DNA from: Pseudochrobactrum kiredjianiae
Lineage (GTDB): Bacteria > Pseudomonadota > Alphaproteobacteria > Rhizobiales > Rhizobiaceae
NCBI RefSeq assembly: GCF_030362795.1
Contig: NZ_JAUCBM010000007.1
Coordinates: 1-64,000, forward strand
Reading direction: 5' to 3'
DNA length: 64,000 bases
Of this stretch, positions 1-64,000 are shown in pieces (position 1 is the first letter of the stretch; every line of letters begins with the position of its first letter). Made by a program: the position numbers and the translations under genes. A model generated the notes under the pieces. That model had not been told where the DNA came from and searched no databases. It saw nothing but the letters and a program-made list of their open reading frames with translations.

Positions 1-3000
1 AACCAGAGATCGTCGGCTTGGTATCATCCGTGGTCTTGCCATTGGCCACTGCACCCTGCACAGAACCAACATCATCGAGAACCTGCGTGATCGTTGGCGC
101 AACCGGTGCGGTTGTATCAACAGTCACACTATAGGCGTCAGAGCGTGCAGACACATTGCCCGCAGCATCAACACCCACAACCGTGAAGGAATGAACCCCG
201 CTGCCCAGCGCATTCTCCGGTGTGAAGGTCCACTTACCATCTGCATCCGCTTTGACTTCACCAAGCAGTGTCGCACCATCATAGATACGCACTGTACCAT
301 TGGCTTCCGCACCCGAGCCATTCAGCGTCGGGGTCGTGTCATTGGTAAAGCCGCCCTTGTCAACATTGCCCTCAACCGGTGCAACATTATCGGTGATCGC
401 TTCAATCTTCGGTGCAGCAGGCGCAACAGTATCAACCGTCACACTAAAACCGCTCGAGGCCGCACTCACATTGCCTGCTGTGTCTGTCACAGTCGCTGTA
501 AACACATAGGTTGCATCACTGAGAGCTGCATTGCTCTTCCAGTTCCACTGACCACCCGCATCCGCTGTGATCATTGCGACTGCAACACCATCCTGATAGA
601 TCGTCACTTTGGCATTTGGTTCCGCACCCGAACCCGACAGCTTAGGACGACCATCATTGATGATCGCGCCACTGTTGAACTCACCGACAACAGGACCAAC
701 AGCATCATAGCCGGTGGTGAACTGCGGTGCATCAGGAGCAACCGTATCAACAGTAATCACAAACGCCTTCGATGCAGGGCTGACATTGCCGGCCGCATCC
801 GTTGCAGTCACGCTGAAGCTGTGACCACCATCTGTCAGATCAGCATCCGGTGTGAATGTCCAGCCACCATTGGCATCGGCTGTTACAGTGCCGATAACTT
901 CGCCAAAGTCATAGATCGTAACAGTGCTGCCTGCTTCTGCCTTACCGCTCAGAACAGGACGCGCATCATCAGTAACACCATTGGCTTTTACAAGACCGGT
1001 GATCGAACCAACACCATCCGTGATCGTGGAAATTTCAGGGCGGTTAGGCGCAACTGTATCAACGGTAAACGTGAACGGCTCTGAAACCTCGCTCGTGTTA
1101 CCGGCAGCGTCCGTTGATTTGATTGTAAACTTGTGTTCGCCCTGGCCAAGATTATTTTTAGGCTCAAAGCTCCATGTACCATCTTCTTCAGCAATAACCG
1201 TGCCGATTTTTTTGCCATTATCATAGATAGTAACAACGGAACCGGCTTCCGCCTCACCGGTCAATGTCGGACGACGCTCACCGGAAATCATATTTTCGGA
1301 CAGCTCTTCGCCCTTCGTGTCAAAGAGCTGCGAAATAACCGGCAGCTCAGGCGCTATAGTGTCAACCGTTACAGTCCAGTTAGCCGACGGGACACCCTCA
1401 TTTCCGGCCTTATCCGTAGAGGTAACTGTGAAGACATGGGAGCCTTCAGCCAGATCTGACGTTGGTGTGAAACTCCATGTGCCATTGGCGTTTGCTGTAG
1501 TCTCACCAATCAGCACACCTTTGTCATAAATCTTAACGGTGGAACCGGCCTCAGCACTACCGCCGGATAGTTTCGGACGGACTGCATCCGTCGTCATTCC
1601 ATCCGTAACATTGCCTTTAACCGTACCAACATCATCTTGAATCTGTGCAATCACCGGCGCACCTGGTGCAGTCGTGTCTACAGTCACAGACCAGGTCGGG
1701 GAATATGGCCCCTCATTGCCCGCTGCATCAACCGCTTTGATACGGAAATTATGCGCGCCATTGAGCAGAGCGCTCTCCGGTGTAAAGCTCCAAATGCCGT
1801 TCACAACTTCCACTTCGTCCAGAAGTGTGGTGCCATCATAAATACGAATAAGAGTTATGCCATCAACCGCCGTACCTGAAACAGTTGGGCGAGCATCATT
1901 GGTCAGACCGCCATGCGCGATATTGCCGGTATGCGGTTCGGCCGTATCCAGAACCTGTGTAATCACAGCATCAGAAGCAATCGGTGCAGTTGTATCAATA
2001 GTCAGCGTGAACGGATCAGAGCTTGAGCCTTCATTGCCTGCCGCATCAACAGTTTTAGCCACAAAGCTGTGGCTACCTTCAGCGCGCGCAGGGACATCAA
2101 ATGCCCAGTTACCGTTCTCATCAGCCTGCACCTGACCCAACAGGGTTGTGCCTTCATAGATGCGGATAAAACCACTTGGCTCCGCTCCCTTACCATTCAG
2201 GCGCGGAGTCGTATCATTGGTGAAACCTTCATGTGCGACAGTACCGACATTTGGCTGCACATCATCGCTGGCATTCATAATGACCGGTACGAAAGCAGCA
2301 TCCGGCGCCGTTACGTCAACTTCAATCGTCCAAGGCGTGGATGAAGGTCCTTCATTGTCCGCTTTATCTGTGGAAGTCACGGTAAAGACATGTGTACCTT
2401 CCGCCAGAGCAATGGCCGGCGTGAAAGTCCAAGTCCCATTGGCATTCGCTGTGGTTTCACCGATCAGCTTACCGTTGTCATAGACTTTAACAATTGAACC
2501 GCCTTCAGCACCCGAGCCTGACAGCGTTGGTTTGGTATCATCAGTGGTTTTACCACTACCAATGATACCAGTCACCGAGCCAACATCATCTATGATCTGC
2601 CCAATGGATGGCGCATTTGGTGCAACCGTATCAACATTCAGCTCAAAAGCTGTAGACGCTGCGCTGGTATTGCCAGCTTTATCAACGGCTTTCAGGGTCA
2701 CGCTATGCTTGCCATCTTGCAGGTTAACAGCAGGCGTAAACTTCCATTTACCATCAGCGCCGACAACGGTTTTACCAATTTCATTACCGTTATCGTAGAA
2801 ATAAATAGTCGTACCGGCCTCTGCCCCCTCACCTGAGAACTCAGGCGTAGCATCGTTAGTCCAGCCGCCTGAAGTCAGGGCAACAGAGCCCCCATTTTCT
2901 TTTTCGTTATCCATAACAGCTTTAACCGCCGGTACCGGCGGTGCAACTGTATCAACGGTAAAGATAAATTCCGTACTCGGGGCGCTCTCGTTCTTCGCTT

Positions 3001-3260
3001 TATCCGTCGCCGTAAAAGTGATTTTATGCTCGCCTTGAGCCAAAGCAGTCGTTGGGCGGAACGTCCAGTTGCCCTGGGCATCGACGATAGTCGTGCCGAT
3101 AACTGTTGTACCGTCACGAACCGTAATGGTTGAGCCCGGCTCAGCCTTACCGCTCAGTGTCGGGCGCGCATCATCAGTCACACCTTTTTCAGGGATTTTA
3201 CCAGTAATCGAGCCTTCATTATCTGTATAAGACAGGCTGTCCGGCTTACCCGGTGCTACC
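1..3260 (-). repeat. Tandem ~307-320 bp repeats encoding Ig-like domains
   Basis: The codons for the D-T-x-A-P repeat start recur near 115, 428, 745, 1052, 1360, 1676, 1992, 2311, 2628, 2948 and 3260, a period of 307-320 bp. The units are diverged at the DNA level but keep the same protein pattern, so they look like old duplications. Two flavours are visible: units reading V-x-x-I-x-D-x-V-G after the AP motif, and longer units such as those at about 1992-2628. Confidence 0.85.
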
Positions 3261-3967
3261 TTATCAATATATTCAACGACTTTCGGCGGACTGCTCTTAC
3301 CATTGGCATCTGTTACCACAGCGGTAACTTTACCTGTTTCCTGCGGTTTAAGTGAAGTTACCGAGAATTTGCCGTCTGCGCCCGCTACAACAACGCGGCT
3401 GCTGCCATCAGGGAACGTAACCGAAACGCTGGAACCTGCCGCTGCAAGACCTGTTGCTGTGACAGTACCGTCAGCGTTGGCTTTGGTTGCCAATTCCGGA
3501 GACTTAGGAGCCGGTTTTTCCGGTGCGCCACCGCCACCGCCACCGCCGCCGCTACCGCTACCACCACGACCGCCGGTCGCGATACCAATTGCAGCAGCGC
3601 CCAGAGCGGCCAAAGCCAACAGATTGTTGTCGCCGCCATCAGAATTCTGTGCAACGCCTGAAAATTCAACTTCCGTGCCGGTTTCATCATCAACAGGAAT
3701 AGTCGATTGAATAGCCTTTACCGGCCATTCACTACCATCATGTTTATAAACCAGCTCCAGTTTTTGCATATCCTGCGCTGTGAAGAAGCCGCGAATGCGA
3801 ATGACCTTGCCATTATCCTGATGGATTAAGAGATCATTCCCTGCGCGCACATATTTAACCACGCTTGACGGGTCTATTGCGACATAGACCGTATTACCGG
3901 ATTTCGTAACAGCATGACCTTCGCCACGAGCAGAATTTGACGACGATGAAACAGGCTTCTTGGCCAT
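1..3967 (-). CDS. BapA/Bap-type Ig-repeat adhesin (3' part outside window)
   Basis: This is the N-terminal 1322 codons of a very large surface adhesin; the rest runs off the window. The start is an ATG with GGAG about 8 bases upstream. There is no classical signal peptide. Residues 1-100 resemble the BapA/Bap/LapF prefix domain (YVRAGNDLLIHQDNGKVIRI), followed by a hydrophobic Ala/Leu/Gly stretch and a Gly-rich linker at about 131-147. From about residue 236 there are ten complete and one partial Ig-like repeats of 102-106 residues. Each opens with a D-T-x-A-P motif and contains TNDxxPTLSG, GxWxFTP and FTVTAxDxAGN. Proteins of this class are normally secreted by a type I system through a C-terminal signal not visible here, and they act in biofilm or cell adhesion. 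The class is well supported; the ligand is unknown. Confidence 0.9.
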   Translation of the reverse strand, partial: MAKKPVSSSSNSARGEGHAVTKSGNTVYVAIDPSSVVKYVRAGNDLLIHQDNGKVIRIRGFFTAQDMQKLELVYKHDGSEWPVKAIQSTIPVDDETGTEVEFSGVAQNSDGGDNNLLALAALGAAAIGIATGGRGGSGSGGGGGGGGAPEKPAPKSPELATKANADGTVTATGLAAAGSSVSVTFPDGSSRVVVAGADGKFSVTSLKPQETGKVTAVVTDANGKSSPPKVVEYIDKVAPGKPDSLSYTDNEGSITGKIPEKGVTDDARPTLSGKAEPGSTITVRDGTTVIGTTIVDAQGNWTFRPTTALAQGEHKITFTATDKAKNESAPSTEFIFTVDTVAPPVPAVKAVMDNEKENGGSVALTSGGWTNDATPEFSGEGAEAGTTIYFYDNGNEIGKTVVGADGKWKFTPAVNLQDGKHSVTLKAVDKAGNTSAASTAFELNVDTVAPNAPSIGQIIDDVGSVTGIIGSGKTTDDTKPTLSGSGAEGGSIVKVYDNGKLIGETTANANGTWTFTPAIALAEGTHVFTVTSTDKADNEGPSSTPWTIEVDVTAPDAAFVPVIMNASDDVQPNVGTVAHEGFTNDTTPRLNGKGAEPSGFIRIYEGTTLLGQVQADENGNWAFDVPARAEGSHSFVAKTVDAAGNEGSSSDPFTLTIDTTAPIASDAVITQVLDTAEPHTGNIAHGGLTNDARPTVSGTAVDGITLIRIYDGTTLLDEVEVVNGIWSFTPESALLNGAHNFRIKAVDAAGNEGPYSPTWSVTVDTTAPGAPVIAQIQDDVGTVKGNVTDGMTTDAVRPKLSGGSAEAGSTVKIYDKGVLIGETTANANGTWSFTPTSDLAEGSHVFTVTSTDKAGNEGVPSANWTVTVDTIAPELPVISQLFDTKGEELSENMISGERRPTLTGEAEAGSVVTIYDNGKKIGTVIAEEDGTWSFEPKNNLGQGEHKFTIKSTDAAGNTSEVSEPFTFTVDTVAPNRPEISTITDGVGSITGLVKANGVTDDARPVLSGKAEAGSTVTIYDFGEVIGTVTADANGGWTFTPDADLTDGGHSFSVTATDAAGNVSPASKAFVITVDTVAPDAPQFTTGYDAVGPVVGEFNSGAIINDGRPKLSGSGAEPNAKVTIYQDGVAVAMITADAGGQWNWKSNAALSDATYVFTATVTDTAGNVSAASSGFSVTVDTVAPAAPKIEAITDNVAPVEGNVDKGGFTNDTTPTLNGSGAEANGTVRIYDGATLLGEVKADADGKWTFTPENALGSGVHSFTVVGVDAAGNVSARSDAYSVTVDTTAPVAPTITQVLDDVGSVQGAVANGKTTDDTKPTISG

Positions 3968-4084
3968 ATCAGATAACTCCGGTTTAAAACCGGCAGGTAG
4001 GTTCAATGAGACCAGCACATCAGATTTGTAAAAAATACTTCCAAAACCGATGCATCATCCGCCTACATTCTTGCGACCTGCACA

Positions 4085-4111
4085 GAAAAAAGACCCACCA
4101 ATAGCGGTGGG
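4085..4111 (-). terminator. Terminator-like hairpin in adhesin leader (possible attenuator or sRNA end)
   Basis: On the minus strand the sequence reads CCCACC-GCTATT-GGTGGG followed by TCTTTTTT, the shape of an intrinsic terminator. It lies about 120 bases before the adhesin start on the same strand, with no gene directly upstream. Confidence 0.5.
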
Positions 4112-4732
4112 AATACATAACCGGACTATATCCACATAAAAAACAGGTTGTATTTGACTCCAGATTCGCCAATTTTATTATTAGTCATTTCTAAGCAATA
4201 TTATTATAAAATGAGAGACCCAAGCCAGAAACCATGTTAACTTTTTGTTAACTATTGTGCCTTTATAAGAATCGACTCTTATTTATCAATTTTCATAAAC
4301 CATATGTCTTTAATGGTTTTTTACGTTAATTCTCTGTCAAATAAGACTATTGAGCAGATTTTTTATTGTCATATAAAATATTTTTTACGGTCTATCGAAG
4401 TCAGTTCAATAGACATGACGTCAGCGATTCAGCCTTTCCGGCATTGATTAAGAAATATAATTAACACGTATAAGTTGTAATTATGACTCATATTATCAGG
4501 AATGCATCTGATTCTCAGATTTTGCAGTCAAATTCATCATTGACAATATTTTCCAAAGAGCAATGCAGCGCTCACTGAGTCTTTATAGCGAATTGTGTTC
4601 GGATTAGATCATGGCACTCACGTCTCAATTCTTGAGTGGTCGCATTGTCATGCCACCTAAGTAATCCGACTTGAATGTGAAATACCTTCAATACCACGAG
4701 GCATGATATGCCGATCCATAAGCGGTAAAAGT

Positions 4733-4761
4733 AAAGGCGCGGAGCAATGCCCCGCGCCTTT
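4733..4761 (-). terminator. Rho-independent terminator of AraC-family gene
   Basis: A 10-bp perfect stem, AAAGGCGCGG/CCGCGCCTTT, has a 9-base loop. On the minus strand it is followed by TACTTTTACC, about 30 bases beyond the AraC-gene stop codon. Confidence 0.75.
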
Positions 4762-4792
4762 GCAAAATGCCGGATGAGTAGTTCAATATTGA

Positions 4793-5773
4793 CTATTCAT
4801 TATATTCTTTACGGAATGCCGATGGTGTCATACCAACTTCGCGCTTAAACGAAACCGAGAGATGCGCCGGATCAGCAAAGCCGCAAGCGATCGCAATATG
4901 CGATATCGGGAGTTCCTGCTGCCTTAAAAGTTCACGGGCATTGCGAATACGCAACAGATAAAGATAGCGCGCAGGCGTACAATGCATTGAAACCTTAAAA
5001 CGACGAATGAAATTCGTCCGGCTTACCCCTGCAATAACTGCCAGATCGTTGATACCAATATCACTTGCGAGATTTTCCTGCATATATTCAAGCACACGGC
5101 GCAATTGGCTTGGTTTAAGACGATCTACTGAATGTTTGTAGAGTGTCTCATTTGAACTATCGACATATTTACTCAGGAAGTCAGCCGCCAACGCACGTGC
5201 CAGATAATCTGTATGGAGCTGGTTTTTCAAAACAGGCGATGAAAGTGTACCATTCAGAACACGCATCAACATGCTCAGACTTGTATCATTCTTGGCGAAG
5301 ATCGGCATAATATCGAATTGACGTTCACTCGAATGATAAAGTTCTGATTTAACTTCTTCCACAAGCGACTGTTTCAAGAAAATATGTACAGCCTGCACCG
5401 GACTTTCAACGTTAACTTCGATCGGCATATTGGCGCCAGCAACACAAACATCATACGGGGCGATAATCGACTTTTCTTCCCGACCGCCAAATCGTCTGCC
5501 AACATGGGTAATATTAAGTGCCATAGTGAACCACAGGCCGGACATAGCACCATAGGTAAACTGGTTGGGCTGCTCCTCAGTCAATGCTACACATATATTT
5601 GAAGACATCGCAATACTGTCACTAGACTTGAGAATAGTAACATCTTTATTTTCTGCTATGCTCGTTTGATCTACTGTAAAGCTATGATTGACGGAAGCTG
5701 GTTTAAAGGCTGAACCAGCATCATGCAACGGTACAGATAGATTAGAGGATTCACTGTAAAAGGCGGTATGCAT
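4793..5773 (-). CDS. AraC-family transcriptional regulator
   Basis: This 326-residue regulator has an N-terminal effector/dimerisation half that looks like the AraC-binding-like domain (about 30-200, including a P-Y-D-V-C-V-A stretch) and a C-terminal double helix-turn-helix at about 222-325. The second HTH contains the family signature (ISHIAIACGFADPAHLSVSF, ending in GMTPSAFR). The start ATG is preceded by AAAGGA about 9 bases upstream. It is monocistronic, with its own terminator. The nearest genes are the big adhesin downstream on the same strand and an L,D-transpeptidase upstream, so control of the adhesin is possible but only an inference from position. The family call is secure; target and ligand are unknown. 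Confidence 0.9.
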   Translation of the reverse strand: MHTAFYSESSNLSVPLHDAGSAFKPASVNHSFTVDQTSIAENKDVTILKSSDSIAMSSNICVALTEEQPNQFTYGAMSGLWFTMALNITHVGRRFGGREEKSIIAPYDVCVAGANMPIEVNVESPVQAVHIFLKQSLVEEVKSELYHSSERQFDIMPIFAKNDTSLSMLMRVLNGTLSSPVLKNQLHTDYLARALAADFLSKYVDSSNETLYKHSVDRLKPSQLRRVLEYMQENLASDIGINDLAVIAGVSRTNFIRRFKVSMHCTPARYLYLLRIRNARELLRQQELPISHIAIACGFADPAHLSVSFKREVGMTPSAFRKEYNE

Positions 5774-6349
5774 TCAGGATCCTTTAGTAAGGGGGCGTAT
5801 TGTTTTAGATTAAATCACGTTATATTCTTATATTCTAGCCGTAATTATACAAAAACATTACAAGAATATATAATCGCCAAAACTGTGCATAAAACTGCCC
5901 TGATCACTTTGAAAAACGGACTAAATTTTCACATATCTAATTTATATATTGCTAAAATATATAATCTGCAAGACACCTAATCAACACATTGATTTAATTT
6001 AGTAAAATACGATTATATAAATATTTAGTCCTCGTTAAAAAAAATGTCCCGCTAGCACACAAATACAAAAATTTGCCACTTGGCAGCCGTTAGTATATGC
6101 GACCAAAGTACGAGATAATTTCCTCATAAAGATAATGATTACTTGGGTTTACAATTACTTGTCCGGACAGTGTCGCCGTTAAATTTTCACCAAAAACAAC
6201 TCTTTTAGAGAATCACTATTACATTCAGTCAGGTGATTTTCCGGTGAAAACGAACTGAGATTTATCCGGCCAATTCTCAAAGACGCTTCACAATATCGTG
6301 CTAAAACAGGCTGTCTGACTTCAGGATATTGAGTGATTTTAGATACAAA
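5774..6349. other. AT-rich gap with no recognised gene
   Basis: About 575 bases between the AraC gene and the terminator of the L,D-transpeptidase gene. It is strongly AT-rich, with many short TATAT runs, and must contain the promoter of the AraC gene at its left end. No RNA gene, repeat family or coding pattern was recognised. Confidence 0.5.
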
Positions 6350-6380
6350 AAGGGCTGCGTTAATCTCTAACGCAGCCCTT
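6350..6380 (-). terminator. Rho-independent terminator of L,D-transpeptidase gene
   Basis: A perfect 13-bp stem (AAGGGCTGCGTTA with TAACGCAGCCCTT) and a 5-base loop lies about 10 bases past the stop codon of the YkuD gene. The minus strand continues with TTTTTGTATC. Confidence 0.85.
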
Positions 6381-6390
6381 CAATTTCAAA

Positions 6391-7113
6391 TTATGCGCCG
6401 GCCATGACCGAATGCGCTTGCCCGCTTTTATTCAGATCGGGAATAACCACAATATCACTGCCATCACGGACATTATCATAAAGATGCATCACGTCCTGAT
6501 TGACCATGCGAATACAGCCGGAGGAAACGGATTTACCGATTGTCCAATATTCCGGTGAACCGTGAATGCGGTAAATCGTGTCCCTGCCGTCTTTATGAAT
6601 ATAGTGAGCGCGGGCACCAAGCGGATTTTGCAAACCAGGCCCCATACCGCCATTAGCAATGCTGTATGGCTGCAAAGCGGGATTACGTGCCACCATTTCA
6701 TCCGGCGGCGTCCAACGCGGCCATTTACGCTTATAGGCAATTTTTGCACGTCCAGACCAGGCATAGCCGTCTTTACCGACGCCAATACCATAGCGGGTTG
6801 CACGGCCACCGGGCTTGATATGATAAAGATATTTGTTCGGCGTATCGACAATAACTGTGCCCGGCTTTTCATCGGTCATATAATCAACTTCAGCACGCCA
6901 GAACTTTTCAGGAATTTTGGATACATCAACTTCAGGGATCTGATAGCCCTCATCCCACACTGCATAATACATCGGCGGCGTGACAGGCTTCACTTTATTA
7001 GCAGCAAGTTCAGCAGACGGGCGCTTTGTTTCACCGGTTGATACACAGCCGGTCAAAGCAAGCGCACTGGCCCCCAGTAAAAAATGACGTCGGGAGAATG
7101 CAAAATCAGACAT
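6391..7113 (-). CDS. L,D-transpeptidase, YkuD family, exported
   Basis: This 240-residue periplasmic enzyme of the YkuD family makes 3-3 cross-links in peptidoglycan or attaches outer-membrane proteins to it. The N-terminus has both a twin-arginine-like SRRHFLLG and a lipobox LTGC (residues about 19-22), so it may be a Tat- or Sec-exported lipoprotein. The YkuD domain spans about 80-225, with conserved HGSPEYWTIG and the catalytic S-S-G-C-I-R-M motif near residue 203. Both the His and the Cys are present, so the enzyme should be active. The gene stands alone, with a strong terminator downstream and a small CCTTAAG dyad upstream of the start. The family is common in Hyphomicrobiales, usually in several paralogues, so no specific gene name is given. 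Confidence 0.93.
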   Translation of the reverse strand: MSDFAFSRRHFLLGASALALTGCVSTGETKRPSAELAANKVKPVTPPMYYAVWDEGYQIPEVDVSKIPEKFWRAEVDYMTDEKPGTVIVDTPNKYLYHIKPGGRATRYGIGVGKDGYAWSGRAKIAYKRKWPRWTPPDEMVARNPALQPYSIANGGMGPGLQNPLGARAHYIHKDGRDTIYRIHGSPEYWTIGKSVSSGCIRMVNQDVMHLYDNVRDGSDIVVIPDLNKSGQAHSVMAGA

Positions 7114-7429
7114 TTATAGCTCAATCTTAATTGGAATTGATCCGGAATTAGCATGGCTGTCCTTAAGTCAGTCTTAAGGGCAATCACAGGATCAATCACT
7201 TCATTTATTTATCTTTACTGATTTACCAAACACAAATGACTATGCGCTCTTCATTCAGCAGTTCTGAAGAACCTGAGAGCCCACATCTATGACAACAACA
7301 TGGTAAAAACAGAATTAACGCATGCAATAATTAGTTTTTTGTCCGGCCTGTGACTTTTATAGCAGCATATAAATTGTATTTGACTGCCTCCAGACAAAAG
7401 AAACGCTCTTCTTGCCCGCCTCATATAGA
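7114..7429. other. Gap holding the L,D-transpeptidase promoter region
   Basis: 316 bases without a credible gene, between the L,D-transpeptidase start and the terminator of the HyuA-HyuB gene. It contains the 7-bp dyad CCTTAAG-N5-CTTAAGG at 7161-7179. Nothing else was recognised. Confidence 0.5.
7161..7179. promoter_or_regulatory. Candidate operator dyad upstream of L,D-transpeptidase
   Basis: A perfect inverted repeat CCTTAAG-TCAGT-CTTAAGG is centred about 57 bases upstream of the L,D-transpeptidase start. This is the position and size expected of a regulator-binding site near the promoter. The binding protein is not known. Confidence 0.35.
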
Positions 7430-7460
7430 AAAGCCCTTTGCTGTTCAGGCAAAGGGCTTT
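7430..7460 (-). terminator. Terminator downstream of hyuA-hyuB fusion gene
   Basis: A 12-bp stem AAAGCCCTTTGC/GCAAAGGGCTTT has a 7-base loop and is followed on the minus strand by TTCTATATG. It lies about 80 bases beyond the stop, with a palindromic repeat between. Confidence 0.65.
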
Positions 7461-7470
7461 CTCTGATTCA

Positions 7471-7527
7471 TAGAGCGCCGTGTGCCAGACTTGGCACACA
7501 AAGGTCGCTCTAAAGGAATTATGCTCT
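7471..7527. repeat. Composite palindromic repeat, short (deleted) copy
   Basis: It starts with a nested palindrome (TAGAGCG...CGCTCTA around GTGTGCCA-GACT-TGGCACAC) and ends with AAGGAATTATGCTCT. The first part recurs with two base changes at 32792-32833; the last part recurs as the right end of a separate palindrome at 32847-32895. Here the two are fused directly, as if about 48 bp had been deleted. Confidence 0.8.
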
Positions 7528-7541
7528 CGCTGATTAAAAAA

Positions 7542-10500
7542 TCAGTTTTTGCCGTAACCACCACCGGTCGGCGTGATAATCGTGAAAGCCTCACCAGCCT
7601 TCAGCACAACCTGATCGCAGCCTTTAAGCACTTCGACAGCACCATCTTGACGACGCACTTCATTGCACCCCAGCTGACCGTCTTCACCGCCTTCAAGACC
7701 GAATGGTCTCACGCGACGATGGCCGGAGAGAATTGCGAATTCCAGCTCCTCCAGTGCGCGAATGGTACGATGTGTACCATTGCCCGCTGTCCATTTACCG
7801 CGACCACCGGAATTTTCACGAATATGGAAATCTTCCAGCATCACAGGGAAACGGGTTTCCAGAATTTCCGGATCGGTCAGACGCGAATTGGTCATATGCG
7901 TATGCACACCATCAGCACCGTTGAAACCAGGCCCCGCAGGCGCACCTGAGCAGATGGTTTCGTAATACTGATATTCGTCATTGCCGAAGGTAAGATTGTT
8001 CATCGTGCCCTGTGCCGCAGCCATGGCCTTGGTCGCACCAAACAAACAATTGGTAACCGCCTGACTAACTTCCACATTGCCTGCTACGACAGCAGCCGGA
8101 TAATGCGGTGACAGCATCGAGCCTTCCGGCACTATGATTTTAATCGGACGCAGACAACCGGCATTCATCGGGATATCGCCGTCCACCAGCACGCGGAAGA
8201 CGTAGAGCACTGCCGCACGGGTCACCGGTTGCGGAGCATTGAAATTATCAGGACGCTGTTCAGATGTACCACTGAAATCAACCGTTGCTTCACGCTTCAC
8301 ACGATCAATCGTCACGCTCACGACAATCTTGCTGCCCTGATCCAATTCGTACGTGAACTGACCATCCGGCAATTGATCCAGCACACGGCGCACGCTTTCA
8401 GCAGCATTATCCTGCACATGCCCCATATAGGCTTTCACCACATCCTCACCGAAATGCACAATCATTTTGCGCAGTTCAGTGACGCCTTTTTCATTGGCCG
8501 CAATCTGAGCCTTCAGATCATTGACGTTCTGGAGAAGATTACGCACCGGATATTTGGCACCGTTGAGCAGATCGCCCAAAGCGTCTTCGCGGAACTGTCC
8601 CTGATCGACCAGTTTGAAATTGTCGATATAGACACCTTCCTGCTCAATATTCACCGCCAAAGGTGACATTGAACCTGGTGCAATACCGCCGATATCGGCA
8701 TGGTGACCACGGCTGGCAACCCAAAAACGAATCTCGGTCTGCTCATCGTCAAAGACCGGCGTACAAACCGTCAGATCCGGCAGATGCGTACCGCCATTAT
8801 AAGGTGCGTTAATCAGGAAAACGTCACCCGGCTTAATCACCGGATTTTCACGGATAGCGGTAGCAACAGAAGCATCCATAGAACCCAGATGCACCGGCAT
8901 ATGCGGTGCATTGGCAACCAGATTGCCCGCTGCATCAAAGACCGCGCAGGAAAAATCAAGGCGCTCTTTAATGTTCACCGAATAAGCGGTGTTCTGCAAA
9001 GTCACGCCCATCTGTTCAGCAATCGACATGAACAGATTGTTGAAAATCTCCAGCATCACCGGATCAGCGTCAGTACCGATAGCAACGCGCTGCGGCAAAG
9101 CCTTGATACGGGTCAGCACCACATGGTCATGCTCGGTCAGGCGTGCCTGCCAACCATCTTCAATGATAATGGTCTGGTTTTTCTCAATAATAATTGCAGG
9201 GCCGGTTACGGTCTGCCCGCGCTGCATCGTTTCACGCACCACAACAGCTGCATCATGGAATGCACCTTGCGAATAGAAGCGTGTCTGGCGATCAGCCTTT
9301 GCTTCGGATGCTTCGCCAATGCTGCTTGCGGCTTCACCCTCACCGGCACCACCGCCGACAGTTTCCAGCTCAACAGCATCAATAACCAGCGCTTTATTTT
9401 CCGCAATGAAACCGAAACGACGCTTATGCGCAGCTTCAAATTCAGCACGCAGGCGCTGCGCCGTATCAACCGCCGGATAAGTTGCTTCAATCGAGAGAAC
9501 AGTATCCGTGCCCGCATAACGGATATGGGCACGCAAATGCTTGGTAATAACCTGCTCTTCCACGCCCTGCGCAGTGAGTTCTGCCACACATTCTGCGGCC
9601 AGTTCGGCACCAAGACGCTGCAATTCGGCAGGCGCATCCGCATTCAGATCAACACCCAGCGCCTTCTGGCGCGTGGCGCGGATATCCGCCAAGCCCATGC
9701 CATAGGCAGACAACAGACCGGACATCGGATGCAACAGGATATTCTTCATCCCCAGCGCATCAGCAACCAGACAAGCATGCTGACCACCGGCACCGCCAAA
9801 ACAGCTCAACGCATAACGGGTTACGTCATAGCCGCGCTGTACGGAGATTTTCTTGATCGCTTCAACCATATTGGCAACAGCAATACGGATGAAACCGTCT
9901 GCCACGCTTTCCGGTGTGCGATCATCGCCGGTTTCATTGGCCATCTGCGTGAAAAGTGCGCGAACACGCTCCACATCCAACGGCTTGTCCTGTTCCGGAC
10001 CAAAGATCGAAGGGAAATAATCCGGAATCAATTTGCCGAGCATCACATTGGCATCGGTCACAGCCAGCGGACCACCATTGCGATAGCAGGCAGGGCCCGG
10101 ATTGGCACCAGCGGAATCAGGACCAACACGGAAGCGACCGGCATCAAAATGCAGAATGGAGCCACCGCCCGCTGCCACTGTGTGGATAAGCATCATCGGC
10201 GCACGAACACGCACACCGGCCACTTCGGTTTCAAAAGCGCGTTCATATTCGCCGTCAAAATGCGCCACATCTGTCGATGTACCGCCCATGTCAAAGCCGA
10301 TAACCTGACCAAAACCGGCAGTTTCGCCGGTACGCGCCAGACCAACCACACCACCGGCTGGGCCGGAGAGAATAGCGTCTTTGCCCTGAAACATATCTGC
10401 AGCCGTCAGACCACCGGAGGACATCATGAACATCACACGGGCGCCGGTGCGCTCAACATCCAGCTCACGGGAAACCTGCGCCACATAACGGCGCAAAACC

Positions 10501-11171
10501 GGTGACAAATAGGCATCAACAACGGTCGTATCACCACGGCCAACCAGCTTAATCAGCGGCGACACTTCATGGCTGACGGAGACCTGCTCAATACCGAGAT
10601 CGCGGGCAATTTTAGCAACGGAAGCTTCATGCGCAGGGAATTTATAGGCATGCATGAACACGATAGCGACAGCATTATAGCCCTCAGCTTTCAACGCGCG
10701 CAGTGCTGATTCTGCCTGGTTCAAATCCAGCGGCAATTCAGTGCTGCCATCAGCCAGCACACGTTCATCAATCTCAACAACACGGTCATAAAGCGCTTCC
10801 GGCTTGATGATCTCAGTGGCGAAAATATTCTTGCGTTCCTGATAACCGATACGCAGTGCGTCGCGGAAACCTTTGGTAGTAACCAGCGCCAGCTTTTCGC
10901 CTTTGCGCTCAAGCAGCGCATTGGTGGCAACAGTTGTGCCCATGCGCACTTCATCAATCGCACCGGTCGGCACCGGCTCACCGGCTTTCAAGCCCAGATG
11001 CAGGCGAATCCCCTGAACAGCAGCGTCTTTATAGGCAGAAGGATTCTCCGACAGCACTTTGCGCGCATGGAGATTACCCTGCGGGTCACGGCCGATAACA
11101 TCCGTAAATGTGCCGCCACGATCAATCCAGAAGTCCCAGGCCCCTGAAATTTCTTGTGTCGCTGCGCTCAT
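7542..11171 (-). CDS. Fused hydantoinase A/B protein, ATP-dependent 5-oxoprolinase-like
   Basis: This 1209-residue protein joins the HyuA and HyuB families, as in ATP-dependent 5-oxoprolinase (OplAH), which opens 5-oxoproline to glutamate, and N-methylhydantoinases. The Hydant_A_N domain starts at about residue 12 ([15 protein letters not shown]). The ATP-binding Hydantoinase_A core carries [17 protein letters not shown] and [19 protein letters not shown]. HyuB begins near residue 720 ([20 protein letters not shown]) and ends with GGGYG. The length fits OplAH. The chosen ATG has GAGGGAG upstream; a longer in-frame start 59 codons earlier would run into the divergent promoter and adds no family sequence. 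It is transcribed away from the MarR gene and the peptide importer, suggesting use on cyclised or pyroglutamyl products of imported peptides. The exact substrate is not proven. Confidence 0.9.
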
Positions 11172-11296
11172 TATCGACTCCCTCACAAAATTTATGCCGT
11201 TACGCGAAATGTTTATTGTAAAACATAGTTTCATTTTATTGACAAAATGTCGATAAGATGGTGACATAAAATACACAGGATTGGGAGACTGGCAAT
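11172..11296. promoter_or_regulatory. Divergent promoter region, hyuAB / marR
   Basis: This 125-base gap contains the promoters of both divergent genes. A TTGACA -35-like element at 11239-11244 points toward the MarR gene, but its -10 box is not clear. The AT-rich sequence around it (11210-11275) is the likely place for a MarR operator; no clean dyad was identified. Confidence 0.4.
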
Positions 11297-11893
11297 ATGA
11301 GCAGGAAAAAATCGCCGCCAACGGCACAGCAGAATGATGAGCCGTCAATGGCTGAAGTCAGCTTGCCTAAGCATTTGCGGCCTGTTCCGTCCATCGGCCC
11401 TATTGTTTCTTCCGCACATCTGGCTGAAGGCGGCTCCACCGCTTTGTCAGAAGTGGAATATGGTTTGATTCTTGCGTCCCATGCATTCTCCCGCTGGATG
11501 GTACGCTGCATGGCCGCTGCCGGACTGCCAGGTCTCTCCCCGATTGAAATTCTGATCCTGCATTCAATCCGCCACCGCGGACGTGAAAAGAAGCTTGCGG
11601 ATATTTGTCTGGTTCTGGATATTGAAGACACGCATATTGCGACTTACGCCCTGCGTAAGCTGGAAAATGCCGGTCTATTGACCACCGGCAAAGCCGCAAA
11701 AGAAAAAACAGTCCGTATTACCGATAAGGGCGCTGAAGCCTGTGCGCGTTATGCGCAAATCCGTGAAAGTCTGCTCGTGGATTCAACGGCCAATGCCCGC
11801 CCTTCGGAAGAAACCCTGTCTGAAGTTGCGGCACTGCTGCGTTTCATGTCGGGTGCATTTAATCAGGCAGCCCGCTCTGCCATTACACTATAA
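11297..11893 (+). CDS. MarR-family winged-helix transcriptional regulator
   Basis: This is a 198-residue MarR-type regulator with a winged helix at about 60-150. The recognition region includes [38 protein letters not shown] and a wing ending [10 protein letters not shown]. The first 50 residues are a low-complexity extension. It resembles the uncharacterised COG5631-type predicted regulators of alphaproteobacteria. It is divergent from the hydantoinase-family gene and sits directly in front of the peptide ABC importer, so it most likely controls one or both. The following gene starts within 12 bases of its stop, so the regulator and transporter are probably co-transcribed. Confidence 0.85.
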
Positions 11894-11904
11894 GGATGAC
11901 CGGA

Positions 11905-13755
11905 GTGAACGACGCGCAGCTTCGCCAATCAGCTGAAACCCAGCCTTTGCTGGAGGTCACAGATCTCTCGGTAGAGTTCGGCACCGCACGGGTGGTGGAC
12001 GGGCTGAGCTTCTCTGTCCGCTCTGGCCGCACTCTGGCAATTGTCGGCGAGTCCGGCTCCGGCAAATCCATCACATCCCTGTCGGTCATGCGTCTGGCAG
12101 ATATGCTGGGTGCAAAATTCCCTGAAGGCAAAATCCTGTTCACTGGCTCGCAAGGTCAGATGAACCTGCTGGAAACCGAGCAGAAAACCATGCGCGGTAT
12201 TCGTGGCAAAGAAATTGCCATGATCTTTCAGGAGCCGATGACTTCACTCAATCCGGTCTTCACCATTGGCGACCAGATTGCCGAAGTGCTGATGCTGCAC
12301 GAAAAGCTGGGCAAGAAAGCAGCGCTTAAAGAAGGCCAACGCCTGCTTGAAATGGTACGCCTGCCGGATGCGCAGGGCATGCTCAGCCGCTTCCCGCACC
12401 AGCTTTCCGGCGGTATGCGCCAGCGCGTTATGATCGCGATGGCGCTTGCCTGCCGTCCGAAATTGCTGATTGCCGACGAGCCGACCACGGCACTCGATGT
12501 GACTATTCAGGCGCAGATTCTGCATATTATCCGCGATCTCCAGAAAGAACTGGAAATGGCTGTGATCTTCATCACCCATGATATGGGCGTTGTTGCAGAA
12601 ATGGCTGATGATGTGGTGGTGATGTGGAAGGGTAAAAAGGTAGAGGAAGGCGCGGTCAACGATATTTTCGCCAATCCGCAGCATCCCTATACCCAAACCC
12701 TGCTATCCGCAGTGCCAAAACTTGGCAGCATGGCCGGTGAGGACTTCCCGAAACGTATGCCGGTCACAGTGCTGGAAGATGGCAAACCGGTTCTTGTCGG
12801 TGAAACCCGTATTCAGGACACCGCCCGTCTGGATCAGCCACCGCTGCTGTCAGTCCGTGATCTCTCCGTGCGCTTTTACATTAAAAAGAATATGTTTGGC
12901 CGCACAACGCATGTGTGTAACGCCGTATCACAGGTCAGTTTTGACATTCATCCGGGCGAAACACTGGCTCTGGTTGGTGAATCCGGCTCCGGCAAATCCA
13001 CCATCGGCCGCACGATCCAGCAATTGCAGAACCCGCTTTCCGGCGATATGCGCTTTAACGGCAAAGCCTTCTCGAAAATGAGTTCGGCTGAGCGCTTCCG
13101 TATGCGTCAGGAAGTACAATATATTTTTCAAGATCCGTTTGCGTCGCTCGATCCGCGCAAAACCATCCGTTTCTCGATTGCCGAACCGATCCGTACCCAC
13201 GGCCTCATCCTTGATGAAGCAGCGATCACCAAGCGCGTTGATGAATTGCTGGAGCGCGTCGGTTTGAGTTCTGCCGTTGCCGGACGTTATCCGCATGAGT
13301 TTTCCGGTGGTCAGCGTCAGCGTGTATGTATTGCCCGCGCCCTTGCTTCCAATCCAAAACTGATCATCGCCGATGAGGCGCTGTCTGCGCTCGACGTATC
13401 CATTCAGGCGCAGATCATCAACCTGTTTATGGATTTGCAGAAAGAGCACGGCCTCGCTTATCTCTTCATCAGCCATGACATGGCTGTGGTTGAGAAGATG
13501 AGCCATCGCGTTGCTGTGCTTTATCTTGGCCAGATCATGGAACTGGGCTCACGTCGTCAGGTGTTTGAAACACCGTCCCATGATTATACACGCCGCCTGC
13601 TCTCTGCTGTTCCTGTTGCCGATCCGCTGGCACGCACCAATCGCGCTATGCTGGAAGGTGAAATTCCAAGCACAACGCGCCGGATCGAAGACAAGCCGGT
13701 GATCTGGCAGCATGAAGAAATTGCAAAAGGGCATTTCATTGCCCGCAATGCATAA
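11905..13755 (+). CDS. Peptide ABC transporter, fused two-domain ATPase (DppD-DppF/GsiA type)
   Basis: This 616-residue protein contains two complete oligopeptide-type ABC domains in one chain, as in GsiA. Each half has Walker A GESGSGKS (near residues 50 and 360) and a signature (LSGGMRQRV in the first, FSGGQRQRV in the second). Walker B reads ADEPTTALD in the first and ADEALSALD in the second; the Pro-to-Ala change also occurs in other GsiA-like proteins. Each half ends with the oligopeptide ABC extension (QHPYTQTLLSAVP and SHDYTRRLLSAVP). The GTG at 11905 is preferred because AAGGA lies 8 bases upstream; an ATG at 11896 has no usable ribosome site. It energises the two permeases encoded downstream. 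Confidence 0.93.
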   Translation: MNDAQLRQSAETQPLLEVTDLSVEFGTARVVDGLSFSVRSGRTLAIVGESGSGKSITSLSVMRLADMLGAKFPEGKILFTGSQGQMNLLETEQKTMRGIRGKEIAMIFQEPMTSLNPVFTIGDQIAEVLMLHEKLGKKAALKEGQRLLEMVRLPDAQGMLSRFPHQLSGGMRQRVMIAMALACRPKLLIADEPTTALDVTIQAQILHIIRDLQKELEMAVIFITHDMGVVAEMADDVVVMWKGKKVEEGAVNDIFANPQHPYTQTLLSAVPKLGSMAGEDFPKRMPVTVLEDGKPVLVGETRIQDTARLDQPPLLSVRDLSVRFYIKKNMFGRTTHVCNAVSQVSFDIHPGETLALVGESGSGKSTIGRTIQQLQNPLSGDMRFNGKAFSKMSSAERFRMRQEVQYIFQDPFASLDPRKTIRFSIAEPIRTHGLILDEAAITKRVDELLERVGLSSAVAGRYPHEFSGGQRQRVCIARALASNPKLIIADEALSALDVSIQAQIINLFMDLQKEHGLAYLFISHDMAVVEKMSHRVAVLYLGQIMELGSRRQVFETPSHDYTRRLLSAVPVADPLARTNRAMLEGEIPSTTRRIEDKPVIWQHEEIAKGHFIARNA

Positions 13756-13798
13756 GATTAAAGACCTGTTTCATTTTTACAAAAGGGGAGTCTAAATT

Positions 13799-15331
13799 AT
13801 GAAGCTTAAAGCATTATTCACAGCGCTGACTGTTGGCACAGCATTAACTGCTGTCGCCCTGTCATCCGCACCGGCATTTGCTGCCGGTAAAATGACCGTA
13901 TCCTCGCCGCAGGATCCGGGCAGCTGGGATCCGATTGACACATTTCTGGTCAATTGGTCATCCGTAGCCACCAATATTTATGACGGTCTGGTCTATCGCG
14001 GCCCTGACCTGAAAATCGTACCGGCGCTCGCCACATCGTGGGAAGAACTGGACGAAGGCAAGCGTATCCGCTTCAACCTGCGTGAGAATGTAAAGTTCCA
14101 CAATGGCGAGCCTTTCAATGCGGAAGCTGTCAAATTCACCTTTGAGCGTCTGCTCGGTGATGAAGGTGCCAAAGGCCCCCAGCGCTCCAACTATGTCGCG
14201 ATTGAAAAAATCGAAGTGATCGACGACAAAACTGTCGATTTTCATCTGAAAGCAACCGATCCGGTTCTGATGACCAAGCTCGCCGGCTATGGCGCGATGA
14301 TCGTTCCGCCAAAATATATTCAGGAAAAAGGCGATGATTTCTTCAACGCCAATCCAGTTGGTACCGGCCCGTTCAAACTCGTAAGCTATAAGCCAAAAGT
14401 CGGCATTCAGCTGGAAGCTTTTGCTGACCATTGGGGCGGCGCTCCAAAGCTGTCTGAACTTGAATATCGCTTCATCACCGAGCCATCGACCGCCGTTGCG
14501 GAATTGCAGGCAGGCCGCGTTGATCTGGTGATCCCGCCGACAATTCCGATCGGCATGATTCAGACCATTGAAGCTGACCCTAAACTGGCGATTGTTACCA
14601 CTGCGGGTCCGACCGTCTATTCCCTGCGCTACAATACCCGTACCGGCATTACGGCTGATGAACGCGTGCGCAAAGCGCTGATCCTTGGTGTTGACCGTGA
14701 CACCATTATCAAGTCCATTCTTGGTGGTCAGGCAGAACCGATTGCCAGCCTTCAGGGTGCCCTCTCCTTCGGTTATGACGCGGATATGAAACCGCTGCCA
14801 TATGATCCGGAAGGTGCGAAGAAGCTTCTGGCAGAAGCCGGTGTAAAGCCGGGTGCAGCCGTACAGATCGACATTCGCGGTAATGACGCAACTTTCAATG
14901 AAGTTGTGCAGGCTGTTTCCAGCTATCTGCAGATCATTGGCGTCAATGCGACCATCAAACCATATGAAACCAACGTATTGCTGAATGACATTATCCCGCA
15001 GGGCAAAACCGGCGCGATGTTCCAGCAGTCATGGGGCGGCTGGACATTCGATTACGATAACACAGCTTATTCCATGTATCACGTTGGTGAAAAGTGGAAC
15101 CCGTATGACGATGACGCGAAAATGAATGAGCTGCTGGAATCCCAGCGTGCCATCACGGATCGTGCGAAACGCGAAGAAATCCTCAAGGAAATCGCGAAAT
15201 ACGCAGCTGACCGCGCATTGGAAATGCCGCTTTACAATCTCAAAGCGATTTACGGCATCAATAAGCGCGTGAAGAATTTTGTGCCGGCACCAGACAGCCG
15301 TCTGCGCCTCACCGAAGTCAGCGTTGACTAA
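13799..15331 (+). CDS. Peptide ABC transporter substrate-binding protein (SBP_bac_5)
   Basis: This is a 510-residue periplasmic binding protein of the DppA/OppA family 5. The Sec signal peptide ends at about residue 28 (ALSSAPAFA/AGK). Family features are GSWDPIDTFLVNWSSVATNIYDGL near the mature N-terminus, VKFTFERLLGDEG and NPVGTGPFKLVSY. GGGGAG upstream supports the start. It is the third gene of the importer operon. About 138 bases follow before the permease, containing a branched RNA structure that could separate high-level binding-protein expression from the rest. The ligand is likely a peptide or peptide-like compound, judging from the M14 peptidase in the same operon. Confidence 0.93.
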   Translation: MKLKALFTALTVGTALTAVALSSAPAFAAGKMTVSSPQDPGSWDPIDTFLVNWSSVATNIYDGLVYRGPDLKIVPALATSWEELDEGKRIRFNLRENVKFHNGEPFNAEAVKFTFERLLGDEGAKGPQRSNYVAIEKIEVIDDKTVDFHLKATDPVLMTKLAGYGAMIVPPKYIQEKGDDFFNANPVGTGPFKLVSYKPKVGIQLEAFADHWGGAPKLSELEYRFITEPSTAVAELQAGRVDLVIPPTIPIGMIQTIEADPKLAIVTTAGPTVYSLRYNTRTGITADERVRKALILGVDRDTIIKSILGGQAEPIASLQGALSFGYDADMKPLPYDPEGAKKLLAEAGVKPGAAVQIDIRGNDATFNEVVQAVSSYLQIIGVNATIKPYETNVLLNDIIPQGKTGAMFQQSWGGWTFDYDNTAYSMYHVGEKWNPYDDDAKMNELLESQRAITDRAKREEILKEIAKYAADRALEMPLYNLKAIYGINKRVKNFVPAPDSRLRLTEVSVD

Positions 15332-15341
15332 TACAACAATA

Positions 15342-15439
15342 ACCGCGCCGGATAAGCATTTCGCAGCCAAATGGCAACATTTGGCGACAGCGATAATGCG
15401 CCAAACAAAAAACAGAGCGAAGCTCTGGGTCGGCGCGGT
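15342..15439 (+). ncRNA. Branched structured RNA element between binding-protein and permease genes
   Basis: The sequence can fold into a three-way junction. The outer stem is ACCGCGCCG (15342-15350) with CGGCGCGGT (15431-15439). Arm 1 is GCATTTCGC with GCGATAATGC (one bulge), topped by GCCAAATG-GCAA-CATTTGGC, which has a GNRA tetraloop. Arm 2 is CAGAGC-GAA-GCTCTG. All stems were read directly; there is no U-tract after the structure, so it is not a simple terminator. It may stabilise or process the operon mRNA. It is not a known family that I recognise. Confidence 0.5.
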
Positions 15440-15469
15440 ATTTCCTTGATCTTATAAAGGATAAGAATT

Positions 15470-16393
15470 TTGGCCGGGTTTCTGATCAAACGAATTTTAC
15501 AGGCGATCTTTGTCGTCATTGTCGTGACTTTGACCGTCGCTTTCGCAATCCGTATGACCGGTGATCCGGCACTGATGCTGACACAGGGTGCGGGCAGTGT
15601 GACTGAAGCCGATCTGGAGCGCATCCGTGAAGGTTTGGGCTTAAATCAGCCTTTCCTTGTGCAATATATGAACTTCATCAAAGGCTTGTTCACGCTGGAT
15701 TTCGGACGCAGCTTTCTTGGCGGCACACCGGTTTCCCTGCTGATTAAAGATGCCCTGCCCGCAACTTTGCTGCTGGCTTTTGCATCCATGGCCGTATCCA
15801 TCATTATCTCAATCCCGCTCGGCATTAAAGCCGCGGTATCGTGTGGCAAATGGGCGGATCAGCTGATCCGTATCCTGTCGCTTGTCGGCCTGTCCTTCCC
15901 GAATTTCTGGCTGGCAACTATGCTGGTGCTGCTTTTCGCCGTTGGTCTGCAGTGGCTGCCGCCAAGTGGCATGGACGGATTTGCAAGCTTCATTATGCCT
16001 GCGGTAACGATGGGGATTATCCTCACTGCCACCAATGTGCGTCTGGTGCGTACTTCCATGCTCGAGACCCTGCAATCGCAGTATATTATGGTCGCTCGTG
16101 CTAAAGGCTTGAGTGAAAACAAAGTGCTGTACAAACATGCACTGCGTAATTGCGCTATTCCGCTGATTACCTATTTCGGCCTGCAATTCGGCGGTCTGCT
16201 CGGTGGCATTGTGGTCGTTGAACGGGTGTTCAACTGGCCTGGCATGGGCACTCTGGCTTTCGATGCCGTTTCCGGTCGTGATTATCCGGTTCTTCAGGCA
16301 AGTATCACCGTGCTGTCGCTTATGATTATCGGTGTCAATCTTCTGGTCGATATTGCCTATGGCCTTGTCGATCCACGCATCCGGACGGAGTAG
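15470..16393 (+). CDS. Peptide ABC transporter permease (DppB type)
   Basis: This 307-residue inner-membrane permease belongs to the DppB/OppB family. The first helix begins right after the start (FLIKRILQAIFVVIVVTLTV), and the typical motifs DPALMLTQGAGSVTEADLERI, LGLNQPFLVQY and the EAA loop (ARAKGLSENKVLYKHALRN) follow. There are six predicted membrane segments. The start is TTG, with AAAGGA about 9 bases upstream. It forms the channel with the next gene, from which it is separated by 3 bases. Confidence 0.93.
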   Translation: MAGFLIKRILQAIFVVIVVTLTVAFAIRMTGDPALMLTQGAGSVTEADLERIREGLGLNQPFLVQYMNFIKGLFTLDFGRSFLGGTPVSLLIKDALPATLLLAFASMAVSIIISIPLGIKAAVSCGKWADQLIRILSLVGLSFPNFWLATMLVLLFAVGLQWLPPSGMDGFASFIMPAVTMGIILTATNVRLVRTSMLETLQSQYIMVARAKGLSENKVLYKHALRNCAIPLITYFGLQFGGLLGGIVVVERVFNWPGMGTLAFDAVSGRDYPVLQASITVLSLMIIGVNLLVDIAYGLVDPRIRTE

Positions 16394-16396
16394 AAA

Positions 16397-17254
16397 ATGG
16401 CCGCGAAAACTTCCTCTTCCCTGCTGTTCTCCCGCCTGCTCAGCCTTGAATTTATTCTCGGTGTCGGCCTGACAGCCATTATCTGTCTGGCTGTGCTGTT
16501 CTCCGGCCTGCTGTTTCCTGATGGCGGAGAAAAGATTGATCTGATGGCGCGCCTCACGCCGCCATTCACTAATATGTCCCATATTTTCGGCACCGATCCG
16601 CTCGGCCGTGATGTGCTGGCACGCGTTGTCACCGGTGGTAAAATCTCGCTGCTAGTCGGTTTCGTATCCGTTGCAGGTGCTGTGGTATTCGGTGTCCTCA
16701 TGGGGCTGATTGCCGGTTACTATCGCGGTTTCTGGGATATGGTGGTGATGCGCTTTGCTGACGTGCAGTTGGCGCTGCCTTTCATCTTGCTGGCGATTAC
16801 CTTTATTGCCATTGTCGGCGGCGGCCTGATGAACACCATCATCCTGCTGATCGTTTCTCAATGGGTGCAATATGCACGTCTGGTGCGCGGCTCGGTATTG
16901 GCGCTGCGAGAGCGTGAGTTCATTCTCTCCGCCCGTGCTATCGGCGTAAGAGACTGGCGCATTATCTTCCAGCATCTGCTGCCGAACCTGCTCGGACCGG
17001 TGATTGTGCTGATGACGCTGAATGTTGCCAATAATATTCTGCTGGAATCCAGCCTGACCTTCTTAGGCCTTGGTGTTGATCCGACGATTCCGAGCTGGGG
17101 TGGTATGCTGGCCGATGGCCGTACTTATCTGCAAACTGCATGGTGGGTCAGTGTTTTCCCAGGTCTGGCAATTTTGCTGACAGTTCTTGGTCTCAATCTT
17201 CTGGGCGACTGGCTGCGTGACAGCCTTGATCCGACAGGGAGAACCTCACGATGA
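16397..17254 (+). CDS. Peptide ABC transporter permease (DppC type)
   Basis: This is a 285-residue permease of the DppC/OppC family. It has an N-terminal helix at about 15-40, the FGTDPLGRDVLARV signature of the OppC N-terminal domain, and the EAA loop SARAIGVRDWRIIFQHLLPN. Membrane segments alternate to the C-terminal GLNLLGDWLRDSLDP motif. A GGAG site precedes the ATG. The last 4 bases overlap the start of the M14 peptidase gene (ATGA), so translation of the two is coupled. Confidence 0.93.
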   Translation: MAAKTSSSLLFSRLLSLEFILGVGLTAIICLAVLFSGLLFPDGGEKIDLMARLTPPFTNMSHIFGTDPLGRDVLARVVTGGKISLLVGFVSVAGAVVFGVLMGLIAGYYRGFWDMVVMRFADVQLALPFILLAITFIAIVGGGLMNTIILLIVSQWVQYARLVRGSVLALREREFILSARAIGVRDWRIIFQHLLPNLLGPVIVLMTLNVANNILLESSLTFLGLGVDPTIPSWGGMLADGRTYLQTAWWVSVFPGLAILLTVLGLNLLGDWLRDSLDPTGRTSR

Positions 17255-18996
17255 GCACGATTTTTGAGAAAAGCTTTGCGCGTAGCCTCGATACATTGAT
17301 TACCCGTTTCTCCGATGCGTCGATGAAAGGCGCAACGGTAGAAGCTTGGCTGTTCGACGATCTGCCAAGCCGGCAGGCGGCCGAAGCAAAATTGCAGGCA
17401 CTTGGTATTACAGCCAAACTGCATAGTGCCTATAAGCCGCTGGTGCATTTCTTTCTTGAAGATGTGGATTACAGCAATCTCAAGCAGATTAGCATCGCCT
17501 ATCCGGCACATGAAACTTGCGCAGCTAATCGCTTTTTGCTCGAAACCTACCCGCTGACTAAACTGACCGGTGCTGCGGAAGTCGCGTTCAAGTCATCGGG
17601 AAAACAAGATTTCACCTATCAGGTAACACTGACAGACAATAACGGCACTGTCACACAGCACGAGGTTTTCGCACCAAACCGCACCCATGAGGATGCGATT
17701 GGTGAAACGCTGTTGTCCCCGACCGGCTGGCTGAAAGTCACCCATCAGGACAAAACCACATCCGAACGCTTTGAAACAGATTTTGAGCAACTGTTCCATG
17801 CCGGCATTGCCGCTGTGGCCAATCATGCATGGGGTGATACAGAGCCTTATTTTGAAGCGCTGAATATTGCTGTATCCCTTCCCGTCAAAGACCAGAAGCT
17901 AACTCACGCAGAAGAAGTGCTCAGCCTGACAGAAGCTCTGCATGAAGATTTCTATTTCTCACTGCTGGAAGTGTTTCAAAAGAAATCCGGTCGTCCGCTT
18001 GGCGACCGTGGCTTGCAACCGGGACAGATCGTACCGGAAATCACCTATGCCGATGCAGCGCCTTCAATCCGCATCACCAGCCGTGCTTTGTCCACACAGG
18101 ATAGCACCGGTGAAAACCAACTGCTTGCCACAGCACAGGCACCGCTATTTGCAGCGCAGATTGCACAGGAACTGGAACTTATCGGCGGTGAAGCATTCAA
18201 CGCCCAATCCCGTTCCGGTCGCAGCGTTCTTGGCCGCTTTATCAAAGGCACAGATGAGCCGATGATTATCAGCGGTGGCCAGCATGCCAATGAAACCACC
18301 GGCGTGGTCGGTGCTTTGCGTGCAGCCCACGAGCTGAAATCCCGTAAAGGTGCGCATTTCACCATTTCCCCGCAGGAGAATCCTGACGGTTATGAGCTGC
18401 ATCGTCGTCTCTGCGCTGACAATCCGTATCATATGCACCATGCAGCGCGTTACACCGCTATGGGTGATGATCTCGAATATCGTAGCGGCGAGAAACTTTG
18501 GGAAAAAGCTATTCGTACACAGGCTGAAGCGCTGACCGGCGCCAAACTGCATGTGAATCTGCACGGCTATCCGTCCCATGAATGGACACGCCCGCTCTCC
18601 GGCTATGTGCCGCGCGGCTTTGGCATGTGGACATTGCCGAAAGGCTTCTTCCTCATAGTTCGCCACCATACCGACTGGGCGCAGCAATCCGAAGAACTAG
18701 TTGACCATGTCACTCGTCATCTCTCGGCCATTGATGGTCTGGTGGATTACAACAATGCGCAGATCGCTTTGTTTGAAAAACATGCAGGCGAAACCGGCTT
18801 CCGCATCATCAACGGCTTCCCTTGTCTGATCGGCGTTGATGACCGCCATACCGTGCCGCTGACATTGATTACCGAATATCCGGATGAGACAATTTACGGC
18901 GATGATTTTATCCGCGGACATACCGCGCAGATGGAAACAGTGCTCTCGGCCTATGAGGCACTGCAAAAATTATCCGTAAAATGGCACATTGCCTGA
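17251..18996 (+). CDS. M14-family zinc carboxypeptidase-like protein
   Basis: This is a 581-residue protein with an M14 metallocarboxypeptidase domain in its C-terminal half (about 325-575). Zinc-binding residues are visible in GGQHANETTG (HxxE) and in VNLHGYPSHEW (third His), with a candidate catalytic Glu in TEYPDE. The N-terminal 320 residues form a separate region without a motif I recognise. No signal peptide is seen, so the enzyme is probably cytoplasmic and acts on imported peptides. Its start overlaps the permease stop, and a strong terminator follows, making it the last gene of the importer operon. The specificity is unknown; M14 relatives include carboxypeptidases and gamma-D-Glu-acting amidases. 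Confidence 0.85.
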   Translation: MSTIFEKSFARSLDTLITRFSDASMKGATVEAWLFDDLPSRQAAEAKLQALGITAKLHSAYKPLVHFFLEDVDYSNLKQISIAYPAHETCAANRFLLETYPLTKLTGAAEVAFKSSGKQDFTYQVTLTDNNGTVTQHEVFAPNRTHEDAIGETLLSPTGWLKVTHQDKTTSERFETDFEQLFHAGIAAVANHAWGDTEPYFEALNIAVSLPVKDQKLTHAEEVLSLTEALHEDFYFSLLEVFQKKSGRPLGDRGLQPGQIVPEITYADAAPSIRITSRALSTQDSTGENQLLATAQAPLFAAQIAQELELIGGEAFNAQSRSGRSVLGRFIKGTDEPMIISGGQHANETTGVVGALRAAHELKSRKGAHFTISPQENPDGYELHRRLCADNPYHMHHAARYTAMGDDLEYRSGEKLWEKAIRTQAEALTGAKLHVNLHGYPSHEWTRPLSGYVPRGFGMWTLPKGFFLIVRHHTDWAQQSEELVDHVTRHLSAIDGLVDYNNAQIALFEKHAGETGFRIINGFPCLIGVDDRHTVPLTLITEYPDETIYGDDFIRGHTAQMETVLSAYEALQKLSVKWHIA

Positions 18997-18998
18997 AT

Positions 18999-19038
18999 AA
19001 AAATCCCGCCCTTTGAACAAAAGCGGCGGGATTTTTTT
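18999..19038 (+). terminator. Rho-independent terminator of the peptide importer operon
   Basis: A 12-bp stem AAAAATCCCGCC/GGCGGGATTTTT with a 14-base loop is followed by TTATC, starting 2 bases after the M14 peptidase stop. Confidence 0.9.
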
Positions 19039-19415
19039 ATCGGAGAGCCTATACCCAAAAGCGACAGGTTGCGGCGAAAATGGTGATTTCGAGAACCGGA
19101 GCGGAGCGTACCTTGTGGTACGTGAGCACTGGAAGCGCAGATATCGCCATTTGCAGACCAACATGGCGTTTTTAGAGCGGGTGTTTAGACCAACAGGTAA
19201 AAATGTCTCATCCCAAGCTGCTTTACATAAGTTTGCTGACAAAATAGGCTTTCCCTGCATCTGATATTTCAGCATAGGCTTTGAGTTCACTATCAGAATT
19301 AATCCATAGAAGTATATTACAATCCGGCCTTTTGCTTTCCTTATCAGGCGCACATCAATAATCGCATTTCCGGCCATCAACGGCACGGGAACAGCGTGTG
19401 TAAAGAGGAGAGACC
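19039..19415. other. Gap before formamidase gene, with one dispersed palindrome
   Basis: About 377 bases without a gene. The left part holds a copy of the dispersed palindrome (19070-19158). The right part must contain the fmdA promoter; no clear -35/-10 pair or regulator site could be assigned. Confidence 0.5.
19070..19158. repeat. Dispersed palindromic element, copy 1
   Basis: It shares the core GAGAACCGGAGCGGAG...GTAC...GTAC...GAGCACxGGAAG with the element inside the FMN riboswitch (25428-25525). The apical stem here is GTACC-TTGT-GGTAC, whereas the other copy has GTACT-TTT-AGTAC, so the stem is kept by compensating changes. The outer arm (AAATGGTG / CGCCATTTGCAG) is partly degenerate. 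Confidence 0.8.
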
Positions 19416-20651
19416 ATGCCTGAAACCCTGATTTCCGTTGATCTTTCACAGTCAGCATATGACAATGAGAACCTGCATAATCGCTGGCATCCGGATATTC
19501 CGATCAATGTCTGGGTCGAGCCCGGTGATGACTTTCTTGTCGAAACTGTCGACTGGACCGGTGGTGCTATCAAGAACAATGATTCCGCTGAAGATATCCG
19601 CGATGTTGATCTGACAACTGTGCATTTTCTCTCCGGCCCGATCGGCGTTAAGGGCGCCAAGCCCGGTGATCTTCTCGTGGTGGATATTCTTGATGCGGGC
19701 ACGCTCAAAGGTCATGAATGGGGCTTTAACGGCTTTTTCTCCAAGACCAATGGCGGCGGCTTCCTCACCGATCATTTCCCGAGCGCCCAGAAATCCATCT
19801 GGCATTATGAGGGCATGTTCACCCGCTCCCGCCATATTCCGGGCGTCAGCTTTGCCGGTATGATCCATCCGGGTCTGATCGGGACGCTACCGGATCGCAA
19901 AATGCTGGAAATGTGGAACACCCGTGAACTTGGCCTGATTGCAACAGAACCAAACCGTGTGCCGCCACTGGCCAATCCGCCGCATGCCCGCACTGCACAT
20001 CTTGGTTCGATCAAAAAGGGTGAGACCTTCGACAAGATCGCAGCGGACGGCGCGCGCACGGTTCCGCCACGCGAACATGGCGGCAACTGCGATATTAAAG
20101 ACCTGTCCCGTGGTTCAAAAATCTATTTCCCTGTTTATGTGGACGGTGCCGGTCTCTCGATGGGTGACCTTCATTTCAGTCAGGGCGACGGCGAAATCAC
20201 CTTCTGCGGTGCAATTGAAATGGCTGGCGGCTGGCTGCATATCAAAGTTGATATCATCAAAGACGGTATGGCCAAATACGGCATCCGCAATCCGGTCTTT
20301 AAACCATCGCCAATGGTGCCGAATTATAAAGACTATCTGATCTTCCAGGGTATTTCTGTCGATGAACAGGGTCACCAGCATTATCTGGATGCCAATGTCG
20401 CTTATCGTCAGGCTTGTCTCAATGCCATCGAATATATGAAGAAATTCGGCTATTCCGGTGCGCAGGCCTATTCGATTTTAGGGTCTGCTCCGGTACAGGG
20501 ACACTTCTCTGGCGTGGTGGATATTCCGAACTCCTGTGCAACTCTGTGGCTGCCAACCGAAATCTTCGATTTCGATATCAGCCCGTCGGCAGCAGGGCCG
20601 CAGAAATTCCTCGACGGCTCCATTGATATGCCGATTGCTTATGATCTTTGA
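19416..20651 (+). CDS. fmdA: Formamidase (acetamidase/formamidase family)
   Basis: This 411-residue enzyme of the FmdA_AmdA family hydrolyses formamide to formate and ammonia. Family features are WHPDIPINVWVEPGDDF, the DLTTVHFLSGPIGVKGAKPG stretch, GGNCDIKDLSRGSKIYFPV and the C-terminal PNSCATLWLPTEIFDFD. The length matches characterised formamidases of about 410 residues, and the start has GAGGAGAG directly upstream. It is followed 8 bases later by an FmdB-type zinc-ribbon gene, the usual pairing. The ammonia would serve as nitrogen source; formate could feed the fds formate dehydrogenase encoded about 35 kb away in this window. Confidence 0.93.
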   Translation: MPETLISVDLSQSAYDNENLHNRWHPDIPINVWVEPGDDFLVETVDWTGGAIKNNDSAEDIRDVDLTTVHFLSGPIGVKGAKPGDLLVVDILDAGTLKGHEWGFNGFFSKTNGGGFLTDHFPSAQKSIWHYEGMFTRSRHIPGVSFAGMIHPGLIGTLPDRKMLEMWNTRELGLIATEPNRVPPLANPPHARTAHLGSIKKGETFDKIAADGARTVPPREHGGNCDIKDLSRGSKIYFPVYVDGAGLSMGDLHFSQGDGEITFCGAIEMAGGWLHIKVDIIKDGMAKYGIRNPVFKPSPMVPNYKDYLIFQGISVDEQGHQHYLDANVAYRQACLNAIEYMKKFGYSGAQAYSILGSAPVQGHFSGVVDIPNSCATLWLPTEIFDFDISPSAAGPQKFLDGSIDMPIAYDL

Positions 20652-20659
20652 GGTGAAAC

Positions 20660-20995
20660 ATGCCGGTTTATGAATATGCCTGCGAAGAATGCGGGCCATT
20701 CACAGCACTGCGTCCGATGTCGGAATATGATCAGCCATGCGCCTGCCCGGATTGTGAAACGTCCGCCAAGCGTGTGATGCTGACAGCGCCACATCTTGCA
20801 TCCATGAATGCAAACAAACGCAATGCGATGACAATCAATGAACGCAGCTCTCATGAGCCGATCAGTTCAAAATCATTAGGACACGGGCCGAATTGTGGCT
20901 GCTGTGGATCAAAGGCGAAAAAATCCAAGGCAAAAGTCTCAGCAAACGGCGCAAAGAGCTTTCCTTCCGCCCGCCCGTGGATGATTAGTCACTAA
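20660..20995 (+). CDS. fmdB: FmdB-family zinc-ribbon protein
   Basis: This small 111-residue protein begins with the FmdB zinc ribbon (MPVYEYACEECG, then CACPDCETSAKR), four Cys in two CxxC pairs. The C-terminus is basic and ends in a further Cys cluster (NCGCCGSKAKKSKAKV). FmdB is proposed to regulate or assist formamidase expression, but its biochemical role is not settled. It is co-transcribed with fmdA, with GAGG before the ATG and a terminator after the stop. Confidence 0.9.
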   Translation: MPVYEYACEECGPFTALRPMSEYDQPCACPDCETSAKRVMLTAPHLASMNANKRNAMTINERSSHEPISSKSLGHGPNCGCCGSKAKKSKAKVSANGAKSFPSARPWMISH

Positions 20996-21012
20996 ATTTG
21001 CGAATAAAAAAG

Positions 21013-21044
21013 GAGCGGTCTTTCAATTGAAAGGCCGCTCTTCC
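21013..21044. terminator. Bidirectional terminator between fmdB and lrp-type gene
   Basis: A 14-bp self-complementary stem (GAGCGGTCTTTCAA with TTGAAAGGCCGCTC, one G-U pair) lies between two convergent genes, about 17 bases after the fmdB stop and 29 after the Lrp stop. Short T-runs lie on both sides. Confidence 0.75.
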
Positions 21045-21072
21045 CCGCCTTTTTACGCTCCCGCCAATGCTT

Positions 21073-21516
21073 TTATAAACTAGCACCGCGATTAAATTTG
21101 GTTTCCATCACAATATTCGATGTGGTGCGGACAATGCCCATCAGCTCATTGATCTTGTTGATCTCGGCATTGAGCTTTTCCAGCGTATCCGTACAGATAT
21201 GAATAATCAGATCCCAGTCACCGGAAATAGAATGGACGGCCTGCACTGCGGTCAGGGTTTTCAGCTGTTTGATTACGTCCGGAAAATTCTTATTATTCAG
21301 TGCTGCAAAAGTGAAACACTGAATTGGTGAGCGGTTGACATTTGCCCCCAAACGCACCGCATATCCGTCAATAATCCCGTTGGTTTCCAGCCGCTGAATA
21401 CGCTCCTGCAAGGCCGTGCGGGACACGCCAAGCTGACGCGCCAGCGACGCCACAGATTCACGGGCGTTTTTCTGCATCAACGCCAGTAACTGTTTATCCT
21501 TATCGGTCATTTGCAT
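21073..21516 (-). CDS. Lrp/AsnC-family transcriptional regulator
   Basis: This is a 147-residue regulator with an N-terminal helix-turn-helix (about 8-55: LLALMQKNARESVASLARQL, SRTALQERIQRLETNGIIDG) and a C-terminal RAM/AsnC ligand domain (VQAVHSISGDWDLIIHI). The length is standard. It sits 30 bases downstream of a PuuB-like oxidase on the same strand, with an amino-acid ABC binding protein and permease further upstream, so it likely senses an amino acid or amine handled by those genes. Confidence 0.92.
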   Translation of the reverse strand: MQMTDKDKQLLALMQKNARESVASLARQLGVSRTALQERIQRLETNGIIDGYAVRLGANVNRSPIQCFTFAALNNKNFPDVIKQLKTLTAVQAVHSISGDWDLIIHICTDTLEKLNAEINKINELMGIVRTTSNIVMETKFNRGASL

Positions 21517-21546
21517 GGCTATAATCCCGTATCATAAATGCTCATC

Positions 21547-22863
21547 TCAACGATGCGCGCCTTTATAACGGCCTTCCTGAAAGTAATCCATCAGTCGCAG
21601 ATAAGAGTAGACAGTTTCAGCCGCAATCGGGCCCAAAATCCCGCCATTCCATGTCAGACCATAAGGCTCAAACAAGCGAATACGATCACTGTCTCCGCTA
21701 ATCGCTTCTGCCACCACACGACCACCAATCGCAGTGGTATTCATGCCATGCCCGCCGAAGGAGCTGCATGTCCAGAGGCCATCTTCAACTTTAGCAATAT
21801 GCGGCATCTTATGGCGGGAATATCCCATCAGGCCTGACCATGCCTTTTCGATTTTCACATCTTTCAGACCAGCAAAAACATCGCACATATCTTTGCGCAA
21901 CGTCGCTGCCAAACGTGTCTCATCCTGCTCGTTCTTAGTCGTAATCCGCCCGCCCCAAAGGATGCGATCCCCTTCAACAACACGGTAATAATCGGATGAG
22001 CGGCGATCATCGCCAACCGCATCTGTTGTGCGGATGAAGTCCTGCAACCGCGACCCAAGTTTTTCAGTCAGCACGACATAGGTAGCAATCGGCAAAAATG
22101 CACGGCGCAACTTACCAAATTGCGCCCCGCCATAGCCACCACAGCAAAGCACCACATCATCACATTTGACCGAGCCGCGTGCGGTTTTCACCGTGTAGCG
22201 CCCTGTTGCACCAGCCTGCATATTGCGGGTGAAAGACTGCATCGCGCTATTTTCAAAAATCCGGCCACCCTTAGCGCGGATCAGATCAGCAAGACCCAGC
22301 GCATAATTCAGCGGATGAAAATGAAAGCCGGTGCTATCCCGCAGTGCCTGTTTATAGATCGGCGTGTTCAGTTTCTGACGGATCGCTACCGTGTCCAGAT
22401 ATTCATATTCATAATTAAAGTGCTGAGCCATACGGTCACGATAGCGCTGCATCTGCTCTGCTGCCTCGTAACGCACAACACTCAGCTTGCCTTTGACAAT
22501 ATTGCAATCCGGCAGATTGTTCTGCTCAATATTCTCACGAACAATGTCCACACCTTCAACCGACATGGCGAACAGCTGTTTGGCATCTGCAAAACCGCTG
22601 CGTTTTTCAATCGCGCCAAGACCTTCAGACCAACCATTCAGACAAAAGCCGCCATTGCGCCCCGATGCGCCCCAGCTCACTTTGTTTTCTTCAATCACGA
22701 TCACGGATTTATTGCGCTTCAGCAATTCCCATGCGGTTGTCAGACCGGCAAGTCCGCCACCGATAATACAAACATCGGCTTGCGTGTCACTTTGCAGGCT
22801 TTCATAGGCAGAGGAGGAAGCGACCCGTGTGGCGCTGTAATAGGTAGCCGGATATGAACTCAT
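21547..22863 (-). CDS. FAD-dependent oxidoreductase, gamma-glutamylputrescine oxidase-like
   Basis: This is a 438-residue protein of the DAO family. The N-terminal dinucleotide-binding motif is ADVCIIGGGLAGLTTAWEL (about 29-47), followed by the SWGASGRNGGFCLNGW stretch typical of PuuB-like amine oxidases. The C-terminal FAD loop is SSFGGHGMNTTAIGG. Such enzymes oxidise gamma-glutamylputrescine or related secondary amines and release H2O2. It lies between an Lrp regulator and an amino-acid ABC pair on the same strand, consistent with catabolism of an imported amine or amino acid. The precise substrate cannot be read from sequence. Confidence 0.88.
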   Translation of the reverse strand: MSSYPATYYSATRVASSSAYESLQSDTQADVCIIGGGLAGLTTAWELLKRNKSVIVIEENKVSWGASGRNGGFCLNGWSEGLGAIEKRSGFADAKQLFAMSVEGVDIVRENIEQNNLPDCNIVKGKLSVVRYEAAEQMQRYRDRMAQHFNYEYEYLDTVAIRQKLNTPIYKQALRDSTGFHFHPLNYALGLADLIRAKGGRIFENSAMQSFTRNMQAGATGRYTVKTARGSVKCDDVVLCCGGYGGAQFGKLRRAFLPIATYVVLTEKLGSRLQDFIRTTDAVGDDRRSSDYYRVVEGDRILWGGRITTKNEQDETRLAATLRKDMCDVFAGLKDVKIEKAWSGLMGYSRHKMPHIAKVEDGLWTCSSFGGHGMNTTAIGGRVVAEAISGDSDRIRLFEPYGLTWNGGILGPIAAETVYSYLRLMDYFQEGRYKGAHR

Positions 22864-22970
22864 AATTATACTGCTTCTTACAGAAAATTGTGCGGCACAG
22901 ACGATACGGGGCGCATTTCACTCTGCACATTTCCGTGCATGGAAATCAGTCCGGTGGCACTCTGAATTAA

Positions 22971-23009
22971 TGCCGGTTCCTGCAATCAAAAATGATCCGG
23001 AAACCGGCA
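22971..23009 (-). terminator. Weak terminator-like hairpin after amino-acid binding-protein gene
   Basis: TGCCGGTT-CC pairs with GG-AAACCGGCA (one bulge) around a 18-base loop, about 15 bases downstream of the binding-protein stop on the minus strand. No U-tract follows, so it may be a transcript-stabilising hairpin instead. Confidence 0.35.
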
Positions 23010-23024
23010 GCATAGATGTGGTGG

Positions 23025-23852
23025 TTATTTCAGCTTGGTGTAATCCACGCCGTACCACTTCACTGACAGTTCAGACATTGTGCCGTCTGCTTTCAGCTCT
23101 TCAAAGATTTCTTTGACCTTCGCTGTAAATTCAGGATCACCCTTATCAACGGCAACTGCCAGCGGCTCGAAGAAAGCCGGTTCATCTGTCAGCGCACGGA
23201 TCGGATAACCGCGCTTCACCGCATTTTCGACAGTCGGCATCGCTGAGACAGTAGCATCAAGACGCGTACCGTCACCAAGACGCAGATCATCAAGCGGACC
23301 AACGCTGTCGCCATAGGTTTTAATATCACCAGGCTTCACGTCATATTTGAATTCAGGTACGCCAACCGCGTCGATCTTCAAGGTACCGTTGATGTAATCT
23401 TCAGTGGTTGTACCACCTTCAACACCAATCACTTTACCGTTCAGATCAGCACGTTTCTGAGCCTTGGAATCCTTATGCACGGTGAAAACATAAGGCGTGT
23501 AATAATAAACGGTCGGGAAATCGAGAATACGGGCACGACCTGTTGTCGGAGTCATCGAGCCCACAGAAATATCCCAGCGGCCACTCCAACGACCAGCGGT
23601 GATGATGCCCCATTCCGGTGTTACAAAACGGGCTGTTGCACCAAGACGCTTGGCAACTTCGCTCGCAACATCAATATCAAAGCCAACCAGCTTGTCGTCT
23701 TTCATGTAAGACTGCGGCGGCCAGTTGGCAGCAGTTGCAACCACCAGTTCTTTTTTGCTGGTCACGCGATCCAGTGTTTCACCGGCAAATGCCGGCAGAC
23801 TTACGCTCAGTGCCAGTGCGGCAACAACAGCGGATAAAATTGCATTTTTCAT
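23025..23852 (-). CDS. Amino-acid ABC transporter substrate-binding protein
   Basis: This is a 275-residue periplasmic binding protein of family 3 (HisJ/GlnH type). The signal peptide is about 22 residues (ends LSVSLPAFA). Mature features are VATAANWPPQSYMKDDKLVG, FDIDVASEVAKRLGATARF and IGVEGGTTTEDYINGTL. The start used here is the ATG with GAGGAAG 6 bases upstream; an ATG 33 bases earlier adds an odd preface and lacks such a site. The permease gene lies 111 bases upstream on the same strand. No ATPase gene is adjacent. Confidence 0.9.
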   Translation of the reverse strand: MKNAILSAVVAALALSVSLPAFAGETLDRVTSKKELVVATAANWPPQSYMKDDKLVGFDIDVASEVAKRLGATARFVTPEWGIITAGRWSGRWDISVGSMTPTTGRARILDFPTVYYYTPYVFTVHKDSKAQKRADLNGKVIGVEGGTTTEDYINGTLKIDAVGVPEFKYDVKPGDIKTYGDSVGPLDDLRLGDGTRLDATVSAMPTVENAVKRGYPIRALTDEPAFFEPLAVAVDKGDPEFTAKVKEIFEELKADGTMSELSVKWYGVDYTKLK

Positions 23853-23963
23853 GTGGCTTCCTCCCCAAAGCATGGCAGCATGCAAATGACCTCATTTGAA
23901 TAACCGCACCATGCGAAAAATATTCAGATCGTGGCGGCCAGTATGACTGACCGCCCGTATTCA

Positions 23964-24929
23964 TCAGCGTTCCTGACGCTTCATGCGTTTTTCCAGCACA
24001 GCCTGACAACGTTCAAGAATGATCGACAAAACCCAATAGAGCATCGCAGCCGTAATCAGCATTTCCAGATGGCGGAACTCTTCGCGACCCTGCGTCCGGG
24101 CGAGAAACATCAGCTCCCAAACACCGATTACCGAGACAAGAGATGAGTCTTTCAGCATCGCAATGAACTGGTTTCCGGTCGGCGGAATAATCAGTTTCAT
24201 CGCCTGCGGCATGATCACTTTGCGCATTGTGGTGAAAGGTTGCAGGCCGAGCGCACGGGCGGCTTCCCACTGACCACGCGGAATGGACATGATCCCCCCG
24301 CGGAAAATCTCGGTCATATAAGCGCCGTAGCACAGCGACAGGGCAAGAACACCGGCAGGCACAGCATCAATCACATAGCCAAGCTGTGGCATACCGAGAT
24401 AAATCAGGTAAATCTGGATCAGCAACGGCACACCGCGGAAAAACGATGTGTAAAACGAAGCAATTGCTACCACGAAACCATTTTGGGACAGTTTGGCAAT
24501 CGCACCGATAATCGCCAGCACAAAAGCAATCGCAATGGAAATTGCGGAGATATAAACGGTGGTGAATACGCCTTGCGTGATCAGAAACGGCAATTTCGAC
24601 AAGATGAAGGTGTAAGACAGATCAAAACTGTAGAAGAAATACAGCGCTCCGACGAGTAAGGCCAGCCAGACAACAATCGTCTGCGCCTGCATCGGCAGCT
24701 TACCGACAAGGTTGATAATCAGTGTCAAAACCAGCGAAGTGACGGCTGCCACCGCAATTACTCCGCCCGTAGTTTGCAATAAACCAGCCAGTCCGGTCGC
24801 AGCCGTTTCTGCACTGCCAGCCTGAGCCCAATTATTCCAAACCATAAAGATGAAGGTAACGAGGGCGAATACACCCAAAAACCACGGCTGCTGCGTGATC
24901 TTGTTCTTTTGAACGTTATCGTAATACAT
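23964..24929 (-). CDS. Amino-acid ABC transporter permease (HisM/GlnP type)
   Basis: This 321-residue permease is longer than the usual 220-240 of the family because it has about 100 extra N-terminal residues with two or three additional membrane helices (starting near WFLGVFALVTFIFMVW). The core begins at about residue 110 (LITQGVFTTVYISAISIAIA) and carries the EAA loop GQWEAARALGLQPFTTMRKV. A GGGAGCAG site precedes the ATG. It pairs with the binding protein downstream. The ATP-binding subunit must be encoded elsewhere, or shared. Confidence 0.9.
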   Translation of the reverse strand: MYYDNVQKNKITQQPWFLGVFALVTFIFMVWNNWAQAGSAETAATGLAGLLQTTGGVIAVAAVTSLVLTLIINLVGKLPMQAQTIVVWLALLVGALYFFYSFDLSYTFILSKLPFLITQGVFTTVYISAISIAIAFVLAIIGAIAKLSQNGFVVAIASFYTSFFRGVPLLIQIYLIYLGMPQLGYVIDAVPAGVLALSLCYGAYMTEIFRGGIMSIPRGQWEAARALGLQPFTTMRKVIMPQAMKLIIPPTGNQFIAMLKDSSLVSVIGVWELMFLARTQGREEFRHLEMLITAAMLYWVLSIILERCQAVLEKRMKRQER

Positions 24930-25306
24930 GCTGATCTGCTCCCTGCCTCTATGTCTCTTGCAAAAAAGCGCAGGCTTCTACCCGAACAATTGCCGGAAAT
25001 GACACAAAAAGCAGACACAATCACCCAAATAACAGTCACTATGCGATTCAAAGCAGCGAAATTGACTGTGTAAGCGCTTTATTGTTCCTGCAAAAAGTGA
25101 ATTCGCAGGGGCAATAAAGCTGAAACACTGCTCATCAACCGGCAATTTCACATCATTGATTTTCGGATACGCCTTAAGATTAAACATCGTTTTCAGGACA
25201 CAGCGTTGCCGGATATGCGACTTGATTTATATACAACCGCAACATAAATTCAGCTCATGCCGTGATACTCGGGACTATTCCAAGTATCAGGCATACTAAT
25301 TTTAAT
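24930..25306. other. Gap holding permease promoter and ribN promoter
   Basis: 377 bases between the divergent permease gene and the FMN riboswitch. A candidate ribN promoter is at 25222-25250. An imperfect GATACT...AGTATC hairpin lies at about 25264-25288, just before the riboswitch. Short open frames here show no family features. Confidence 0.5.
25222..25250 (+). promoter_or_regulatory. Candidate promoter of ribN
   Basis: TTGATT and TAAATT are separated by 17 bases, placing a transcript start near 25257, about 50 bases before the first helix of the FMN riboswitch. Confidence 0.4.
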
Positions 25307-25605
25307 CGTTCTCAGGGCGGGGTGTAATTCCCCACCGGCGGTAACAGGCGAAGCCTGAAGCCCGCGAGCGCTTAATTGGGATGAGAAGCAGGCACTGAAC
25401 ATATAGTGCCGACACATATTCTGGTTATAGCGGCTTGCAAATGGTGTTTTTTGAGAACCGGAGCGGAGTGTACTTTTAGTACATGAGCACCGGAAGTAGA
25501 GAAAAACGACATTTGCAAGCCGCTAGAGCCTGAATATCCCAATTAAGGTCAGCAGATTCGGTGTGATTCCGAAGCCGACGGTCATAGTCCGGATGAGAGA
25601 GAGCG
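25307..25605 (+). promoter_or_regulatory. FMN riboswitch (RFN element) with greatly enlarged variable helix
   Basis: All conserved blocks are present in order. P1 is CGTTCTC/GAGAGCG. The 5' core is AGGGCGGGGTG, CCCCACCGGCGG, AGGC-GAA-GCCT and GCCCGCGAGCGC. The 3' core is CAGATTCGGTG, CCGAAGCCGACGGTC, AGTCCGGATGAGAG. Between the two halves a perfect stem (CTTAATTGGGAT/ATCCCAATTAAG) encloses nearly 200 bases, including a 33-base left-side bulge with its own hairpin and a 98-base dispersed palindrome. Normal FMN aptamers have a short helix here. It controls ribN and should bind FMN. Confidence 0.93.
25428..25525. repeat. Dispersed palindromic element inserted in the FMN riboswitch, copy 2
   Basis: A 98-bp imperfect palindrome running from TAGCGGCTTGCAAATGGTG to CGACATTTGCAAGCCGCTA, with the GAGAACCGGAGCGGAG core and an apical GTACT-TTT-AGTAC stem. 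The core also occurs at 19070-19158. Size and symmetry recall the Bru-RS palindromes described in Brucella, but I cannot compare sequences here. Confidence 0.85.
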
Positions 25606-25654
25606 GGGCTGAAATGGCATCATGCACGGTGATTTTTATCGCCGTTATTATGCA

Positions 25655-25715
25655 GTTTTCTTCCCGTACCATTTCCCAATCCCTGGGGTAACGGCTTACG
25701 AGACAGGAAGAAAAC
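25655..25715 (+). promoter_or_regulatory. Shine-Dalgarno-sequestering hairpin of ribN
   Basis: GTTTTCTTCC (25655-25664) is perfectly complementary to GGAAGAAAAC (25706-25715), which contains the ribN ribosome-binding site and ends directly before the TTG start. No U-tract is present. This is the expected expression platform of a riboswitch acting on translation. Confidence 0.65.
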
Positions 25716-25716
25716 G

Positions 25717-26643
25717 TTGAGCCCAATTGCCTCTGTTCAGACTTTAAAACCTACAGTCCGTGGTGCAGCACTGATGCTGGCAGCCTGCGCCGCTTATGCA
25801 GGCGTTAATGTTGCCACCCAATGGGCAGGCACCCGCACCGGCCTTCCGTCGGTTATCATCGCCTTCTGGCAATATGTCATCGCCCTTGTGCTGACTTTGC
25901 CGCTGCTGATCCGCGAAGGCACACGAGCGCTGCGTACCAATCATCTTGGCCTGCATATTATCCGTGTTGGTCTGGCTGCCGCCGGTGTGCAGGTATGGAT
26001 TTTCGCCCTCACCCATGTGCCGATCTGGCAGGTGATTGCGCTTTCCATGACCTCGCCGTTTTTCGTCATTTTGTGCGCGCGCCTGTTCCTGCATGAAGCA
26101 GTGACGCAAACACGCCTGCTCACCACCTTAGTCGGCTTTATCGGCGCATTGATTATCATTGCGCCATGGTCAGACACCTATACGGTCTACTCATTACTGC
26201 CAATTCTGGCTGCTGCATTGTGGGCTGGCTACTCGGTGATGACCAAATATCTGACCCGCTTTGAAACAACAGCCAGTATTTCGGTTTATATGCTGATCCT
26301 GCTCACCCCTATTAACGGTGCGCTCTGGGCTGCATCAGGTATTGGTTTTCCGGAAATCGCAGCACCATCCATGGAAATCTGGACAATTCTGCTGACAATT
26401 GGTGTGCTGACCGCTATGGCACAATATTTCCAGATCGCCGCATATTCAGCAGCAGATGCTGTCTATCTGCAGCCTTTTGATGATCTGAAACTGCCGCTGA
26501 ATGTTATTCTCGGCTGGATCGTCTTTGCCGCGACACCAAGCATCAATTTCTGGCCCGGTGCTCTGCTGATTGTCGGTGCATCGCTCTATCTGATGCGTCA
26601 GGACAGCGGCCGATCGACGACACGCCTACAGGCTGCAGAATAG
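25717..26643 (+). CDS. ribN: RibN-type riboflavin importer (EamA/DMT family)
   Basis: This is a 308-residue membrane protein with two EamA repeats, about ten helices, of the drug/metabolite transporter superfamily. RibN proteins of Rhizobiales are FMN-riboswitch-controlled riboflavin importers, and the FMN riboswitch directly upstream is the main reason for this assignment. Conserved-looking stretches are AACAAYAGVNVATQWAGTRT, IAFWQYVIALVLTLP and YSAADAVYLQPFDDLKLPL. The start is TTG, with AGGAAG 6 bases upstream. It is monocistronic, with a strong terminator after the stop. The fold alone would not show the substrate; the riboswitch does. Confidence 0.9.
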   Translation: MSPIASVQTLKPTVRGAALMLAACAAYAGVNVATQWAGTRTGLPSVIIAFWQYVIALVLTLPLLIREGTRALRTNHLGLHIIRVGLAAAGVQVWIFALTHVPIWQVIALSMTSPFFVILCARLFLHEAVTQTRLLTTLVGFIGALIIIAPWSDTYTVYSLLPILAAALWAGYSVMTKYLTRFETTASISVYMLILLTPINGALWAASGIGFPEIAAPSMEIWTILLTIGVLTAMAQYFQIAAYSAADAVYLQPFDDLKLPLNVILGWIVFAATPSINFWPGALLIVGASLYLMRQDSGRSTTRLQAAE

Positions 26644-26651
26644 AACTAAAC

Positions 26652-26679
26652 AAAACGGCGGGAAATCCCGCCGTTTTTT
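26652..26679 (+). terminator. Rho-independent terminator of ribN
   Basis: A 12-bp stem AAAACGGCGGGA/TCCCGCCGTTTT around two bases is followed by a T-run, 8 bases after the ribN stop. Confidence 0.92.
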
Positions 26680-26704
26680 ATTTGCTTATTTTCCGAGTAT
26701 CTTA

Positions 26705-26743
26705 TCCGAAAACCGCTACACACTTTTCGGGATACGCGCTCTA
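26705..26743. repeat. Rhizobiales-type palindromic intergenic repeat (partial)
   Basis: TCCGAAAACCGCTAC...CTTTTCGG...GCGCTCTA matches the common Rhizobiales palindrome (GAGCATGAT...TCCGAAAACCGG...TTTCGGGATCATGCTCT type) with its left end missing. Its last three bases form the stop codon of the emrB-like gene. Confidence 0.7.
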
Positions 26744-28315
26744 ATGCCCTGCTGCTTCTTTGGGCACATCACCGGGCTTTTTCATCATTGTCGAGAAAAC
26801 CGCAAGTGCAACAAACAGTGCCGTCAGGATCAGAAACACATCGATAAATGACATCAATGTTGCCTGCTGACGCACCATGCCTGAGAGCTTAACCAGTGCA
26901 ATATTGGCACCATCCATACCGGCTGCATTATATTTGGCAGTCAGATTGGCCAGCATCTCCTGGGCTTCATGGTTGCCCCAGTTCAGATGCTCGGACAATT
27001 GCGCATAATGCAGATCACCACGACGCATCAGCATCGTATTAATCACCGCCAGACCAATCGCACCGCCAAGGTTACGCATCAGGTTAAACAGACCAGAAGC
27101 GTTTTTAATATGGGATGGATGCAAAGTGCCCAGCGCCAGATTGTTGATCGGCACCATACACAGCATCATCGAGCAGCCACGCAGAATTTGCGGCAATAGC
27201 AGCTCGTAGAAATCCCAGTCCGTTGTCAGCCCCGTCATCACATAGGTACCGGCGGCAAATCCGATAAAACCGATCATCATCATCAGACGCGGATCCATCC
27301 GCGTAGAGAGAAAACCTGCCAGCGGTGCGGTCATAAACATCGCCAGACCACTGACGAACAGTGCCTCACCGATCATCAGCGCATCATAGCCACGGATACT
27401 GCCGAGATAGAGCGGATAGAGATAAGTCAGCCCGTAAAGCCCGACACCCATGATAAATGAGAAGCTGGAGCCGAGCGCAAAGTTCATATTTCTGAAAGCC
27501 GAGAGATCGACAATCGGTTCTTCCGCCGTAAACGCCCTGTAGAAAAACGTCACAGCACCGGCAACCAGCACAAATGTCATGATGACAATATGGCTGTCCT
27601 CGAACCAGTCATTGCTCGGCCCCTCTTCCAGCACATATTCCAGCGAGCCGAGGAATGCTGCCATACCGGCCAGTCCCCACCAGTCAAATTTAGCCAGCAG
27701 GGATTTATCGCCCTTGTCAAAGTCGATCAGGTTCCATGCAGCAATTGCCACCATAATCCCTGGCACCACATTGACCAGAAACAGCCAGTGCCATGAGAAT
27801 GTGTGAGACAGATAACCACCGATTGTCGGCCCCACAGTCGGAGCCAGTGTTGCCACCAGACCAACGATCGGTGAAACAATCGAGCGCTTGGACGGCGGAA
27901 AAATTGTAAAGGCCGCCGCAAACACACTCGGGATCATACCGCCGCCGATAAAGCCCTGAATGGCGCGGTAGACAATCATCTGCTCGATATTGGTAGCAGT
28001 CGCACATAAAATACTGGCCAGCGTAAAACCGGCGGCAGAAATCGTGAACAACACGCGCGTAGAAAGCAGACGCCCGAGAAAGCCGGAAAGCGGAATCATC
28101 ACCACTTCGGCAATCAGATAGGAGGTCTGCACCCATGAAATTTCATCGGAGCTGGCCCCCAGCCCCGCCTGAATTTCAGCAAGGGATGCCGACACAATCT
28201 GAATATCCAGAATGGCCATAAACATCCCGAACACCATTGCCAGAAAGGCAATGGCTTTGCGCGGATCAATTTTTTCTTCAGCAGGATTGCCCTGCATTGT
28301 TGTTGAGGCAGCCAT
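26741..28315 (-). CDS. emrB: MFS multidrug efflux transporter, DHA2/EmrB family
   Basis: This is a 524-residue inner-membrane transporter with 14 predicted helices. The DHA2 family motif is visible near residue 40-70 (MFMAILDIQIVSASLAEIQA then DEISWVQTSYLIAEVVMIPL), with motif C in QGFIGGGMIPSVF and GLVATLAPTVGPTIGGYLSH. It forms a tripartite drug or toxin exporter with the membrane-fusion protein encoded 13 bases upstream on the same strand. The reading frame ends inside a palindromic repeat. A divergent TetR gene with twin operators presumably represses the pair. Confidence 0.93.
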   Translation of the reverse strand: MAASTTMQGNPAEEKIDPRKAIAFLAMVFGMFMAILDIQIVSASLAEIQAGLGASSDEISWVQTSYLIAEVVMIPLSGFLGRLLSTRVLFTISAAGFTLASILCATATNIEQMIVYRAIQGFIGGGMIPSVFAAAFTIFPPSKRSIVSPIVGLVATLAPTVGPTIGGYLSHTFSWHWLFLVNVVPGIMVAIAAWNLIDFDKGDKSLLAKFDWWGLAGMAAFLGSLEYVLEEGPSNDWFEDSHIVIMTFVLVAGAVTFFYRAFTAEEPIVDLSAFRNMNFALGSSFSFIMGVGLYGLTYLYPLYLGSIRGYDALMIGEALFVSGLAMFMTAPLAGFLSTRMDPRLMMMIGFIGFAAGTYVMTGLTTDWDFYELLLPQILRGCSMMLCMVPINNLALGTLHPSHIKNASGLFNLMRNLGGAIGLAVINTMLMRRGDLHYAQLSEHLNWGNHEAQEMLANLTAKYNAAGMDGANIALVKLSGMVRQQATLMSFIDVFLILTALFVALAVFSTMMKKPGDVPKEAAGH

Positions 28316-28328
28316 CGCTGTTCACGCT

Positions 28329-29591
28329 TTACTGCGCTGCATCAGATTGTGAGGCAGAGGTGCGGATATCCACATCCACAATGACACTGAGGCCGGCACG
28401 TAATTTGCCTGTGGCCAGTGCGGCCTCAGGAATGGCAATGCGCACCGGTACACGCTGTACAACCTTGGTGAAATTACCTGTGGCATTTTCCGGTGGCAGC
28501 AAGGAGAAAACAGAGCCGGAGGCCGGGGATACGGAGGCGAGCTTGCCTTCAAAAGTTTCACCACCCAGCGCATCAACCGTGAAATGAACAGTCTCGCCAC
28601 CCTTGAGGTTTTTCAGCTGCGTTTCTTTAAAATTAGCATCAATATAAAGCGCATTCACCGGCACCAGTGCGGCAATACGTTGACCTGCACTCACCAGATC
28701 ACCTTTTTTACCCGTTAGATTGCCGATCACACCGTCAAACGGTGCGCGCAGTGTTGTGAATGACAAATCGCGCTGTGCTTTGTCCCGCGCCAGTTCAAGG
28801 CTGCGGGTCTGGCTTTCAGCTTCCTGATATTGCGCTTTCAGCACACCAATATTGGCATCAGCCGCTGCGATCTGCGCCTCAGCATTGGCATCAGAAGCCT
28901 GCGCCTGTGCAAGAGCTGTCGTTGCGCGATCAAGTTCTGCCTGCGAAACGAAGCGTGTATCATGCAGCTTGGCAATGCGCTCCATAGTTGTTTTGGCATT
29001 GGTGAGAACCGCAGCAGATGATTGCTGCGAGGCGCGAGCCTGCGTCAGCGTGGCTTGCGCCGCAACAGTCTGAGCTTCAATGCGCGCTAATGTTTTCTGC
29101 TGCGTTGCCAGCGCCGCCTCTTTTTCATTCAGCACAATCTGGTAATCGCCCTGATCGAGCTGAAAAACCGGATCACCCGCTTTGACATGGCTATTGGCGC
29201 TCACCAGCACATCATCAATATAGCCGGTCACCTTAGGCGACATCGCCATGATATCCCCGTGAATATAAGCGTCATCGGTGGAAACCATAAAACGGCCGGT
29301 TGTCCACCAGTTATAGCCGTACCATGCACCACCGGCCAGAACGGCCAAAAGCACAACACTCAGCACTTTGCGTTTGCGTGATGATTTCGGCGGCTGCGGT
29401 TTAACCGGTGCGGCAGTGTGAGCGGGCTGGGGCTGCGCCTGTTCACTATACGGTGCCCCGTCAACCTCTGGATTATCATCATTTTGTGCCGCTCGCTTAA
29501 AATCGATCTGCACATTGGCATGCTGATCTTCTGCAACAGAAGATGATTGATTCGACTGGTCTGGCTTTGCAACAGGCTTCAGAGCGGACAT
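28329..29591 (-). CDS. emrA: HlyD/EmrA-family membrane fusion protein
   Basis: This is a 420-residue periplasmic adaptor. The cytoplasmic N-terminus of about 80 residues is rich in Pro/Gln/Ala. One membrane helix follows (RKVLSVVLLAVLAGGAWYGY), then the biotinyl-lipoyl half-motif (SPKVTGYIDDVLVSANSHVK), a long Gln/Ala-rich coiled-coil hairpin (about 150-260), and the second lipoyl/beta-barrel part (TLRAPFDGVIGNLTGKKGDL). The start is uncertain: ATG at 29591 is used, but no good ribosome site is seen, and TTG at 29633 is the alternative. It works with the EmrB-like transporter and an unlinked outer-membrane channel. Confidence 0.9.
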   Translation of the reverse strand: MSALKPVAKPDQSNQSSSVAEDQHANVQIDFKRAAQNDDNPEVDGAPYSEQAQPQPAHTAAPVKPQPPKSSRKRKVLSVVLLAVLAGGAWYGYNWWTTGRFMVSTDDAYIHGDIMAMSPKVTGYIDDVLVSANSHVKAGDPVFQLDQGDYQIVLNEKEAALATQQKTLARIEAQTVAAQATLTQARASQQSSAAVLTNAKTTMERIAKLHDTRFVSQAELDRATTALAQAQASDANAEAQIAAADANIGVLKAQYQEAESQTRSLELARDKAQRDLSFTTLRAPFDGVIGNLTGKKGDLVSAGQRIAALVPVNALYIDANFKETQLKNLKGGETVHFTVDALGGETFEGKLASVSPASGSVFSLLPPENATGNFTKVVQRVPVRIAIPEAALATGKLRAGLSVIVDVDIRTSASQSDAAQ

Positions 29592-29742
29592 AGCGGGGGC
29601 AACTTTCTGGATAAAAACAGGCCGTACTGCCAATAAACTTTATTGAATATTTTGTTCCGGTAAGGGGAATCTCAAAATGAACCACTGATAAATCGGGAAA
29701 TATTAATGTCCCGCATTATGCGAGATAGCTTATATTCCGTTC

Positions 29743-29760
29743 AAAACCGATCGGTTCGAT
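29743..29760. promoter_or_regulatory. TetR operator 1 in emrAB-tetR intergenic region
   Basis: AACCGATCGGTT is a perfect 12-bp palindrome followed by CGAT. Its core GATCGGTTCGA is repeated 60 bases further right. It lies immediately upstream of a TTGACA -35 element for the TetR gene. Confidence 0.65.
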
Positions 29761-29761
29761 G

Positions 29762-29790
29762 TTGACATAAAGCAAGAGAGACGGCATATC
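29762..29790 (+). promoter_or_regulatory. Candidate promoter of the TetR gene
   Basis: TTGACA at 29762-29767 is followed after 17 bases by CATATC. The two copies of GATCGGTTCGA flank it, as expected for autoregulation. Confidence 0.45.
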
Positions 29791-29802
29791 AATTGAAATC
29801 GT

Positions 29803-29818
29803 ACTGATCGGTTCGAAT
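29803..29818. promoter_or_regulatory. TetR operator 2 in emrAB-tetR intergenic region
   Basis: ACTGATCGGTTCGAAT is a second copy of the TetR-like site, about 60 bases from operator 1 and 62 bases before the TetR start codon. The palindrome is less perfect than in operator 1. Confidence 0.6.
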
Positions 29819-29880
29819 TGGTAAATTTTAACTTTGCACTACAAGCATACGACAGGCAGCGTCAGGAAAGTAAGGCAGGC

Positions 29881-30546
29881 ATGACAGACACCAAACAGTC
29901 ACAGAATGGTCGCCATGGTGCCGGACAAGATCCGGTCAAGCGTCAGAAAATTCTGGACGGTGCGCAAAATGTATTTCTGCGCATGGGTTTTGATGCTGCC
30001 AGTATGAATGACATTACGCGGGAAGCCGGTGTGTCCAAGAGCACGATCTATGTCTATTTCGAGAGCAAAGACGAGCTGTTTGAAACATTGTGCGAGCAAC
30101 ATCGCAGTATTTTATTTACGCAGATAGAAGCGATTAATGGTGAGGGTCTGTCCAACAAAGAGGGACTGATTGCCTATGGCATTGCGCTCGTTACCCTTGT
30201 TACCTCCGATATGGTCATCAGCGCCCAGCGCACTATTCTCGGCGTGACCGAGCGCAAACCGGAAATCGGTGTGCGCTTTTATGAACGTGGTCCACGTCGT
30301 GGCTTGTTTGTATTGACAGCATATATTGAGAAACTACAACAGAAAGACATCATCTGCGTTACCGATGTCCAGCATGCAGCCTATCAGCTGGCCGAGTTAT
30401 TTCTTGCCGGCATTTACCGCCAACGGCTGTTTGCCTTTCTTGAGAACGAACCGACAGCAGAGCAAATCCGCTATAATGTCGAATCCGCAGTGAATATGTT
30501 CTTTGCCGCCTATGGCACAAAACGCGATATTCCCACAGCCGGATAA
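29881..30546 (+). CDS. TetR/AcrR-family transcriptional repressor
   Basis: This is a 221-residue regulator with a TetR N-terminal HTH at about 20-66 (RQKILDGAQNVFLRMGFDAA, then MNDITREAGVSKSTIYVYFE) and an all-helical ligand-binding C-terminal part. It is divergent from the emrAB pair and separated from it by a region with two matching palindromic sites, so it very probably represses both the pump and itself. The ATG at 29881 with AAGG upstream is preferred over a TTG 63 bases earlier that would lie on operator 2. Confidence 0.92.
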   Translation: MTDTKQSQNGRHGAGQDPVKRQKILDGAQNVFLRMGFDAASMNDITREAGVSKSTIYVYFESKDELFETLCEQHRSILFTQIEAINGEGLSNKEGLIAYGIALVTLVTSDMVISAQRTILGVTERKPEIGVRFYERGPRRGLFVLTAYIEKLQQKDIICVTDVQHAAYQLAELFLAGIYRQRLFAFLENEPTAEQIRYNVESAVNMFFAAYGTKRDIPTAG

Positions 30547-30677
30547 ACTTCCCTTCTTTCCCCAAATCCGGCCACCATCATGATTGTGATTGCAGCGGCA
30601 CAGATTTGCGCTACTCTCCGTCAATAGCAGTTTACGTTCAGGTCAACAATGAACGGCACTGACAGGGGAACGAGATC

Positions 30678-31394
30678 ATGTCACAACGCAATCCATTGCA
30701 AAATTCCGGCATCAGTCAAACAGCAACGCTGCTTTATCTGTTGCTGGCTATCGGCGCTATCGCAGGTGCCCTGCTGGGCGCTCATCTCAGCTCTGAATGG
30801 CGCTGGCTGCATTATCTCACCAAACCCACAGCCACAGCTTTACTACTCGTGCTAACCCTGTCTGTCAGCAATCCTGCATCTCTGCGCTATCGCAATGCCA
30901 TCGCACTTGGACTTGCCTTTGCAATCGGCGGCGATTTTTTCCTGATGCTGCCGCGGGATTATTTCATGGCAGGGCTGATTTGCTTTCTGCTCACCCATTG
31001 CGCCTATATTTATGCGCTGCTCTCCGACCATGCTGCATTCAAACCCGCTGTCTTTCTCGGCTTTTCGGCCATCGCTGTGCTGATTATTACCGGACTGTGG
31101 AACAGCCTGCCCGATGGCATGCATATTCCGGTTGCCATTTATGCCGCCGCATTGGCGCTCATGGCAGCCTTGGCGCTCAACCGTGCCATGAGCATGACCA
31201 TCGCGGACAGAAACACCAAGCAGGCAACAAAAATCGCAGCTTTTGGCGGTATCTTCTTCGTCATCAGTGATAGTATTCTGGCTTATGGCCGGTTTCGCTA
31301 TGATATCCCGCTCACTTCGCTCTGGGTGCTTGGCACCTATTATGCAGCGCAATGGTGTTTCGCGCGTTCTGTTTTAAGGGATACTCATGACTGA
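30678..31394 (+). CDS. YhhN-family membrane protein (lysoplasmalogenase-like)
   Basis: This is a 238-residue integral membrane protein with seven or eight helices, of the YhhN/TMEM86 family. Conserved motifs are LTKPTATALLL, IGGDFFLMLPRDYFMAGL and ISDSILAYGRF, with the Asp residues thought to be catalytic in lysoplasmalogenases. Known family members cleave the vinyl-ether bond of lysoplasmalogens and release a fatty aldehyde. AGGGGA precedes the ATG. The stop lies 8 bases inside the next gene, an aldehyde dehydrogenase, so the two are translationally coupled. The family is certain; the reaction in this organism is inferred. Confidence 0.88.
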   Translation: MSQRNPLQNSGISQTATLLYLLLAIGAIAGALLGAHLSSEWRWLHYLTKPTATALLLVLTLSVSNPASLRYRNAIALGLAFAIGGDFFLMLPRDYFMAGLICFLLTHCAYIYALLSDHAAFKPAVFLGFSAIAVLIITGLWNSLPDGMHIPVAIYAAALALMAALALNRAMSMTIADRNTKQATKIAAFGGIFFVISDSILAYGRFRYDIPLTSLWVLGTYYAAQWCFARSVLRDTHD

Positions 31395-32790
31395 ACAACT
31401 CAGCACCACCTTTAACACTTTACGCGAAGCATGGTTGCAACACCGCCCTGATGAACGGCAGCGCCGTGAGGATTTGCTGCGCCTGCGTAGTGCTTTCAAA
31501 GCCAGCCTGCCGCAAATGACTGAGGCAATTTCCCGCGACTTTGGCCATCGCTCTGCCCATGAAAGCATGCTGGCAGAAGCCATGATCGTGTTGAAAGAAA
31601 TCGACCACTGCCTGCACAAACTAAAGAAATGGATGAAACCGCAAAGGCGCAAAGCCGGTTGGCAATTCTGGCCTGCAAAAGCAGAAATCCGTTTTGTACC
31701 CTTAGGTGTCGTGGGTATTCTCTCGCCGTGGAATTATCCGGTTAATCTGTCACTCACGCCGCTTATATCGGCAATAGCGGCGGGTAATCATGTCTTCCTG
31801 AAACCCTCAGAACATACGCCGCATACCAATGCTTATCTGACCAACCTGCTGCACGATTGCTTCCCGCAAAACCGCGTCAGTATCATACAGGGTGGTGCAG
31901 ATATTGCCTCCGCATTTTCCAGCCTGCCTTTTGACCACCTGTTTTTCACCGGTTCGACTGCGGTGGGTAAAAAAGTCATGGCAGCAGCGGCTAAAAATCT
32001 GACACCGGTGACATTAGAACTTGGTGGCAAGTCCCCTGCACTGATCGCGCCAGATGCAGACCTGGAAAAAACTGTCAGCCGTATTCTGACAGGCAAACTG
32101 TTCAATGCCGGACAGACCTGCATAGCGCCGGACTATGTGCTGCTGCCAGAGAGCCTGCTGGCAGCCTTTATAGCAGAATGTCAAAGCCAGAGCGCACAGC
32201 GCTATAATGAGGTGAACGGCCAAACGGATTACACCTCGATCATCAATGAGAGCCAGTATAAACGCCTCACGGGTCTGGCAGATGATGCCAGTATTCGCGG
32301 GCATAAAGTGATCCCGCTCGTATCTTTAGACGACACGCAAAAATCTGAGGCCCGCCATATTCTGCTGCCCATGCTGGTCATCAATCCTGATGATGATAGC
32401 GCGATCATGCAGGAAGAGATTTTCGGCCCGCTCTTACCGGTTAAAACCTATCGCTCCTATGATGAAGCACTGCGCTACATCATCGCCCGCGACCGGCCGC
32501 TTGCTTTTTATATTTTCAGTAACAGTAATGAGCCGGTTGAAAATGCCCTCTCAAATGTGGTGGCAGGCAGTGTTTGTATCAATGACACGCTCTATCAGTT
32601 TGCCTGTGCAGACCTGCCATTCGGTGGTGTCGGGATGAGCGGGATGGGGCATTATCACGGTGAAGAAGGTTTCAGAACTTTCTCCAAGGCCATGCCGGTT
32701 TTGCGAAAATATAATCCTGCAGCAACCGATTATCTGCGCCCGCCCTATGGCCGTTTTGCCGATACGCTCATCCGCTTCTTAACAAAGTAA
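31387..32790 (+). CDS. Aldehyde dehydrogenase (coniferyl/fatty aldehyde dehydrogenase-like)
   Basis: This is a 467-residue NAD(P)-dependent aldehyde dehydrogenase of the short class-3/coniferyl-aldehyde type. Motifs are PLGVVGILSPWNYPVNLSLT (cofactor binding), FFTGSTAVGKKVM, the general base in LELGGKSPALIAPDAD and the nucleophile Cys in FNAGQTCIAPDYV. The C-terminal LPFGGVGMSGMGHYHGEEGF is typical. The length of about 470 and the basic, Pro-rich tail fit membrane-associated fatty-aldehyde enzymes as well as CalB. It overlaps the YhhN gene, whose expected product is a fatty aldehyde. A bidirectional terminator follows. Confidence 0.92.
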   Translation: MTEQLSTTFNTLREAWLQHRPDERQRREDLLRLRSAFKASLPQMTEAISRDFGHRSAHESMLAEAMIVLKEIDHCLHKLKKWMKPQRRKAGWQFWPAKAEIRFVPLGVVGILSPWNYPVNLSLTPLISAIAAGNHVFLKPSEHTPHTNAYLTNLLHDCFPQNRVSIIQGGADIASAFSSLPFDHLFFTGSTAVGKKVMAAAAKNLTPVTLELGGKSPALIAPDADLEKTVSRILTGKLFNAGQTCIAPDYVLLPESLLAAFIAECQSQSAQRYNEVNGQTDYTSIINESQYKRLTGLADDASIRGHKVIPLVSLDDTQKSEARHILLPMLVINPDDDSAIMQEEIFGPLLPVKTYRSYDEALRYIIARDRPLAFYIFSNSNEPVENALSNVVAGSVCINDTLYQFACADLPFGGVGMSGMGHYHGEEGFRTFSKAMPVLRKYNPAATDYLRPPYGRFADTLIRFLTK

Positions 32791-32791
32791 C

Positions 32792-32833
32792 TAGAGCGCC
32801 GTGTGCCAGACTTAGCACACAAAGGTAGCTCTA
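32792..32833. repeat. Palindromic repeat, second copy of the 7471 element
   Basis: TAGAGCGCCGTGTGCCAGAC...GCACACAAAGGT...GCTCTA differs from the 7471 copy at two positions. It starts one base after the aldehyde dehydrogenase stop codon. Confidence 0.8.
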
Positions 32834-32846
32834 ACACTTTAAAATT

Positions 32847-32895
32847 AGAGCATAATTTTACCTTAAACTGATCCAAGTTTAAGGAATTATGCTCT
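32847..32895. repeat. Rhizobiales-type palindromic repeat
   Basis: AGAGCATAATT...CCTTAAACT-GATC-CAAGTTTAAGG-AATTATGCTCT is an almost complete inverted repeat, with a three-base bulge on the left arm. Its right end is the segment fused to the repeat at 7471-7527. Confidence 0.8.
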
Positions 32896-32899
32896 AAAA

Positions 32900-32934
32900 A
32901 AAAGCCCCGCCTGAGATATTCAGGCGGGGCTTTT
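32900..32934. terminator. Bidirectional terminator between aldehyde dehydrogenase and alpha-2-macroglobulin genes
   Basis: A perfect 15-bp stem AAAAGCCCCGCCTGA/TCAGGCGGGGCTTTT has a 5-base loop and an A-run on the left and a T-rich run on the right, between two convergent genes. Confidence 0.92.
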
Positions 32935-32955
32935 ATTGTTTACGATCCGTACTGT

Positions 32956-35900
32956 TTACTGTGCAGGCTGCACCTGCATCATACCGGCAGCACCACGGCC
33001 GAAATATTGCGGACGATACATATCCTCCACATAAGGTGCCGGATGTGCATAAGTACCCGGTGTGACCGCACGCACGGTATAGGCAACCGTATATTCACGG
33101 GCATCCCCGCCGCTGCTATTGAAAGCTGCCACAAAGCGGTCACTACGGAATTCGCTATGCGCAACAGTGGTTCCATCCAGCCAACCGAAATTGCTCAAAT
33201 CAGCACTGTCTACGATACGCGGATTGTCAATTTCAAAACCGGCAGGCAGCAGATCGGTAATCAGAATACGCGACGCCCAATTATTCGTCTCAGTTACTTT
33301 CAGAACAACCACATAGCGCTCATTCTGCTGTGCATCAGAAACGCTGACCTCCAAACCATCCAGCGCGTAGTAGCTACGTGCAATGGTAAAGCCGTCACCA
33401 CCGGCAGGCGGTGCTTCCACCGGCGCTGCAACAGTTGTGATCACCGCCGTCACCGGCTTGGCACCGGTATTCGCGATTGTCACCGGCGCAACTTCAAGCT
33501 GCTCGCCTGTCATACGCTCAGACAATGCACCCTGACGATCTTCACCATTCAGCTGCAGGGTCAGATTAGCATCTTCATCTTTCAGACCACGAGCAGCCAG
33601 CAACAGCCATGCCTGTTCCTGTGTGCTGGTATAGCGTGTTTCATTGCTCAAACCGCCGACCATCTTCACCAGTTCCGGCACGATACTCGGCACCGGACGG
33701 CTTTCGGCAGCCAGTGCAAGAATTGCTGCGCCGTCACGCAGGTTCGAACCATAATCCGAACGTGCCCACGAGATATTGCCTTTATCAGCAAGACGGAAAG
33801 CCGATACGAAAGCTTTTTCCGAACGCTCGCCATCGCCATAAAGTGCAAGGCTTGCACCGACCTGAGCGCGTGCCAGCGGTGAGGCAAACTCTTCCAGACG
33901 GGTATCTACATAGTAACGCAGATCAGCAATGGATGCGCGGCGGTTACGCGACAGCACATAGAAAGCATAGGCAATCGAATTGCCGTTATCCTTGATGGAC
34001 ACATCATAGGACAAAGCATTTTGCAGATTGTCCAATGCCAGTACCATCGCCTGCTGCGGCACATCAAACTTCTGCTCACGTGCGCGGGTCAGGAAGTCTG
34101 TAACATAAGCATCGAGCCAGAGATCACCGCTGTCCGGTGACCAGAGACCGAAGCTGCCGGAAGATGACTGATTGTTCAGCACCTTGTAGATAGCATCCTG
34201 AATACGCTTGTTCAGTTCTTCATCACTGTCCTGCAACGGCATACCAGCCTGTTTCGCCAGTTCGTTCATATAGAGCAACGGCAAAGCGCGGCTGGCAGTC
34301 TGTTCAGTACAGCCATAAGGATAACGATCCAGCGATGTCAGCAGGCCCGGAATATCAAAACCGGATGCATTGGAAACATTGATGCTGACCGATGCACCAT
34401 CCATGCGCTGACCGGCAAACAGCTCTTTGTTGATCACAAGAGAGCCGTTCACAGCCGCAAGAGTCACTTCCTTACGGGTGGTTTCCGGCAAGGATGATGC
34501 ACGTACCGGCAGGATCAAATCCTGCGAAATGCTCAGCCCGCTCTCATGGGTCAGCTGAACAGTCAGGACTTCCGTCCCTGCGCGCTCCGCTTGCAGCGGC
34601 AGAATCAGATGGGTCTTTTCGCCCTGTCCCAGTGTGACAGAAGACGGTGCCTGTGCCTGCGGCACAGAAACCAGACCAGAACTTGCAACGCTCACGCTAT
34701 ACTGACCGGCAGGACCATCTGTATTGGCAATATCAAGACGCAGCTGCGCCTGATCTTGCGGTGCCATGAATTTTGGCAGAGCGGCAGTCACAACCACCGG
34801 ATCACGGATAATAACATCCGACTGTGCATTACCGACAGCGGTCTTCGTCCATGCGACTGCGCTGACGCGGGCAGTACCGTTGAACTGCGGAATCTCAAAA
34901 TTAACACTCGCCTTGCCGTCTGCACCAACCTCAACAGGACCGGCAAAGAAAGCAACCAGTTTTTCGGTCGGAGGCGAACCTTCGACAGCCATCTGCGCGC
35001 CGTCACCACCGGTACGCAAACGACCCATGGTACCGAGCGAACCGTCAATCAGACGACCATAAAGATCGCGGATTTCAAGACCAAGCTGACGCTGACCGAA
35101 ATACCAGCCAGCCGGATCAGCCGGTTTGTGATTGGTCAGGTTCAGAATGCCCACATCCACAGCCGAGATCATAACATAGGCCTGATCTCCGGATTTCAGA
35201 CCACCGATTGAAACCGGAATGGTCAGAGCCTGACGCGGTTCGGTTTTTTCAGGTGTTTCAATCCGCACGGAGAGCTTGCGCTCTGCCGGATCAACCGCCA
35301 GCCAGCGAATACCAATCGCACGGGCAGGCATACGGCTTTCCTGTGCTTCACCCGGACGATAAAGGCTCGCTGTAATATAAGCACCGGCACCCCATTCGCC
35401 GCTGACCGGAATTTCAACTTCCGCACCTTCAGCTGGCACAGAGACTGTCTTGGTCATCAGCAGGCTGTCTGCGCCAATCGTCACCAAAAGTTCACCGGCA
35501 AAGCGCGGAGAAACTTTCAAAATCGCGGTTTCACCGTCTTTGTAAGTCTCTTTATCAAGCGCGACCTCCAGACCATCCGGTGTTTCTGTCGAGCGGGCTT
35601 CCACATACCAACCGGCATAAAATTCAACACTGGTCTGCGGGCCATCAGGATCAGAGGTTGCTACTTCAAGACGATAGCGTCCCCACTCTACCGGCACCTG
35701 AATGCTACCTGCGGTCTGCTCATCCACAGAAACAGTGCCATCGGCAACTTTCTTAGTATAAGTCACCGGCTCGTAGTTCCACGAGCTGCCGCTGCGGTAC
35801 CACTGATAGTTCCGCTCGACCTTAACCAGCGACCATTCCAGCCCGTCTTCGATAACGCGCTTGCCATTGGCATCGCTGACGATCACCGAGAACTGCGCAT

Positions 35901-38457
35901 TGCTGTTTTCACCCAGATTGTCGCTGTCAAATTCCGGCTTGATACCAATCATATTGGTGTCGGATGCAACCGGCAGCGTCAGTTTGCGTTCAACCGCACG
36001 ACCGCCACCCTCACGCATACGCACAACAATATCCGCATTGAGACGCTGGGTTGTGGCAGGCAGGTCATTCAATACAACCGGAATTTCAGCTTTGCCCTGT
36101 TCATTCAGAACTGGCAGTGCATCCAAAGTGGTGCGGGTATCTTCCGGCTGTTCTTCATCTGCAAGACCGAAAACATATTTCGGGAACATATCCCATGAAC
36201 GGGTCGGGCGAATATTCACTTCACCTTCCAGTGTCAGACCGGCAGCAGGCGCGCCATAGAGATGACGGCCGTCTACTTTAACCACAGCCGCATCACCGGC
36301 ACGGATTTCCTTCACATCTGAAGTCAGATCAAACTCTGTACGGTCCGGTACAAAATCCTCAACCAGAAACTGCTTTTCAGACAGCGGCGTGGCTTTCGGA
36401 TCGCTTAAGATACGCAATGTCCATGTGCCGCGCATGGCGTTATCGGCCAGCGGCAGATCAACGGCATGACCACCGGCTGCCTGCGATGTACTGACAATCG
36501 CACGGTCTTCCACACCATCAGGACGCAGGAAGGAGAAAGTCAGCGGCAGATTTTCAACGGCTTTTGCAGCGCTGTCACGTACCAATGCGGCGGCATGAAC
36601 AGTCTCGCCGGTGCGGTAAATACCACGTTCCGTCCAGCCATAAACATCCAATGCACCCGGTGCAGGACGTCCGGTTACACCACGATCGGACAGATCAAAG
36701 CCTGCGCGTTTCATATCGAGGAAGACATAATCTTCCTCATCGCCATTGCCTTTTGAACGTGCTGTCAGAATAGCCGGCGCCATCGCGGCTGTGCCGCGCA
36801 TCAAACCGGCAGTAAAGGTCGCGCGACCATCACTATCGGTTGTGGCTGTGCCAAGCACTTCATTATTAGCCGCCAGCAATTGCAGTTCAACACCACTCAG
36901 CGGCTTGGCAGTTGCCAGCGAGCGGGCAAAAACATTAAGACCATCTTCACCGGCAAACGTCGCAAGACCGGTGTCTGAAACCAGAAACCATTGTGTTGCC
37001 TGTGACGACCAAAATTCCGATTTATCGCCTTCCGCCTTGGCGGTCATAATATAAATGCCGGGCTTACGCTTCGGCAGCGCTTCATCAACAGGGAAGGATG
37101 AAACGATTTCCTTGTTCAGATCGCTCTCTACGTCGAGCTTACCGGTATATACCTTCTCGCCAAGTGTGCTGACGATCTGCGATGTTGCGTAACCGTCGAG
37201 CTGACCGAAGAAGCTGATACCATCCATCGACTGGGTCAGAGCGCGCTCGCCCACACGATAGACTTCAAGATCAATGGTTTTCACATTGATGCTGACAACA
37301 GGAATGCCACGGCGCATGGTGCTTGGCAGCACAAAGGCATCACCGTTGAAACGCACTGTCGGCGCACGGTCACGGACATAAATATTCAACGCAACCGGTG
37401 CTTCAATCATCTCACCGATCGCGGCAGGCAGACCGGAGCGCACGCCAATGCGGTAATTTTTACCGTGCTGTAAACCTTCGATACAAATTTGTTTGTCTTT
37501 GGCTTCCACACCTTTCGGGGTGGCATCATCAATGGTCACGAAAGACGCATAATCAATGCCGCTTTTCATCAGTGGTTCTGACAGCTGAATACAAACGCGC
37601 GGGTTAGCGCTATCGCTGTCAATCGTATGGTCAACCACTCGGAAGCCTTTGCGCACACGCAAGTCTTCATAGGCAGCATTTATGGCTGCGGAATTCTGCA
37701 AGGCAAGGCTGGCTTTATAGGCATCGAGAGCCGGACGGAAACTGTCACGCATCTCCAGTGCTTTTGCCAGATTGCTCAGCGCTTCTGCCCGTTCAGAAAC
37801 GGTGCGGCTGAACTGATAAGCAAGAATAGCGGAATTGGCCGCGGCACGTCTGACATCCCAGCTTGCTCCCTCGCTTTGCGATTCAACGAGCGTCGAACGG
37901 CTCAAGCCCATCCAGACGGCACTATTTTCTTTAGCGATTGGCACAATGCGTGCAAAATCAATCACAGCAGAAGATGTATTACCGGCTTCATAATTTCTTT
38001 GTGCGGCACGCAGCAGTTTTGCGACCTCACCGGCAGGCTTTTCAGCAGTGTTCAGCTTATTGCGGTAGGCGCGGGCTTCGTCCAGCATGCTGGCCGGTAC
38101 AAATGTCAGCGGCGTTGGCGCTGCAAGTTCAACCTCTACCGCAGCAGGGTCAAGAACCTTACCGGCAACAGCGCCCTCAATGGTATTCATTTGACCATAG
38201 TCGGATTTCAGGAAGCACCATTTCGCTTTCACATTATAGGTAAAAGCGCGGCATTCCTGATCTTTGAGGCAAATATTTTCGCATTGTTCAAGACTGACAT
38301 CTTTGACAGTGCGCAGATCAAAACCGGGATAATCACCGTTTTGCGTGGTTGCAATTACCCTTGATCCGTTTTGGTTGGCCTGAGCCATAATAGGTTGAAC
38401 AGACAAGGCAAGCGCTGCGGACATAATAAAACCCGCAAAAACATTACGCATCGACAT
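32956..38457 (-). CDS. Alpha-2-macroglobulin family protein with PAN domain and thioester
   Basis: This 1833-residue periplasmic protein belongs to the bacterial alpha-2-macroglobulin (YfhM-like) family, thought to trap proteases that breach the outer membrane. The signal peptide is residues 1-27 (ends SVQPIMAQA). A PAN/apple-like module follows at about 35-100 with four Cys (DVSLEQCENICLKDQECRAF). The MG domains, bait region and A2M core follow; the thioester motif Y-G-C-T-E-Q has Cys1383 and Gln1386, so it is the thioester-bearing type. GGAG 8 bases before the ATG at 38457 selects this start over one 36 bases earlier. It is usually next to pbpC, which here lies 22 kb away. Confidence 0.93.
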   Translation of the reverse strand: MSMRNVFAGFIMSAALALSVQPIMAQANQNGSRVIATTQNGDYPGFDLRTVKDVSLEQCENICLKDQECRAFTYNVKAKWCFLKSDYGQMNTIEGAVAGKVLDPAAVEVELAAPTPLTFVPASMLDEARAYRNKLNTAEKPAGEVAKLLRAAQRNYEAGNTSSAVIDFARIVPIAKENSAVWMGLSRSTLVESQSEGASWDVRRAAANSAILAYQFSRTVSERAEALSNLAKALEMRDSFRPALDAYKASLALQNSAAINAAYEDLRVRKGFRVVDHTIDSDSANPRVCIQLSEPLMKSGIDYASFVTIDDATPKGVEAKDKQICIEGLQHGKNYRIGVRSGLPAAIGEMIEAPVALNIYVRDRAPTVRFNGDAFVLPSTMRRGIPVVSINVKTIDLEVYRVGERALTQSMDGISFFGQLDGYATSQIVSTLGEKVYTGKLDVESDLNKEIVSSFPVDEALPKRKPGIYIMTAKAEGDKSEFWSSQATQWFLVSDTGLATFAGEDGLNVFARSLATAKPLSGVELQLLAANNEVLGTATTDSDGRATFTAGLMRGTAAMAPAILTARSKGNGDEEDYVFLDMKRAGFDLSDRGVTGRPAPGALDVYGWTERGIYRTGETVHAAALVRDSAAKAVENLPLTFSFLRPDGVEDRAIVSTSQAAGGHAVDLPLADNAMRGTWTLRILSDPKATPLSEKQFLVEDFVPDRTEFDLTSDVKEIRAGDAAVVKVDGRHLYGAPAAGLTLEGEVNIRPTRSWDMFPKYVFGLADEEQPEDTRTTLDALPVLNEQGKAEIPVVLNDLPATTQRLNADIVVRMREGGGRAVERKLTLPVASDTNMIGIKPEFDSDNLGENSNAQFSVIVSDANGKRVIEDGLEWSLVKVERNYQWYRSGSSWNYEPVTYTKKVADGTVSVDEQTAGSIQVPVEWGRYRLEVATSDPDGPQTSVEFYAGWYVEARSTETPDGLEVALDKETYKDGETAILKVSPRFAGELLVTIGADSLLMTKTVSVPAEGAEVEIPVSGEWGAGAYITASLYRPGEAQESRMPARAIGIRWLAVDPAERKLSVRIETPEKTEPRQALTIPVSIGGLKSGDQAYVMISAVDVGILNLTNHKPADPAGWYFGQRQLGLEIRDLYGRLIDGSLGTMGRLRTGGDGAQMAVEGSPPTEKLVAFFAGPVEVGADGKASVNFEIPQFNGTARVSAVAWTKTAVGNAQSDVIIRDPVVVTAALPKFMAPQDQAQLRLDIANTDGPAGQYSVSVASSGLVSVPQAQAPSSVTLGQGEKTHLILPLQAERAGTEVLTVQLTHESGLSISQDLILPVRASSLPETTRKEVTLAAVNGSLVINKELFAGQRMDGASVSINVSNASGFDIPGLLTSLDRYPYGCTEQTASRALPLLYMNELAKQAGMPLQDSDEELNKRIQDAIYKVLNNQSSSGSFGLWSPDSGDLWLDAYVTDFLTRAREQKFDVPQQAMVLALDNLQNALSYDVSIKDNGNSIAYAFYVLSRNRRASIADLRYYVDTRLEEFASPLARAQVGASLALYGDGERSEKAFVSAFRLADKGNISWARSDYGSNLRDGAAILALAAESRPVPSIVPELVKMVGGLSNETRYTSTQEQAWLLLAARGLKDEDANLTLQLNGEDRQGALSERMTGEQLEVAPVTIANTGAKPVTAVITTVAAPVEAPPAGGDGFTIARSYYALDGLEVSVSDAQQNERYVVVLKVTETNNWASRILITDLLPAGFEIDNPRIVDSADLSNFGWLDGTTVAHSEFRSDRFVAAFNSSGGDAREYTVAYTVRAVTPGTYAHPAPYVEDMYRPQYFGRGAAGMMQVQPAQ

Positions 38458-38743
38458 CGGGATTCTCCGGTCAATTAAATTTGATTCAGCCATGAAACTT
38501 TTCCGGAGACTCTTGTCAAGTCAGCCTAAAGAACAGGGCACCACAACTAAAGCCTTCAGAAATATGTCATAAAAACCATAAAACGCACAGCAACCCTTAC
38601 TTTCAGGCGTATTTTCCGGCTATATATGCCTGCGCATATCGCTATTTTTTTATACACTAATTTTTGGGTGACCCTTACAGTTTTTTATTCTAAGGAAGAA
38701 ATAAGCCTGTCAAACATTTGAATTGCTATTGCGGAATATTTTT

Positions 38744-39670
38744 ATGGAATTGAAGTGGCTCGAAGATTTTCTCTGCCTCTCACAACATCTGAATTTTTCC
38801 CGTGCGGCGAATGAGCGGCATGTCACGCAATCCGCGCTTTCCCGCAGGATCAAACAGCTTGAGGTCTGGGTCGGCGTACCGCTGGTTGATCGTTCTACCT
38901 ATCCGATCCGCCTGACACTGGCCGGACAAAGCTTTCTCGCCCGCGCCCATGACGCCGTAGGTCTTCTCACCCACGCGAGAGATGAGTTGAGTGCGCGTTA
39001 TACGCCAATGATGGAAGTGCTGTCCTTTGCGACACTCAACACCCTCTCGCTGACTTTCTTTCCGGCACTAATGGCGCAGATTGAAAAAAACGGCGATAAT
39101 TTCCGCACCCGCTTTTCCGATCCGCATCCGTCATTCCTTGGCAATGTTTCAACACTGCTCAATGGGAATTGTGATTTTCTGCTGACCTATTCTCACCCCT
39201 TCGTCAGCCAGATGGATGATCTGAAGAACTTCCCTTATCTGTCGCTCGGGCATGAAAAGGTCATTCCGGTTAGCGCAGCCGATGCCGCAGGGCAGCCAAT
39301 ACACCGCTTAAAAAACGGTCCATTACCAACCGAATATCTGCGCTATCGTGGCACCACATTCTTTGCACAGGTCCTCGATCCGCTTGTCGAAACCCGCGGC
39401 CTGAACCTCAATATGGTCTATGAAAACGGTATGGCTGTCGGCCTGAAAGCCATGGCGGTTTCCGGTCAGGGTGTCGCGTGGATTCCGCAGAGCCTGATGC
39501 CGGATGAATGGAAACGCGGCATTCTCGTCAGAGCGGGTGATGAAGATTATGATCTGGATGTGGAAATCCGCGTCTATCGCTCGCAGCGCTTCCGCACTGA
39601 TTATGCCGAGCGTTTCTGGCGACGTGCAACAACGCTCGCCGCCAAAGATATTAACTGGTGGCAGAGCTGA
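38744..39670 (+). CDS. LysR-family transcriptional regulator
   Basis: This is a 308-residue LysR-type regulator with a winged HTH at residues 1-60 (LEDFLCLSQHLNFSRAANER, VTQSALSRRIKQLEVWVG) and a substrate-binding-like effector domain from about 90. The ATG at 38744 is chosen over an upstream TTG because the family starts with MELKWLEDF. The last 20 bases overlap the convergent end of the MmgE/PrpD gene. It is the only regulator next to the long peptide-catabolism cluster and is the natural candidate to control it, though this is only positional evidence. Confidence 0.9.
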   Translation: MELKWLEDFLCLSQHLNFSRAANERHVTQSALSRRIKQLEVWVGVPLVDRSTYPIRLTLAGQSFLARAHDAVGLLTHARDELSARYTPMMEVLSFATLNTLSLTFFPALMAQIEKNGDNFRTRFSDPHPSFLGNVSTLLNGNCDFLLTYSHPFVSQMDDLKNFPYLSLGHEKVIPVSAADAAGQPIHRLKNGPLPTEYLRYRGTTFFAQVLDPLVETRGLNLNMVYENGMAVGLKAMAVSGQGVAWIPQSLMPDEWKRGILVRAGDEDYDLDVEIRVYRSQRFRTDYAERFWRRATTLAAKDINWWQS

Positions 39671-41003
39671 ACATTAATTTCAGTGCTTTTAAGTCTTTTG
39701 CATCATCCAATGCCAGAAGGCTTTCATAAATACTGTCAGCATTGTTCAATGTACCACAGCAATCCATGAACTTCTCGAAACGGTCAGCATCAGTGAACGG
39801 TTCCTGCAAACTGCCAACGGCATAATTGCGGGATGCTGTCAGCACCCGCCCGTCATAAAGTTTTACAGTCGCAATATGCGGCAGCTTATCCTGAGTAACC
39901 CGTTCTTCATCAGCGCTGTAACTCAGCATTGTCACGCAGGATAACAGCGGATCATCCGCATAGCGCTGCACAGCCTGCGGAGTGAAATCGGCAAGGCTCA
40001 AATGTCCTGCCCGCAATGCCCGTGCCACACAATACTGCATGGAAAAGCGCGCCTGCATTTCATCAACCGGCTGGGGATAGGTCAAATTGCGGTAATTGGC
40101 GATACCGACCAGCGCCTCGACACTCTCCACATCCTCTGCCGTGAACGCGTGCTCGCGCATCAGATCCAGTAAACCGTCGACAATCAGATGCGTTGAACCA
40201 CAGCACGGATGTTTCTTCGGCATCACCCCTGCGGTTTCAATGATATGTCCGGCAGCCTCGGCCATAGCATCGATTTTCCAGCCACGGCGTTGATCTCCGG
40301 CAAACAGGTTATGAAAACCCTGCGCACCTTCCAGAATATCAGGCCGCGCTTGCATGCCCGCCTTCGCCAACAATGCTGCCTCCACCGCATTGCGCGCAGC
40401 CATACCGGCATGAAACGGTTTGATCAACGTACCAAACTGGCCTTTGGTGCCGGATGCATAGCTGACCGCAATGGTGATTGCCCGTGCTGTTGCCTCTTCA
40501 TCCAACTCCAGCACATGCGCAACCGCAACCGCTGTTCCGATACTGCCGATAGTTGAGGTGCCATGCCATCCGGCAGTATAATGCGCCTGCCCGACGCCAT
40601 CGCCAATCAGCGCCTGTGCCTGAAGACCCGCCAGATAGGCATCAACCAGTTGCGCACCGGATGTTTTGTCAAAATCCGCAACGGCCAGCATTGCCGGAAC
40701 AATCACAGCCGAAGCATGGCTCATGCCCGGCAGGAAGTTGTCATCATAATCCAGAGCATGAGCGGCAGTACCATTCACAAGTGCTGCCACAATCGGGCTT
40801 GATGTTTCGCCGATAACCAGCAGCGCCTCTCCCGCACTGCCGGTTTGGGCAAAAGCCGTAAACACTGTTTTGGTGCTGATATCCTCACGACCGGCGACCA
40901 TACAAGCCAGCGTATCGATAATCGCATCACGCGCCAGCTGACGCGCTTTTGCACTGGTGACCGGCCTCGCGCAAATCTGCGCAATCGCTCCGGCAACCGT
41001 CAT
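39651..41003 (-). CDS. MmgE/PrpD family protein
   Basis: This 450-residue protein belongs to the MmgE/PrpD family, which includes 2-methylcitrate dehydratase, cis-aconitate decarboxylase and iminodisuccinate epimerase. Family landmarks are AIIDTLACMVAGRED, GTAAHALDYDDNF (the HxxDxDD-like segment), TIGSIGTAVAVAHVLELDE, KPFHAGMAARNAVEAALLA and KKHPCCGSTHLIVDGLLDL. The ATG chosen has GGAGGAGG 5 bases upstream. It is the last gene of the peptide-uptake cluster, 20 bases after the beta-lactamase-fold hydrolase. Such an enzyme is not expected in ordinary peptide degradation, so the imported compound may carry an unusual acidic group. Specific activity is unknown. Confidence 0.88.
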   Translation of the reverse strand: MTVAGAIAQICARPVTSAKARQLARDAIIDTLACMVAGREDISTKTVFTAFAQTGSAGEALLVIGETSSPIVAALVNGTAAHALDYDDNFLPGMSHASAVIVPAMLAVADFDKTSGAQLVDAYLAGLQAQALIGDGVGQAHYTAGWHGTSTIGSIGTAVAVAHVLELDEEATARAITIAVSYASGTKGQFGTLIKPFHAGMAARNAVEAALLAKAGMQARPDILEGAQGFHNLFAGDQRRGWKIDAMAEAAGHIIETAGVMPKKHPCCGSTHLIVDGLLDLMREHAFTAEDVESVEALVGIANYRNLTYPQPVDEMQARFSMQYCVARALRAGHLSLADFTPQAVQRYADDPLLSCVTMLSYSADEERVTQDKLPHIATVKLYDGRVLTASRNYAVGSLQEPFTDADRFEKFMDCCGTLNNADSIYESLLALDDAKDLKALKLMFSSATS

Positions 41004-41023
41004 TTCCTCCTCCCGCATTTCCC

Positions 41024-42025
41024 TCACCCCTGAAATGCGTCGAAGATCAGTTTCAGCAAGCGGCCGAATTTGTGCCGGTTAAGCTGACGACCGGCAATAT
41101 CCGTATCCACCCGATGCACAATCACCATATCCAGCGCCGGAATGGTAATGCAAAAATGCCCGCCTGCACCAAAACCCGCATAAGTGCCTTTTGGCGTCAC
41201 AACACCGGGGAAGAACACGCCATCCCGCTCCAGCCACCACATATAGCCATAGGCACCGCGCGCTCCCGCATCCGAATAAGGCATCACACATTCCTGTGCC
41301 CAGCCTTTTGGCAGCACGTCTTCACCGTTCCATCGGCCATGACGTAAGTATAGCTGGCTAAAACGCGCCAAATCGCGGGTCGACAGGCGGAACGGATAGG
41401 CCGCATGACGGCTCTCGGTGAAACGGTCATGCCAGCCATCCGGCTTATCACCGGTGAGCGAAAAGTCTTCAAACTGCAGTGGCTTGGCAATGCGCTCTTC
41501 AAAAGCCTGATGCACGGTCTTACCGGTCAGCTGTTCAAAGATTGTACCCAGTGCATTGAAATCCCAGTTATTATAGCACCAGAAGGTGCCCGGTGCATGG
41601 GAATGGCGCTTCTCTTTAATCATGCGCATCCACGGCGTTTCATACCCTGCCGCATGATAAATACCGGAACGTGCCGTCAGCAGATCATAGATTGTTGCCT
41701 GTTTTTCAACTTCGCTCAAACCGTCAATATCGTCGATGCCGAGTTGTTCAAGCGTCAGGCTCAGATCAATCGTACCATCCGCCACATCCTGCCCCATCAA
41801 AGCCGCAAGAATGCTTTTGCGGATCGAATGGCAGAGATATTTATGGGTAATATCGCCATAGGTATAGATGATCTTGCCGCTCTGCACGATCATCAGAGCA
41901 TCCGTTTCCTGTCCCTCAGCACAAGCTTCAACTGCCTGCAACCCTGCTTCAGACCAGCCGGATTGCGCAGGATTTTGTACCCGCTCCCATTCTGCCGCCG
42001 GATTGACCGCATGCTGATAACTCAT
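41024..42025 (-). CDS. Serine hydrolase of the beta-lactamase/class C (EstB-like) family
   Basis: This is a 333-residue protein with the PBP/beta-lactamase fold. The nucleophile motif SxxK is in HSIRKSILAALMG (about residue 80), the YxN motif is CYNNWDFNALG, and the third motif is replaced by GAGGHFCIT, as in esterase or D-aminopeptidase relatives. No signal peptide, so a cytoplasmic esterase, amidase or aminopeptidase is likelier than a true beta-lactamase. The start has a run of six G about 5 bases upstream. It lies 27 bases after oppF-like and 20 bases before MmgE/PrpD. Confidence 0.87.
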   Translation of the reverse strand: MSYQHAVNPAAEWERVQNPAQSGWSEAGLQAVEACAEGQETDALMIVQSGKIIYTYGDITHKYLCHSIRKSILAALMGQDVADGTIDLSLTLEQLGIDDIDGLSEVEKQATIYDLLTARSGIYHAAGYETPWMRMIKEKRHSHAPGTFWCYNNWDFNALGTIFEQLTGKTVHQAFEERIAKPLQFEDFSLTGDKPDGWHDRFTESRHAAYPFRLSTRDLARFSQLYLRHGRWNGEDVLPKGWAQECVMPYSDAGARGAYGYMWWLERDGVFFPGVVTPKGTYAGFGAGGHFCITIPALDMVIVHRVDTDIAGRQLNRHKFGRLLKLIFDAFQG

Positions 42026-42052
42026 GATTATACCCCCCATTCTAATCCTGAT

Positions 42053-42838
42053 TTAACTATGCGCCACGGCCTCAACACTGGCCTGCAAAAATTCCTGCGT
42101 ATAAGGCGCACTGGCACGGGACTGGCGCAGATCGTCTGCCGTCAGTTCCTCCAGAATAATGCCTTTATGCATCACACCGACGCGCTCGCAGATATGCGCA
42201 ACCACTGCCAGATCATGGCTGACCATCAGATAGGTCAGACCACGCTCACGACGCAGGGTTTTGAGCAGATTGAGAATTTCCGCCTGAACAGAAACGTCCA
42301 GCGCCGAAGTCGGCTCGTCCAGCAACAGCACTTCCGGCTCAATAATCAAGGCACGGGCAATCGCCACACGCTGACGCTGACCGCCCGACAATTCATGCGG
42401 ATAGCGATACATGAAACTCGGCCCCAGACCGACAGCCGTCAACACATCGCGGATACGCTCTTCTTTGCGATCCATACCGTGAATGGTCAGAGATTCCGCC
42501 AGCACTTTATGCACCATCTTGCGCGGATGCAGCGAGGCATAAGGGTCCTGAAACACCATCTGCACACGACGGAAGAACGACTTGTCCCGCTCGCCGGACA
42601 GCAATGTACCGTCGAAACTGAAATTGCCGGTATAATGCGGGATCAGGCCAGCCAGCGCACGCAGGATTGTGGATTTACCGCAACCGGATTCCCCGATCAG
42701 ACCATAGGCCTCACCACGGGCAATATGAAAGCGGGCTTTTTTGACCACTGTCGAGCGCTTGCGCCCTTTGCCGAAGCTGACAGACAGGTCGGACACATCA
42801 ACCAGCGGCTTAGTCTTTTCATTCATAATATCCGCCAT
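42053..42838 (-). CDS. Oligopeptide ABC transporter ATP-binding protein (OppF/DppF type)
   Basis: This is a 261-residue ATPase with Walker A GESGCGKS at about residue 55, signature LSGGQRQRVAIARALI, Walker B LLLDEPTSALD and switch His in MVSHDLAVV. The first base of its ATG is shared with the last base of the preceding stop (TAATG), so translation is tightly coupled. It energises the OppBC-like channel together with the next subunit. Confidence 0.94.
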   Translation of the reverse strand: MADIMNEKTKPLVDVSDLSVSFGKGRKRSTVVKKARFHIARGEAYGLIGESGCGKSTILRALAGLIPHYTGNFSFDGTLLSGERDKSFFRRVQMVFQDPYASLHPRKMVHKVLAESLTIHGMDRKEERIRDVLTAVGLGPSFMYRYPHELSGGQRQRVAIARALIIEPEVLLLDEPTSALDVSVQAEILNLLKTLRRERGLTYLMVSHDLAVVAHICERVGVMHKGIILEELTADDLRQSRASAPYTQEFLQASVEAVAHS

Positions 42839-43701
42839 TATTTCTGACCTCCGCTGAGGGTCGCGCCTGACAGCCAGCTCGGATCACGCTCCGGCACTTT
42901 CAGCATATCCACCGGCTGGTCGAGACGCGGCAGGCTGGCAAGCAGAGCCTGCGTATAGGGATGCTGCGCTTTGTGCAGTTCTTTAGCAGGCAGGTCTTCC
43001 ATAATACGACCGGCATACATCACCAGCACACGATCACAGAAGTCCGCCACCAGATTGAGATCGTGGCTGATAAACATCAGTCCGGTACCGGAACGGCTCA
43101 CCAGTTCATCCAGCACGGTCAGCACCTGACGGCGTACCGTGACGTCCAGCGCAGAGGTCGGCTCATCGGCAATAATCATATCCGGCTCAGGGATCAGCAT
43201 CATTGCGATCATCACGCGCTGCCCCATGCCGCCGGAAATCTCATGCGGGAACAGGTTCATCACACGCTCCGCATCACGAATATGCACAGCTTCCAGCATG
43301 GTCAGTGTGCGCTGGCGGGCTTCCTGCTTATTCACCCGATGATGCAGCCGGTAGGCTTCCATAATCTGGTCACCGATACGGATCAGCGGATTGAGCGAAT
43401 ATTTCGGATCCTGCAAAATCATCGAGATTTTATTGCCACGAACCGAGCGCATCTGGCGCTCGCTGGCACCCAGCAAATCAACATCGCCGAATTGCATCTT
43501 TTTCGCTCTGATCTGCGCAGCTTTCGGCGTCAGTTTGAGGATTGAGCGGCCGGTCATGGATTTACCGGAACCGCTCTCGCCTACAATACCGACTTTCTCG
43601 CGCCCGATGGAAAAGCTGATGCCACGCACCACATCGATTGAGCGGTCAACACCCGGAAAGGACACCCACAGGTCTTCAACTTCTAACAGAGGTTTGGTCA
43701 T
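42838..43701 (-). CDS. Oligopeptide ABC transporter ATP-binding protein (OppD/DppD type)
   Basis: This is a 287-residue ATPase with Walker A GESGSGKS, signature ISGGMGQRVMIAMM (SGGMGQR instead of the common SGGMRQR), Walker B IIADEPTSALD and the C-terminal QHPYTQALLASLP extension. It is 18 bases downstream of the OppC-like gene and overlaps the OppF-like gene by one base. Confidence 0.94.
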   Translation of the reverse strand: MTKPLLEVEDLWVSFPGVDRSIDVVRGISFSIGREKVGIVGESGSGKSMTGRSILKLTPKAAQIRAKKMQFGDVDLLGASERQMRSVRGNKISMILQDPKYSLNPLIRIGDQIMEAYRLHHRVNKQEARQRTLTMLEAVHIRDAERVMNLFPHEISGGMGQRVMIAMMLIPEPDMIIADEPTSALDVTVRRQVLTVLDELVSRSGTGLMFISHDLNLVADFCDRVLVMYAGRIMEDLPAKELHKAQHPYTQALLASLPRLDQPVDMLKVPERDPSWLSGATLSGGQK

Positions 43702-43719
43702 TTGATTTATCCGTTCCTC

Positions 43720-44646
43720 TTATCCGTTACGCGGGTCAAGCACATCGCGCAGACCATCACCAAACAGGTTGAAGGCAAGGCTGGCGAGCAGAATGGCACA
43801 ACCCGGCATGGCTGCGAGCCACCACGAGGTCATCATAAATTCACGTCCGCTGGAGAGCATCGCACCCCATTCAGGGCTTGGCGGCTGCGCACCAAGACCG
43901 AGAAAGCCAAGGCCGGCGGCTGTGAGAATGATCGACGACATATTGAGAGTAATGCGGATCACCACGGACGGGATACACATCGGCACAACGTGGTGCCAGA
44001 TCACGCGCATGGTGGAGGCACCCTGCAAGCGGATGGCTGCCACATAGTCGGACGAGCGGATGGTCAGGGTTTCCGCACGCGCCAAACGGGCAATCGGCGG
44101 CCATGCAGCCAGCGAAATAGCAATCACCGCATTCTCAATGCCGGGTCCGAGCGCCGCAGCAAAAGACAGCGCCAGCACAAGGCTCGGAAAAGCGAGGAAA
44201 ATATCAACAATACGCATCAGTGCCGTATCAACCCAGCCGCCCATATAACCGGCTGTGGTGCCGACAATCAGGCCGATTGGCGCAGCGATAATGGCCGTCA
44301 GCGTCACGATATACAGCGTAATCCGTGAACCATAGACCAGACGGCTGAAAATATCGCGCCCCAGCTCATCGGTGCCGAAATAATGCGCCCATGAGGGTGC
44401 CTGCAAACGGTTCGCCAGATTATTGGCACCTATATCATGTGTTGCGATCAATGGTGCAAACAGCGCAATACCGATCAGCAGCAAAATGACGAACAGGCCA
44501 AAAACGGCGGATGTATTGGTCAGGAGCTTCAGCCATGAGCGGCGCAATTGCTGCACATTGGCCTGAAGGGCGGACGAAGGCACCGGCGCACGCAGCCATT
44601 CACGGAATGACAAGGTGTTAGGTGCGGAATTGGAAGTATCAGTCAT
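43720..44646 (-). CDS. Oligopeptide ABC transporter permease (OppC/DppC type)
   Basis: This is a 308-residue permease. The cytoplasmic start of about 40 residues is followed by the first helix (VFGLFVILLLIGIALFAPLI), the OppC signature HYFGTDELGRDIFSRLVYGS and the EAA loop AIRLQGASTMRVIWHHVVPM. Six membrane segments are predicted. It lies 8 bases downstream of the OppB-like gene. Confidence 0.94.
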   Translation of the reverse strand: MTDTSNSAPNTLSFREWLRAPVPSSALQANVQQLRRSWLKLLTNTSAVFGLFVILLLIGIALFAPLIATHDIGANNLANRLQAPSWAHYFGTDELGRDIFSRLVYGSRITLYIVTLTAIIAAPIGLIVGTTAGYMGGWVDTALMRIVDIFLAFPSLVLALSFAAALGPGIENAVIAISLAAWPPIARLARAETLTIRSSDYVAAIRLQGASTMRVIWHHVVPMCIPSVVIRITLNMSSIILTAAGLGFLGLGAQPPSPEWGAMLSSGREFMMTSWWLAAMPGCAILLASLAFNLFGDGLRDVLDPRNG

Positions 44647-44654
44647 AAAAGCAC

Positions 44655-45734
44655 CTATCGTGTACGCGGATCAAAGACGCGGTAAAGCAGATCACTGATC
44701 AGATTGATGACAACGAAGAGAATACCCACGATCAGCGTACAGCCGACCACAGCATTCATATCACCGGCCATCAGCGCATTGGTGAGATAGCGGCCAAAGC
44801 CCGGCCACGCGAACACGGTTTCAGTCAGCACGGCACCTTCGAGCAGGAACGCATAGGACAGCGCCACAACCGTCACCACCTGCACGGCGACATTGCGGAA
44901 TGCATGTCCCCAGACGGTGCGCGACCATGACAAGCCTTTCACGCGGGCAGTGATGATATATTCCTGATTGAGCTGCTCGATCATGAAACCACGGGTCATG
45001 CGGCTGATATAGGCCATAGAGCCGAAAGCCAGAATGAGCGCAGGCATGATGATATGGCTGAAAGCATTGCCGAATGCTTCCCACTGCCCCTGCATCGCGC
45101 TATCGAGCAACAGGAACCCGGTTGTCGGCTCAACAGAGAACTCATGAATAAAATCAATACGCCCCGGGCCGCCAATCCAGCCAAGACCGGCATAGAAAAC
45201 CAGCAGAGCCATCAAACCGAGCCAGAAATTCGGTGTGGAATAACCGAGCAGGCTAAGCATACGCACCAGATGATCCAGCGGCGAATTGCGATACATTGCC
45301 GAGAACACGCCAAGCGGAATACCAAGGCCGGTACCGATGATAATCGCAACGGTTGCCAGTTCGATGGTGGCCGGAAACACACGACCGATATCTTCCAGCA
45401 CGGGTCTGCCGGAAGTGAGCGCATTGCCGAAATCAAACATCACGGCATTTTTAATATAAAGCCCGTATTGCACGATCAGCGGCTGATCGAGACCAAGCTT
45501 ACGATACATCGTATCATAGGCTTCCTGAGAGATATTATCCCCCAGCATCGCGATTACCGGATCAAGCGGCAAAAGACGGCTGATGAAAAAAGTCAGCGTG
45601 ACCAGACCGAGCAGCGTAATCGCCACGGAAATGATCAGGCGTGCGGCGGCGGCGAGAAAGAGAAGCACGGGATGAGGATCATGATAGATCTCATTTTCAA
45701 ACTCCGTATCTTCCAAAGTTTCGGGCGTCGTCAT
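44655..45734 (-). CDS. Oligopeptide ABC transporter permease (OppB/DppB type)
   Basis: This is a 359-residue permease, slightly longer than usual because of about 30 acidic N-terminal residues. First helix near 30-50; SRLLPLDPVIAMLGDNISQE, RKLGLDQPLIVQYGLYI and the EAA loop ITARVKGLSWSRTVWGHAFR identify the OppB family. Six membrane segments are predicted. It is separated from the binding-protein gene by 168 bases containing a stable hairpin. Confidence 0.93.
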   Translation of the reverse strand: MTTPETLEDTEFENEIYHDPHPVLLFLAAAARLIISVAITLLGLVTLTFFISRLLPLDPVIAMLGDNISQEAYDTMYRKLGLDQPLIVQYGLYIKNAVMFDFGNALTSGRPVLEDIGRVFPATIELATVAIIIGTGLGIPLGVFSAMYRNSPLDHLVRMLSLLGYSTPNFWLGLMALLVFYAGLGWIGGPGRIDFIHEFSVEPTTGFLLLDSAMQGQWEAFGNAFSHIIMPALILAFGSMAYISRMTRGFMIEQLNQEYIITARVKGLSWSRTVWGHAFRNVAVQVVTVVALSYAFLLEGAVLTETVFAWPGFGRYLTNALMAGDMNAVVGCTLIVGILFVVINLISDLLYRVFDPRTR

Positions 45735-45861
45735 GGCAATGTTTCCGTCAATATCGGGAAAAGGAGAGTTTGCAGCACTCTGCTGTCAGCAAAAAGCTGT
45801 TCACAAATCGGGGATATGCTGCAAACTCTGACTGAAAGCCGGAATATAAATTCCGGAAGTT

Positions 45862-45889
45862 ACCTGCCGCTGCAATACAAGCGGCAGGT
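45862..45889 (-). promoter_or_regulatory. Intercistronic hairpin between binding-protein and OppB-like genes
   Basis: ACCTGCCGCT pairs perfectly with AGCGGCAGGT around an 8-base loop, about 14 bases after the binding-protein stop. No U-tract follows on the minus strand, so an mRNA-stabilising or partial-termination role is likelier than full termination. Confidence 0.6.
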
Positions 45890-45902
45890 CTCTCAATGTC
45901 AG

Positions 45903-47522
45903 TTATTTAGCTGCTGTATCATAATAGGTGCGGAAACCGTTCCACTCCCAGTTGCTGATACCCTTGTTAAGACCGGCAACATTATAGATCTGGAACATAT
46001 AGGCCTGCGGGCCTTTTTCCATCATCTCTTTCTGGAGCGCGTGATAAAGCTCGGCACGTTTGGCTTCATCTTTTTCAAACAAGGCAGCATCAACTTCCTT
46101 GTTTACAGCTTCATCAAAATAGCCCGCGCGCCAGCTCGGATACATGGTCTGCTTGGCTTCCATGCGATTATCCGGATTGAAAATCTGACGTGAGGCATTG
46201 CCATGGGCATCCGGCACGCCTGTCGCCCAGCCCATCAGGGATGTCTGGAATTCACGGCCACGGATACGGCTGAACAGCTGGGCATTGGCCATACGTTCAA
46301 TTTTGATTTTCACACCGGCTTTGGCCGCAGCATCCTGAATACTCTGGGCAATCGGGGCAGCATATGGCGCAGTGCCGATAAACATGGTGGTTTCAAAACC
46401 ATCCGGATGACCGGCTTCAGCCAAAATCGCCTTAGCTTTCTCGACATCAAGTGTGAATGGCTGGCCTTCTTTTTCATCCAGCGCACCGAAAGCACCAAGC
46501 TGCACAAAGCTTGCACGCGGCACACCGACATTGTGCATCACTGTCTTTGCCAGACCGTCATAATCAATGAGATAGCGCATAGCGAGACGCACTTTTTCAT
46601 TGTTGAAAATCGGATCAGCATTATTGAAGTTCCAATAGAACAATGTCGGTTTCAAAGCGCGTGAAACGGCAACTTTATCCTGTGCTTCCAGATCTTTCAG
46701 ATCTTCCGGTGTCAGATCACGGGCAATATCAATATCGCCTTTTTCCAACAGCAGACGCTGTGTACCGGCTTCTGACACGTGACGGATCAGAACCTGTTTC
46801 AGCTTCGGTGCTTCACCCCAGTAATTATCACTCGCTTGCAGCAACACCACTTCCGCAGGGTTCCAGCGCATCAGCTTATAAGGGCCCACACAGTCGGTAC
46901 GGGTGGCCAGATATTTGTTGCCCATGTCGCCTTCGACCTGATTGGCCATCAGTACTTTTTGATTAAGCAAAGAGGCAACACGGTTTGCAGCAATCGCCGA
47001 AAGAATAAGATTAACCGGATACGGCTTATCAAGCTTAAAGACGACAGTCTTGTCATCCGGCGCTGTAATCGCAGTATCAACATTCTCTTTGACAAAACCA
47101 TATTCTGTCAGTGTCGCAGCATTACCGAAGCCCAGCTTCACAACGCGCTGCAACGACCATGCCAGATCACCGGCAGTGGCTTTTTCGCCATTGTCAAATT
47201 TAAGATCATCGCGCAGATGGAAAGTGATCTGCAGGCCGTCTTCTGAAACATCCCAGCTTTTTGCCATACGCGGCAGAATTTTGGTTTCATCTTTCGGGTC
47301 AAAATCAACCAGCGGGTCACAGGTGTTCTGGATGATTTCATTGCTCACCACCTCACCCATCTGTGCCGGATCGAATGTGCTGATCGCATCAATATTCCAT
47401 GCCATCACCAGCGCGTTTGGCGGTGAGGCAGCTTCCGATGCAAATGTTGCACCAGCCATAGCGGCAGTACCGGCAAGCAATGCCAATGCAGAACTGCGAT
47501 TCAAAAATGTATTGGTCTTCAT
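45903..47522 (-). CDS. Peptide ABC transporter substrate-binding protein (SBP_bac_5)
   Basis: This is a 539-residue family-5 periplasmic binding protein with a signal peptide of about 32 residues (cleaved around ATFASEA/ASPP). Features are MAWNIDAISTFDPAQMGEVV, the LKFDNGEKATAGDLAWSLQR segment and DCVGPYKLMRWNP. The ATG at 47522 has AGGGGAT upstream; an ATG 42 bases earlier would put extra residues before the signal peptide. It is the ligand receptor for the OppBCDF-like importer downstream. Confidence 0.93.
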   Translation of the reverse strand: MKTNTFLNRSSALALLAGTAAMAGATFASEAASPPNALVMAWNIDAISTFDPAQMGEVVSNEIIQNTCDPLVDFDPKDETKILPRMAKSWDVSEDGLQITFHLRDDLKFDNGEKATAGDLAWSLQRVVKLGFGNAATLTEYGFVKENVDTAITAPDDKTVVFKLDKPYPVNLILSAIAANRVASLLNQKVLMANQVEGDMGNKYLATRTDCVGPYKLMRWNPAEVVLLQASDNYWGEAPKLKQVLIRHVSEAGTQRLLLEKGDIDIARDLTPEDLKDLEAQDKVAVSRALKPTLFYWNFNNADPIFNNEKVRLAMRYLIDYDGLAKTVMHNVGVPRASFVQLGAFGALDEKEGQPFTLDVEKAKAILAEAGHPDGFETTMFIGTAPYAAPIAQSIQDAAAKAGVKIKIERMANAQLFSRIRGREFQTSLMGWATGVPDAHGNASRQIFNPDNRMEAKQTMYPSWRAGYFDEAVNKEVDAALFEKDEAKRAELYHALQKEMMEKGPQAYMFQIYNVAGLNKGISNWEWNGFRTYYDTAAK

Positions 47523-47607
47523 CTTTATCCCCTGTTTATCATTATTTGCGTTGATAAAGGACATGGCGGCAGATCACCGCCATGCCGATTGATTTTACTC
47601 AGCCATT

Positions 47608-49044
47608 TTACTCAGCAGGGCGCGGCTGCAGCGGAGGATTAACCTCAGGCGGGATCGGACAGGTGTAAGGCGTTTTTGCCATACGCGCCTGATGATCGGC
47701 CTTAGCAGCATTGAGAATGCTCTCATCCTGCATTACGTCCAGCGCGGTTCCGGCCATAACTTTAGCCGCATAAACCATACCTTTATGCGCGGCAGGCATT
47801 TTACCCTGCGCAGTGATCTGCCATGAATGACCAGGCGAGCCGATCGCATGGGTGGCAACACGCGCCTGCACGGTCGGCACCGCCCAGCTGACATCGCCCA
47901 GATCGGTAGAACCGATCATCGGCACGCCTTTTTGTTCACGCGGCAGCACATAATCGCAAAGCGGTGCATTTTCAGCGAAAGGCTGACCAACACGCAGGTA
48001 ATCGGTTTCGATATCTTCCGCTGACAAGGTTGTCTGAATTTTAGCCGCAAAAGCACGGTCAGCATCATCAAACGGCACGCCACCAAGACGCTCCATATTG
48101 GAATGCATGGCGATTTCCAGCGGCGTATTGCCGAGCAGATTGGACACAGCACTCATGATCGAAATATCGACTGTGGTTTCGGTCATCATTGCAGCGCCCT
48201 GCGCTACTTTTTTCACACGCTCATTGAGCGAGAACATGCCCGGCAGATCGGTGGCACGGATTGCATAACGTACTTTGGCTTTAGCCTGCACTACGTTCGG
48301 CGCAATACCTCCGGCATTGAGATAGGCATAATGCAGACGGCAATCAGCAGGAATATGCTCGCGCAGATAGTTGCAACCAACGCTCATCAGCTCAACTGCA
48401 TCGAGAGCGGAACGGCCAAGATGCGGGGCAGCAGCGGCATGCGATGCACGACCGGTAAATTCGAAGTCCATACGGGTATTGGCCAGCGACTGTGCATCAT
48501 CCACTTGTGTAAACGATGCCGGATGCCATGAAATGGCAATATCTACATCGTCAAAAGCACCGGCGCGCACCATGAAAGCCTTGGCAGCGCCGCCCTCTTC
48601 CGCAGGGCAACCGTAATAACGTACACGGCCTTTTTTACCGTTCTGTTCCAGCCAGTCTTTCACAGCCGTTGCTGCGAGAAGTGCTGCAGAACCCAGCATA
48701 TTATGGCCACAGCCATGGCCACTACCAGCATTGGGACCTGTACCCGGTATCGGACGCGGTTCAGCAATACCTGCTTCTTGGCTTAGACCCGGCAATGCAT
48801 CATATTCACCGAGAATAGCGATAAGAGGCCCGCCTTCACCGGCTTCACCGATCACGGCAGTCGGTATACCAGCCACATTTTCCGTAACTTTAAAACCCTG
48901 ATCGCGCAGCATCTGTGTATGCTCGGCACAGGATTTATATTCCGTATAGGCAATTTCCGGCATACCCCAGACGCGGTCACTGAGTTCTTCGAACTCACGC
49001 TTTTTCGCGTCAACCAGATCCCAGATCACCTCACCATTTTTCAT
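47608..49044 (-). CDS. M20-family metallohydrolase, AbgB-like amidohydrolase
   Basis: This is a 478-residue protein of the M20 peptidase family, nearest in style to AbgB (p-aminobenzoyl-glutamate hydrolase subunit) and other amidohydrolases. Metal ligands are visible in GSGHGCGHNMLGSA and in YYGCPAEEGGAAKAF; the dimerisation domain lies at about 190-310 (EFTGRASHAAAAP). GGGAGGAA precedes the ATG. The upstream 136 bases contain a dispersed repeat and a hairpin, so it may begin a new transcript. It presumably deacylates or cleaves an imported amidated amino acid or peptide. Confidence 0.9.
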   Translation of the reverse strand: MKNGEVIWDLVDAKKREFEELSDRVWGMPEIAYTEYKSCAEHTQMLRDQGFKVTENVAGIPTAVIGEAGEGGPLIAILGEYDALPGLSQEAGIAEPRPIPGTGPNAGSGHGCGHNMLGSAALLAATAVKDWLEQNGKKGRVRYYGCPAEEGGAAKAFMVRAGAFDDVDIAISWHPASFTQVDDAQSLANTRMDFEFTGRASHAAAAPHLGRSALDAVELMSVGCNYLREHIPADCRLHYAYLNAGGIAPNVVQAKAKVRYAIRATDLPGMFSLNERVKKVAQGAAMMTETTVDISIMSAVSNLLGNTPLEIAMHSNMERLGGVPFDDADRAFAAKIQTTLSAEDIETDYLRVGQPFAENAPLCDYVLPREQKGVPMIGSTDLGDVSWAVPTVQARVATHAIGSPGHSWQITAQGKMPAAHKGMVYAAKVMAGTALDVMQDESILNAAKADHQARMAKTPYTCPIPPEVNPPLQPRPAE

Positions 49045-49076
49045 GGTGTTCCTCCCAAATTACATAATATTTTCAA

Positions 49077-49136
49077 AGCATTTCCAGCAAAAATGTGAAG
49101 CGGTTTTGCGTAGGAAAATGCGTAAAACTCAAAGAG
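49077..49136. repeat. Rhizobiales-type dispersed repeat inside the peptide cluster
   Basis: AGCATTTCCAGCAAAAATGT, GAAGCGGTTTTGCGT, GGAAAATGCGTAAAACTCAA and AGAG form the known GAGCATTTCC...GAAGCGGTTTTGCG...TGCGTAAAA...AAAGAG pattern that recurs between genes in Rhizobiales. Confidence 0.7.
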
Positions 49137-49137
49137 A

Positions 49138-49169
49138 TTTCAGGAGCGAGCCTCCACCCGCCCCTGAAA
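49138..49169 (-). terminator. Terminator after S9 peptidase gene
   Basis: TTTCAGGAGCG pairs with CGCCCCTGAAA (one mismatch) around a 10-base loop, 11 bases after the S9 stop; the minus strand continues TCTCTTTGAG. It may split the cluster into two transcripts. Confidence 0.55.
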
Positions 49170-49180
49170 CCGTGTTGTCT

Positions 49181-51001
49181 TTACAGGTTTTCGTCGATGA
49201 AACGTCCCAGCGCATCAAACACTGTGTGGCGATTTTCAATGCGCGCAAAACCATGGCCTTCATGCGCAATACGCAGAATTTCCACCGGCTTGCCCAAGCC
49301 ACGCAGGCAGGAATAAACCATTTCGCTCTCGCATGGCGTTACGCGCGGATCTTCCAGCCCGTGCACCACCATCAGCGGTGCCTGTACTTCGGCCATTTTG
49401 TGTATTGGCGAGAAGCGTTCCAGCGCATCTTTCATCATTGCCACATCGCCATATTCCACCTCACGCAGCACTTTGCGCCACGGGCCGGTGGTCTCCATCA
49501 GCGTCAGGAAATTGGCGATGCCGTAATATTCCACACCGAGTTTCCACAAATCCGGATATTCAGTGAGAGCAGCCAGCACCATGAAACCGCCATAGGAACG
49601 GCCAAACACGCCGATACGGCTGTCATCAACATCTGCACGATTACCCACGGCCAGACGCACGGCTTTAAGATCAGCCACGCTGTCCATGCGCAATTCGCGG
49701 TCATCCAGATGCTGATAAGGACGGCCATAACCGGTGCTGCCGCGAATATTCGGCGCAATCACCATGATGCCGCGTGCCAGCATATATTGAATATCGGCGC
49801 GGAAATCAGGCTTCCACTGGGCTTCAGGGCCGCCATGAACGATAATCATCACCGGATAACCGCTTGCAGGCGCAGCAACTGTCGGCTGATAGACGAAGTA
49901 AGGAACATCCAGCCCGTCAAAGCTCGCAACACTGGTAACAGTCGGCTCAATAAAGTCCGGCAAAGCGGTTGCCGCTTTTGGTGCATCGGTCAGACGGCTA
50001 TAGGTGCCTGTAGCCACTTCACAACGCCAGATATCACCGGATGTTGCCGCACCTTCCGCAGGCATCACCAGTGCCGCACCATCCTGTGTCCATGCCACAG
50101 ATGCAATTACAAACGGCATCGGCGTCGGCAGAGATTTCTGCACTTTGCCCTGTCGGTCAATGATGACAATCTCATTCCAACCCTGACGGTTGAGAACTAG
50201 TGCCACGCTCTGCTGATCCGGTGCAATGGCCAGAGCTTCCACATCTTGTTTTTCAAAACCGGCAATTTCAACAAGTTCATTGCTGTCATGGGCTTTGAAC
50301 ATCACGCTGGAATAATCACGCCCCTGATCGGAAATCAGCAGAATGCCGGAACCGTCTTTGAGGAATTTTGCAGCCTGATAGGAAGCGCGTCCCTGATGCG
50401 GCAGTATATCTTCATAAGCGCCACTTGCCAGATCCAGACGGCAGAAATTCTGATCCGTCATGGCACGGGTACAGTCATTGACCAGCAGTGCTGTACCATC
50501 CGGTGTGAAAGCTGCCGGTGTACGCCAGCCGGTGCCCTGATAGACACATTTGGTTTCACCTGTCGCGACCGTCATCACATAGAGATCCATGTGCGTGCGA
50601 TCACGGTAATTGGCGGAATAGGCAATCTGTGTGCCATCCGGCGACCAGCAGCCCCAGCCATGCACCACAGTTGCGTCACTGGTCAGCTTACGCGGTTCGC
50701 CTTCCGCATTTTCGATCAGCCAGAACTGATGACGCTCATCACCACCCCAATCGGTGCTGATCAGCAGATCGCGGCTTTTCGGGTTAAAAGACAATGTGCC
50801 GACAGGTTCCGGCAGATTGGTCAGCTGCTTCGCTTCGCCACCGGCCAAAGGCTTGATCCAGACCTGTGCGGTGCCGCTTGCATCGCTCAAAAATGCCAGC
50901 AATTCGCCATCCGGTGAGATGGCCGGTTTTACGGCTTTGCGGATATCCGTATAGGAGGACATCTGAACTGCGGTAGGATCGGATTTCAGTGTATCAAACA
51001 T
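49181..51001 (-). CDS. S9-family prolyl oligopeptidase/acylaminoacyl peptidase
   Basis: This is a 606-residue serine peptidase with an N-terminal beta-propeller of PD40/WD-like blades (about 20-330, for example AISPDGELLAFLSDASGTAQ and WGCWSPDGTQIAYSAN) and a C-terminal alpha/beta-hydrolase domain. The nucleophile is in GVFGRSYGGFMVLAAL, the Asp in HGLEDPRVTP and the His in AHEGHGFARI, so the triad is complete. No signal peptide. The ATG at 51001 is preferred; a TTG 21 bases earlier is possible. It lies 38 bases downstream of the pip-like gene, so the two probably cooperate in degrading short or proline-rich peptides. Confidence 0.92.
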   Translation of the reverse strand: MFDTLKSDPTAVQMSSYTDIRKAVKPAISPDGELLAFLSDASGTAQVWIKPLAGGEAKQLTNLPEPVGTLSFNPKSRDLLISTDWGGDERHQFWLIENAEGEPRKLTSDATVVHGWGCWSPDGTQIAYSANYRDRTHMDLYVMTVATGETKCVYQGTGWRTPAAFTPDGTALLVNDCTRAMTDQNFCRLDLASGAYEDILPHQGRASYQAAKFLKDGSGILLISDQGRDYSSVMFKAHDSNELVEIAGFEKQDVEALAIAPDQQSVALVLNRQGWNEIVIIDRQGKVQKSLPTPMPFVIASVAWTQDGAALVMPAEGAATSGDIWRCEVATGTYSRLTDAPKAATALPDFIEPTVTSVASFDGLDVPYFVYQPTVAAPASGYPVMIIVHGGPEAQWKPDFRADIQYMLARGIMVIAPNIRGSTGYGRPYQHLDDRELRMDSVADLKAVRLAVGNRADVDDSRIGVFGRSYGGFMVLAALTEYPDLWKLGVEYYGIANFLTLMETTGPWRKVLREVEYGDVAMMKDALERFSPIHKMAEVQAPLMVVHGLEDPRVTPCESEMVYSCLRGLGKPVEILRIAHEGHGFARIENRHTVFDALGRFIDENL

Positions 51002-51039
51002 GAAGCTGCCCGTTATTTTCAATTACAATGATGCGCTTT

Positions 51040-51981
51040 TCAAACGCTGACTGCTTTTGCCAGACGCGCAGAGGCATCCGCAAGAGCACCAGCCATCGGG
51101 CCGGTTGTCGACTGATGATTAGACAAAGTAACAATGGTGAAATTGGCTTCCGGCCATGCGGTTTTCAGCTTCCATGCTGTTACCATCGGGGTCACGGTAT
51201 CATAACGCCCCTGCACAATTTCTGCCGGCAGATGGCGGATACGATCAAGATTATCCAGCAGTGCATTGGCAGGCATAAAGGCGCCATTCATGCAATAATG
51301 CGTGAAAATGCGCGAGACTGCCAAAGCCGCATCACTCTGCAACAAGGTCGAGACATGCTCTGCGCTCGGCTCCAATGTCTGTGTGCGGGCAGAAAAACCG
51401 CGCAGGCTCTGCGCCGCAGCATGCTCCACCGCCGGATCACCGCAGGTCAGCCGTTTGTAATAAGCTTTCAGCAAGTCGCCGTGTTCATCCTCCGGCACAA
51501 ATTCTGCAAATTCCTGCCAGTAATCAGGAAAAATCGTTCTGGAACCGTGGAACCACCAGTCACTGTCCTCGCGATCACCAAGGAAAATCCCGTGAATGCG
51601 GAAACCGAGGCAGCGCTCTGGATGTGCCTGACCATAGGCCAGTGACAGGCAGGAACCCCACGAACCGCCGGTCACCAACCAGCGCTCAATGCCGAAATGC
51701 TCACGGATAAGTTCAATATCTTCAATCAGATGCTGCGTGGTATTTTCGCGCAATTCTGCAACAGGGGTCGATTGTCCGGCACCGCGCTGATCGAAAGTAA
51801 TGACGCGATAGGTATCAAGATCGAAGCTGGCAACCTGCTTGGCCGATACACCAGCGCCTGGTCCGCCATGCAAAAACACAGCCGGAATGCCATCCGGATT
51901 ACCGTAATCATAAACCGCAATTTCATGAATATCGCTAACTTTCAGACGAAAGCTGTCTCGTGCCTGACGTAGTTCTGCCAC
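51040..51981 (-). CDS. pip: Proline iminopeptidase-like alpha/beta hydrolase (S33)
   Basis: This is a 313-residue enzyme that removes N-terminal proline from peptides. Visible are the oxyanion HGGPGAGVSA, the DQRGAGQSTP motif, the nucleophile elbow VTGGSWGSCLSLAYG, the Asp in QGRYDTVTP and a C-terminal His in SNHQS. The start is GTG at 51981 because GGAGGA lies 6 bases upstream and the length then matches the family; ATGs 42 and 84 bases earlier have poor sites. It is the first gene of the peptide cluster, with a promoter expected in the gap to its left side of transcription (51982-52246). Confidence 0.9.
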   Translation of the reverse strand: MAELRQARDSFRLKVSDIHEIAVYDYGNPDGIPAVFLHGGPGAGVSAKQVASFDLDTYRVITFDQRGAGQSTPVAELRENTTQHLIEDIELIREHFGIERWLVTGGSWGSCLSLAYGQAHPERCLGFRIHGIFLGDREDSDWWFHGSRTIFPDYWQEFAEFVPEDEHGDLLKAYYKRLTCGDPAVEHAAAQSLRGFSARTQTLEPSAEHVSTLLQSDAALAVSRIFTHYCMNGAFMPANALLDNLDRIRHLPAEIVQGRYDTVTPMVTAWKLKTAWPEANFTIVTLSNHQSTTGPMAGALADASARLAKAVSV

Positions 51982-52246
51982 GGCCTGTCCTCCTGCTGCT
52001 GTTTGTTGCAAACAGCACTCCATTACCCACTCTTGCGTCTGAATTATTTTGCCTCTTTGCGGCATTTATTTTAAAATTCTCAGACATGAAATTTATAGGC
52101 AGTGAACAGCTTTCAAGGCCAATGCAATTTCCGACTACCTATACCAAAACGGAATAGTTTTATCATTCACTGTATCAAACTGCCGGAAATCGTCGTTTTC
52201 AACAGTGTTCCATCTGGGGAAAGTCTTTGATTTTTATGGGGAAATA
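51982..52246. other. Gap upstream of pip with the cluster promoter region
   Basis: About 265 bases without a gene before the OFA-transporter terminator. A TATAAA (minus strand, 52092-52097) could be the -10 box for the pip-led transcript; the -35 is not clear. Confidence 0.4.
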
Positions 52247-52276
52247 AAAAACTCCGGCATTGCTGCCGGAGTTTTT
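52247..52276 (-). terminator. Rho-independent terminator of OFA transporter gene
   Basis: A perfect 13-bp stem AAAAACTCCGGCA/TGCCGGAGTTTTT with a 4-base loop lies 22 bases after the stop, followed on the minus strand by TATTTCCCC. Confidence 0.85.
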
Positions 52277-52298
52277 AATCAGACTGCCCCCCTCTCGT

Positions 52299-53951
52299 TT
52301 AACGAAACAGGATCAGAGATTTCTCAAAAGTTGTCCACACACCCCAGATAATCGGGATACCCACAGCAGCCCATGCAAGAGCAGCTTTGGCATCCAGCCC
52401 GCCTGTGCCGATACCGAAGGAACCGCTCGGCCCTGTCGCTTCAGCTTTGACTGCGGCCTGAAGTTTGGCAACTTCTGCATCCGACATAAACCACTTATCG
52501 CCCAGCGGTTTGATGAAGAAATTCGCAATCAGACCCAGTGCCAGCATACCGGCCAGAATATACATTGTATAATCATAGACCTGCGCGCGCGGCACACCCG
52601 CAGCAATCTGGAACTCACGGATATAATTCACCACGACCGGCCCCACGATCCCCGCCGTTGCCCAAGCCGTCAGCAAACGTCCGTGGATAGCACCAACAAA
52701 TTGCGTGCCGAAAATATCCGCCAGATAGGCAGGAACGGTTGCAAAGCCACCACCATACATTGACAGGATGATACAGACCATCACCACAAACAGCGTGACC
52801 GATCCCATATGCGCAGCAGTCGGTAGTAAAGTGTAGAGCACAATGCCGAGAGCGAAGAAGGTAAAATAAGTCGCCTTACGGCCAAGACGATCAGACAAAG
52901 AAGCCCATGCGAAGCGCCCGCCAATATTAAACAGCGAGATCAGTCCGGTAAAACCAGCTGCAATCGCAGCAATTGCAGCCTTCTGCTCTGTGCTCAGTTC
53001 TGTGAAGGTCAGCCCTGCCTCACCGATCAGACGACCGCCGAAAATCTCCTGCAACATTGGTGATGCCATACCGATCACACCAATACCGGCAGAGACGTTC
53101 AGGCACAGCACTGCCCAGATCAGCCAGAATTGCGGGGTCTTGTGCGCATCACGCAAATGCACATGACGGCTGGTAATCATCGCTTTCTTAGCCTGCGGTG
53201 CCACCCAGCCTTCCGGCTTCCAGCCTGCTGGCGGAATACGGTAGCCAAAGGCACCACCCATCATGAAGACGAAATATCCGGCAGCCATTACCAGAAATGT
53301 CTGCCAGACGCCGATTGTGTCCGGTGTTTTGAAGTGCTCCATCAGCAGATCAGCCAGTGGCGCACCAATCATCGCGCCGCCACCAAACCCCATAATCGCC
53401 ATGCCGGTCGCCATGCCGCGACGATCAGGGAACCATTTAATCAATGTGGAAACCGGTGAAATATAGCCAAGACCAAGACCGATGCCGCCAATGAAACCGG
53501 CACCAACCCACATCAGCCATAATTGATGGGTCATCACGCCGATCGCGGCAATCACCATACCGCCGCACCAGCAAAGTGCTGACACAAAACCGGCTTTACG
53601 CGGTCCCACGCGTTCCAGCCAACCGCCCCAAATCGCGGCAGAACAGCCAAGTAATACAAAGAACAGCGTATAAATCCAGCCGAGATCAGCCACGCGCCAG
53701 TTACAGCTTGTAGTAAACAAGGCGGTCAGCAGGCTCATATCGGTACAGGCACCTGCTGCATCACCGGTCAGCGCACGGCTGAGCGGCAGCCAAAACACGC
53801 TGAAACCATAAGCCATACCTATACATAGATGGATCGCCAGCGCCGCCGGTGGCACCAGCCAGCGGTTAAATCCGGGTCTGGCGATAATCCGCTCGCGGTC
53901 GAGAATCCCAGGCCCGCTCAAACCGCCCAGTGTCTGATCTGTTGCACTCAT
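52299..53951 (-). CDS. OFA-family MFS transporter (oxalate/formate antiporter-like)
   Basis: This is a 550-residue MFS transporter of the OFA family. Near the N-terminus IHLCIGMAYGFSVFWLPLSR is the family signature, followed by 12 predicted helices with GFIGGIGLGLGYISPVSTLI and the conserved WFPDRRGMATGMAIMGFGGG. A C-terminal helix beyond the MFS core (ALAWAAVGIPIIWGVWTTFE) adds length. The ATG has GGGAGGA 7 bases upstream. It is encoded 133 bases downstream of the fds genes on the same strand, which makes formate (or oxalate/formate exchange) a good guess for its substrate. OFA members also carry other monocarboxylates. Confidence 0.88.
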   Translation of the reverse strand: MSATDQTLGGLSGPGILDRERIIARPGFNRWLVPPAALAIHLCIGMAYGFSVFWLPLSRALTGDAAGACTDMSLLTALFTTSCNWRVADLGWIYTLFFVLLGCSAAIWGGWLERVGPRKAGFVSALCWCGGMVIAAIGVMTHQLWLMWVGAGFIGGIGLGLGYISPVSTLIKWFPDRRGMATGMAIMGFGGGAMIGAPLADLLMEHFKTPDTIGVWQTFLVMAAGYFVFMMGGAFGYRIPPAGWKPEGWVAPQAKKAMITSRHVHLRDAHKTPQFWLIWAVLCLNVSAGIGVIGMASPMLQEIFGGRLIGEAGLTFTELSTEQKAAIAAIAAGFTGLISLFNIGGRFAWASLSDRLGRKATYFTFFALGIVLYTLLPTAAHMGSVTLFVVMVCIILSMYGGGFATVPAYLADIFGTQFVGAIHGRLLTAWATAGIVGPVVVNYIREFQIAAGVPRAQVYDYTMYILAGMLALGLIANFFIKPLGDKWFMSDAEVAKLQAAVKAEATGPSGSFGIGTGGLDAKAALAWAAVGIPIIWGVWTTFEKSLILFR

Positions 53952-54049
53952 AACATAGTCCTCCCTTCTGCGGACGCGCCGCAGCCTGCTCATCTCCCGT
54001 GAGCATCCCTCAATTATCGTAGTGAAATGTATTTATGCTCTAAATCAAA

Positions 54050-54077
54050 CAGCCGGACACAAAACTGTATCCGGCTG
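54050..54077 (-). terminator. Terminator of the fds operon
   Basis: CAGCCGGA/TCCGGCTG is an 8-bp stem with a 12-base loop, 7 bases after the fdsD stop; the minus strand continues TTTGATTTAG. Confidence 0.65.
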
Positions 54078-54084
54078 CGTTTTC

Positions 54085-54315
54085 TCATGCATTTGGGCGT
54101 TTAATCAGCGGTGCCGCTTCAATAACCAGAGGATGCAACCCCTCTCCGCCTGCATCAATCAAATCAAATAATTGCGACCGCATACGCGGCTCCCAGAACA
54201 AATTGATATGTTTGGCAACACCCGCCGCCTGATCAATCTGCGTCTGCGAACTAAAAAATGTGGCAATCTGCGATGCCATCATTGGAATACGGCTGCGATA
54301 AGTATGTTCACTCAT
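54085..54315 (-). CDS. fdsD: Formate dehydrogenase delta subunit
   Basis: This is a 76-residue small subunit of NAD-dependent molybdenum formate dehydrogenase. The sequence shows the FdsD pattern IPMMASQIATFFSSQ, then AAGVAKHINLFWEPRMRSQL. It is 3 bases downstream of fdsA and has a terminator after it. FdsD is needed for stability or assembly of the complex. The fdsC (fdhD) gene, which lies between fdsA and fdsD in other bacteria, is absent here. Confidence 0.9.
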   Translation of the reverse strand: MSEHTYRSRIPMMASQIATFFSSQTQIDQAAGVAKHINLFWEPRMRSQLFDLIDAGGEGLHPLVIEAAPLIKRPNA

Positions 54316-54318
54316 AGC

Positions 54319-57204
54319 TTAACTCACCGTATCCAAAGCTGTTTTAATAAGGCGGCTGGCTTCGGAATGTTCGCGATATTCCTGCTGCCATTGTGTCGGG
54401 CCGTTGGAGGCGCTGATCTGCACCGCAGTCACCTTATATTCCGGACAGTTGGTCGCCCAGTCCGAGAAATCGGTGGTCACCACATTGGCCTGTGTGGTCG
54501 GGTGGTGGAAGGTCGTATAGACCACACCCGTTGTCACACGATCTGTGACCAGCGCCCGCAGGGTTGTTTCACCGGCACGGCTGGTAATTTTCACCCAGTC
54601 ACCGTCACGCAAACCACGCACTTCCGCATCATGCGGATGGATTTCCAAACGGTCTTCCGCATGCCATGCGACATTCTCAGTACGGCGGGTCTGTGCGCCC
54701 ACGTTATATTGCGACAAGATACGCCCTGTGGTGAGCAGCAGCGGGAAGCGCGGGCCTGAGCGCTCATCCGTTGCCACATATTCGGTGCGCATGAATTTAC
54801 CTTTGCCGCGCACGAAATGGTCAATATGCATCACCGGCGTGCCAAGCGGCGCTTTGGCATTACATGGCCACTGCACGGAACCTTCACGTTCCAGCAGTTC
54901 ATAGGACACATTGGCAAAGGTCGGCGTAGTCATGGCAATTTCGTCCATGATCTGCGACGGATGCGTATAGTTCCAGTTCAGCCCCATCGCACGGGCAAGG
55001 TTCTGTGTCACTTCCCAGTCAGCATAGCCGTTGGTTGGTGTCATCACCTTGCGCACGCGGTTGATACGGCGTTCCGCATTGGTGAATGTGCCGTCTTTTT
55101 CGAGGAAGGTCGAACCCGGCAGGAAAACATGGGCGAAATTGGCGGTCTCATTGAGGAACAAGTCCTGCACCACCACACATTCCATAGCTTCCAGACCGGC
55201 AGCCACATGGCGGGTATCCGGATCAGACTGCAGAATATCCTCACCCTGAATATAGATACCCTTGAAGGTGCCTTCCACCGCTGCATCCAGCATATTCGGA
55301 ATACGCAGACCCGGCTCATCCTGCAGGATCACGCCCCAGATGTTTTCATAAATCTCGCGGGTTGCAGGATCGGAAATATGGCGATAGCCCGGCAATTCAT
55401 GCGGGAAAGAGCCCATATCGCAAGAGCCCTGCACGTTGTTCTGACCACGCAGCGGGTTCACACCCACGCCCTTGCGGCCAATATTACCGGTGACCATTGC
55501 AAGATTGGCAATCGCCATCACAGTAGTGGAACCCTGACTATGCTCTGTCACGCCAAGACCATAATAGATTGCACCATTGCCGCCGGTTGCAAACAGGCGA
55601 GCAGCGCCGCGCACTTCTTGTGCCGGAACACCGGTCAGCAGCTCCACAGCCTCAGGGCTGTATTGCGGCTGGGAGACAAATTCCACCCAATCGCGGAACT
55701 CTTCATTCTCACAACGCTCGCGGATGAAGGCATCATCCTGCAGGCCTTCTGTTACAATCACATGCGCCAGCGCCGTCATGATTGCCACGTTGGTACCAGG
55801 ACGCAGTGCCAGATGATGTGCCGCCTCAATATGCGGTGAGCGCACCAGATCAATACGGCGCGGATCAATCACAATCAGCTTGGCACCCTGACGCAAACGC
55901 TTACGCAGACGTGAGCCGAACACCGGATGGCCGTCGGTCGGGTTGGCACCGATCACCATCACCACATCAGTATGTTCAACACTGTCAAAATCCTGCGTCC
56001 CCGCAGAGGTACCGAAAGTCTGGTTCAGACCATAGCCGGTCGGCGAATGGCAGACACGCGCACAGGTATCAACATTGTTATTACCGAAACCGGCGCGGAT
56101 CAGTTTCTGCACAAGGAAGGTTTCTTCATTGGTGCAGCGTGACGAGGTAATACCCCCGATGGAATTGCGCCCGTACTGGGTCTGCAAGCGTTTAAACTCG
56201 CTGGCCACACGGCCATAGGCTTCTTCCCATGACACTTCGCGCCACGGATCGGTGATCTTTTCACGGATCATCGGCTTGAGAATACGGTCTTTGTGATGGG
56301 CGTATCCATAAGCAAAGCGGCCTTTAACGCAGGAATGACCGCGATTGGCCTTACCGTCTTTATACGGCACCATGCGCACCAGTTCTTCACCGCGCATTTC
56401 CGCTTTGAAGGAGCAACCGACACCGCAATAAGCGCAGGTCGTGACTTTGGAATGTTCCGGCTGACCGATTTCGATCACCGATTTTTCCATCAGCGTTGCT
56501 GTCGGGCAAGCCTGTACACAGGCACCGCAAGACACACATTCCGAGCCTAAGAAGCTCTCATGCATCCCCGGAGAGACACGGGAATTGAAACCACGCCCCT
56601 CAATGGTCAGCGCAAAAGTGCCCTGCACTTCTTCGCAGGCGCGGACACAGCGTGAGCAGACAATACATTTAGACGGATCATAGGTGAAATACGGATTGCT
56701 CTCGTCTTTCGGCATCCATTTCGCATTCAGTGCACCGTCATTGCGACCTTGCTTGAACACGTGGTTCAAGCCGTCCTGACCGTAACGCACATCGCGCAGA
56801 CCCACAGCACCGGCCATATCCTGCAATTCACAATCGCCATTAGCAGCGCAGGTCAGACAATCCAGCGGGTGATCGGAGATGTAAAGCTCCATCACGCCTT
56901 TGCGTAAAGATTTCAGGCGACCGGTCTGGGTATGAACCACCTGACCTTCCATCACCGGCGTGGTGCAGGAAGACGGCGTACCGTTGCGGCCTTCAATTTC
57001 CACCAGACACAAACGGCAGGAGCCAAATGCATCCACCATATCGGTGGCGCAAAGTTTCGGAATGGCAATGCCGGCTTCCATCGAAGCCCGCATGATCGAG
57101 GTGCCTTCCGGCACGGTCACCTGATTGCCATCGATGGTCAGGGTCACCATTTTTTCAGAACGTGAAACAGGTGTGCCGTAATCGATTTCTTTAATTAAGC
57201 TCAT
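54319..57204 (-). CDS. fdsA: NAD-dependent formate dehydrogenase alpha subunit (molybdenum)
   Basis: This 961-residue catalytic subunit oxidises formate to CO2 in the cytoplasm. A NuoG-like N-terminus carries a [2Fe-2S] site (Cys52, 63, 66, 80), a His/Cys [4Fe-4S] site (His112, Cys116, 119, 125) and two ferredoxin-type clusters (CIVCSRCVRAC and CVSCGACVQACP). The bis-MGD domain opens with TTCAYCGVGCSF; the active-site ligand is Cys385 in ARVCHSPTG, coded by an ordinary TGC rather than a selenocysteine codon. The rest carries the molybdopterin-binding blocks. It follows fdsB by 12 bases. Confidence 0.95.
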   Translation of the reverse strand: MSLIKEIDYGTPVSRSEKMVTLTIDGNQVTVPEGTSIMRASMEAGIAIPKLCATDMVDAFGSCRLCLVEIEGRNGTPSSCTTPVMEGQVVHTQTGRLKSLRKGVMELYISDHPLDCLTCAANGDCELQDMAGAVGLRDVRYGQDGLNHVFKQGRNDGALNAKWMPKDESNPYFTYDPSKCIVCSRCVRACEEVQGTFALTIEGRGFNSRVSPGMHESFLGSECVSCGACVQACPTATLMEKSVIEIGQPEHSKVTTCAYCGVGCSFKAEMRGEELVRMVPYKDGKANRGHSCVKGRFAYGYAHHKDRILKPMIREKITDPWREVSWEEAYGRVASEFKRLQTQYGRNSIGGITSSRCTNEETFLVQKLIRAGFGNNNVDTCARVCHSPTGYGLNQTFGTSAGTQDFDSVEHTDVVMVIGANPTDGHPVFGSRLRKRLRQGAKLIVIDPRRIDLVRSPHIEAAHHLALRPGTNVAIMTALAHVIVTEGLQDDAFIRERCENEEFRDWVEFVSQPQYSPEAVELLTGVPAQEVRGAARLFATGGNGAIYYGLGVTEHSQGSTTVMAIANLAMVTGNIGRKGVGVNPLRGQNNVQGSCDMGSFPHELPGYRHISDPATREIYENIWGVILQDEPGLRIPNMLDAAVEGTFKGIYIQGEDILQSDPDTRHVAAGLEAMECVVVQDLFLNETANFAHVFLPGSTFLEKDGTFTNAERRINRVRKVMTPTNGYADWEVTQNLARAMGLNWNYTHPSQIMDEIAMTTPTFANVSYELLEREGSVQWPCNAKAPLGTPVMHIDHFVRGKGKFMRTEYVATDERSGPRFPLLLTTGRILSQYNVGAQTRRTENVAWHAEDRLEIHPHDAEVRGLRDGDWVKITSRAGETTLRALVTDRVTTGVVYTTFHHPTTQANVVTTDFSDWATNCPEYKVTAVQISASNGPTQWQQEYREHSEASRLIKTALDTVS

Positions 57205-57216
57205 CTTCTGTCACTC

Positions 57217-58785
57217 CTATTCCGCTGCCTGCACGAAAGGCTGACTTTCAGGACGCGGGCGAAAATCTTCTTCAAAATGCGTCAGGGCACTCATCACCGG
57301 ATAAGGGGCAAAGCCGCCAAGCGCACAAAGGGAGCCGAACTTCATAGTCTGGCAAAGATCTGTCAGAATTTCGATCTGCGTATCGGTTTCTACACCCGCT
57401 GCAATTCTGTCGATCACTTCAACACCGCGTGTCGAGCCGATGCGGCATGGGGTGCATTTTCCGCAGGATTCAATGGCGCAGAATTCCATCGCGAACCGCG
57501 CCTGTTTCAGCATATCTGCCCGATCATCAAAGACCACCAGACCGGCATGACCGATCAGACCATCTTTGGCAGCAAAGGCTTCATAATCAAACGGTGTATC
57601 GAATAATGCGCGCGGGAAATAAGCACCCAGCGGTCCGCCGACCTGCACTGCCTTAACCGGACGACCGGTTGCGGTACCGCCGCCGATATCATCGACAATC
57701 TCGCCCAGCGTCAGACCGAAAGCCGTTTCAAACAACCCGCCATATTTCACATTACCGGCAATTTGCAACGGAATTGTACCACGGGAACGCCCCATACCAA
57801 AATCACGGTAATAGGCAGCACCCTTATCCATAATCACCGGAACAGAGGCCAGCGAGATCACGTTATTAATCACAGTCGGCTTGCCAAACAGGCCTTTATG
57901 CGCGGGCAATGGCGGCTTGGCACGAACCAGTCCTCGTTTACCTTCAAGGCTTTCCAGCAGAGCGGTTTCTTCACCACAGACATAGGCACCGGCACCGGTG
58001 CGCACTTCCATATCAAAAGCAAAACGTGAGCCAAGTACCGAAGCACCAAGCACCCCTGCTTTGCGGGCAATTTCAACAGCCTGTTCCATCATCGCAATCG
58101 CATGCGGATATTCCGAGCGCGTATAAAGATAGCCTTTGGTGGCACCCACTGCGATACCGGCAATCGCCATCCCTTCGATGAGAACGAAAGGATCACCTTC
58201 CATAATCATACGGTCGGCAAAAGTACCGCTGTCGCCCTCGTCCGCATTACAGACAATATATTTACGCGGGCTTTGGGTATCGTGAACGGTTTTCCATTTG
58301 ATGCCGGTCGGGAAACCAGCGCCACCACGACCGCGCAGGCCGGAATCCGTGACCTGCGCCACAATATCCGCAGGCTGCATCGCGACTGCATTTTGCAGAC
58401 CTTTCAACCCATCATGGGCGCGATAATCTTCCAGCGACAAAGGATCGGTCACACCGCAACGGGCAAAAGTCAGGCGGGTTTGTTTTTTGAGAAACGGAAT
58501 TTCTTCTGTCAGTCCCAGCGATAGCGGGTGGTCTTTGCCCTCAAGCAATCCGTTGTCGAACAGCGAGGCCACATCAGACACCTCCACAGGGCCATAGGCC
58601 ACACGACCTTTGTCTGTTGCCACTTCAACCAGCGGCTCCAGCCAGACCATACCACGGGAGCCATTGCGCACCAGCTTGATATCCAGACTGCGCTTGACAG
58701 CTTCACCGGCAATCGCATCGGCAACCTGATCTGCACCAAGCGCCAGAGCGGCAGCATCACAAGGCACATAAATCGTTACACTCAT
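57217..58785 (-). CDS. fdsB: NAD-dependent formate dehydrogenase beta subunit
   Basis: This is a 522-residue NuoF-like subunit that passes electrons from the iron-sulfur chain to FMN and NAD+. Residues about 1-100 form a thioredoxin-like NuoE-type part. The flavin/NAD site is visible as SGLRGRGGAGFPTGIKWKTV, CNADEGDSGTFADRMIME and GAYVCGEETALLESLEGKRG. The [4Fe-4S] site near the C-terminus is ESCGKCTPCRIG. Its ATG overlaps the fdsG stop by 4 bases. Confidence 0.95.
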   Translation of the reverse strand: MSVTIYVPCDAAALALGADQVADAIAGEAVKRSLDIKLVRNGSRGMVWLEPLVEVATDKGRVAYGPVEVSDVASLFDNGLLEGKDHPLSLGLTEEIPFLKKQTRLTFARCGVTDPLSLEDYRAHDGLKGLQNAVAMQPADIVAQVTDSGLRGRGGAGFPTGIKWKTVHDTQSPRKYIVCNADEGDSGTFADRMIMEGDPFVLIEGMAIAGIAVGATKGYLYTRSEYPHAIAMMEQAVEIARKAGVLGASVLGSRFAFDMEVRTGAGAYVCGEETALLESLEGKRGLVRAKPPLPAHKGLFGKPTVINNVISLASVPVIMDKGAAYYRDFGMGRSRGTIPLQIAGNVKYGGLFETAFGLTLGEIVDDIGGGTATGRPVKAVQVGGPLGAYFPRALFDTPFDYEAFAAKDGLIGHAGLVVFDDRADMLKQARFAMEFCAIESCGKCTPCRIGSTRGVEVIDRIAAGVETDTQIEILTDLCQTMKFGSLCALGGFAPYPVMSALTHFEEDFRPRPESQPFVQAAE

Positions 58786-59330
58786 GCCCGTGCCTCCGCG
58801 ATCATCTGCTCTGCTTTGTGCTCACTGAGGCGACCGATCAACCGGTCATCCACTTGCGCCGCAGGCGCACAGGCACACAGACCAAGACAATAAACCGCCT
58901 CAAGCATGATTTTACCGTCTCCGGTTGTTTCACCCCAGCCGATACCGAGCAGTTTTTGCACCGCTTCTGCCACGCGGTCGCCATCCATGGACTGGCAAGC
59001 CTCGGCGCGGCACAACCGGATCACATGGCGACCGGCAGGCGATGCCCTAAAATCGTGATAGAAAGTCATAACGCCATGCACTTCCGCACGCGAAAGGTTC
59101 AGCGCCTCGGCAATCAGCGTCAGCGTTTCCGCCGGTACGTAACCAAACTCTTCCTGTATGGCATGCAAAACAGGAAGCAACGGGCCTTCGACAGCCTTAT
59201 ACTCATTGATAATCTCTATCGTTCGTGCAGTAATGTCATTGTTGGCTGAACGCTTGTGCGTAAGACCTGTATTCCTGGTATTAACTGAATTTGAGCCTGA
59301 CATACCGTCAAAGTCTCCCGCAATTGTCAT
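58782..59330 (-). CDS. fdsG: NAD-dependent formate dehydrogenase gamma subunit
   Basis: This is a 182-residue NuoE-like subunit with a [2Fe-2S] thioredoxin fold. The cluster ligands are in CRAEACQSMDG and CLGLCACAP; the N-terminal helices contain LLPVLHAIQEEFGYVPAET. The ATG at 59330 is chosen for GGGGAA 8 bases upstream; starts at 59348 and 59303 are possible. It is the first gene of fdsGBAD and lies 84 bases after the LysR gene. Confidence 0.92.
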   Translation of the reverse strand: MTIAGDFDGMSGSNSVNTRNTGLTHKRSANNDITARTIEIINEYKAVEGPLLPVLHAIQEEFGYVPAETLTLIAEALNLSRAEVHGVMTFYHDFRASPAGRHVIRLCRAEACQSMDGDRVAEAVQKLLGIGWGETTGDGKIMLEAVYCLGLCACAPAAQVDDRLIGRLSEHKAEQMIAEARA

Positions 59331-59400
59331 GTTTTCTGTTCCCCACATTAGAACAGATCAAAGCTGCGGTTTAAATTCAATAGGCTAAAACCGTTGATCG

Positions 59401-59415
59401 ATAGAAATAATCTAT
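59401..59415. promoter_or_regulatory. Candidate LysR box in front of fdsG
   Basis: ATAGA-AATAA-TCTAT is a perfect inverted repeat that fits the LysR T-N11-A rule (ATAG-N7-CTAT). It lies about 70 bases upstream of the fdsG start and touches the stop codon of the LysR gene. Confidence 0.5.
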
Positions 59416-60314
59416 TAAACCAGCGGCAGCATAAGACGGGATAAAGCACGGGCTTCATGCAACAGTGCCGCGATCAGTGGCGTATGCGGCTCACGCTGTG
59501 CAGCAATCAGCCCCACACTATGGCTGGCCTGCGGTTCGACAATCGGAATGGAGCGGATCGGCTCGCTAAACCCTAGAATTTGCGAGAGATTAAGTGGCAT
59601 GATGCTTGCCCATTTACCTGTGCGAATATGCGAAAACAGCACAATCATCGAATTGGATTCCAATGTCGGCTGCACGGTAACACCCGCCTGCGCCAGATGC
59701 TGATTGATAATGCGGCGGTTCTGCATATCGCTTGTCAGCAGGCAAAGCGGCAGACCGCCCACTTCCGCCCATGTGACACTTTCACGCTCCGACAACCGGC
59801 TGCCGACCGATGTAATCAGCTGATAGCTCTCACGATAGATCGGCACGGCGGTCACTTTGCCAAGCGGCTCATTGTCCAGATAGCTGATTCCGGCATCAAT
59901 ATCGAAATTGTCTAGCGCCGCCAGCACTTCAACAGAGGTGCGGGAAATGACGGTAAAAGTCACATCCGGATGCTTTTCACGAAAAGGCGTTGTCAGTTGA
60001 GAGACCATAGCCAGCGCGGTGGGAATTGCTGCAATACGGATATGTCCGCCAAGGCCGAAACGCGCCGCCCGCATCTCTTCTTTCATCGTGCGTGCATCAC
60101 CGACAATGCGCCGCGCCCATTCCAGAACGCGCTGGCCTTCCGGTGTCAGCCCCTGAAAGCGCGAACCGCGCTGCACCAGCATAACGCCCAGACTATCTTC
60201 AAGCTGGCGAATACCGGCGGATAATGTCGGCTGGGTAATACCGCAATCTTCTGCAGCTTTGCCGAAGTGCTTTTCCCGCGCAAGCGCAATAAAATATTCC
60301 AGCTTGTCGATCAT
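59415..60314 (-). CDS. LysR-family regulator next to fds operon
   Basis: This is a 299-residue LysR-type regulator. HTH at about 1-60 (KLEYFIALAREKHFGKAAED, CGITQPTLSAGIRQLEDSLG); effector domain from about 90 (GHIRIAAIPTALAMVSQLTT). ACGGGGAA supports the ATG at 60314. It is upstream of and codirectional with fdsGBAD, in the place of the known formate dehydrogenase LysR regulators, so activation of fds in response to formate is likely. It is divergent from pbpC, with 100 bases between them. Confidence 0.9.
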   Translation of the reverse strand: MIDKLEYFIALAREKHFGKAAEDCGITQPTLSAGIRQLEDSLGVMLVQRGSRFQGLTPEGQRVLEWARRIVGDARTMKEEMRAARFGLGGHIRIAAIPTALAMVSQLTTPFREKHPDVTFTVISRTSVEVLAALDNFDIDAGISYLDNEPLGKVTAVPIYRESYQLITSVGSRLSERESVTWAEVGGLPLCLLTSDMQNRRIINQHLAQAGVTVQPTLESNSMIVLFSHIRTGKWASIMPLNLSQILGFSEPIRSIPIVEPQASHSVGLIAAQREPHTPLIAALLHEARALSRLMLPLV

Positions 60315-60414
60315 AGTGTTCCCCGTTATTTTCTGCTCTGTTATATGCAATATTATCAGGACGGTACAATCAGCCGTCTTAAATTAAGCCTGAGCTTGCA
60401 GGCGGAGACAGCTT

Positions 60415-62535
60415 TTGGCCGAGAACCAACCCAGTAAAACATTGCGCGCGCATAAAATGCTCATGTTTTTGAGCGGCACTGCGATTGCTTTGGCTGTGGC
60501 ATGGGGCAGTCTGGAAATTCTCGATAAGGCCTTTCCGCCGCCGCTGGAGGTTGTCACCCAGACATCCAAAGAAGTGATGGATCGCGACGGCAATCTGCTG
60601 CGTGCCTTTGCTATTCCGTCCGGTCATTGGCGGCTTGCCACCACCCATAAAGATGTCGATCCGCAATTCATCGAAATGCTGATTGCCTATGAGGATCAGC
60701 GGTTCCGCGATCATACCGGCATTGATCCGCGCGCTATGGGGCGTGCGGCGGTACAACTTGCCAGCCACGGGCGCATTATTTCCGGCGGCTCCACCTTGTC
60801 GATGCAGGTCGCCCGTCTGATTGAACCGCGCACGGAGCGCTCGTTCTTCGCCAAGTTTCGTCAGATGCTGCGCGCCGTGCAAATTGAGCGCCGTCTGTCA
60901 AAAGAAGAAATTCTCGATGCCTATCTGACACTTGCGCCCTTTGGCGGTAATCTTGAAGGCATCCGTGCTGCGAGCCTCGCCTATTTCGGCAAAGAACCGC
61001 GCAGGCTCACAACCTCGGAAGCAGCCCTGCTGATTGCCTTGCCGCAATTGCCGGAGCGCCGCCGTCCCGACCGCTATCCTGATAATGCGCGTGCCGCCCG
61101 TGATCGGGTACTCAACCGCTTAGCCGTCGTCTCGCTGATCGGTAATGATGAGGCAGACCGTGCCGCACATCTGGCAATACCGAAACGTCGTCTGCCAATG
61201 CCAGCACTTGCACCGCATGTCAGTGAAACCGCTCTGCGCAAAGACAGCCAAGCCAATGTGCATCATGTTACGCTCAAGCGCTCTGTACAACAGGCGCTGG
61301 AAACCGTGGCAATGGATTCTGCCAAACGCCTTGGCCCTAAAATCTCCGTCGCCATGGTGATGGCCGATGCACTCACCGGTGAGATTATCGGTGAAGTCGG
61401 TTCCTCGGATTATTTCGACTCCAGCCGCTCCGGCTGGATTGATATGACCAATGTGCAACGCTCACCGGGTTCGGCACTCAAACCTTTCATCTTCGGACTG
61501 GCTTTTGAAGACGGTCTGGTGATGCAGGAAACTATTATTGAAGACCGGCCAACTAATTTCTCCGGCTATCGCCCGCGCAATTTTGATATGAGCTATCAGG
61601 GCGATGTGACGGTGCGTGAGGCACTGCAACTCTCGCTCAATGTGCCCTCTGTCCGCTTATTGGATAGTGTTGGTGCAACACGTCTGATGGTGCGGATGCG
61701 CCGCGCAGAGATCAAAACCACATTGCCGCCGGGTGAAACACCGGGGCTGGCCATTGGTCTTGGCGGGCTTGGCATCAGTCTCAAAGATCTAGTGCAGCTT
61801 TACACCGGTCTGTCCAATCGCGGCAAAGCCTCTATTATTTCCAATGGTGTGGATGCCCGTGCCAAAGACGGCACCAACATCATTGCCGGTGAGCCGCTGC
61901 TGCAACCTGCCGCCGCATGGCAGGTTGCCGATGTGCTGGCAGGCGTCAAACCACCGCTTGGCTCGATGCAACGCGGCCTCGCCTATAAAACCGGCACCAG
62001 CTATGGCTATCGCGATGCATGGTCAGTGGGCTTTGACGGACGTTATGTGCTGGGTGTATGGGTTGGCCGCGCTGATAATGGCGCTGTTCCGGGTTTGAGC
62101 GGCTATGGTTCTGCCGCGCCGATCCTGTTTGAAGCTTTTTCCAAATCCGGCGTCGGGTTCACCCCGCTCAGCCCCGCGCCTGTCGGCACGATGCGGCTGC
62201 GCCAGTCCGAGCTGCCCGTATCTCTACGCCGCTTCACGCCTTATCTCTCGCCGCTTGTCAGTGCATCCGTGCGGGAATCCGCACCGCAAATCCTGTTTCC
62301 GCCGGAAGGTGCACGGGTTGAACTCTCCAACCAGTCTGACGGCAGCACCGCACCGCTGGCTTTGAAAATGCAGGGCGGCCGCGCTCCGTTCATCTGGCTA
62401 GCCAATGGCAAACCACTGGATAAAGCTTCACGCAAGCGTTCTGGTCTCTGGCAACCGGATGGCGCAGGCTATTCCACACTAACCGTCATTGATGCCATTG
62501 GCCGTGCCGCCAGTGTGCGCGTATTCATCGATTAA
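60415..62535 (+). CDS. pbpC: Penicillin-binding protein 1C (bifunctional)
   Basis: This is a 706-residue class A penicillin-binding protein of the PBP1C type. One N-terminal membrane helix (about 15-32) is followed by the GT51 glycosyltransferase domain (EDQRFRDHTGIDPRAMGRAA, ISGGSTLSMQVARL). The transpeptidase domain has nucleophile Ser353 in SPGSALKP, then SLNVPSVRLL and YKTGTSYGYRDAW. A C-terminal BiPBP_C domain (about 615-706) fits PBP1C. The start is TTG, with GGAGA 7 bases upstream. PBP1C genes usually follow the alpha-2-macroglobulin gene; here that gene is about 22 kb away and points the other way. Confidence 0.94.
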   Translation: MAENQPSKTLRAHKMLMFLSGTAIALAVAWGSLEILDKAFPPPLEVVTQTSKEVMDRDGNLLRAFAIPSGHWRLATTHKDVDPQFIEMLIAYEDQRFRDHTGIDPRAMGRAAVQLASHGRIISGGSTLSMQVARLIEPRTERSFFAKFRQMLRAVQIERRLSKEEILDAYLTLAPFGGNLEGIRAASLAYFGKEPRRLTTSEAALLIALPQLPERRRPDRYPDNARAARDRVLNRLAVVSLIGNDEADRAAHLAIPKRRLPMPALAPHVSETALRKDSQANVHHVTLKRSVQQALETVAMDSAKRLGPKISVAMVMADALTGEIIGEVGSSDYFDSSRSGWIDMTNVQRSPGSALKPFIFGLAFEDGLVMQETIIEDRPTNFSGYRPRNFDMSYQGDVTVREALQLSLNVPSVRLLDSVGATRLMVRMRRAEIKTTLPPGETPGLAIGLGGLGISLKDLVQLYTGLSNRGKASIISNGVDARAKDGTNIIAGEPLLQPAAAWQVADVLAGVKPPLGSMQRGLAYKTGTSYGYRDAWSVGFDGRYVLGVWVGRADNGAVPGLSGYGSAAPILFEAFSKSGVGFTPLSPAPVGTMRLRQSELPVSLRRFTPYLSPLVSASVRESAPQILFPPEGARVELSNQSDGSTAPLALKMQGGRAPFIWLANGKPLDKASRKRSGLWQPDGAGYSTLTVIDAIGRAASVRVFID

Positions 62536-62905
62536 AACTTAGCACTAAACATATTTCCGCATTTTACCCGGCCCGCAGCGCATCATGCATTGCGGGCGTT
62601 TTTGTGCTGTCTTAACGGTGAAAGACGATTCCGCACCACTGCACCTTATTACGAAACGCACAATGCTAAATATAAACATATATTTATCTGCGATAGTTTT
62701 ATTCGTAAATATCAATAATTAAGCAAAAATATTCTAAAAATATCTTTTTCGTAGTTTAAACTTCCTTGTTATCAGACGCCATTCTGTGAAGAATATGATC
62801 ACACAATCCGCCTGCCTCCGATTGAGAGCAAACAGGTGAGAGATTGGTGAGGCAAAACAGGCAAGCGAAAGATCGCTTCCTGACGATTTTATAAGGAAAA
62901 CAGCA
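62536..62905. other. Gap between pbpC and metQ, with structured metQ leader
   Basis: 370 bases without a gene. The first part is AT-rich and probably includes the promoter of the met operon. An imperfect hairpin (TGCCTC...GAGGCA) at 62813-62854 lies in the metQ leader. A known SAM riboswitch consensus was not recognised. No pbpC terminator with a clear T-run was seen. Confidence 0.5.
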
Positions 62906-63757
62906 ATGTCGTTGTTAGATATCGCCCGCGTCAAAACTTTAATTTCGCGCCGCACCGGCATGAAAATGATGCTGCTTTCCGCTGTTGCCATGAGCGTTGC
63001 ATTTGCTGCACCTCTGTCAGTTCAGGCCGCAGATCAGTCGATCAAAGTCGGCATTATGGGCGGCGAAGATGAAGACATCTGGAAAGTTGTCGCTGAGCAG
63101 GCTGCAAAAGAAGGCCTCAAAATCGAAACCGTTATCTTCAATGATTACACCCAGCCAAATGAAGCGCTGGAACGTAAAGAAATTGACGCCAATGCGTTTC
63201 AGCATGAGCCTTATCTGAATGAGCAGATCAAACAACAGGGCTACAAAATTTCTGTTGCCGGTTATACTGCCCTTTTCCCGATCGGCATTTATTCCCGCAA
63301 AGTTGAAAAGCTGGAAGATCTGAAAGACGGCGCAATTGTCGGCGTACCGAATGACCCGACCAATGAAGGCCGCGCCCTGCGCGTTCTCGAAAGCAAAGGT
63401 CTGATTAAACTCAATCCGGATGCAGGCATTCTTGCAACCCCGATTGATATTGTTGAAAACCCTAAAAAGCTTGAAATCAAAGAACTGGATGCCGGTGTTG
63501 TCGGCCTTTCTATCGATGATCTCGATGCAGCTGTGGTTAACAACAACTGGGCTGCCAAATCCGGTCTGGATCCAGTGAAAGATGCAATCGGTTGGGAAGC
63601 TAAGGAAAACAATCCTTACCGCAACTTTATTGCAATCCGCACAGGCGACAAAGATGCAGCATGGGTCAAACCATTGATTGCAGCTTTCCAGAATGAACCT
63701 GTTAAAGCAGAGCTTGACCGCGCCTATAAAGGCACCGGTATCCCAGCCTGGGAATAA
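62906..63757 (+). CDS. metQ: Methionine ABC transporter substrate-binding protein
   Basis: This is a 283-residue MetQ/NlpA-family protein that binds D- or L-methionine. The signal region is long (about 41 residues, cleavage near LSVQA/AD) and has no lipobox Cys, so it is predicted to be free in the periplasm. Mature motifs are KVGIMGGEDEDIWKVVAEQA, QPNEALERKEIDANAFQHEP, GVPNDPTNEGRALRVLES and the C-terminal YKGTGIPAWE. AAGGA lies 8 bases before the ATG. The next gene is the start of metN, so this is a metQ-first met operon. Confidence 0.93.
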   Translation: MSLLDIARVKTLISRRTGMKMMLLSAVAMSVAFAAPLSVQAADQSIKVGIMGGEDEDIWKVVAEQAAKEGLKIETVIFNDYTQPNEALERKEIDANAFQHEPYLNEQIKQQGYKISVAGYTALFPIGIYSRKVEKLEDLKDGAIVGVPNDPTNEGRALRVLESKGLIKLNPDAGILATPIDIVENPKKLEIKELDAGVVGLSIDDLDAAVVNNNWAAKSGLDPVKDAIGWEAKENNPYRNFIAIRTGDKDAAWVKPLIAAFQNEPVKAELDRAYKGTGIPAWE

Positions 63758-63794
63758 GACCTGTCTTAACATTCAGGCTTAAACCGCGCATATT

Positions 63795-63822
63795 AACGGT
63801 CCGGATTCATCCGGACCGTTTT
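63795..63822 (+). terminator. Terminator-like hairpin between metQ and metN
   Basis: A perfect 11-bp stem AACGGTCCGGA/TCCGGACCGTT has a 4-base loop and is followed by a short T-run. It probably terminates part of the metQ transcripts so that the binding protein is made in excess. Confidence 0.75.
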
Positions 63823-63891
63823 GCACTCTGAGCATTGCCTTTTTTGCTCCGTTATTATTGCCTCAATTTAAAGAAAGAGCTCGAGGATAAA

Positions 63892-64000
63892 GTGAATACT
63901 TCAGCTCCAATAAAGAATATGCAGCAAAAGCTGTCTTCCGTATCCGGTCAGCCTCCCGTGACCGGTGATGAAGTTGTCAAACTTTCCAATATTAAACGCA
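63892..64000 (+). CDS. metN: Methionine ABC transporter ATP-binding protein, 5' end only
   Basis: The first 36 codons of an ABC ATPase begin at a GTG with GAGGATAA directly upstream. The visible protein has an extended N-terminus of about 28 residues and then VVKLSNIKR, the usual start of a MetN ATPase domain. The rest is outside the window, so no ATPase motif can be checked; position after metQ makes MetN the best call. Confidence 0.65.
   Translation, partial: MNTSAPIKNMQQKLSSVSGQPPVTGDEVVKLSNIKR

Follow-up and report, generated by a model that had tools for sequence, protein, structure and literature searches.

A dispersed palindromic element within helix P4 of the FMN riboswitch preceding ribN in Pseudochrobactrum

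The window, i.e., the whole stretch of 64,000 nucleotides (nt) analysed here, comes from a Pseudochrobactrum kiredjianiae genome of 4.46 Mb in 45 contigs (contig NZ_JAUCBM010000007.1, positions 1 to 64,000); the genus belongs to the family Brucellaceae. It comprises the ribN gene, coding for a transporter of the EamA type, and its leader, in which an FMN aptamer ends 111 nt upstream of the gene. The features of the region are listed below; the aptamer helices of the leader are named P1 to P6.

25307-25313, + strand: 5' strand of P1 of the FMN aptamer, pairing with 25599-25605; P1 is seen in the predicted fold
25307-25370, + strand: 5' half of the FMN aptamer (P1, P2, P3, and the start of P4), RF00050 half match of 50.1 bits
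25371-25382, + strand: 5' strand of P4, a perfect 12-bp inverted repeat with 25536-25547
25391-25410, + strand: small hairpin within P4, 5' of the element (minimum-energy fold)
25416-25537, + strand: dispersed palindromic element, recognised as an inverted repeat and by model R1 (match at 25415-25541, 130.3 bits)
25416-25429, + strand: left end of the element, able to pair with the 5' strand of P4 as a decoy P4 (prefix folding, mean pairing 0.98)
25536-25547, + strand: 3' strand of P4, perfect 12-bp inverted repeat
25548-25605, + strand: 3' half of the FMN aptamer (P5, P6, and the 3' strand of P1), RF00050 half match of 49.4 bits
25655-25664, + strand: putative expression platform strand, able to mask the ribosome-binding site, a 10-bp perfect complement of 25706-25715, paired in the fold
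25706-25715, + strand: strand with the ribosome-binding site of ribN (GGAAG, from the sequence), paired in the fold
25717-26643, + strand: ribN, open frame for an EamA-type transporter of 308 aa (PF00892, 5.6e-20)
19054-19179, + strand: further copy of the element within the window (model R1, 113.3 bits)

RF00050 recognises the leader as two consecutive half matches on the + strand, one at 25304-25435 with 50.1 bits and the other at 25468-25608 with 49.4 bits, in agreement with an earlier, sequence-only reading of this DNA, according to which conserved FMN-aptamer blocks flank a stem. Both scores lie below the gathering score of the family (66.2), and a scan of the whole window at that score gave no match; by splitting the aptamer into two below-threshold halves, the element thus causes the riboswitch to be missed by standard annotation. 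A second, normal FMN riboswitch is located elsewhere in the genome (117.8 bits). The window RibN is 97% identical to the protein of P. asaccharolyticum DSM 25619 and shows 80-82% identity to its counterparts at Brucella loci with FMN leaders, while none of the NCBIfam models matched it above the cut-off. The association of RibN with an FMN riboswitch is known from alpha-proteobacteria (PMC4418817).

The perfect 12-bp stem noted in that reading is present (25371-25382 with 25536-25547), but it encloses 153 nt, composed of the small hairpin, which the earlier reader does not mention, and the palindrome, and not the nearly 200 bases claimed; the entire P4 region of the window measures 176 nt. The palindrome is likewise real, although the 98 bp first given are only the inner part of an imperfect inverted repeat of ca. 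122 bp (25416-25537), whose arms of 36 nt each (25416-25451 and 25502-25537) are 86% complementary and lie 50 nt apart. A further copy, placed at 19.1 kb by the earlier reader, was indeed recovered there (19054-19179). The leader as a whole has a folding z-score of -8.27, and none of 100 shuffles was equally stable.

The element is present in about 20 copies in its own genome, where blastn with the palindrome gives 21 matches (a figure that includes the query itself, its match on the reverse strand, and fragments of split copies), and six congeners yield 6 to 16 blastn matches each. In an alignment of 37 copies, from which model R1 was built and in which the window copy is one of the rows, 24 of the 133 columns are invariant and 33 consensus pairs can be recognised, 22 of them with paired changes on both sides. 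The covariation between the arms amounts to 0.420, as against 0.165 in shuffles, none of 500 reaching the observed value, which relatedness of the copies can nevertheless inflate. The outer 14 pairs are all variable and their letters differ widely among copies, yet 88% of them are paired. The family is thus a structured, covarying repeat. A strand test at paired positions with a Watson-Crick consensus counted 36 G-U against 11 A-C combinations (78 against 46 in shuffled columns; P 0.97), and since no strand signal emerges from this count, selection at the RNA level is unsupported.

Matches to model R1 are found in 10 of 31 genomes of the family, the own genome included, with 58 in one of them (G022). 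B. oryzae has 35, B. cytisi 24, B. pseudintermedia 11, and B. tritici 26, Paenochrobactrum gallinarii a single one, and Devosia algicola none; the four B. species were formerly called Ochrobactrum. Similar sequence is also carried by plasmids of Sphingobium, Shinella, Phyllobacterium, Agrobacterium, and others (29 records), while a 99-base core had no match at E 0.01 among 50,697 phage records, and no other Rfam family reached its gathering score around 17 element loci of the own genome and L104. The description of the repeat as mobile-like fits in so far as its presence is polymorphic at both window copies; no mobilising enzyme was found, the search having been for PF01797 (RAYT type), which has no match in the genome, and a RAYT origin was rejected on that ground. 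As regards features of miniature transposable elements (MITEs), inverted repeats are present, the 19.1-kb copy has, by reading, a possible TTTA on each side, and the ribN copy has a near-direct repeat. The 19.1-kb copy is found in the window strain and in G003 and is absent from G001, G002, and G006 (the state in G004 and G005 is ambiguous); it is situated (window 19040-19190) directly behind a terminator-like T-tract. It is worth mentioning that two other copies of the own genome (L195:1318-1536 and L196:1373-1593, i.e., G000:C3 near 57 kb and 143.8 kb) have their central loop interrupted by another repeat, about 90-100 bp long and with inverted repeats of its own, reminiscent of IS711 entering Bru-RS1.

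The copies have a preferred address at stop codons, counted here when they close a frame that stays open for 100 codons or more. The right end lies within -15 to +8 nt of such a codon in 49 of 70 copies (16/21 in the own genome, 14/20 in G022, 12/18 in the genus Brucella, 7/10 in other genomes of the family, 0/1 in G250) and the left end in 4/70. These 70 are high-scoring picks, among them 20 of the 58 matches in G022 and 18 of the 96 from four Brucella genomes; they comprise L004-L018, L022, and L192-L196 from the own genome, L152-L171 from G022, L172-L189 from the genus Brucella, and L190, L191, L198-L205, and L104, a partial own copy (L197, 47.7 bits) having been left out. Of the 36 genus loci counted initially, to which the ribN-leader loci L052-L054 and L056 and the contig-end copy L062 do not belong, 30 had the right end within -11 to +5 of a stop codon, two of the six misses being ribN copies. 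The mRNA of the gene ending at the stop codon would carry the strand opposite to that present in the ribN leader. Five of the 29 plasmid records were compared with their deposited annotation: a gene ends 8 nt from the match in Sphingobium and Shinella and 21 nt from it in Allorhizobium, where the match stops 12 nt before the query end; two Phyllobacterium copies do not lie at such an address, and neither do the two copies found within riboswitches, the one at ribN and the one in G250 described below. What appears, from its last codons and frame length, to be the same gene has the element close behind its stop codon in three genus genomes (L016, L058, and L074). The outer arms of these three elements are quite unlike each other, so that the arms would appear to evolve rapidly at a constant address. 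A stop-codon address of this element was not found described in the literature accessible to the search.

Comparison of related ribN leaders, proposed by the sequence-only reading as a way to find the empty site, revealed it in strain AFS058694 (locus L028). The P4 region is 170-179 nt long in six of the seven Pseudochrobactrum leaders, that of the window included, and 66 nt in AFS058694; in eight leaders from outside the genus (two Paenochrobactrum, three Brucella, one Rhizobiales, and two Devosia) it measures 17-22 nt. The comparison covered 19 ribN loci, 13 of them outside the genus, with 10 short-P4 FMN leaders (the eight just mentioned having been measured) and three loci, L040, L042, and L043, without a pattern match. 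The insert is thus a dispersed element lodged in a non-conserved helix, as first supposed, and it is not conserved in all relatives, because one leader of the genus is free of it and P4 is short in other genera. RF00050 matches the element-free leader once, with 110.7 bits, above the gathering score, while the six element-bearing loci scanned with it (five of Pseudochrobactrum and L104) give two halves each, all below it (44.7-52.3 bits). In five genus orthologues the left arm reads GCGTGCTGAAAATG, as against GCGGCTTGCAAATG in the window (25430-25443), which is the exact complement of the window right arm and occurs in the window strain alone. The comparison of these stretches suggests a likely template-switch correction of a quasi-palindrome, and it is because the left arm was rewritten to match the right one that the earlier reader saw a clean palindrome. 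A record titled Bacillus subtilis SK6B4 (L041, JAHREI010000007.1) contains a Pseudochrobactrum-like ribN locus with 96% identity to that of the window and is probably mislabelled or contaminated.

A search of 297 genomes of the order with the FMN family model yielded 123 matches, corresponding to 121 loci, of which 118 score above the gathering score, one is weak, and two are split into adjacent halves, namely the ribN leader described here and G250:C1:856424-856710, from another family. The supposition that a repeat within a riboswitch is unusual is borne out by this proportion of 2/121, a lower bound, the filters of the split search having been strict enough to miss longer inserts; a search of 385 genomes of the class, also strictly filtered, added no split pair to these two. 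The covariance search recommended by the earlier reader thus uncovered one more FMN riboswitch with the insert. The G250 leader has a P4 region of 161 nt, in which the model of the element family scores 71.7 bits (E 1.9e-17); with respect to the mRNA, this copy is oriented like the one in the ribN leader, and the gene downstream codes for an EamA protein (PF00892, 5e-13) 40% identical to the window RibN over 270 columns. Among 13 FMN loci from five congeners of G250, five, one per congener, have G250-like downstream DNA, and their P4 is 13-16 nt long. As the same element family occupies the same helix in transporter leaders of two families, it must have entered P4 at least twice, and by comparison of the sequences the G250 case is an independent gain in the leader of a homologous transporter gene.

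Several other FMN matches were considered as possible carriers and rejected: the weak single matches in G621 and G559, obtained in the search of the class, look degenerate, with nothing near the 12-base core motif in 1.4-kb stretches, the long matches in G015, G007, G051, G060:C8, and G009 have a P4 of only 23-36 nt, and that in G140 has, by eye, a short P4 too. The FMN match in G060:C15 scores 63.6 bits. By reading, the extra length in G015, G140, and G079 lies in P3 and not in P4; the riboswitch of G079 (L105, G079:C1:11500-12700), below the gathering score, has a long AT-rich insertion in P3.

With respect to the history of the insertion at ribN, the notion that a variable arm grew in place and resembles other repeats by chance has practically nothing left to recommend it: P4 does vary in length among leaders, but the insert scores 130 bits with the model of dispersed copies, which blastn finds independently, and the lack of the element in an orthologous leader and in other genera contradicts growth in place. 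A stronger competitor is that the element-free state is ancestral and P4 was entered repeatedly, or that AFS058694 acquired its leader by recombination. This would agree with there being a single element-free strain, whose 66-nt P4 arm has a hairpin of its own, formed, by reading, by a stretch at the place of the small P4 hairpin of the window; we give it a real though clearly minor share of the probability, for the following reasons. The elements of the six genus leaders align at the same place, and the letters CGACATTTGCAAGCC are common to three ribN copies in alignment A1 and occur together in none of its 34 other rows. The gene tree of ribN places L028 next to the element-bearing P. saccharolyticum with a support of 100/100, in a tree of one gene with three of nine inner branches weak and the genus node at 85/89, and these two leaders have GGACAGC where the other five of the genus have GGTCAGC, although Paenochrobactrum L036 also has GGACAGC. 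Moreover, the element in L029 is flanked by a near-direct repeat, TATTCTGRTTA (TATTCTGGTTA on the left and TATTCTGATTA on the right), of which the element-free leader retains one similar stretch, as fits a deletion between the repeats. On the strength of the grouping of L028 with P. saccharolyticum and of the letters common to the three ribN copies, one gain and one loss are favoured, and a single old insertion in the ancestor of the genus followed by one clean loss, as we infer, in AFS058694 fits best.

We consider it likely that the leader is a translational FMN riboswitch whose peripheral P4 was lengthened by the element, which was later lost in one strain and gained separately in another family. 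The palindrome of ca. 122 bp would have entered P4 before the sampled Pseudochrobactrum genomes diverged, and would simply extend this helix, leaving the aptamer core undisturbed, given the peripheral position of P4 and the self-pairing of the element. In the predicted full-length fold of the window leader, P1 and all 12 pairs of P4 are kept and the element forms a long arm; P4 also forms in G250 and, altogether, in five of the six element-bearing genus leaders, and is missing from the minimum-energy folds of the element-bearing P. saccharolyticum and of the element-free leader, so that folding does not separate the two states. Downstream of the aptamer, GTTTTCTTCC (25655-25664) can pair with GGAAGAAAAC (25706-25715), the latter containing the ribosome-binding site. 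By reading, each of the six other genus leaders also shows the ribosome-site pairing in its fold; in five leaders of other genera it is mixed, none being seen in Paenochrobactrum gallinarii and Brucella tritici. The riboswitch is probably still functional, acting by occlusion of the ribosome-binding site: with FMN bound to the aptamer, the pyrimidine tract at 25655-25664 would cover the site at 25706-25715, and less RibN would be synthesised. A clean loss in AFS058694 would have followed, and in another bacterial family a member of the same repeat family would have reached P4 of a homologous transporter leader independently.

The opposite view, that the leader no longer senses FMN and the expression of ribN has become fixed, may draw on the insert of more than 120 nt between the aptamer halves and on the P4 not predicted in P. 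saccharolyticum, and we regard it as rather improbable. The aptamer halves are the best conserved parts of the seven genus leaders (mean pairwise identity of 0.948 and 0.946, compared with 0.840 for the platform and 0.738 upstream), the RibN proteins are 0.956 identical against 0.644 at the four-fold sites of ribN, the ribosome-site pairing is kept across the genus, and long stem-loop insertions are tolerated by many riboswitches (Barrick and Breaker 2007, PMC2258182). The claim of the sequence-only reading that the aptamer can still fold accordingly appears sound, as judged from the predicted P4 in five of six genus leaders, the conserved halves, and the intact ribN. Of the effects that the earlier reader thought possible, on folding speed, mRNA stability, or response, the first is made plausible by prefix folding, in which the left end of the element holds the 5' strand of P4 at the RNA ends examined from 25435 to 25520 (pairing 0.98) and releases it at 25547 (decoy 0.00, true P4 0.92); the element might thus act as a timer, the aptamer being completed late, when the palindrome closes. 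Four more orthologues behave alike (plateau 0.82-0.98), and in six leaders the element is better conserved (0.905) than the adjoining 5' part of P4 with the hairpin (0.610), but the element core is conserved among paralogues too, hence its conservation in the ribN leader is by itself no proof of a role. The decoy is lacking in P. saccharolyticum (0.03), 11% of random 16-mers of the window pair with the 5' strand of P4 equally well, equilibrium prefix folds differ from kinetics, and a translational switch has no need of timing; consequently, we think such a delay unlikely, if marginally less so than a broken switch. To the wider proposal, in which two or more captures, in two families, made a stop-codon-anchored alpha-proteobacterial element the P4 arm of the FMN riboswitch of a riboflavin transporter, where selection now keeps it and it times aptamer competence, we attach the same low credence as to the broken switch.

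The riboswitch itself resembles RF00050 (the RFN element) elsewhere in having both aptamer halves in order, a position upstream of ribN, and what would be a translational platform, and it differs in its P4 of 176 nt, filled by a dispersed repeat, as against 17-22 nt in the measured leaders of sister genera. It shares with the insertions of Barrick and Breaker (PMC2258182) a long non-conserved stem-loop at a permitted site, and is set apart from them by the insert being a copy of a genome-wide repeat, by the element-free orthologue, and by the second independent case. In Streptococcus pneumoniae a BOX element lies between two T-box riboswitches, and its authors judge the switch still functional (PMC3049150). 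There, too, a dispersed repeat is joined to and transcribed with riboswitch RNA; however, BOX lies between two T-boxes, while the ribN element is situated inside a helix of one aptamer. Comparable by description are Bru-RS1 and Bru-RS2 of Brucella, which are palindromes of similar length (about 103-106 bp) in tens of copies and belong to the same family, Brucellaceae (PMC10800456, PMC3163539, and PMC2267715). For Bru-RS1, a site beside the lactate permease gene in B. abortus is given in PMC3163539; model R1 matched none of 30 lactate-permease loci, drawn from 25 of 35 Brucella-genus genomes, among which B. abortus was not identified. REP and ERIC-type repeats of enterobacteria are short palindromic intergenic repeats as well; we know of no sequence relationship between them and the ribN-leader element, and, unlike with REP, the associated transposase family PF01797 is absent from the Pseudochrobactrum genome.

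Among the matches listed, neither the literature on repeats in riboswitches nor that on the repeat itself names the element or an FMN riboswitch with an insertion of this kind; as far as those matches show, an FMN aptamer helix that houses a dispersed palindrome, together with a natural allele free of the element and another, independent case, is new. The repeat family, with its unusually exact address at stop codons, deserves a separate study. Regulatory RNAs carrying such repeats are lost to standard Rfam annotation, as is seen from the six genus leaders and the second case, all below threshold. Finally, the natural alleles with and without an element of ca. 120 nt in sister strains of Pseudochrobactrum offer a test of how much RNA the arm of an aptamer can carry, and of whether a delay in folding alters a translational switch.
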